Below are positions 1 to 34,705 of a DNA stretch of 34,705 nucleotides, piece by piece; the stretch's first letter is position 1, and each line of letters opens with the position of its first letter. Where the stretch lies: NCBI GenBank assembly GCA_020832985.1, contig JAJHRE010000010.1, positions 1-34,705 of the forward strand, given 5' to 3'. Source of the stretch: Desulfurococcaceae archaeon (GTDB taxonomy: Archaea > Thermoproteota > Thermoprotei_A > Sulfolobales > NBVN01). The position numbers and the translations under genes are program-made. A model generated the notes under the pieces. It made no database searches. It saw only the letters and a list, made by a program, of their open reading frames with translations, and was not told where the DNA came from.

Positions 1-1759
1 CGTACTGCCTCCTCCTAACCTCACTTAAGTCTACATCACCTAACCTCCTAAAGTTATTACTCGGTATGTAATTCCTTAACCTCCTAATGAATATACTCAT
101 TAAGTCCTCATCATCAACTAACACTATAGAGAGTCCTAAAGTCATAGAACCGTTATAAAGCCTACTACTACGTCCAGATGCTTGGATATATGTCATTATA
201 TCTGGTGACCATACCACTAACTTACTATTCCTATACTTAATCACGTAGTCATTAATTACTAACTTATCATGACCCCTTAAGTAGTCCTTAATGAAATCCT
301 TAATAATCCCTGAAGCATTGATTATAGCATTCTTAAGCTCTAGTAACTGTCCCTCAACATCTATTAAGTTCCTTAGAGAGTATGTAAGTATTCTAACCTT
401 CTTAGGTGATAAGTTCCTCAACCTACGTATTAAGTCCTCATAACCTTCAAACTTAAGACCTAACTTAACTAATTCGTTAGAGATGTATATGAATGTCCTC
501 GGATTCATCAACATGTTGTCAATGTAGAATTCATTCTTGGGTATTCCGACGAAGACTGTGTTATAGATCCTTAACGGTTCGTCAAGACCTCTAGTTAGTA
601 TTCCATAATATGTAGACACACCAACAACTATATCTACCTCACCATCCCTAAGCATATCTAATGCCTTCCTCGAATTAGCTAACGCTACCTTAAAACCTGA
701 GTTACGTAACGTATCAACTAGGTGTTTAGAGTAGTTTAGGCCTAAGTCCCTACTTACGAATACTAAAGTACCACCGACTAAGTTATTAAGTACTTCCTTA
801 AGCTTCTCCTCACTAAATACCTCGTAAACCTCAACTAAATTCCTTAAGTAGTCAGTTATAGCGCCAACTTCAAAACCTAAGAGCTCTCTTAATATCTTAA
901 CCCTCTCACCACGTCCTCTACCAGTAGCACTAGCAATTAATAACTGACCTAAACGACTGTAGTCTATAGATTTAACCAAGTTTAAAGTGTTTTGGTAGAG
1001 TTCATCCCTAAGCTTACTGACTAATTCCTCATTCCCTGAGTACTTAGCAAATACTAACTCACTCTTAATACTGACTAACTTCTTAGCATAACTAATGGAT
1101 TCATCACTAACCCCTATACACTTCAGTATTAAGTCAACTATAGATGATCTCTTTAACAGTGCGTCGAAGTCATCAACAACGACTAAGTTAAGTCTTAAGT
1201 TACTTATTAAGTCCTTATTCCTATGGATGAAATTATGTGTTAACACAGTTATGAAATTACTTGTTAGATCCCCACTCTTAACGTTATCTGAGTTGTAGAG
1301 TTTTATGTTGAAGGAGTTAAAACCACTTAATAATCTGTAGATATGATTCATTAACTCCCTAGTAGGTACTACATAGAGTACACTACCACCGTTAACAGCC
1401 CTATATAAAGAGTAAATGAGTAATAATGTTGTCTTACCAACACCTGTCGGAGCTATCAAGGCAAAACTCTCATTAGATAACATCCTTCTAGCCCAAGACC
1501 TCTGAATAGACCATAACCTCTTACCACATACGTTATTGAAAAACTTATCAAACTCCTCTAACTCCTCCTCAACACTTAAGAAACTTAAGTACTTACCAAT
1601 CCTTTGAGAATTAAGTAATTGCTCCTTAATAAAAGACCTACTATATGATGAGTTTAAGTCTGTATTCGGTATACAGTCCTTACATAATAGCCCTAACCTC
1701 ATTCTAAACTCGTCAATCTCACCACCACAGTTCGGGCATAAACCACTGTATACTAGCAT
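1..1759 (-). CDS. rgy: Reverse gyrase, N-terminal/helicase part (partial, continues beyond window start)
   Basis: Manual minus-strand translation from ATG at 1759: MLVYSGLCPNCGGEIDEFRMRLGLLCKDCIPN (N-terminal zinc finger), APTGVGKTTLL (Walker A), VVVDDFDALL (DDxD box), DIMTYIQASGRSSRLYNGSMTLGLSIVLVDDEDLM (helicase motif VI region). Not in the ORF track because it has no stop inside the window. Confidence 0.93.
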   Translation of the reverse strand, partial: MLVYSGLCPNCGGEIDEFRMRLGLLCKDCIPNTDLNSSYSRSFIKEQLLNSQRIGKYLSFLSVEEELEEFDKFFNNVCGKRLWSIQRSWARRMLSNESFALIAPTGVGKTTLLLIYSLYRAVNGGSVLYVVPTRELMNHIYRLLSGFNSFNIKLYNSDNVKSGDLTSNFITVLTHNFIHRNKDLISNLRLNLVVVDDFDALLKRSSIVDLILKCIGVSDESISYAKKLVSIKSELVFAKYSGNEELVSKLRDELYQNTLNLVKSIDYSRLGQLLIASATGRGRGERVKILRELLGFEVGAITDYLRNLVEVYEVFSEEKLKEVLNNLVGGTLVFVSRDLGLNYSKHLVDTLRNSGFKVALANSRKALDMLRDGEVDIVVGVSTYYGILTRGLDEPLRIYNTVFVGIPKNEFYIDNMLMNPRTFIYISNELVKLGLKFEGYEDLIRRLRNLSPKKVRILTYSLRNLIDVEGQLLELKNAIINASGIIKDFIKDYLRGHDKLVINDYVIKYRNSKLVVWSPDIMTYIQASGRSSRLYNGSMTLGLSIVLVDDEDLMSIFIRRLRNYIPSNNFRRLGDVDLSEVRRRQY

Positions 1760-1899
1760 TCGATAACCCACTTACTTGGCTATAAGTCTTAGATATCTTA
1801 TTAAAGCTTCTCACTAATTAAGTCTCTAAGATAGGACGTCAGTACTTACTATAGTACGTAGTGTTTATATTCTGAGTAAGTACTCTAGTTTTAATGTAG

Positions 1900-3513
<1,614 letters not shown>

Positions 3514-3518
3514 ACACA

Positions 3519-3764
3519 CTAACCCACTACCCTACCCTCAATAACTAACATAGTAGTTGTTGACTTAACCTTAGGTATACGTCTTATCCTATTTATGATG
3601 ATCTCACGAAGCGCTTCATGAGTTTGTGCCTCAACCTTAACAACTATATCGTAGATCCCGTAAACCTCATAAACTTCCTTAACCCCTTCAATCTTACTCA
3701 ATATCTGAGCTACTTCATTCTCAGACCCTATCTCAGTATTAATTAACACTATAGCTACAGGCAT
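3519..3764 (-). CDS. Stand-alone Lrp/AsnC ligand-binding (RAM) domain protein without HTH
   Basis: 81 aa: MPVAIVLINTEIGSENEVAQILSKIEGVKEVYEVYGIYDIVVKVEAQTHEALREIIINRIRRIPKVKSTTTMLVIEG; typical AsnC C-terminal domain pattern. Confidence 0.88.
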   Translation of the reverse strand: MPVAIVLINTEIGSENEVAQILSKIEGVKEVYEVYGIYDIVVKVEAQTHEALREIIINRIRRIPKVKSTTTMLVIEGRVVG

Positions 3765-3819
3765 ACAACCACCAAATTCTACTATTTTAAATAACTAATA
3801 AAAATACTTTAACTATTCT

Positions 3820-3845
3820 AACACTTCCGAAGTTAGGGAAGTGTT
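3820..3845. repeat. Perfect 9-bp inverted repeat AACACTTCC-gaagttag-GGAAGTGTT between divergent genes
   Basis: Read directly; arms 3820-3828 and 3837-3845, 8-nt spacer. Confidence 0.8.
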
Positions 3846-3864
3846 TAACTGTAAGAGTTAATAA

Positions 3865-3872
3865 TTTATAAA
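3865..3872 (+). promoter_or_regulatory. TATA box of the rpo11 operon
   Basis: TTTATAAA ending 29 nt upstream of ATG 3902, consistent with an archaeal short-leader promoter. Confidence 0.55.
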
Positions 3873-3901
3873 GTGTTTTGAAGTTTTAGTAGTGGTGGGT
3901 A

Positions 3902-4183
3902 ATGACGATTAAGGTTGAGAAGTTAAACGATAAGGAGTTAATTATTAAGTTAGTTGGTGAGGACCACACATTAGGTAATTTAATATCTAAGTACGCATTG
4001 AAACATCCTAATGTTCAGATGGCTGCATACTCTATAGACCATCCATTAGTTGGATCTCCTAAGATAGTGTTAGTAACTGATGGTTCTAAAACACCATTAG
4101 AAGTACTTAAGGAGGTACTATTGAGGATTATTGAAGATGCTGAAGGAGTGCTTAAGATTAGTGAGGACTTACTGAGTAAATGA
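3902..4183 (+). CDS. rpoL: DNA-directed RNA polymerase subunit L (Rpo11)
   Basis: 93 aa with GEDHTLGNLISKYALKHPNVQMAAYSIDHPLVG, the diagnostic Rpb11/RpoL motif. Confidence 0.95.
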   Translation: MTIKVEKLNDKELIIKLVGEDHTLGNLISKYALKHPNVQMAAYSIDHPLVGSPKIVLVTDGSKTPLEVLKEVLLRIIEDAEGVLKISEDLLSK

Positions 4184-4551
4184 TTAAGGATGAAGTAAGA
4201 GTATTAGTAGTTCATTACCTTAGTAGTGATTTACTCATATACCTAGTTTTAAGAGGTGTTAAGGGGGTAGAACACTTAGGTTTAATTAACGGCAGTTTTA
4301 ACGACTTAATCAACTACCTCAGTAGTACTAACTTGATGGATGAAGTTAGGTATATAGTATTACCAGGTAATGAGGTATTTAGAGTGTATGGTCGTGACCG
4401 TACATTAAGTAAAGTATCTAATGATGAGTTAAGTTCCTTAACAAATATAATTGCTGAGGGTAGGAGGGTATTAAATATGGTTGCTGATGAGTTAAAGTTT
4501 ATAACGACCCTATCTAAGAATACGTTTAAGGGGTGTATAGCCGATGGTTGA
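4180..4551 (+). CDS. Conserved hypothetical protein in the rpo11-tfs operon
   Basis: 123-aa ORF whose ATG overlaps the rpoL stop (ATGA) and whose end overlaps the TFS start by 8 nt; translationally coupled arrangement. Confidence 0.8.
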   Translation: MIKDEVRVLVVHYLSSDLLIYLVLRGVKGVEHLGLINGSFNDLINYLSSTNLMDEVRYIVLPGNEVFRVYGRDRTLSKVSNDELSSLTNIIAEGRRVLNMVADELKFITTLSKNTFKGCIADG

Positions 4552-4891
4552 GTTCTGCCCTAAGTGTGGGAGTTTGTTAGTACCTCAGAAAAGTAGTGAT
4601 TCGAAGACCGTCCTAGTATGTCGTAAATGTGGTTTTAAGAAGACTACAGATACAGGTAATAAATACATGTTAAGCCAGAATATCAAACATGTTGAGCAGG
4701 ATAAGATATTGATTATAGAGAATACTGAAGCTGCTAGGACTTTACCTAAGGTTAAAGGTCATGTGATATGCCCTAAATGTGGTAATGATGAAGCATACTA
4801 CTGGATATTACAGACTAGGAGGAGTGATGAACCACCGACTAGATTCTATAGATGTACTAAATGTAATCACGTATGGAGAGAGTATGAGTGA
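4544..4891 (+). CDS. tfs: Transcription factor S (TFS/TFIIS-like cleavage factor)
   Basis: Two zinc ribbons: CPKCGSLLVP...CRKCGFKK and CPKCGNDEAYYWILQTRRSDEPPTRFYRCTKCNHVWREYE, including the RSxDE catalytic hairpin. Confidence 0.95.
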   Translation: MVEFCPKCGSLLVPQKSSDSKTVLVCRKCGFKKTTDTGNKYMLSQNIKHVEQDKILIIENTEAARTLPKVKGHVICPKCGNDEAYYWILQTRRSDEPPTRFYRCTKCNHVWREYE

Positions 4892-4908
4892 TTAATCTTA
4901 ACACACAG

Positions 4909-5310
4909 TTAAAACTTCCTCAACCTAATATAGAGAATACTACTCTTAGGTATTATGAAGCCCTTATCCTCAACCCTAATACCTAACTCATACCTTGAAA
5001 TCTTCATAAGCCTACCAACTAACCTCCTATTATTAATTAATAATACCTCAACATCAAATCCTATGAAGTCTGAACCTATTAATGAATCCTCCAACTCATC
5101 ACTACGTTCTCCATGAAGGTCTACAGCACCTACCTCTATGTAATTAATACCGTGTCTAAACACTATGTATAGATCCTCCCTTACTAGTAATCCTAACTCA
5201 TACCTAGAAACATCATCTATAACTCCCTCAAGCTCATCACCATTAACTAAAGATATCTTAACAACCATACCTCTAAACCTACTATCTACTATATTATCCC
5301 TTACCGGCAA
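4909..5310 (-). CDS. Tandem (duplicated) Sm-like protein
   Basis: 133 aa with two aligned Sm-like repeats: VKISLVNGDELEGVIDDVSRYELGLLV and VEVLLINNRRLVGRLMKISRYELGIRV. Confidence 0.7.
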   Translation of the reverse strand: MPVRDNIVDSRFRGMVVKISLVNGDELEGVIDDVSRYELGLLVREDLYIVFRHGINYIEVGAVDLHGERSDELEDSLIGSDFIGFDVEVLLINNRRLVGRLMKISRYELGIRVEDKGFIIPKSSILYIRLRKF

Positions 5311-5358
5311 CTAATCAACACCTAATAAATTACTGGATTAAACATTAATAAGTGAAAC

Positions 5359-6567
5359 CTACTCATACCTTAACGCCTCTACAGGAACCATCTTAGACGC
5401 TTTCCACGCCGGTAATATCCCACCAGCTATACCGACAAGTAATGAGAGGCTTAAAGCTCTTAGTATAAGCCATACAGTAATCTTAGGTTCTGAAATCACT
5501 GTCCAAGAACCTACTAGTCTTAGAGGTCTATAAGCTATGAAGTAAGACCCCACAACACCGCTGGTAATACCTACAACAACACCTACTATAGTCATAAGTA
5601 TTGATTCGAAGAGGAAGAGAATTAATATATCATTACTACTATAGCCTAAAGCTTTAAATATACCTATCTCTCTAGTCCTCTCAACAACTGATGTAAACAT
5701 TGTAGACATGATGCCTGTGAAGGCGACTGCGAAACTAATTGACGATACTGTGAAGAGTAGGTTGTTGAGTACGTTTATTATGTTAGTTACTGTCTTAGCT
5801 ATCTCCTTAAGCGATACTATATCAACATTATCCCCATACATATTCTTAATATCATTAACTAAGGAGTCAACTAATTCAGCACTCTTAGCTATTATGAATA
5901 TACCTGAGTAGTCTTTCAACCCTAGTAACGACTTACCTGCCTGAAGTGGTAGGAATATCGATGCGTCAGGATTTACAGGGAATACCGTACCGTAGGGTGA
6001 TAAAATACCTGAAATCCTGACTGAGACTGTCTTCAGTACTAACTTATTATCCTTCATCTCAGCCACATATACTGTTAAGGAATCACCTACATTATAGTAC
6101 TTAACCCCTGATTTAGTGGTAACTATGTCATTACCGACTACAGATGACGTATACAGTGTTGGAGGGGGTATAGAACCCTCAGCTATCTTAGCTCCGACTA
6201 TGATTTTATTAAGTAGGTTTAAGTCTAATGCATAGATAGTTACTATGACTGTACTACCGTCAGGCTTCCTTAGTTGACCCCTACTCTGAAAGAATGGAGT
6301 TATAGATTCAACAGTAGGTAATACCTTCAACCTATCGACGTCGTAATCACCTAATCTATAATTTTTAGATGGGAATATAACTACTGTATTCTGACCTAAT
6401 GCCTGTAACTGACTGACTATGGTATCCATATAACCCTCAGTAGTACCTATAATAGCTACCATAGCTGCTGGGCCTATAGCTATACCTAAAATAGTTAGTG
6501 CTGACCTTAACCTCCTCTCTCTTAATGCGTTAAAAGCTAACCTAATAATATCAAGTATGTTGAGCAC
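5359..6567 (-). CDS. MacB/FtsX-type ABC transporter permease
   Basis: LRERRLRSALTILGIAIGPAAMVAIIGTTEG N-terminus, TREIGIFKALGYSSNDILILFLFESILMTIVGVVVG, terminal ILPAWKASKMVPVEALRYE. Confidence 0.93.
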   Translation of the reverse strand: MLNILDIIRLAFNALRERRLRSALTILGIAIGPAAMVAIIGTTEGYMDTIVSQLQALGQNTVVIFPSKNYRLGDYDVDRLKVLPTVESITPFFQSRGQLRKPDGSTVIVTIYALDLNLLNKIIVGAKIAEGSIPPPTLYTSSVVGNDIVTTKSGVKYYNVGDSLTVYVAEMKDNKLVLKTVSVRISGILSPYGTVFPVNPDASIFLPLQAGKSLLGLKDYSGIFIIAKSAELVDSLVNDIKNMYGDNVDIVSLKEIAKTVTNIINVLNNLLFTVSSISFAVAFTGIMSTMFTSVVERTREIGIFKALGYSSNDILILFLFESILMTIVGVVVGITSGVVGSYFIAYRPLRLVGSWTVISEPKITVWLILRALSLSLLVGIAGGILPAWKASKMVPVEALRYE

Positions 6568-9500
6568 TCCTCCTAACCCTCCTCTTAAACCATAGTAGGT
6601 AAAACACTGTAGTAGCTATTACGAAGGATATAACACCTACTAATACGTATACGTTAGGTATTATAATTAGTGGTTGTGGAGTTACTTGCTCTTTAGATAC
6701 GTTACTTACAACAACTATCCTATACAGGTATTCACGAGTTCTTAAGTTATAGAATACGTCGTAGTACTTAATCAACACCTTAACACTGTAGTTACCTGGT
6801 TCTACATCCTCCCTCACAGTACCTCTCAGTGATATAGGTACTTGAGAGTTAGGGTCTATATTACCTATATAGTACTCATCAGCACCATATAACACATCGG
6901 AAATTAATTGTGCTGAGACGTGACGTAATGGTCTCTTACCCTCATTAACTATAGTTGCTGAGTACGTCACCATACTACCATTACTAACTACTTCAGGGGA
7001 TATTTGAGGACTTAATAACTTAATAACCTCAATACCTTTAACAACAACTGTTGATGATATATTTAGATTATACAGCCTACCGTTGAAGTCTTGGAAGACC
7101 ATAACTAGTACTAACGGGTATGGACCTTCAACAACATCTGGATTCGCTACTGCGTTAAAACTTAATACTACTGATGACCTACCATTAACTACATCTACAT
7201 GTTTTATCGGGTCTGCTATACTTATACCGGGGTAAGGTGATACAGCAACCACTACTAAGTTAAATACTTGTGAATCACCTAAGTTAGTAACATTGAATTT
7301 AACCCTACTTAAACCACTACCAGCTACGACCTCATTCTCTACAGGTTCTACCATTATAATTCTAAACTTATTACCTATGTAGAGTTCCCCCGAAATATAG
7401 AACTCTTGAACAGTATTCCAGTGGTCTAAGAAGTTTACGTGAATACCTATACGAGGTTCTGAATCAATAACATCTAAAATCCTAACCGGGACATCTACGA
7501 AGATTATATCACCTTGGGTTATACTGGGGGTTACTGTTTGAGGATATAGACCGCTTATGTAGGGTATTAAAGCAGGTTGTAACGATTGAGCATAAGGTAT
7601 CGAGATTACTGAGGAGTTATTAGGTAATGCATAAACACCTTTAGGAAGTTCTAACTTTAGTACTAAGCCGTTTAAGGTAGGTATTTCCTCACACCTCAGT
7701 ATAATCCTCAATAAACCTACATCACCTACAGATGGTGTCATGTTAACCCAGTAAATACCTACTAACTTCATAGTGTTTGAGATATTACTTACGTAGATGG
7801 TGAAGTTATGAGTATCCCTCAACCTAATTCCATAACCTCCTGTCTGAACTATATAGTCAAGTACTAACTTCCCGAAGTAACTACCAGGTCTTAAGTCATT
7901 GCCTAATCTAACATTGAATGTGAGGTTGAATTGCTGATATGCTTGGAGAGGTCCTGGGTAGTAGGCCTCACATCTAGGGTCTTCACATATGAAGCCCTTA
8001 GGGAGTTCTAAATTAGCTATTACTGATGAGATTGTGTGAGGTCCTAAATTAGCTAATCTCATATTCAATACAGCCTTATCACCTGGATATGCTGGCCAAT
8101 TATTACTCCAGTTAGCCCATACTAGATAGAGTCTTAACTCCCTAGGATACTCACCTACAGATATATTAATATCAACTACCTCCGTCTTACTTAAGTTGAC
8201 TATATTGAAGTAAGTTACATACTCAACACTTAATATCGATTTATAAGTATCAGGACTTACATCAACATCTATATCTATATAAAATCTTAAAGTGCATGAG
8301 GCCCCTCTCTCAATCCTATCACATGAGGGCCTACTACTTGGGTAGGTTAGTTTAAACCCCTTAGGTAACTTAATATCAGCTATAACTCCAGTAGCTACGT
8401 CCTTACCAACATTAACTAACTCTACAGTAAGAGGTAGTAATTTATCACCAGGTAACGCTATTCTAGGATTGTTAATATCACCCCACTGAACTATAGAGAC
8501 TTTCAACATAGCTCCGAAAGATTTAGGATCCCAGACCCTTAGCTCAGAGGTTAAATTTCTCTCACTAACAATATCTGATTTCCCAACTCTAATTAAGTAC
8601 TTTAAAGTTAGGTTGAACCCGTACGTACCTGGACTCAGATCCTCAGCTATATCTAGTGTTAACTGTAGAGAACATGTTGAATATGCTGGTATCCCATTAA
8701 AACAGTTACCGTTAATGCTAGTCAAGTTAATACCTCTAGGTAGTGATATGTGGGGCTTTACCAAACTTACTGGGTACTCATCCCAATTAGATAACGTTAT
8801 CTCTAATACCTCCCCACGACTTCCTGGGAATGCTACACCGTAGTTATTAGACCAACGTATGTTTGAGATATCGATCTTATCACTTACATCTAGTACTGGT
8901 AAGCTGAAGTTTAGTTCTTGGGAAACCCTTATTAAACTACCATCAACACTTACTGAGTAATTAATTATTAATTTAAACATGTAAATCCCAGGCTTTACTG
9001 TACGGTCTATAACTACGTTACCTACAGTTATCCTTAGTAGTGAGCCTGGGGATAACCTACTATTATCTGTGAAGTTAACTTCATTACTACCGTAAATATC
9101 TGTAAACCCGTCAGGCATTATCAACTTACCGTTTAACCCGTAAACATCATTAGTACCTACGTTAAGTAGGACTATACTTACGTCAGCTTTCGAAGTATTT
9201 GGATATGCTGGTAGTGGTTCATCACTACCCCAATAAGCATTAACTACCTCTAAACTCCTTAAGTAATCCTGTGATACTGTTAGGAAGACCTCAAACACCT
9301 GCGTTATATTAGTTGTTAATCCGTAAAGCTCTACTTGATAGTTAATAATTAATGTAGAGTTGTACGAGCCTTCACCAACCCCTACTTCAATACCGTTAAA
9401 TCTTAACTCTATTAAGTCTCCCTGCCTATAACTTGAACTCTCTATAGCTACTGTAACATTGTTATAACCTCTACATCTAAACCCTTCAGGTAGTTCTAGA

Positions 9501-10126
9501 GTTGCATATACATTACGTATGACTACGTCATCCTTAACCCTTAAGTAGAACGTTATCCCTAAATCCTTAAACCCTGAAGGTGCTGTAGTCCTTAAACCAC
9601 TACTACTTACCCAGTAATAATCGATTAGTTCTGAAGGTGTTTTAGGTAGTTCTGAAATTATCATAGGTACGTATAACGTAGCACTGTACTCTACACCACC
9701 TACTAACACATAAGTTAATCTTAGTTCTCCTGTGTATACCCCAGGACTTAAACTATCTGATATGTTCAAGTTGTTAAACTCTAATACTACACTATCATAC
9801 CTCCCTAAACTCACATCTAACTCTAGATAAGCAGTTCTAAATCCTTCAGAATACGTTAGAATCCCTCTAGGTAGGCATAATTCAGCGTAGATCTTAGAAA
9901 CTGTACTACTACCTAAATACATTAGTACTACGTAGTAAGTTATTTTAGAACTACCTGGGTAAGCCCTACTCGGATTATTTAGAGACCTCCAACCGTAGCC
10001 AATTACCTTAAAATCCTCTGGTGAGGCTCTAATAACTACGTTATAATTTTGTAAAATATTGATGAGTAGGAGTATTGTTAGTAGAGTAGCTACTGCCTTA
10101 CTAGCCTTAGCTACTACTCTAACCAC
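6551..10126 (-). CDS. Large exported repeat protein (COG1361/NEW3/CARDB-like repeats) with C-terminal TM helix, partner of the ABC system
   Basis: 1191 aa with N-terminal hydrophobic signal; about seven repeats of the form ...W...PAYPG....L...NLG...I....A.LELPKGF...; C-terminal VLVGVISFVIATTVFYLLWFKRRVRR. Lies between ABC ATPase and permease genes, overlapping the permease start. Confidence 0.82.
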   Translation of the reverse strand: MVRVVAKASKAVATLLTILLLINILQNYNVVIRASPEDFKVIGYGWRSLNNPSRAYPGSSKITYYVVLMYLGSSTVSKIYAELCLPRGILTYSEGFRTAYLELDVSLGRYDSVVLEFNNLNISDSLSPGVYTGELRLTYVLVGGVEYSATLYVPMIISELPKTPSELIDYYWVSSSGLRTTAPSGFKDLGITFYLRVKDDVVIRNVYATLELPEGFRCRGYNNVTVAIESSSYRQGDLIELRFNGIEVGVGEGSYNSTLIINYQVELYGLTTNITQVFEVFLTVSQDYLRSLEVVNAYWGSDEPLPAYPNTSKADVSIVLLNVGTNDVYGLNGKLIMPDGFTDIYGSNEVNFTDNSRLSPGSLLRITVGNVVIDRTVKPGIYMFKLIINYSVSVDGSLIRVSQELNFSLPVLDVSDKIDISNIRWSNNYGVAFPGSRGEVLEITLSNWDEYPVSLVKPHISLPRGINLTSINGNCFNGIPAYSTCSLQLTLDIAEDLSPGTYGFNLTLKYLIRVGKSDIVSERNLTSELRVWDPKSFGAMLKVSIVQWGDINNPRIALPGDKLLPLTVELVNVGKDVATGVIADIKLPKGFKLTYPSSRPSCDRIERGASCTLRFYIDIDVDVSPDTYKSILSVEYVTYFNIVNLSKTEVVDINISVGEYPRELRLYLVWANWSNNWPAYPGDKAVLNMRLANLGPHTISSVIANLELPKGFICEDPRCEAYYPGPLQAYQQFNLTFNVRLGNDLRPGSYFGKLVLDYIVQTGGYGIRLRDTHNFTIYVSNISNTMKLVGIYWVNMTPSVGDVGLLRIILRCEEIPTLNGLVLKLELPKGVYALPNNSSVISIPYAQSLQPALIPYISGLYPQTVTPSITQGDIIFVDVPVRILDVIDSEPRIGIHVNFLDHWNTVQEFYISGELYIGNKFRIIMVEPVENEVVAGSGLSRVKFNVTNLGDSQVFNLVVVAVSPYPGISIADPIKHVDVVNGRSSVVLSFNAVANPDVVEGPYPLVLVMVFQDFNGRLYNLNISSTVVVKGIEVIKLLSPQISPEVVSNGSMVTYSATIVNEGKRPLRHVSAQLISDVLYGADEYYIGNIDPNSQVPISLRGTVREDVEPGNYSVKVLIKYYDVFYNLRTREYLYRIVVVSNVSKEQVTPQPLIIIPNVYVLVGVISFVIATTVFYLLWFKRRVRRSAQHT

Positions 10127-10190
10127 ACAACTGCACCAACTACTAAAGGTGTTGAAGTAATTAAGAGTTTTACTAGTTAATTATAAGAGA

Positions 10191-10901
10191 TTACTGTAAA
10201 ACCTTCTCACCTATGATAGTTCCATCCCTTATGAATATCATCTTCTTAGCTATTGATGCTACGTTAGGATCATGAGTTACTATAATCACTGTATGACCTA
10301 ATTCATTAAGTTTTTTAAGAGTGTTAAGTACGACTTCAGCCGACTTACTATCTAATGCTCCAGTAGGTTCATCACATAGTAAGATCCTTGGATTAGTTAC
10401 TAAGGCCCTAGCAATAGCTACCCTCTGTTGTTGACCACCACTTAGCTGTGTAGGTCTTTTATTCAACCATGAAAACTCACACCCAGATTTAAGCATAGCT
10501 TCCTCAATCATTTTCCTACGTTTTTCACGAGGTATACCTAACTTAATTAAGGGTAACTCTATATTCTCCTCAATAGTCATACGGTTTATGAGGTTATACT
10601 GTTGGAATATAAACCCTATCTCCTTATTCCTTAGTTTTGAAAGTTCTTCATCACTTAACGTAGTAGTATCTACACCGTTTATAAATACCTTACCAGTTGT
10701 CGGCCTTTCTAAAGTACCCATCACATATAGTAGGGTTGTCTTACCATGGCCTGAAGGACCCATAATAGATATGAAGTCCCCTCTATAGACTACTAAATTT
10801 ATATCTCTAAGAGCCCAGGTCTTAACACCGCCAGAGCTTATATAGACCTTACTGACGTTTACTAGCTTTATTACCTCATCAACCATACCGTTAAGAACCA
10901 A
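10191..10901 (-). CDS. MacB/LolD-type ABC transporter ATP-binding protein
   Basis: Walker A GPSGHGKTTLL, signature LSGGQQQRVAIARALV, Walker B ILLCDEPTGALDSKS. Confidence 0.96.
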   Translation of the reverse strand: MVLNGMVDEVIKLVNVSKVYISSGGVKTWALRDINLVVYRGDFISIMGPSGHGKTTLLYVMGTLERPTTGKVFINGVDTTTLSDEELSKLRNKEIGFIFQQYNLINRMTIEENIELPLIKLGIPREKRRKMIEEAMLKSGCEFSWLNKRPTQLSGGQQQRVAIARALVTNPRILLCDEPTGALDSKSAEVVLNTLKKLNELGHTVIIVTHDPNVASIAKKMIFIRDGTIIGEKVLQ

Positions 10902-10934
10902 AAACTCTTGCTACTCAACCTTAAATGTATTACC

Positions 10935-11234
10935 CTACTCACCACCTTCCTCACCACTACCCTCCTCCTCACGCATCAAGTCCAAGAAGATCTCGTAGTA
11001 TTCCTCCTTCTCTTGCTCGTACTCCTCCTTAGACCTAAACCTCCTACCACCCTCACTAACTATAGACGTAGTCTTAACTTTAGAGTCCTTAGCAACGGGT
11101 TTAGATACTGTCATAGTATAACCTTCCTTAACCTTAATAACCTCCTCATAACCACACTTACTACACTTTAATACTTCTTTAGACCCCTCCTTCTTAGGGA
11201 GGAGTAACGCACCACATCTAGGGCAAAACTTCAT
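10935..11234 (-). CDS. Truncated TFS/RpoM-like paralogue: N-terminal zinc ribbon plus acidic C-terminus
   Basis: MKFCPRCGALLLPKKEGSKEVLKCSKCGYEEV resembles the N-terminal ribbon of the 4544-4891 TFS; the C-terminal ribbon is absent, replaced by EEYEQEKEEYYEIFLDLMREEEGSGEEGGE. Confidence 0.85.
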   Translation of the reverse strand: MKFCPRCGALLLPKKEGSKEVLKCSKCGYEEVIKVKEGYTMTVSKPVAKDSKVKTTSIVSEGGRRFRSKEEYEQEKEEYYEIFLDLMREEEGSGEEGGE

Positions 11235-11296
11235 TACTGTCTCACAAATGTGAGTGTAGGATTCAGGTTAATAAACATTTGCTTCTGATGTAGGTA

Positions 11297-11596
11297 TCAG
11301 CTTCTGGTGTCTCTATCATCTAGAGAGTCAAAGGTAATACCGCTCATCACAACCTCACTAACTACTTTATCAACCCATTTTTTATTCTTATAATATACGT
11401 ATAATTCGTAAATCCTAATAGCTCTTGAGGAATCAAGACATTTAACCTGTACTTCAGAACCATCTACCAGCTTACCTACTATTTTAGAGAGTTCATGATT
11501 ATTTGAGCTAGTACATGGAGATAGCTCGAGATTAACTACGAATCCATTAAGTATTAAACCCTCAAGTTCTAAAGGAGTTACCTCCTTCATCCTCAT
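11297..11596 (-). CDS. Hypothetical protein
   Basis: 99-aa ORF, typical codon usage for the window; no family recognised. Confidence 0.65.
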   Translation of the reverse strand: MRMKEVTPLELEGLILNGFVVNLELSPCTSSNNHELSKIVGKLVDGSEVQVKCLDSSRAIRIYELYVYYKNKKWVDKVVSEVVMSGITFDSLDDRDTRS

Positions 11597-11599
11597 CCC

Positions 11600-11626
11600 C
11601 TGAAGTAATCTTAATACTTACTTCAG
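11600..11626. repeat. Perfect 9-bp inverted repeat CTGAAGTAA-tcttaatac-TTACTTCAG
   Basis: Read directly, between divergent starts at 11596 (-) and 11665 (+). Confidence 0.75.
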
Positions 11627-11664
11627 TTAAATTCTTTCAAAAAGCAGTAGTGTTAGGTGCTATA

Positions 11665-13164
11665 ATGAAGGTATTAGTAGTAACTAGTACGTCAGCCTAC
11701 GAATTAGCTAAGGAGGTTGTTAACTCTATTGTAGGGCGTGAGGTAAGTGTACTTAGGTTAGGATGTCCTATAGCTTCATTAATGACTACACAGTACCTAG
11801 CTGAAGAATTACTTAAACATGTTGGTGATATTAAGGGTAGGTATGATTACGTAATAGTTCCTGGATTAGTTATAGGCGATGTAACTTCATTAAAGGAAAT
11901 AACAAATAGTGAAGTTATTAAAGGTCTAGATACTTAGGTGATTTACCAGACGTTATAAAGCTTCTTGAGTTAGGTGTTAAGTTCTCTATTAAGGTACCGG
12001 CTGATGATATAGTTAAGGAATACTTATTAAGTAGTTATAAGTTGAGGTTGGAGGAGGTCTTCAAACACGCTAACTACGTATTCAGTACCGGTAATATTAG
12101 GATACTGTTAAGACCTCCACCTCAGGTAGTAGTGTATGAGGTTATGATTAGACATGATGATAGGTTGGAGGTCATCTTCAAACAGGTTAAGAGAGCTATT
12201 GAGTTAGATATTGATATAGTGTTTCTAGGATCATCACTAAATCATAACGTCTCTACCAAGGTCTTGAAATCATTGATTAGTAGGATTAAGTCTGAGTTAG
12301 GTAGGCTGTAAGTATTGATGCGAGGTCTATAGATTTCATTAACGTATTAGGTGATGAACTTGATTTAATAATGAACTTAGACTTAAATACCCTTAATCAA
12401 TTAGGGAGCCCTATAAGGATAAAGCTATAGTACTAACACCTAATGATAAATCAACACCAAGCTCAACAATAGACTCCTTAATTAAGACTATTAAAGTATT
12501 TACTGATGCAGGTTATTCTAAAATAATTGTAGACCTGTTGTTGAGACTCCACAGTTAGGTCTTTCTGAGAGTTTAGTCAATTACTACTACGTAGTTAAGG
12601 AGTTGAACTATCCGATAATGATGGGGTTATCCAACGTTTATGAATTGATAGATGCAGATACACATTCGGTGATAGCGTTGTTAACATTTATAGCTATGGA
12701 GTTAGGTGTTAGTGTCTTACTAGTTACTGAGGAGAGTAGGAAGAGCATTAACGCTGTTTATGAAGTTGTTAAAACTCGTGATATGGTGTATAGAGCATAT
12801 ATTAGGAAATCCCATCCGATAGATACAGGTATAGACCTACTAGTAATTAAGGAGAAAAGATATAGAGGTATTAAACCACCTACAACTTGTCTTAAAGAGT
12901 ATGTAGTATCTGATAAGGTCATACCTAGTTGATGAATTCTACTTCAAGATCTACGTTGATGAATAATCTAATGAGATAGTAATTGATGTACATGATATAA
13001 ACTCTAACGAATGTATTAAGAGGTATGCTGGTAAAGACCCGCTATCAATATGTAGGGTAGTTACTAAGGACTACCCAACAATATCTAATGAACACTTCTC
13101 ATACTTAGGTTATGAGTTATGTAAAGCTGAGATAGCTTTAAAGTTTAGGAGGAGTTATATTTAG
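11665..13164 (+). pseudogene. Dihydropteroate synthase-related protein (TIGR00284-like), multiply frameshifted
   Basis: Conceptual protein reassembles across frames: MKVLVVTSTSAYELAKEVVN...YVIVPGLVIGDV / LGDLPDVIKLLELGVKFSIKVPADD...IRHDDRLEVIFKQVKRAIELDIDIVFLGSS / VSIDARSIDFINVLGDELDLIMNL / DKAIVLTPNDKSTPSSTIDSLIKTIKVFTDAGYSKIIVD(P)VVETPQLGLSESLVNYYYVVKELNYPIMMGLSNVYELIDADTHSVIALL / DEFYFKIYVDE*SNEIVIDVHD...FRRSYI. Frameshifts near 11936, 12308, 12417, 12535, 12925; in-frame TAA at 12964. ORF-track pieces 11650-11937, 12042-12311 and 12603-12932 are fragments. Confidence 0.85.
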
Positions 13165-13248
13165 GACTCACTACTATTTAGTTAGTGGTTTAGTTAATGT
13201 ATAGAAAAAGTTATAAGCGGAGGTATGTTATATTAAGTGGTGTAGCTC

Positions 13249-13458
13249 ATGACTATAACAACTAGAGATGTAACGGTTCGTAAAGTAGTAGGTAAGAAAA
13301 CAGTTAAGGATAAGGTATACACATACACGTACTACACATTACCATTAAACCTATACATACCTAAGAACGTCGTTGAGAGGTGGGGTACTGAATTCGTAAT
13401 TGAGAAAGATGATGAGAAAGGAACTATTATAATAAGACCTAAGAAACAGACTACGTAG
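13249..13458 (+). CDS. Small AbrB/SpoVT-like (swapped-hairpin) protein
   Basis: 69 aa; TLPLNLYIPKNVVERWGTEFVIEKDDEKGTIIIRPKK resembles the AbrB-fold pattern; adjacent to the ogt start. Confidence 0.6.
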   Translation: MTITTRDVTVRKVVGKKTVKDKVYTYTYYTLPLNLYIPKNVVERWGTEFVIEKDDEKGTIIIRPKKQTT

Positions 13459-13459
13459 T

Positions 13460-13867
13460 ATGACAACAAATAAAAACTATATCATTAGGGAGGTTATAAT
13501 TTCTAGTGACTGTAAGTTGAAGAAGGTGGTACTTAGACGTAAAACTCCTTTAGAGATAATCTCAATACTTCTTCAACTAATACCTACTGGTTACGTCACA
13601 ACTTATAAGGCGTTGGCTAAAGCACTCAATACTAACCCACGATATATAGGTTATCTGCTTAGGATGAATGATAATCCTATAGTAGTACCATGTCATAGAG
13701 TTGTTAAAAGTGATGGTAGTTTAAGTGGGTATACCTTAAGTAGTCGTAGTCTTCCTAAGTTTAAGGAGAAACTATTAAGAGTTGAGGGTGTTGAGGTGGT
13801 TAATGGTAGAGTACCTAGGGATTATATTATAGGTAGTATAGATTCCCTGATTAAGGACTCGTTATAG
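13460..13867 (+). CDS. ogt: Methylated-DNA--protein-cysteine methyltransferase (Ogt/MGMT)
   Basis: PTGYVTTYKALAKALNTNPRYIGYLLRMNDNPIVVPCHRVVKSDGSLSGY with the PCHRV active site. Confidence 0.95.
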   Translation: MTTNKNYIIREVIISSDCKLKKVVLRRKTPLEIISILLQLIPTGYVTTYKALAKALNTNPRYIGYLLRMNDNPIVVPCHRVVKSDGSLSGYTLSSRSLPKFKEKLLRVEGVEVVNGRVPRDYIIGSIDSLIKDSL

Positions 13868-13879
13868 GTGGTTTAAGGT

Positions 13880-15016
13880 ATGTACGACTTTGAATGGATT
13901 TTAATGAGGAGGATATCCCCTGATACTTGGAGTAGTAGGGTTTTAGAGAGGCTTAAATGGTATTACGAAGTAATGATTGATAGGAAACCAGCTAAGTTCT
14001 TAATCTGTAGGAAGGTAGGTTTAGGTGACTCCTCATTAAGTGGATACACGTATGAGGAGTTACTTGACATACATAACAGACTATCTAACGAGTTTAAGAA
14101 GTTGTTTGAGGATGTTAGATATGATAAGTTAAGTCTGAAGGAGTTTAAGAGGTTAGAAGAACCTAAGACTACATATTTAGATGTTAAGATAGAGCTAGTC
14201 AAGAGGATATTACGTAGTTGTAGTTTATGTGAGTGGCGTTGTGGTGTTAATAGGTATGAAGTTAAGGGTATTATGTGTAGATTAGATACTAGGACATATG
14301 TATCGAGTTATTTCCTACATGTGGGTGAAGAACCTCAACTAATACCTAGTGGGACTATATTCTACGGTAGCTGTAATTTTAGATGTGTATTCTGTCAAAA
14401 TTATGAGATCTCTCAAGTAAGACCTTACGACGGTATTGAAGTTAATCCTAAGGAACTCTCACTAATACAGAAATACCTACGTGAGAGTGGTGCTAAGAAT
14501 ATAAACCATGTTGGTGGGGAACCAACACCTAACCTCCTCACGATATTAGAGTCGCTTAAGTTACTCGATGTTAACGTCCCACAATTATGGAATAGTAATC
14601 TATACTTAACCACGCAATCATTAACTATACTCTTAGACGTTATAGATATATGGCTACCTGACTTTAAATACGGTAATAACGTATGTGCTCAGAGACTCTC
14701 TAAGGTTAAGAACTACTTCGATATAGTTAGTAGGAATCATAAGATCATATGTGAGAATAAGGACCCAATAATCATTAGACATTTAGTAATGCCTAACCAT
14801 GTAGAATGCTGTAGTAAACCTATCTTAGAGTGGATAGCTAGTAACTGCCCACATGCATTAGTCAATATAATGGATCAGTATAGACCTGAGTATCTAGTAA
14901 TAACTAAAGCTGAAGAATATCGAGATATTGCTAGGAGACCATCACATAAGGAATTAGAGGAAGTATACGAATACGCTAGAAAGTTAAAGATAGCTTTTGA
15001 GGAGGTTAGTAAGTAG
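13880..15016 (+). CDS. Radical SAM protein (COG1313, PflA-like)
   Basis: CNFRCVFCQNYEIS (CxxxCxxC), preceded by Cys-rich CSLCEWRCGVNRYEVKGIMC; AGAKNINHVGGEPTPNL-type motif (here SGAKNINHVGGEPTPNL). Confidence 0.9.
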   Translation: MYDFEWILMRRISPDTWSSRVLERLKWYYEVMIDRKPAKFLICRKVGLGDSSLSGYTYEELLDIHNRLSNEFKKLFEDVRYDKLSLKEFKRLEEPKTTYLDVKIELVKRILRSCSLCEWRCGVNRYEVKGIMCRLDTRTYVSSYFLHVGEEPQLIPSGTIFYGSCNFRCVFCQNYEISQVRPYDGIEVNPKELSLIQKYLRESGAKNINHVGGEPTPNLLTILESLKLLDVNVPQLWNSNLYLTTQSLTILLDVIDIWLPDFKYGNNVCAQRLSKVKNYFDIVSRNHKIICENKDPIIIRHLVMPNHVECCSKPILEWIASNCPHALVNIMDQYRPEYLVITKAEEYRDIARRPSHKELEEVYEYARKLKIAFEEVSK

Positions 15017-15055
15017 GTATATTTTAATAGTGGTTAATAATTAATAATATTTTGG

Positions 15056-15154
15056 GCGGGGGTGCCCGAGCTAGGTCAAAGGGGTCGGGCTCAGGACCTC
15101 ATGTGAGAACCCCGATGGCGTAGGCCTGCGTGGGTTCGAATCCCACCCCCCGCA
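15056..15154 (+). tRNA. tRNA-Leu(CAG) with 14-nt intron at 37/38
   Basis: Acceptor GCGGGGG/CCCCCGC, T-arm GTGGG-TTCGAAT-CCCAC, anticodon stem TCGGG/CCCGA; anticodon CAG at 15092-15094; intron 15096-15109 (ACCTCATGTGAGAA) in a BHB: central helix CTCA/TGAG with 3-nt bulges GGA and AAC. Confidence 0.93.
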
Positions 15155-15167
15155 CTTACTAATTAAG

Positions 15168-16718
15168 TCACTCCCACTCTATAGTTGATGGTGGTTTATT
15201 AGTTATGTCGTAAACAACTCTCACAACTTCAGGTATTTCATTAACTATCCTAGTAGCTATCTTCTCAAGGAGTTCATAAGGTATCCTCGCAAAGTTTGCA
15301 GTCATAGCATCCTTACTCTCAACAATCCTTACAGCGACTACATACCCGTAAGCTCTAGCATCCCCCTTAACCCCTGTAGAGAGTGTGTTAGTTAGGACTG
15401 CGAAGTACTGCCATAAACTCTTATGAAGTCCAGCCCTCTCTACCTCCTCCCTAACTATCTTATCAGCTTTCCTAACTATCTCAACTTTTTCCGGTGTAAC
15501 CCCACCTATAATCCTTACAGCTAACCCTGGTCCGGGGAATGGTTGCTTATGAACTACTTCATCAGGTAGTCCTAACCTCTTAGCTACCTCCCTAACCTCA
15601 TCCTTATAGAGGTCTGCTAAAGGTTCTACAATCGCCTTAAACTTAATCCTCGACGGTATCCCAGCTACGTTATGATGACTTTTTATCCTATCAGATAACC
15701 TCCTAAACCCAGACTCTATCCTGTCTGGGTATATAGTTCCTTGGATTAAGTACTCAGCACCTACACGCTCAGCTACCTCCTCAAAAACCCTAATGAATTC
15801 CTCACCTATCACCCTCCTCTTAACCTCAGGGTCTACAATACCTTTAAGTCTATTGAAGAATCTCTCCTTAGCATCTACTATCACGAGGTTTATATCCATC
15901 CTCCCGAAGAACTCCTTCACAAACTCTAAATCACCATCCCTTAAGAATCCGTGATCCACGAACACAGCAGTTAATCGCTTACCAATGGCCTTCATAGCAA
16001 TTACAGTAGCAACTGTCGAATCAACACCACCACTTAAAGCTATAACAGCCTTACCATCACCTACAACGTCCTTCACATAATCTATAGCTCTTTTAATGAA
16101 ATCCCCTAACTCCCAATTCTGCTGACAACTACATACCTTAAAGATGAAATTCCTTAACAACAACATACCGTTCTCCGTATGTATAACTTCTGGATGCCAT
16201 TGAACGCCGAAGATAGACTTATTCTTATGTCTAAATGCAGCTACTGGACAGTTATCAGTATATGCAAGCACCTCAAACTCCTCTGGAAGAGTATATACAG
16301 CATCACTATGACTCATCCATACCCTCTCCCTACTATTTAAACCTTCTAAAACACCTACTGGTTTAACTATGTTAACGTACGTTATACCATACTCACCACG
16401 TTCTGCAGGCTTAACAACACCACCGTACATATAGGCTAGGAGTTGATGCCCGTAACATATACCTAGAACCGGTAGGCCTAACTCTAAGATCCTCTTATCA
16501 ATCTTCGGTGAGTCCTCCCTATAAACACTTAAAGGACCCCCAGAAAGTATTAAACCCTTAATATTGAGTCTCTCACTTAAGTTAATGATATCCTCAACTG
16601 TAGCGTCGTATGGGAGTATTTCAGAATATACCTTATTCTCCCTAACCCTCCTAGCTATTAAATGACTATACTGACTCCCAAAATCAAATATTAGTATAGT
16701 GTCAGGCCGCATAACCAA
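15168..16718 (-). CDS. guaA: GMP synthase (glutamine-hydrolysing), single polypeptide
   Basis: GATase domain ILIFDFGSQYSHLIARRVRE...GICYGHQLLAYMYGG plus PPase IALSGGVDSTVATVIAM and C-terminal RIVNEIPEVVRVVYDITNKPPSTIEWE. Confidence 0.97.
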   Translation of the reverse strand: MVMRPDTILIFDFGSQYSHLIARRVRENKVYSEILPYDATVEDIINLSERLNIKGLILSGGPLSVYREDSPKIDKRILELGLPVLGICYGHQLLAYMYGGVVKPAERGEYGITYVNIVKPVGVLEGLNSRERVWMSHSDAVYTLPEEFEVLAYTDNCPVAAFRHKNKSIFGVQWHPEVIHTENGMLLLRNFIFKVCSCQQNWELGDFIKRAIDYVKDVVGDGKAVIALSGGVDSTVATVIAMKAIGKRLTAVFVDHGFLRDGDLEFVKEFFGRMDINLVIVDAKERFFNRLKGIVDPEVKRRVIGEEFIRVFEEVAERVGAEYLIQGTIYPDRIESGFRRLSDRIKSHHNVAGIPSRIKFKAIVEPLADLYKDEVREVAKRLGLPDEVVHKQPFPGPGLAVRIIGGVTPEKVEIVRKADKIVREEVERAGLHKSLWQYFAVLTNTLSTGVKGDARAYGYVVAVRIVESKDAMTANFARIPYELLEKIATRIVNEIPEVVRVVYDITNKPPSTIEWE

Positions 16719-16748
16719 CCCTTCAGAGAATGAAGTTACTTAAATGTG

Positions 16749-17072
16749 TTAGTTACTGCTTTCCTGATCTTCATATAACTCAACATAGATTCTAGCCTTA
16801 AGCTTCTCAGAAGATATTGCAGGGATTTTATCACCTAAGTCTAAAGCAAAGACTATCTGATTACCTAAGGAATCCTTAAACTTAATCTCAGCAACGTACG
16901 AATACTTAATACCACCTTCTAAAGCCTTCATCAAGTTCTCATATATTCTAGACATAGCTAGCTGAAATGAGACTGGATTTGAGAGGTCTTCAAGATTTAA
17001 ACGTATTTGAGCAATATTAAGCATTACCCTCTGGATCCTTGCATCACCGATAAACTCGCCTTGCAGTACCAT
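16749..17072 (-). CDS. Hypothetical protein
   Basis: 107-aa ORF in the same orientation just upstream of guaA; no family recognised. Confidence 0.65.
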   Translation of the reverse strand: MVLQGEFIGDARIQRVMLNIAQIRLNLEDLSNPVSFQLAMSRIYENLMKALEGGIKYSYVAEIKFKDSLGNQIVFALDLGDKIPAISSEKLKARIYVELYEDQESSN

Positions 17073-17125
17073 AACACATACCTAATTAAACTAGTTAGTA
17101 AAGTACTAATAAATTAATGTATGTA

Positions 17126-17704
17126 TCACCAAATCCTAAATACCGTGGCTAACACACCTAACATACCTACTACAATGACAGCTAGTAAAACATCTAACTT
17201 AAATCTATAAACCATAATTATGAAGAGTAATGTTAAGATTAAGAGTAATACTAGTTGATGAGGTGCGTTCAACGTCATGAAAGTATTACGGAATACCGAA
17301 TATGTTGAGAATGAGAATAAGCCTATCACAACCGCCTTCAAACCGTTAATAAACCCCCTAACATAGATATTATCAATATAGTATGAGAGGCCGTAAGCTA
17401 TAAGGAGTATCACCACGTATGGAGGTAGGACAACGGAAAACGTCGCTATGATAGACCCTAAAACCCCAGCTACTTTATAACCTATGTACGTAGCTGCATT
17501 TAAAGCTATAGGCCCTGGAGTAGATGCTGCAATAGCTACTAACCTACTAAACTCCTCCTCACTTAACCACTTAGAATCCTCAACAAATTCCTTCTCTAGT
17601 AGGTTAATTATTGACCAACCACCACCGAATCCAATCGTACTAATTTTTAAAAACTTAATCATTAACTCCAGATATACACCTACATCAACCATATTTACTA
17701 CCAA
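17126..17704 (-). CDS. chrA: Chromate transporter-like (ChrA) half-size protein
   Basis: KFLKISTIGFGGGWSIINLLEKEFVEDSKWLSEEEFSRLVAIAASTPGPIALNAATYIGYKVAG is diagnostic of the CHR domain; 192 aa, single domain. Confidence 0.9.
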   Translation of the reverse strand: MVVNMVDVGVYLELMIKFLKISTIGFGGGWSIINLLEKEFVEDSKWLSEEEFSRLVAIAASTPGPIALNAATYIGYKVAGVLGSIIATFSVVLPPYVVILLIAYGLSYYIDNIYVRGFINGLKAVVIGLFSFSTYSVFRNTFMTLNAPHQLVLLLILTLLFIIMVYRFKLDVLLAVIVVGMLGVLATVFRIW

Positions 17705-17720
17705 ATTACTTGCTAAAAAA

Positions 17721-18872
17721 TTACTTATTAAGTGATCTTAAAATAAGCTCTGAAATATCTAGAACCTCTAGCTCTAACCCCTTACCCCTAACAGCAGTAT
17801 TTAACTGAACCTCACAGCTAGGACATGCAGTAACTAATACCTTAACACCATTAGGTACATCATTTAATCTATTTAACGCAATATTAGAACTCTTATCAGC
17901 GTCTAGAGCTAGGTATAGTCCTCCACCTCCGCAACAGTTACTTTCTAGTTGGTTTCCTCTCATCTCAACTAGTTTTAGTCCTTGAATACTTCTTATTATT
18001 TCTCTAGGTTCTTTAAATACCTTCATATGTCTACTTAATTCACATGGGTCGTGGTATGTTATTGTTTCTTCTAGTTGTAGTTTAGGTAGTTTTCCTTCCT
18101 TCATCAACTCATACAACCACTCAACTATATGATAAACCTTAATACTTGATTTAATACCTAACTCTCTAGCCTTATCTCTTAAAGACCTAGTACATGCTGG
18201 ACACGTAGTGATGACAACACCAGCACCACAACCCTCTAAAGACCTTAAAGCCTTACTAACCTGAGACCTATAACCAACAACATCACCAGCTAAGTATAGA
18301 GGCCAACCACAACAAGGCTCAGAATCAATAACTGCAACATCACCGACTAAAGACTTAATAAGTTCGTATGCTGCTAATGCAGAATCAGGTCTTCTAATAG
18401 ATGTAGTACATCCAGCCCAGTAAACAACCCTACCCTTAGTAGGTGGTTTCTCAGGTAGGTAATCAATCCACATAGCCTTAATAGAAGGATCTACATTATA
18501 TGGGTTATCAGTACTGACTATACTCTTAATTAGGTTACCAATTACGTCTAACACTATCCCGTTCTCCGTAAGAAGAGTCCTACCTATTAAGTATGCTTCT
18601 GTGAGTTCTAGACCTGATATACATTTTATTGAACAGTATCCACAGAGTGTACAGTATAGTCTACGGGCTAAATACTCTCTCGGTTTTAGAAGTCCCTCGT
18701 AAAGTCCTTGAAGTAGGAGTATCCTCCCCCTCGGACCATAGGTCTCAATATGGTCACTTACCTTAAGTACTGGGCATACAGCTTTACAGAATCCACATTT
18801 CTTACATGACTCTATATATTCGCTTAACTTACTTGTTAAGTCCTTACTACTCATCACGAACACCCTAATCAA
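17721..18872 (-). CDS. (Fe-S)-binding subunit of a glycolate/lactate oxidase-like dehydrogenase (GlcF-like, CCG domains)
   Basis: CKKCGFCKAVCP, CTLCGYCSIKC ferredoxin motifs; CCG motifs EPCCGWPLYLAGD and SNCCGGGGLY. Confidence 0.92.
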   Translation of the reverse strand: MIRVFVMSSKDLTSKLSEYIESCKKCGFCKAVCPVLKVSDHIETYGPRGRILLLQGLYEGLLKPREYLARRLYCTLCGYCSIKCISGLELTEAYLIGRTLLTENGIVLDVIGNLIKSIVSTDNPYNVDPSIKAMWIDYLPEKPPTKGRVVYWAGCTTSIRRPDSALAAYELIKSLVGDVAVIDSEPCCGWPLYLAGDVVGYRSQVSKALRSLEGCGAGVVITTCPACTRSLRDKARELGIKSSIKVYHIVEWLYELMKEGKLPKLQLEETITYHDPCELSRHMKVFKEPREIIRSIQGLKLVEMRGNQLESNCCGGGGLYLALDADKSSNIALNRLNDVPNGVKVLVTACPSCEVQLNTAVRGKGLELEVLDISELILRSLNK

Positions 18873-20250
18873 ACAGTTTTCCAGGGTTTAGAATCCCTTT
18901 AGGGTCGAATAACTTCTTAATACCCTTCATCAACTCTAAAGCATACTCACTCCTACGTACTTTAAGTTCCTTCACAAGTAAGTACTTCTTCTGCATACCG
19001 ATACCATGCTCTGCAGATACTGAGCCACCTAACTCAAGAGCTACTAATGCTATCTCATCATTAGCTTTATAACCCCTCTCCCATTCATCACCTGATGTTG
19101 AGTGTAATCCGGTGAATGTATGTAGATTCCCGTCACCTGCATGACCAACAGCAGCTATAGGTAGCTCATACTTCTTCGAGATATCCTTAATAGCTTTAAC
19201 TATGTTAGGTAGTTTAGATAGCGGTACGCATACATCGCCTATAATCACTACTGGATATAACCTCGATAATGCTGGGTATGCACCCTTCCTAGCCATGTAT
19301 ATACGGTTCATCTCATCAGGGTCTGTAGCTACGTCAATCCTAAACGCGTTATACTCCTTAAAAATACCTTTAAAGGTATTGATATATCTGTCAATAGCTT
19401 CTGGAGGACCGTCTACATCAGCTAGGACTGCAGCGTTAGCTTGAGGTAGCCCTAACTTGTAGACAGAATCTACAGCCTGTAATGTGATGTCGTCCATGAA
19501 CTCTAAGATCAGCGGGTTTAATCCTCTACGTCTGATGGTGAATATAGCTTTAGCTGCATCCTCAACATCACTAAAGAATGCAAGTATACGTCCTACCCTC
19601 TCAGGTAGTGGTACTATCTTGAATGTAGCTTTAGTTATTATCCCTAAAGTACCTTCAGAACCTGCTATTAGTTGAGCTAATTCGTAACCGAGTGCTTGCT
19701 TATATACTGGAGAACCTAACTGGAGTACTTTACCACCTGGTAATACTACCTCTACTGAGAGTAGGACATGCCTCATAGTTCCGTACCTAGCACCCCTCAT
19801 ACCACCACCGTCGTTAGCTAATGAACCTCCAATGGTAGCTACCTCAGCGCTTGCAGGGTCTATCGGGAACATGAAGCCATACTTCCTACACTCCTTATCA
19901 ACTTCATCAACTATCGCACCTGCTTCAGCTTCAACGATACCATCATCAACATCAACTCTAATCTTCTTCATACCGCTTAAGTCAAGTATTATACCTCCAT
20001 TAATTGGTATCGGACCTCCAGTAAGGCTAGTACCAGCACCTCTAGGAATGACTGGTATTACATGTTCATCAGCAAATTTAAGCACCTTAACTACATCCTC
20101 TGTAGAGTACGCCCTAACTATAACCCAAGGATATCCCTTATACACTATAGATGAGTCGTAGCCGTACACGTAAATATCTTCAGGTTCAGATAGTACTTTC
20201 TCAGGACCTAATAACTCACGTAACTTAACTACTACTTCATTTATATCCAT
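18865..20250 (-). CDS. FAD-linked oxidase (GlcD/D-lactate dehydrogenase-like)
   Basis: VIPRGAGTSLTGGPIPINGGIILDLSGM, DPASAEVATIGGSLANDGGGMRGARYGT, GHAGDGNLHTFTGLH, SAEHGIGMQKKYLL. Confidence 0.95.
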   Translation of the reverse strand: MDINEVVVKLRELLGPEKVLSEPEDIYVYGYDSSIVYKGYPWVIVRAYSTEDVVKVLKFADEHVIPVIPRGAGTSLTGGPIPINGGIILDLSGMKKIRVDVDDGIVEAEAGAIVDEVDKECRKYGFMFPIDPASAEVATIGGSLANDGGGMRGARYGTMRHVLLSVEVVLPGGKVLQLGSPVYKQALGYELAQLIAGSEGTLGIITKATFKIVPLPERVGRILAFFSDVEDAAKAIFTIRRRGLNPLILEFMDDITLQAVDSVYKLGLPQANAAVLADVDGPPEAIDRYINTFKGIFKEYNAFRIDVATDPDEMNRIYMARKGAYPALSRLYPVVIIGDVCVPLSKLPNIVKAIKDISKKYELPIAAVGHAGDGNLHTFTGLHSTSGDEWERGYKANDEIALVALELGGSVSAEHGIGMQKKYLLVKELKVRRSEYALELMKGIKKLFDPKGILNPGKLFD

Positions 20251-20399
20251 AATCTAACCTCTGGAACCTCCTAAGTACGTAATGCTGTACCTGTTTATTA
20301 ATTTTCTACATTCTAGGTGTAAGAATGAGTTATTGTTTGGTTAGATAAACTAACTGAATAATTTATTAAAGAATCCTTGAGTTAGTTACGGGGGTTAGT

Positions 20400-20843
20400 A
20401 TGGTTAAAGTTGAAGAATTTGAATTGAAGGAAGACTTATATTACTGGCGTAAGGGTCATACATGGGCTAAGATAGAGAGTAAGGATAGGGTTAGAATTGG
20501 TATAGATGATGTAGGTGTTAGAGCTGCTGGTGAGATAGTTTTCGTTAGGTTGAAGCCTAAGGGTGCTAAGGTTAAGCAAGGTGATGCTTTAGGTGTTTTA
20601 GAATCTGCTAAGTGGGTAGGACCTATAGAATCACCAGTTAGTGGTGAGATAGTAGAAGTTAATGAGCAACTCAGAAAACAACCTAAATTACTCGTGAGTA
20701 GTCCCTACAGCGATGGTTGGGTAGCTGTTATTAAACCATCAAATCTAGAAGCAGATACTGCAAACTTGCTTAAGGGCTCTGATCCTCAAGCTATTGAATG
20801 GTATAAGAAAGAGATTGAGGAGAAAGTCAGGAAGAAGAAGTAA
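20400..20843 (+). CDS. gcvH: Glycine cleavage system H protein-like lipoyl carrier
   Basis: HTWAKIESKDRVRIGIDDVGVRAAGEIVFVRLKPKGAKVKQGDALGVLESAKWVGPIESPVSGEIVEVNEQL; lipoyl-Lys context ESAK. Confidence 0.92.
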   Translation: MVKVEEFELKEDLYYWRKGHTWAKIESKDRVRIGIDDVGVRAAGEIVFVRLKPKGAKVKQGDALGVLESAKWVGPIESPVSGEIVEVNEQLRKQPKLLVSSPYSDGWVAVIKPSNLEADTANLLKGSDPQAIEWYKKEIEEKVRKKK

Positions 20844-21029
20844 GGGGATATCGCTTAAAAACTTAAACATTTTTAATTACGAATACATCAGCATTTGTTT
20901 GTTTCTAGGAATCGTAAAAAACCCTCTCAAGACGGACTCATAAGCTTAAGGATTGAAGTTCTTTAAATATTATTCAATGATATAAATTTTAAATAGTGAT
21001 TTAAAAATTTATGTAAAGGTGTTTAGGTA

Positions 21030-21290
21030 TTGAGTGGTGAGGAGGGGTTAGTATCAGTGGGTAGTAGACCGTTAAGTGATTACGTCTTATCAGTAGTCAT
21101 ACTCTTTAATCAGGGTGTTAAAAGGGTTATTCTTAAAGGGAGGGGAGTAAATATCAGTAAGACTATAGCTGTCTACAACGCTGTGAAGGATAGGTTAGGT
21201 GATGCTATAAAACTGGAGAATATTGAGATAGGGAGTGAGTATCTTAATAAGAAGAGAGTCTCATATATAAGGATAGTACTTTCTAGGTAG
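21030..21290 (+). CDS. albA: Alba chromatin protein
   Basis: VGSRPLSDYVLSVVILFNQGVKRVILKGRGVNISKTIAVYNAVKDRLGD; TTG start. Confidence 0.93.
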   Translation: MSGEEGLVSVGSRPLSDYVLSVVILFNQGVKRVILKGRGVNISKTIAVYNAVKDRLGDAIKLENIEIGSEYLNKKRVSYIRIVLSR

Positions 21291-21448
21291 GACAGGTAAG
21301 TACTGTAAATAATCTTTTATAATTATAACTTACGAACTTAGAGTGAGTAGTTATAACTCTCGAGAATCATATTAAGAGTTATTAAATGTGAATATATGAT
21401 GAAAATTTATTAATACTGGATACGTAGTTTGATGTGTAAGGGTGTGAA

Positions 21449-21787
21449 ATGAAGGGGAAGAATAGTAAAGCTGATATAGAAGTATTATGTGGCGGCCTCC
21501 CACCTGAGTTATGTGTTCAATTAGGTGCTGAACAACAAATCATAAAAATAAAGCTTGAGAAACGTAAGTTCGGTAAGGAGGTTACAGTAATTGAAGGGCT
21601 TGACCAGACTGTTTTTGATTTATGGAAAGTAGCATCACACCTTAAGAGTAAGTTAGCTACTGGAGGTACTGTTAAGAATGGGCATATAGAGATTCAAGGA
21701 GATCATAGAAATAAAGTTAAGAATATATTAATAAATGAGTTTGGAATACCGCCTGAAAACATAATATTTATTGAGTCATTAGAATAA
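21449..21787 (+). CDS. Translation initiation factor 1 (aIF1/SUI1)
   Basis: [39 protein letters not shown]...[30 protein letters not shown]. Confidence 0.95.
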
Positions 21788-21890
21788 AACAATTGTTTTA
21801 AACCCAACTTAACCTACTCTTATTTCTTAATAACAGCCTTACTCAGTATTACATCATATGCTTTTAACCTGTTATGACTTAATATACGTT

Positions 21891-21904
21891 AAGTTTATAA
21901 ACTT
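21891..21904 (+). promoter_or_regulatory. Palindromic TATA region AAGTTTATAAACTT upstream of the SAMDC-family gene
   Basis: 14-nt perfect palindrome containing TTTATAAA; ends about 42 nt before ATG 21946. Confidence 0.5.
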
Positions 21905-21945
21905 GAAAATATCAAAACCACTGATTAGGAGGAGCTATCAAGGAG

Positions 21946-22362
21946 ATGTCCCAAGCCCAAGATATGTGGGTGAGCGATAAAATATCTAACGCTTCAAATG
22001 CTATTATAGGGAAGCACATATATGCTAACCTCTATGAACCAGACCCTAAAATCCTCAACGATGAAGATACGCTTAAAAACATCGTTATTGAGGCAGTCCA
22101 CCTAGCAAACATGACGTTAATTGAGGTTAAATCATGGAGGGTTCCAGGTAATAAGGGTGGGGTCTCAATTTTAGCACTAATTACAGAATCCCATATAGCA
22201 CTACATACATGGATAGAATATAAATATGCAACCCTCGATATATACACATGCGGTGAGAAGAGTGATCCGTGGGCAGCATTCGAATACATAGTCTCAAAAC
22301 TTAAACCTAAAACATTTAAAGTCAATTATTCGGATAGATCGTCAACCCCAGTAAACTACTAA
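21946..22362 (+). CDS. Pyruvoyl-dependent S-adenosylmethionine decarboxylase family protein (SAMDC or crenarchaeal arginine decarboxylase)
   Basis: GKHIYANLYEPDPKILND...ITESHIALHTWIEYKYATLDIYTCGEKSDPWAAFEYI; ESHI self-cleavage site. Confidence 0.9.
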   Translation: MSQAQDMWVSDKISNASNAIIGKHIYANLYEPDPKILNDEDTLKNIVIEAVHLANMTLIEVKSWRVPGNKGGVSILALITESHIALHTWIEYKYATLDIYTCGEKSDPWAAFEYIVSKLKPKTFKVNYSDRSSTPVNY

Positions 22363-22450
22363 AACCACAAATATAACCCCTATATTTTTCCTCACGATTC
22401 ACACTGAATAGTGTTAATAATTTATGTGATACCGTTATAAGTTAAATTAA

Positions 22451-22551
22451 TGGAGCCGCCGCCGGGATTTGAACCCGGGACCTCCGCCTTACCAGGGCGG
22501 CGCCTAGTGTCTCGGTCTCACCGAGAATCCACCCTGCTGAGCTACGGCGGC
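22451..22551 (-). tRNA. tRNA-Thr(GGU) with 24-nt intron in the D-arm; CCA encoded
   Basis: Minus strand: GCCGCCG/CGGCGGC acceptor, anticodon stem CCGCC/GGCGG with loop CTGGTAA (anticodon 22491-22493), TCCA 3' end. Removing 22504-22527 (TTCTCGGTGAGACCGAGACACTAG) restores D-arm GCTC-AGCAGGGTG-GAGC; BHB central helix GGTG/CACT with bulges GAT and AGG. Confidence 0.92.
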
Positions 22552-22703
22552 ACTCCATAAGTAAATAGTTCATATTTAGGTTTTAAGTATTTTCATTTTA
22601 ATTATTATTAATGTCACGGTAATGTAGTCATCGATTTAATCTAATTCCTGTTTTACTAAGGGGAAAATTAAAAATAAAGTTCTATTAATTATATGATACT
22701 TAA

Positions 22704-23468
22704 TTACTTAAGTATACCTAACTGTTTAAATGCTTCTGTATATCCTCTAATCATGTATGCTAGGTCGTGTCTTAAGGCTATGAAGTTAAACCCTTTCTTA
22801 ACTTTATCTAGTGCGTCTTGAGGGTCTTGAGTCATTATACCTGCTATCTTACCAGCTGCTTTAGCTGCATTAAGTACTTTCTCAACAGCAGCTACATACT
22901 TCGGATTATTAAATTCCTGGAAGATCCCGAGTGATGCTGATAGGTCGTTAGGCCCTATAAACACACCGTCAATACCGTCAACTGAGAGTATCTCATTAAC
23001 GTTATTAACACCTTCCTCAGTCTCTATCTGAACTATGACTAGGATATCCTCATTAGCTTTCTTGAAGTACTCCTTAGCACTTATGAATCCATACATAATA
23101 CACCTCCTAGGGCCTACACCTCTAATACCCTGTGGTGGGTACTTACATGCCTTAACAGCCTGTATAGCCTCCTCCTTAGTATTTACTTGAGGAACTAATA
23201 TCCCTTGAGCACCAGTATCTAAAACCCTCTTAATAATTACGAAATCATTCCACGGAACCCTAACTATAGGGACTATATCAGTAAATCTTAAAGGCATCAT
23301 CAAGAACTCAACATCCTTAACATCTAACGGTGTGTGTTCCATATCTATTACGAACCAATCAAATGGGAGATTAGATAATGCCTCAGTAACCTCAGGATAA
23401 CCTAAAGTTATCCAAGTACCGTAAGTAACCTTCCCCTGAGCTACTTTCTCCTTAACCTTATTCACCAT
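22704..23468 (-). CDS. HpcH/HpaI aldolase family protein
   Basis: TYGTWITLGYPEVTEALSNLPFDWFVIDMEHTPLD...TGAQGILVPQVNTKEEA...VQIETEEGVNNVNEILSVDGIDGVFIGPNDLSASLG. Track ORF starts at 23525, but the ATG at 23468 (MVNKVKEK) matches the family N-terminus and is preceded by GGTGG. Confidence 0.92.
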   Translation of the reverse strand: MVNKVKEKVAQGKVTYGTWITLGYPEVTEALSNLPFDWFVIDMEHTPLDVKDVEFLMMPLRFTDIVPIVRVPWNDFVIIKRVLDTGAQGILVPQVNTKEEAIQAVKACKYPPQGIRGVGPRRCIMYGFISAKEYFKKANEDILVIVQIETEEGVNNVNEILSVDGIDGVFIGPNDLSASLGIFQEFNNPKYVAAVEKVLNAAKAAGKIAGIMTQDPQDALDKVKKGFNFIALRHDLAYMIRGYTEAFKQLGILK

Positions 23469-23647
23469 ACAACCACCGTAATATACTTTCGTAAAATAAT
23501 AAAAACCTAAATCAAACAAAACCATAGCGGATTATCACAATGATTAAATATTGAATCAAGACATAATAATCTCAGACCCTACGTCCTCATAACCCTCATT
23601 ACTGAAGACAGACATAAACAAAAAGAACTTATGATGACCTATTGAGG

Positions 23648-23721
23648 CGCCGGGGGGAGGACTCGAACCTCCGACCACCGGGTTAACAGCCCGGCGCTCT
23701 ACCAGGCTGAGCTACCCCGGC
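23648..23721 (-). tRNA. tRNA-Asn(GUU), no intron
   Basis: Minus strand GCCGGGGTAGCTCAGCCTGGTAGAGCGCCGGGCTGTTAACCCGGTGGTCGGAGGTTCGAGTCCTCCCCCCGGCG; anticodon loop CTGTTAA. Confidence 0.95.
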
Positions 23722-23807
23722 ACCTACTTCCTTAAATTATCAATTAATATTTAGGTTTTAAATCTTTAGTGACTGTTATGATAAGGATTACAGTATTTTA
23801 AGTGTAT

Positions 23808-25838
23808 TTAAGGTTTTAGTTTACAATCATTGATTAAGTAGTTAACTACCTCCTTAGAGAATTTCCCTAAAGACTTTAACTTACTTAGTTTTTTAAGGTA
23901 TTCACACCAATTAATACCTAACTTCTTACTCCACGACCTATACATATCTTTAATGTTGTCATACGCTATTTTATGGAATTCACATAAGTAAATACCGTTG
24001 ATGAGGTCGTACGCACCCCTACCACATATCTGACACTTAATATCATTACTCATACCTACTAACTTAAGTACTACACTTACATCCTTACCATCTATGAAAT
24101 CTTTAAATTGTTTGAACTTACCCTTAAGTACATCTTTAGCCTCAGAGATAACTGATGACCTACTTACCCTCCCTTTAATTATATTAGTTAGTCGGTCTTC
24201 AAACTTCCTAGTAAGTTCAACACTAGTTAAGTCGTTGAAGAATGTATTCAATATTTTAACAACTTGAAATCCTAAATCAGTAACATCTACATACTTTGAT
24301 GAGGTCTTTAAATACCCTCTCTTAAATAATGTCTCAATGATCTCCGCCCTAGTTGCCTCTGTACCTATCCCTACAGACTCCATCCACTTAAGTATTGAGG
24401 CTTTAGTATACCTCTGCGGTCGTTTACTGTAGATATGAGTGACTCGAACATCAATAACTTCAACTACATCACCTACACGTAATGATGGTATCCTACGTGT
24501 AAGAAGTCTGTAGAAGGGGTAATACCTTAACCAACCAGTGTTGATAACCTCAGAACCGCTTAAAGAGAATGTTAACTTACTGAATTTGATGAAATATCTA
24601 CGCTTCCTTATCTTAGCAGGATCTGCAAATGATGCTAAATACCTCCTCACTATTAAGTCATAAAGTCTTACAGCATCTCTACCTAGATCTCTACGTGGTT
24701 GATACCCAGTCGGGTATATTGCTGGATGTGCTGGGTCGTCTCTCACACCTTCAACAGGTATTAACCTCTCCTTACTTAGTAATTCCTTAGCCAACACGCT
24801 ATACTCTTTAATCTTAGCTATATTAGAAATTATCGACCTATTATTCAGTGTCTTAGGGAGTTTCTGACTGTTTGTCCTCGGATAACTAATTAATGAATCT
24901 AGGTATAATTCCTCAGCTATTGATAATGTCTTAGACGGTGAGAAGCCGTAGATCCTAAATGCCTCATACTGAAGATCAGGTAAGTTGAAAGGTGGTAGCG
25001 GGTCTAACACCTCCTCTAGCACTTCAACATTAGCTATTTCTAAGTACTTATGTTTTCTTATATCATCTACTAACTGCTTAACAACATCTAAACTGTCTAG
25101 GGGGTTGAATAGATTCTCTAGAAAGTACTCTTCACCTTTAACACGTATCTTAACCCTTAATGAGAAACTTACATCAGGTACGAAGGTATTAGTGATTAAG
25201 GTGTTATTAGCTACTTCAACTAATGTTGGTGACTGAACCCTACCAGCACTTAATGTAATCCTTCTTCCATAAACCCTCCTAAAAATATCTGAGAGTGCTC
25301 TACTAACATTTATACCCCATAACCAATCAAGTTCATGTCTGCATAACCCAGCCTCAATCATATCCCAATCAAGAGGTCTTAAATTATTATAAGCATTTCT
25401 TAACTCATCAATAGTTAAGCTTGAGAACTTCATCCTCTTAGCCTTCTTAATATCTCCGAAGTTAGATATAACCATATAACCTATTACAGAGCCTTCAATA
25501 TCGTAATCACATGCATTAATATATTCTGAAGCATTTCTAAGAAGCTTACTAACTACTTTATAGTAATTCATTAAGAATTTAGCATCCCTATCCTCAAACC
25601 ACCTCGGTACCCACTTATAATTAAATACTGGGTAACCATCCTCATCACTTGACAACGTGAACATATGACCAGCAACACCTACAACGACAACTAACTTCTC
25701 ATCAACCCTTCCAACCCAGTAAGGTACACCATAACTACTGAACCTCCTACTTATCCCTAAAGCCTGAGCTATCTTAGCCGCAGCCTTAGGCTTCTCAGCA
25801 ACTATCACTATATGGTCTCTAAACTCCGTGATATTCAT
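23808..25838 (-). CDS. topA: Type IA DNA topoisomerase
   Basis: VIVAEKPKAAAKIAQALG (TOPRIM), YDIEGSVIGY, LISYPRTNSQKLP (active-site Tyr), DDPAHPAIYPTG, GIGTEATRAEIIETLFKRGYL. Confidence 0.95.
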   Translation of the reverse strand: MNITEFRDHIVIVAEKPKAAAKIAQALGISRRFSSYGVPYWVGRVDEKLVVVVGVAGHMFTLSSDEDGYPVFNYKWVPRWFEDRDAKFLMNYYKVVSKLLRNASEYINACDYDIEGSVIGYMVISNFGDIKKAKRMKFSSLTIDELRNAYNNLRPLDWDMIEAGLCRHELDWLWGINVSRALSDIFRRVYGRRITLSAGRVQSPTLVEVANNTLITNTFVPDVSFSLRVKIRVKGEEYFLENLFNPLDSLDVVKQLVDDIRKHKYLEIANVEVLEEVLDPLPPFNLPDLQYEAFRIYGFSPSKTLSIAEELYLDSLISYPRTNSQKLPKTLNNRSIISNIAKIKEYSVLAKELLSKERLIPVEGVRDDPAHPAIYPTGYQPRRDLGRDAVRLYDLIVRRYLASFADPAKIRKRRYFIKFSKLTFSLSGSEVINTGWLRYYPFYRLLTRRIPSLRVGDVVEVIDVRVTHIYSKRPQRYTKASILKWMESVGIGTEATRAEIIETLFKRGYLKTSSKYVDVTDLGFQVVKILNTFFNDLTSVELTRKFEDRLTNIIKGRVSRSSVISEAKDVLKGKFKQFKDFIDGKDVSVVLKLVGMSNDIKCQICGRGAYDLINGIYLCEFHKIAYDNIKDMYRSWSKKLGINWCEYLKKLSKLKSLGKFSKEVVNYLINDCKLKP

Positions 25839-25847
25839 AATAGCTAC

Positions 25848-27017
25848 CTACGTTGGTAACGGTATACTTAATGTTAAGAGTGCTAGGTATATCATGATGT
25901 ATCTTACCTTGACATCCTTAGATATCGAACTACTATCTAACATATTAGCTGAACCTATATGAGGTTTAAAACCAGAAATTAGTAGAGCTAATAATGCGAA
26001 TATACCTAACCAAACCATACTACCTCGGAGGTAAACTATAGATACTAACGAGTAGAGAATAAGTAATGAAGCCACTGTAACACTTACTAAGGAATGAAAC
26101 CTAATACTCGTGACAGCTCTAACTACATGACCGCCGTCTAACTGACCTATAGGGAGTAAATTAACGAAGTGTATTAACAGCATTATCATCGACGCATATG
26201 CTGCTGGATTAAGTAGTACTACGGAACTTGTAGTTTGGTGAATCTCAGATACAGTCATCACTAAATATGCTGATAACGGTATGAAATCTATAGGTGATAC
26301 TATACCCTCACGTAAACCTACTAGAGCTACATCTAAAGATAACTTAGGTGATGTATTATATGTAATGATGAATAATGATAATGAAGTTATAAAACCTAGT
26401 AGAGGGCCTGAAATCCCTAGCTTTAGTAAGCATTTTAAATTCTTCGGTAAGAAATCCATCTTAACGATAGCACCGAAAGTCCCTAGAGGGGATATGAATG
26501 GTGCAGGTATTAGTAATGGATAGGTAGAGGGGATATTAAATCTTTTAACAATTGTTAGATGCCCTAATTCATGAGTAATTAAAGGTATCATCACACTAAA
26601 CATGAAGAATAAGGTATCGTATATCACATCAGTAGTCTTGGTACTATAACCTAATAAAAACTTCAACCTATTATGAAAGTCTGTAGATATGTAGAACCCA
26701 GTCACTACTACTGAAGCTAACGTTAAGCTAAAGAAAACTAATGATGACTTAGTTGAAGTACTTTTACGTCTACCGGTAGTCAGGATCCTTAAGGTTATGA
26801 CGTCACCGGCCTTGTAAAGTATTGGGTAATAACCCATAGGAACTAACTCATCATAGAGTTCATCAAATAGTTTATTCATATCGTCTCTAGCGGATAACAC
26901 CACATACTCTACAAACTCTTCATTCCTAGAACTCTCAATAGCATAGAAAAACTTATTAATTATTGATGTAAGGTTCGGTACTTCATCACCGCCAGACACG
27001 TCCAAATCTAAGACCAC
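25848..27017 (-). CDS. Site-2 protease family membrane metalloprotease (M50)
   Basis: IPLITHELGHLTIVKRFNIPSTYPLLIPAPF (HExxH) and NLLPIGQLDGGHVVRA (second zinc motif), multiple TM segments. Confidence 0.93.
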   Translation of the reverse strand: MVLDLDVSGGDEVPNLTSIINKFFYAIESSRNEEFVEYVVLSARDDMNKLFDELYDELVPMGYYPILYKAGDVITLRILTTGRRKSTSTKSSLVFFSLTLASVVVTGFYISTDFHNRLKFLLGYSTKTTDVIYDTLFFMFSVMIPLITHELGHLTIVKRFNIPSTYPLLIPAPFISPLGTFGAIVKMDFLPKNLKCLLKLGISGPLLGFITSLSLFIITYNTSPKLSLDVALVGLREGIVSPIDFIPLSAYLVMTVSEIHQTTSSVVLLNPAAYASMIMLLIHFVNLLPIGQLDGGHVVRAVTSIRFHSLVSVTVASLLILYSLVSIVYLRGSMVWLGIFALLALLISGFKPHIGSANMLDSSSISKDVKVRYIMIYLALLTLSIPLPT

Positions 27018-27058
27018 CGTTCTAATTAATTATATTAAAATTCCTGATTTAAAATCAA

Positions 27059-27361
27059 CTACTCAATCCTGTAAAACCTCTCCTCAAGCTCTAAGAGTTT
27101 CCTAACAGGTATTAACTCCTTCTCACCGTTTGGTTTAACCCTAATAACAGTTATCGGTAACGCACCCCTCTTAAGCTCCTCTATAGCGATTGTAATAGCA
27201 TCCTTATTAGGTAGGTTACTTACATCAATTAGTGGTGGTGCCCCCAGAGCTAGTTGAAGTGCTCTAGCACTAACTATACGTGCTTTCTCATACCTAGTAA
27301 GTTTAGGTGGTCCTACCTTAACCCCTGTAAACTCTTTCAACTTCTCTAGAAGTGTACTCAT
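27059..27361 (-). CDS. rpoK: DNA-directed RNA polymerase subunit K (Rpo6)
   Basis: [54 protein letters not shown], diagnostic Rpb6/RpoK. Confidence 0.94.
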
Positions 27362-27461
27362 TTAATTACCACCCTACACAGCAACTAACTATGTGAGAGA
27401 TAAAAAATATTTTGTTGTTATTTATAAAGTTGGTTGAGTATCAAGTTGATAGTCTTAATCG

Positions 27462-29171
27462 TTAATCAAATTCGTGCTTACTTCCGAACTTACCTTCAGA
27501 TTCCTCAGCACCCTCACCAGCCTTACCACCCTTACCTTCACCAGTCTTCATCGGTGATGCAGCTATTATATCGTCAACCTTAAGTATCGCGGCTGCAGCT
27601 TCTGCAGCTGCCTTAATAACCTGCTTCTTAACTATCACCGGCTCAGCCACATTTATAGCAAGCATATCCTCAGCAATCTTACCTTCAACAACGTTTATCC
27701 CTGCATATATCTTACCCTCGCTATGTAATTTCCTTAACTCCATTAAGGTCTCTAAAGCATCCATACCAGCAGTTGACGCTAATACAACAGCTATTTCCTC
27801 TAAAGCATCAGCAAATGCCTGAATTGCTAACTGTTCCTTACCGCCTACACTCTCAGCATACTTCCTCAACCTTAACGCAACTTCTATCTCTGGAGCTCCA
27901 CCTCCAGGTATTACCTTAGGATCTCTTAATATGTTCCTCATAGTATGTAATGCATCATTTAAACTCCTCTCAGTCTCATCAACTATCATGTCATTAGCTC
28001 CTCTAACTAATATCGTTACTGCCTTAGGATTCTTACAACCCTCAACAAATACCATCTTATCGTTACCAACCCTCCTCTCCTCAACTAACTCAGCATAACC
28101 TAAATCATTAGGAGTTAAATCCCTAATACTTGTGACTATTCTCCCTCCTGTAGCCCTCTCCAACTTCTCCATATCAGACCTCTTAACCCTCCTAACAGCT
28201 AAAATACCCTTCTTAGCCAGGAAATGCTGAGCAACATCATCAATACCCTTCTGACAAATAACAACATTAGCACCAACAGCAGCTAACTTCTCAACGTATT
28301 CCTTAAGTATATTCTCTTTCTCTTCAATAAATTTCCTCATCTGTAGAGGGTCACTTATCCTTATCTCAGCATCGATCTCAGGCTTCTCAATCTCTAAAGG
28401 AGCATCAAGCAATGCAATCCTAGCCTTCTCAACCCTCTTAGGCATCCCAGGATGTACAACCTCCTTATCAAGAACGACACCATAAACCAACTGAGAATCA
28501 GCTAACGAAGCACCCTTCTTCTTCTCAATCTTGATATTATCTAACCTAACCTCATAAGTACCATCAGGTTTCTTCTCAGCAGCTACTACAGCTGCTGATA
28601 TGACCATATCAATCAACTTATTTATGATGTCAGGTGTTGCTAAGTACTTACTAGCTAATGTTGTGTTGAGAACCTTAACTAGTTCAGGCTTAACCTTAGC
28701 TAACCCTTCAGGAGTTTCAACACCACTAACGTCTAACTTCACTGCAATCTCATCGAGGAACTCTACAGCTTTAGCTGCAGCCTTCTTATAACCCTCAATC
28801 ACTATAGTTGGATGTATATTCTGATCGAGTAGTGCCTCAGCCCTAGATAGTAAGGCCCCAGCTAAAACTACTGCTGATGTAGTACCATCACCTACCTCAG
28901 CATCTACAGCTTTAGCAGTCTCAACTAATAACTTAGCAGCTGGGTGCTGAACCTCCATCTCCTTAACTATTGATGCTCCATCATTAGTTACTGTTATATC
29001 ACCGAAACTATCAACAAGCATCTTATCAAGTCCTTTAGGACCTAAACTAGTCTTTAAAACCTCAGCTAACGCCCTCGCAGCTATTATGTTATTCCTTAAA
29101 GCATCCCTACCTTGAGTTCTTGATGTACCCTCCTTCAAGACCAGTACAGGTATTCCATATAGTGCAGTCAT
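27462..29171 (-). CDS. Thermosome (group II chaperonin) subunit
   Basis: [63 protein letters not shown] and [17 protein letters not shown]. Confidence 0.97.
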
Positions 29172-29283
29172 ACTGTAATCCCTTGAAAACTATTTCAGAT
29201 ACTTCTATATAAACCTTAATGAAAATAAAAAGACATAACATTAAAAACTTACTGAGGATATATAGTTCAGGTGCTATACGAAG

Positions 29284-29607
29284 ATGTTTAAAGTAGATGA
29301 TATAATAAACATCTATGAGAAATATATAAGTGTTAACGATGTAGATAACGCTAATTTCTTCATAGCTATTATAGCAGGTCTCCTAGGATTTATGAAATAT
29401 CATAAAGTCTTAAGCCCTGAATCTGTAGCAGAACTTGCAAAGACTTTAAGGATAGGTTTAATTGAAGGTCCTAACTACCTAAATCCATATGTTATGGAAT
29501 TACTCGGTATTTTAGAGGAGGAATTTAATGAGGCTTTATTTAATGAATTCTTGTTTAAGCTAAAGAGCATACTTAGAGAGGAAAGACTTGATAGACTTGA
29601 AGTCTAG
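29284..29607 (+). CDS. Hypothetical helical protein, overlapping the downstream gene
   Basis: 107-aa ORF, 20-nt overlap with the ORF at 29588; no family recognised. Confidence 0.65.
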   Translation: MFKVDDIINIYEKYISVNDVDNANFFIAIIAGLLGFMKYHKVLSPESVAELAKTLRIGLIEGPNYLNPYVMELLGILEEEFNEALFNEFLFKLKSILREERLDRLEV

Positions 29608-30397
29608 TAGCGATACTTTATGTACGTCATGTAATAGAAGAGTAGCTGTATACTTGAGAAGGAGTTCTGGGGAGAGGTTATGTAGTATATGTTTTGAGAG
29701 GTCTTTAATTAAGGTTGTTAAGAGGTCTTTAAGAAATGTGAGGGATTTAAGACCAGGTATTGAGTTAGCATCCCTAGTAATTCCTGAGAGGTTAGTAACT
29801 AGTATTACAACACTCTATATCTTGAACAAGATCGAGAAAAGATATAATTGTAGGGTAATCGCTGTATTACCTATTAATGAACGTTACCGTACGATAATAA
29901 ACGATATAATTAACTTGATAATAAAACCTAAGGTAGGTATTAATGATGAGTTCATAGACATCATAAACTACGGAGATAGTAAACTAAATATCAGTTCTGC
30001 TGAAGTCTACGGTAAGTACATTAGACTCATAAACTTAATTACTAAATACAGCGTAATAGCTCTACCCCTCACACTAAACGATCTAGGCGAGATAATACTT
30101 ACTTCGTTACTAAGTCGTGAAGTAGAGAACATACCGACACAACCATCGTTTAAATTAAATTCTCAAACACTTATAATACCTTTCTATAACGTCCCTGAAT
30201 ATGATGTCTACATATACTCATACATTAGGGGTATATACGACCTAACCTTAGATGATATATTAACTTCATTAAGGGATACTTACATCAGTGAAGACCAGGT
30301 AATAATTAAAGAGTTAGTTAGAGATCTAAGCTATAACAATCCTGAACTAACTCAAACCCTCGTTAAGTCTTTCGATAGGATCGTAAGGGTTCAGTGA
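29588..30397 (+). CDS. Degenerate TtuA/Ncs6/CTU1-like PP-loop protein (probable pseudoenzyme)
   Basis: N-terminal zinc finger CTSCNRRVAVYLRRSSGERLCSICFERS as in TtuA/Ncs6; downstream segments collinear with TtuA, but SGGKDS, CxxC and GHNxDDxA motifs are missing. Confidence 0.65.
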   Translation: MIDLKSSSDTLCTSCNRRVAVYLRRSSGERLCSICFERSLIKVVKRSLRNVRDLRPGIELASLVIPERLVTSITTLYILNKIEKRYNCRVIAVLPINERYRTIINDIINLIIKPKVGINDEFIDIINYGDSKLNISSAEVYGKYIRLINLITKYSVIALPLTLNDLGEIILTSLLSREVENIPTQPSFKLNSQTLIIPFYNVPEYDVYIYSYIRGIYDLTLDDILTSLRDTYISEDQVIIKELVRDLSYNNPELTQTLVKSFDRIVRVQ

Positions 30398-30775
30398 TTA
30401 GATAGTAGGTCTTAAAGACCATCTAATACCGTGACGTTGTAATATATCCTTCATACTAATCTTCAATACGTAATAATCTAATCTTAAGTCCATAAAACAA
30501 TCCTCTTGCTCAAACACATTCTTACCATTTAGATATAACCGTATTAGAGGTAATTTATTAATACCTTCATCCTCTTTAATCGTTGAGTTATTAGGTATGT
30601 TCTCAATATCAAATAATGCAAAGTTAATTATATGCCCAATCCTTGATTCAAGCTTCTCGAATAGATTTATCATATACCTCTTTACGTCGGTATTACCTTC
30701 TACGAAGCCTATGAGTACTACATCATTCACTTTTACAAATCTCTTAAACTCGTTAATATCTTGAAGTACCTTCAA
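30398..30775 (-). CDS. Thioredoxin-fold protein lacking CxxC
   Basis: VVLIGFVEGNTDVKRYMINLFEKL...INFALFDIENIP...INKLPLIRLYLNGKNVFEQ: strand-helix order and cis-Pro motif of thioredoxins, but no CxxC. Confidence 0.55.
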   Translation of the reverse strand: MKVLQDINEFKRFVKVNDVVLIGFVEGNTDVKRYMINLFEKLESRIGHIINFALFDIENIPNNSTIKEDEGINKLPLIRLYLNGKNVFEQEDCFMDLRLDYYVLKISMKDILQRHGIRWSLRPTI

Positions 30776-31595
30776 CTCTTAATTCATCCCCACATAATTC
30801 TCTATATTTCTGCCTAATTAATGTTTTCTCATCGTTACTTAAGAGAACCTCTATATCTATACCTTCCTCCCTTACCTCTTTCGGATGTTTTATCCCGTTA
30901 TTATTTAACAACACGTAATCATATCTAGTAAGCTCCTTTAACTCCTCACATGATACTGAGTTGACGTAATTCTTGAGTAGCTCTCTAAAATCTAAGAACT
31001 CCTTAAGCTGTTTTTCAGTGACTACACTACCACATACTAAGCAGTACATATCCTTAGTTAAGGAGTTAAAGAGGCATTTAGGGCATGTCACTGGTAAAGT
31101 CTTCGAATGTTGCTCTATCCATGCAATCCTCCATAACCTCCTAAGTGTTGGTAGGACATCCTCTCTACCCAATCTAACTGCCTCCTTATATAACTTAGGT
31201 GCGTACTCTAGCACTGCCTTACCTATGTTATTAACTATAAAGTCTAGATGTTCAGACTTAAGATCTTCCTTCAGGTTTAGTAGTGCTACAGCTATTAACG
31301 GGTAGACATTCTCTGAAAACCTTCTAAACCTCTTAACTATAGTCTCAACATCAGGTTTAGTTGTTGGGGAACCATATAGAAGTTCTACAGGACGCCTAAG
31401 TATTTCTAAGTACTCATCTCTACTCAACCCTAAGTACTCCAACCCCAAAGCACTTACCAACTCATCTACATTCTTATCCAACCAACCATTAACATCAGCT
31501 TCCTTCTTAACCTTCTTCTTAGTAGGTGCAACCCTACTTGAGGTATCACCCCCAACTTCAGCAACTTCCTTACCCTTCTCCTTCTTCTTAGGCAT
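30753..31595 (-). CDS. Hypothetical zinc-ribbon protein
   Basis: 280 aa with Lys-rich N-terminus and CPKCLFNSLTKDMYCLVCG four-Cys motif; overlaps the 30398-30775 ORF by 23 nt. Confidence 0.75.
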   Translation of the reverse strand: MPKKKEKGKEVAEVGGDTSSRVAPTKKKVKKEADVNGWLDKNVDELVSALGLEYLGLSRDEYLEILRRPVELLYGSPTTKPDVETIVKRFRRFSENVYPLIAVALLNLKEDLKSEHLDFIVNNIGKAVLEYAPKLYKEAVRLGREDVLPTLRRLWRIAWIEQHSKTLPVTCPKCLFNSLTKDMYCLVCGSVVTEKQLKEFLDFRELLKNYVNSVSCEELKELTRYDYVLLNNNGIKHPKEVREEGIDIEVLLSNDEKTLIRQKYRELCGDELRVEGTSRY

Positions 31596-31689
31596 ACATC
31601 ACTCCCTAAAGAGTAGGATCGCTATAAAGTAAATTTATTTTAAGTAGTACCTAAGTCAAGATAATACAGACATTTAAACAGTACTGAAA

Positions 31690-31756
31690 CCCTCAGTAAA
31701 CCGACCCATCATCACTTAAATCAATTCAGACCCGGTTTCAATACATCATCAAAATA
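31690..31756 (-). ncRNA. C/D box sRNA (archaeal 2'-O-methylation guide)
   Basis: Minus strand: C box TGATGA (31751-31746), guide TGTATTGAAACCGGGT, D' CTGA (31729-31726), spacer ATTGATTTAA, C' GTGATGA (31715-31709), guide TGGGTCGGTTTA, D CTGA (31696-31693). Confidence 0.8.
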
Positions 31757-32984
31757 TACTGACTTGCTCATTAATTATTAAGTCTGTGAGTCTGGACATG
31801 TTCGCTAACTCACTCTTTACTATTTCCTCAACATCTGACTTAATAATATTGAATTGAGAATTATCATCAACAACCAACCTAGCTACAGCTATTAACGGTT
31901 CGTCTATAGGCTTACCAATCTGACTTAAGATCTCCATGTAGACTTCCCTAACCTTAGGTAATTCCTTAACAACCCTCTCACAGATAATCCTAGCTAGGAC
32001 GTTATACAGCTTACCGACGTGACTTACCGGGTTTTTACCAGCAGTTGCTTCAAGACTCATAGGCCTTAACGGTGTTATTAAACCATTAACTCTATTACCT
32101 CTACCAGTAGCTCCATCATCACCATGTTCAGCTGAGGTCCCTGTAACTGATAAGTAAACTATACCCTTATCAGGTTTATCAGCTGTGTTTACGTAAACCT
32201 CTACATCATATCCTGGAGCTATCTTAACAGCTAGGTCTGAAACCTTATTAACTATCTCCTCCTTAACTGATAAGTAATGACTTAAATCAGGTGTTAAACT
32301 AGATATTAACGCAGCCGCGATCGTGAGCTTTACCTTCTTACCGATACGTAACCCCATAACTTTAACATCCTCACCAACCTCAGGTAATGATTTCTTAAAC
32401 TCACTACTATTCAAGTACCTCTCAACACTTAATACTAACCTCTCTAGGGTTGAGAGCGGTGCATAACTAACACCAAAGCTAGTATCGTTGGAGAGTGGTC
32501 TTGACCTCATACCTAACTTAAATATCTGAACAAGGTCTGCACTACCACTCCTAATCTTATAATCTACTACTACATGTCTTTCAGGGTCTAAGAACCTGAA
32601 ATTCCTTCTTAACCATTCCTTAACAGCATTAACTACTATAGTACCTATAGGGATGTACTCTAAGGAATTACCTTCACCTATAACTATATCAGTACCTCTA
32701 CCAGCTACTATTATATATATTGGGTGTAGTACCTCACCACCACCGAACCTAGGGTTAGATTGACCACCAACTAAGAGAACTTTATCTAAGTTATGATGAA
32801 GTATTACCCCATACTTTCTAATGTAGTACTTAGAAAGTTCTATACTTGATGCCTCAGCAGCTGCATCAGCTATATAGTCTGGATGACCTAATCCCTTCCT
32901 CTCAACTAACTCTACGTGTTGGTCCTCAATCGGTGTGTAGTTTAACCTTTCAACAACTATGTTAGTAGACATCATCATACCCAT
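31749..32984 (-). CDS. Archaeal-type S-adenosylmethionine synthetase
   Basis: [109 protein letters not shown]: archaeal MAT family. Confidence 0.97.
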
Positions 32985-33019
32985 AACAATGATGCTACAT
33001 ATATATTAAATTTTAGTAC

Positions 33020-33053
33020 TACAATGTTGTAACCTTTATTACTACTAGTAATA
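33020..33053. promoter_or_regulatory. Two adjacent inverted repeats upstream of the SAM synthetase gene
   Basis: TACAA-TG-TTGTA (33020-33031) and 17-nt palindrome TATTACTA-C-TAGTAATA (33037-33053), just upstream of an A/T-rich TATA-like element (ATATATATTAAATTTTA). Confidence 0.55.
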
Positions 33054-33103
33054 TTGTACACCTTACATACTATTGGTTGCATTAATTACTAACTCAATGA
33101 TTA

Positions 33104-33361
33104 CTATATCTTAGGGTTATAGTCTATAGCTACGTAAAGTATTTGACTACCCCTTATGAAGACTGTCCCGTACTTAGCTATAGGTGATCTACCGCCGTCT
33201 GAGAACTCAGTACATTCACTTAAGACTACATTCATAGTTAAGTCAACCATGACTAACCTACCAACATATTCGTAACCATCCTTTACCTTAACCAACACGT
33301 TCTTATTCATAGCCATCTTTAACGTTTTAAAGGGGTTCTCAACCTTCGACACACCCATCAA
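33104..33361 (-). CDS. Sm-like archaeal protein (SmAP/LSm)
   Basis: NPFKTLKMAMNKNVLVKVKDGYEYVGRLVMVDLTMNVVLSECTEF...YGTVFIRGSQILYVAID: Sm1 and Sm2 motifs. Confidence 0.93.
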   Translation of the reverse strand: MMGVSKVENPFKTLKMAMNKNVLVKVKDGYEYVGRLVMVDLTMNVVLSECTEFSDGGRSPIAKYGTVFIRGSQILYVAIDYNPKI

Positions 33362-33494
33362 CTAACTACCTCAAGAACTAACTACCTATTCTTAATATTT
33401 AAAAGTTTTTCAGGGACGGAAAAGCACTGAAGTGATTAACTATAATTTTAATTTATATGCTGGGAAAGTATACAGATTTGTTGAGGTAGTTGTA

Positions 33495-34705
33495 GTGGTT
33501 TATTATAACGATGTAGTAGTAGGTATAGACGTGATAGCGTCTGGTGCAAAGTTAAGTGATTATAGGTATGCTCTAGCTGTCTTGAAAGACAACTCCATGA
33601 CTGTTTATGATGACCTAAGTTTAGGTAGACTTATAAGGCTCTTATGGGAGTTGAAGCCTAAGTTAATAGCTTTAGATAATATTATGGAGTTAGGCGGTAG
33701 TAAGAAGAACGTTATTAAAATAGTTAGATTATTTCCGCCTGAGAGTGAGTTAGTTCAGGTTACATTAAGTGATGATGAGTTCGTAGACCTACGTAAGTTA
33801 GCTTCCAAAGCAGGTATAATGCTTGAGCATGGTAAGTTAACACCTCAGAAGACAGCTGAGGTATTAGCGATCCTATCGAGTAAGGGTTATGGTAAGGTAT
33901 TAAAACTCTTTGAAGATAAGATTAAAGTAGTTATTAGTAGGAGTAGGGTTCCTGGCTCAGGAGGTTCTAGTTCAGAGAGGTTTAAGAGGGGTTTAAGAAC
34001 TTCAGTATTAAGTGCTGTTAAGAGGTTTAAGGAGGAACTCGATAGTAGGGGTATTGATTACGACTTAACTTTTAGGGAGAGTGACGGAGGTATAGAAAGA
34101 GCTGTATTCACTATATACACTCGGAGGGGTGATCTAAGTAGTATATTGAGGGTTGTTAAGGGATTTAACGTAAGTATTAGGGTAAAACCTGTACTTAAGA
34201 AGAAGTTATTAAGTTTAGTAAGCAGTAACTTAACTACGGATAGGTTCATTATAGTTGGAGTAGACCCAGGTATAGAGACGGGTCTAGCTATAGTAGACTT
34301 AAACCTTAACCCCTTACTAGTGTTAAGTAGTAAGAACTTAGATAGAGAAGAGATACTTCAGATCGTTCGTAAGTATGGAATACCCATCATAGTCTCTACG
34401 GATAAGAACCCACCACCAGAAATAATTGAGAAGTTAGCAGCTAGTTTAAATGCTGTACTGTATTACCCTTCAAAAACATTAAGTACTGCTGAGAAAGACT
34501 CCCTAGTATACGAATATGTGGAGATCCATAAGTTAAGTTTGAAGACAACTCATGAGAGAGATGCTCTAGCATCATGTTTAAAGGCGTATAAGGAGTATGA
34601 GGAGAAATTCCTACAACTTACAAGTAAGCTTAATGAGATAGGCCTCCACCCACGGAGGCTTCAGAAGTATAAAGCTGAGGTAATTAGGGGTAAGCCTGTA
34701 GCTGA
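33495..34705 (+). CDS. DUF460/COG2433 RNase H-like fold protein (partial, continues beyond window end)
   Basis: Manual translation from GTG 33495: VVYYNDVVVGIDVIASGAKLSDYRYALAVLKDNSMTVYDDLSLGRLIRLLWELKPKLIALDNIMELG...FIIVGVDPGIETGLAIVDLN...IPIIVSTDKNPPPEIIEKLAASLNAVLYYPSKTLSTAEKDSLV...HERDALASCLKAYKEYEEK. Confidence 0.88.
   Translation, partial: MVYYNDVVVGIDVIASGAKLSDYRYALAVLKDNSMTVYDDLSLGRLIRLLWELKPKLIALDNIMELGGSKKNVIKIVRLFPPESELVQVTLSDDEFVDLRKLASKAGIMLEHGKLTPQKTAEVLAILSSKGYGKVLKLFEDKIKVVISRSRVPGSGGSSSERFKRGLRTSVLSAVKRFKEELDSRGIDYDLTFRESDGGIERAVFTIYTRRGDLSSILRVVKGFNVSIRVKPVLKKKLLSLVSSNLTTDRFIIVGVDPGIETGLAIVDLNLNPLLVLSSKNLDREEILQIVRKYGIPIIVSTDKNPPPEIIEKLAASLNAVLYYPSKTLSTAEKDSLVYEYVEIHKLSLKTTHERDALASCLKAYKEYEEKFLQLTSKLNEIGLHPRRLQKYKAEVIRGKPVA

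Follow-up and report, generated by a model that had tools for sequence, protein, structure and literature searches.

Two related enzymes that thiolate tRNA are NcsA/Ncs6/Ctu1, the archaeal-eukaryotic 2-thiolase of U34 (structure 6SCY), and TtuA, the tRNA m5U54 2-sulfurtransferase (5MKO, 5B4E, 5GHA). NcsA of M. maripaludis (MmNcsA) forms a homodimer in which each subunit holds one cluster (PMC10067955). In human Ctu2 the cluster cysteines are missing and the zinc sites are kept; the protein has been modelled where the second subunit of NcsA sits, perhaps to orient the tRNA, and a recombinant human Ctu1/Ctu2 complex is reported as not yet obtained (PMC10067955). Archaea are described as having a single NcsA, as in Haloferax (PMC4048286), and the Ctu1/Ctu2 pair as the product of a eukaryotic duplication (PMC10067955).

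We analysed a 34,705-nucleotide stretch of DNA from a Desulfurococcaceae archaeon (the window; contig JAJHRE010000010.1), in which an initial annotation had proposed an intact TtuA/Ncs6-like gene, stripped of its catalytic motifs and overlapping an upstream gene. The coordinates proved exact: the frame at 29588-30397 is open throughout with zero internal stops, encodes 269 aa and overlaps its upstream neighbour by 20 nt. The locus comprises the following features.
29588..30397, + strand: pseudoenzyme CDS (TtuA/NcsA-like), 269 aa, TTG start (reading of the ORF, profiles, AF2 model)
29284..29607, + strand: gene of a 107-aa all-helical upstream protein (AF2 pLDDT 89), overlapping the pseudoenzyme start
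29588..29607, + strand: 20-nt overlap between the upstream gene and the pseudoenzyme, identical in the nearest relatives
29578..29581, + strand: GAGG, a Shine-Dalgarno-like sequence 6 nt 5' of the TTG, within the upstream gene (sequence)
27462..29171, - strand: thermosome subunit (chaperonin), the usual neighbour on the other side (synteny)
30398..30775, - strand: thioredoxin-fold protein without CxxC, convergent neighbour (PF00085, E 0.024; synteny)
30753..31595, - strand: conserved zinc-ribbon protein, neighbour (PF08271, E 0.0094; synteny)

Of 13 named relatives of the pseudoenzyme, 9 likewise have TTG as their first possible start, and the C-terminus of the upstream protein (usually RLDRLEV or near-identical) is conserved through the overlap in the nearest relatives; the TTG assignment is therefore probably correct. 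The closest of the named relatives come from metagenome bins that carry the label Sulfolobales or Desulfurococcales. The 20-nt overlap suggests that the 107-aa gene and the pseudoenzyme may be translated in a coupled manner.

We then compared the AF2 model of the 269-aa protein (pLDDT 84.5, pTM 0.85) with the PDB. The best 17 matches were all TtuA/NcsA chains (TM-score 0.65-0.75, with 0.75 for NcsA 6SCY_A), and TilS came next, so that the predicted fold is the HUP/PP-loop fold of TtuA/NcsA on which the initial annotation had staked its reading. The collinearity with TtuA/Ncs6 that it had drawn from the letters is likewise beyond chance: a 14-member profile matched MmNcsA (6SCY) over its whole length at E 5.8e-12 and TtuA 3VRH/5MKO at full length, and a wider 21-member profile matched TtuA 5MKO at E 1.2e-22. 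Curated-family scans of the window protein and other members revealed no family, of this or any other kind, covering the whole protein. As a single sequence it matched TtuA_LIM_N (PF22082) weakly over residues 12-36 (E 0.0028, 18.1 bits against a Pfam cut-off of 27) and TIGR00269 weakly over residues 196-265 (E 0.3, 11.4 bits against a cut-off of 62.75); TtuA_LIM_N was matched in 16 of 21 family members, with a best E of 1.3e-7, which bears out a zinc finger of the TtuA/Ncs6 type. Taken together, model and profiles show a whole-length homologue with the predicted TtuA/NcsA fold. The family may descend from either NcsA or TtuA: profile-profile comparison placed it about equally close to both (E 2.7e-26 versus NcsA and 1.7e-25 versus TtuA, from the same taxonomic order); in the tree, the pseudoenzyme clade attaches between NcsA and TtuA, on the NcsA side, with weak support.

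Lost and retained sites were counted in a joint alignment of 43 pseudoenzyme members and 49 active enzymes. The positions concerned in the window are listed here.
29777..29803, + strand: former PP-loop, with VIPERLVTS in place of ..SGGKDS (joint alignment, counts)
29996..30040, + strand: region of CxxCGxxRR in active enzymes (Fe-S Cys 1 and 2), Cys-free here (alignment)
30062..30082, + strand: former GHNxDD, now LPLTLND, with P160 nearly invariant in the family (alignment)
29621..29692, + strand: N-terminal zinc finger, C12-x2-C15 ... C32-x2-C35 (PF22082)
30335..30382, + strand: C-terminal helix NNPELTQTLVKSFDRI (the weak TIGR00269 match; profile comparison)

SGGKDS and the three Fe-S cysteines were present in all 49 active enzymes, whereas the SGGKDS pattern was found in 0 of the 43 pseudoenzyme members, among which its Asp is kept in 0, the first Gly in 1, the second Gly in 2 and the Lys in 4. 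Fe-S Cys1 is kept in 0 members and Cys2 in 9, while 23 carry a Cys aligned with Cys3; no member combines all three, and none keeps the His of GHNxDD. The window protein has lost all three Fe-S cysteines, SGGKDS and most of GHNxDD, but the claim that these motifs are entirely replaced goes slightly too far, as S72, the final Ser of SGGKDS, and D165, the final Asp of GHNxDD, are still present. The four cysteines of the N-terminal zinc finger are kept in 41-43 of the 43 members; the C-terminal zinc finger is missing in the window protein and present in about 24 of 43. The C-terminal helix is collinear with the helix that follows P-G at the C-terminus of TtuA/NcsA. Across the wide family, the invariant positions are confined to the four zinc cysteines, A20 and E253 (the latter within this helix), with S27, G28 and P160 nearly invariant. 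The protein thus resembles NcsA in whole-length fold, N-terminal zinc finger and order of elements, but differs from it in lacking the PP-loop, the Fe-S cysteines, most of GHNxDD and, in the window protein, the C-terminal zinc finger. TtuA, alike in fold and with about equal profile similarity, is set apart by the same losses.

The site losses are common to more than 45 relatives in 12 family-level groups and several orders. At first look 55 of 60 close genomes had matches, the weakest of which were active enzymes. Families f1-f5, f8 and f10 contain confirmed members, as do f12-f14, which belong to other orders of the class; individual cases occur in f7 (G102, G107, G117) and f9 (G182). In a scan of 300 genomes of the phylum, the 15 best loci outside the class all had an intact PP-loop, although more distant members may exist. 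Cultured genera apparently carrying the pseudoenzyme are, as we take them to be, Aeropyrum, Ignisphaera, Acidilobus and Caldisphaera. Genome G085, which consists of one contig of 1,539,049 bases, carries the pseudoenzyme in two pieces in different reading frames (126 and 169 aa), either a sequencing error or a recent loss.

In the tree, the 43 pseudoenzymes separated cleanly from the 49 active enzymes with support of 100, and subclades mostly tracked families; on this sequence phylogeny the pseudoenzymes form a single clade of single origin. Values of dN/dS for close pairs (the window's own genus being represented by one genome) were 0.17-0.40 for the pseudoenzyme versus 0.10 for NcsA and 0.18 for TtuA, and branch lengths revealed that the pseudoenzyme evolves much faster than NcsA. 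Judged from the clade support of 100, the synteny across orders and the low dN/dS, both the duplication and the site loss date far back, and purifying selection acts on the product even though its rate of change exceeds that of the enzymes. The initial view of a maintained pseudoenzyme of the TtuA/NcsA type is upheld jointly by fold, profiles, tree, dN/dS and synteny.

The gene order, with the thermosome gene followed by the 107-aa gene where present, the pseudoenzyme on the same strand as the latter, and then the thioredoxin-like and zinc-ribbon genes running towards it, recurs in several families as well as in other orders. The zinc-ribbon gene stays beside the locus in several orders. The thioredoxin-like neighbour, with CxxC in 0 of 14 aligned sequences, is a second degenerate protein at this position kept across orders. 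The 107-aa gene adjoins the pseudoenzyme only in f1, f3, f9 (G182), f10 (L036) and f12, and neither structure nor family searches gave its protein a convincing fold or family match. Several families had suggested that this gene and the C-terminal zinc finger exclude each other; strict exclusion was rejected, as L036 has both and several loci have neither. No NcsA gene adjacent to the pseudoenzyme was found in the stretches read, and the open-access papers searched yielded no inactive archaeal Ncs6/TtuA paralogue or neighbourhood of this kind; subscription papers may describe one, and specialised databases such as arCOG may contain it as an unnamed cluster.

A search of the genome for an active counterpart turned up an NcsA-like enzyme, intact, on contig C81; of 60 relatives, 59 had an enzyme of the NcsA/TtuA type. 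The NcsA sequences of the order form two clades, the local type III (the window genome; f1-f5, f8, f10 and f11) and type I (genus g4 of f1 and the greater part of f7 and f9), which two profiles separated cleanly genome by genome. Among type III genera outside Sulfolobaceae, the pseudoenzyme occurred in 38 of 40 (the remaining two are bins with a completeness of 56% and 76%), and among type I genera in 0 of 19. In 36 type I genomes searched with the wide profile, every match lay in an active-enzyme ORF, as judged from length and position and, for doubtful cases, from reading them. Since Fisher tests on this genus tally take no account of shared ancestry and the tally itself used hand-transcribed genus lists, we relied instead on three taxonomically separate contrasts, some of them on incomplete bins, in which NcsA type and pseudoenzyme switch together: genus g4 versus the rest of f1; within genus g25 of f7, G117 (type III with the pseudoenzyme) versus G046 (type I without); and G182 versus the rest of f9. 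These contrasts are suggestive, and no more, of a link between the presence of the pseudoenzyme and the NcsA clade. TtuA was found both with and without the pseudoenzyme and showed no such link.

There are counter-cases. In Sulfolobaceae (f11), sampled in 11 genera, NcsA is of type III, and in f6 it is type III-like; the pseudoenzyme is absent from both, so NcsA of this kind does not always depend on it; in f13 the pseudoenzyme occurs alongside a third kind of NcsA (L223). Two further observations concern type I. In genus g4 of the window's own family f1, the NcsA at L129 (genome G012) is of type I and groups with f7 sequences, which looks like horizontal replacement of the local NcsA, and no pseudoenzyme was detected in the genus. 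Genome G127 has two type I NcsA-like genes (L093 and L094).

What the protein does can be read in several ways. We give slightly better than an even chance to a dead NcsA/TtuA paralogue that is retained as the partner of another protein, most probably NcsA, in tRNA thiolation. A role apart from thiolation, with the old fold as a scaffold that binds RNA or protein and perhaps acts with the 107-aa, thioredoxin-like, zinc-ribbon and thermosome neighbours, strikes us as unlikely while deserving serious attention: the thermosome/thioredoxin-like/zinc-ribbon order is kept across orders, the pseudoenzyme evolves fast and the thioredoxin-like protein is likewise without its active-site motif, yet f4 and L033 of f5 have the pseudoenzyme without these neighbours, and the link to the NcsA clade would be left unexplained. 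That same link weighs against a partner or regulator of TtuA in U54 thiolation, or of both thiolases (for example in handling the sulfur carrier), which we regard as improbable. Equal nearness of the profiles to TtuA and NcsA and the occurrence of TtuA in most pseudoenzyme-bearing genomes would fit it, but TtuA occurs with and without the pseudoenzyme, and several nearly complete genomes that carry the pseudoenzyme (e.g. G017, G033, G047) show one enzyme only, of the NcsA type.

A rebuilt active site that still thiolates or adenylates tRNA would account for the Cys aligned with Fe-S Cys3 in 23 of 43 members and for the frequent survival of the last Ser and Asp of the two motifs; with no alternative invariant polar set across the wide family, we hold it to be very improbable. 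Hardly any weight falls on a decaying pseudogene or an assembly artefact, to which the high rate of change and the split copy in G085 might point: frames are open in tens of genomes, dN/dS stays at 0.17-0.40, and the TTG start and gene order are conserved. For the family as a whole, decay or artefact was ruled out by dN/dS, distribution and synteny.

Under the reading as a partner in thiolation, the pseudoenzyme would pair with active NcsA, the wobble U34 thiolase, and substitute for the second protomer of the homodimer. Its zinc finger and basic N-terminal helix may help to hold or orient the tRNA, while ATP activation and Fe-S sulfur transfer would be left to NcsA alone, a division of labour as proposed for eukaryotic Ctu1/Ctu2. 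The heterodimer and the positioning of tRNA are suggested by analogy only, whereas NcsA as the candidate partner comes from co-occurrence. Besides the counter-cases, this reading has against it that no NcsA gene adjoins the pseudoenzyme in the stretches read, where the thermosome is the usual neighbour, that the pseudoenzyme evolves much faster than NcsA, and that the window protein is missing its second zinc finger. The initial annotation had envisaged a partner of an active paralogue; comparative evidence favours this idea, with NcsA rather than TtuA as the probable paralogue.

The likeness to Ctu2/Ncs2 lies in being a degenerate NcsA paralogue that has zinc sites without cluster cysteines and stands beside an active NcsA, following the description in PMC10067955. 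It is a likeness by analogy and not membership of the CTU2 family: the CTU2 model (PF10288), which spans only 110 positions, had no match in the window genome at E <= 10 or among the scanned members. The two may stem from independent duplications or from a shared one. The family fails the defining catalytic features of TtuA/NcsA and, at best guess, works like Ctu2. Its anatomy is Ctu2-like, and it was not found where type I NcsA replaces the local one; read most simply, it would serve type III NcsA as a subunit or helper without catalysis of its own.

The pseudoenzyme represents an unannotated gene family widely conserved in heat-loving archaea. Tentatively, and as a possibility that we place somewhat below even, Thermoproteia may have had a two-subunit U34 thiolase, made of an active NcsA and a dead paralogue that positions tRNA, and may have lost this pairing wherever horizontal transfer brought in a self-sufficient NcsA. 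If so, the split into a live and a dead subunit would have arisen twice or before eukaryotes, and a design that has until now been credited to eukaryotes alone would also be archaeal. A dead NcsA/TtuA paralogue that tracks one NcsA clade would make the origin and purpose of Ctu2-type subunits testable in heat-stable proteins.
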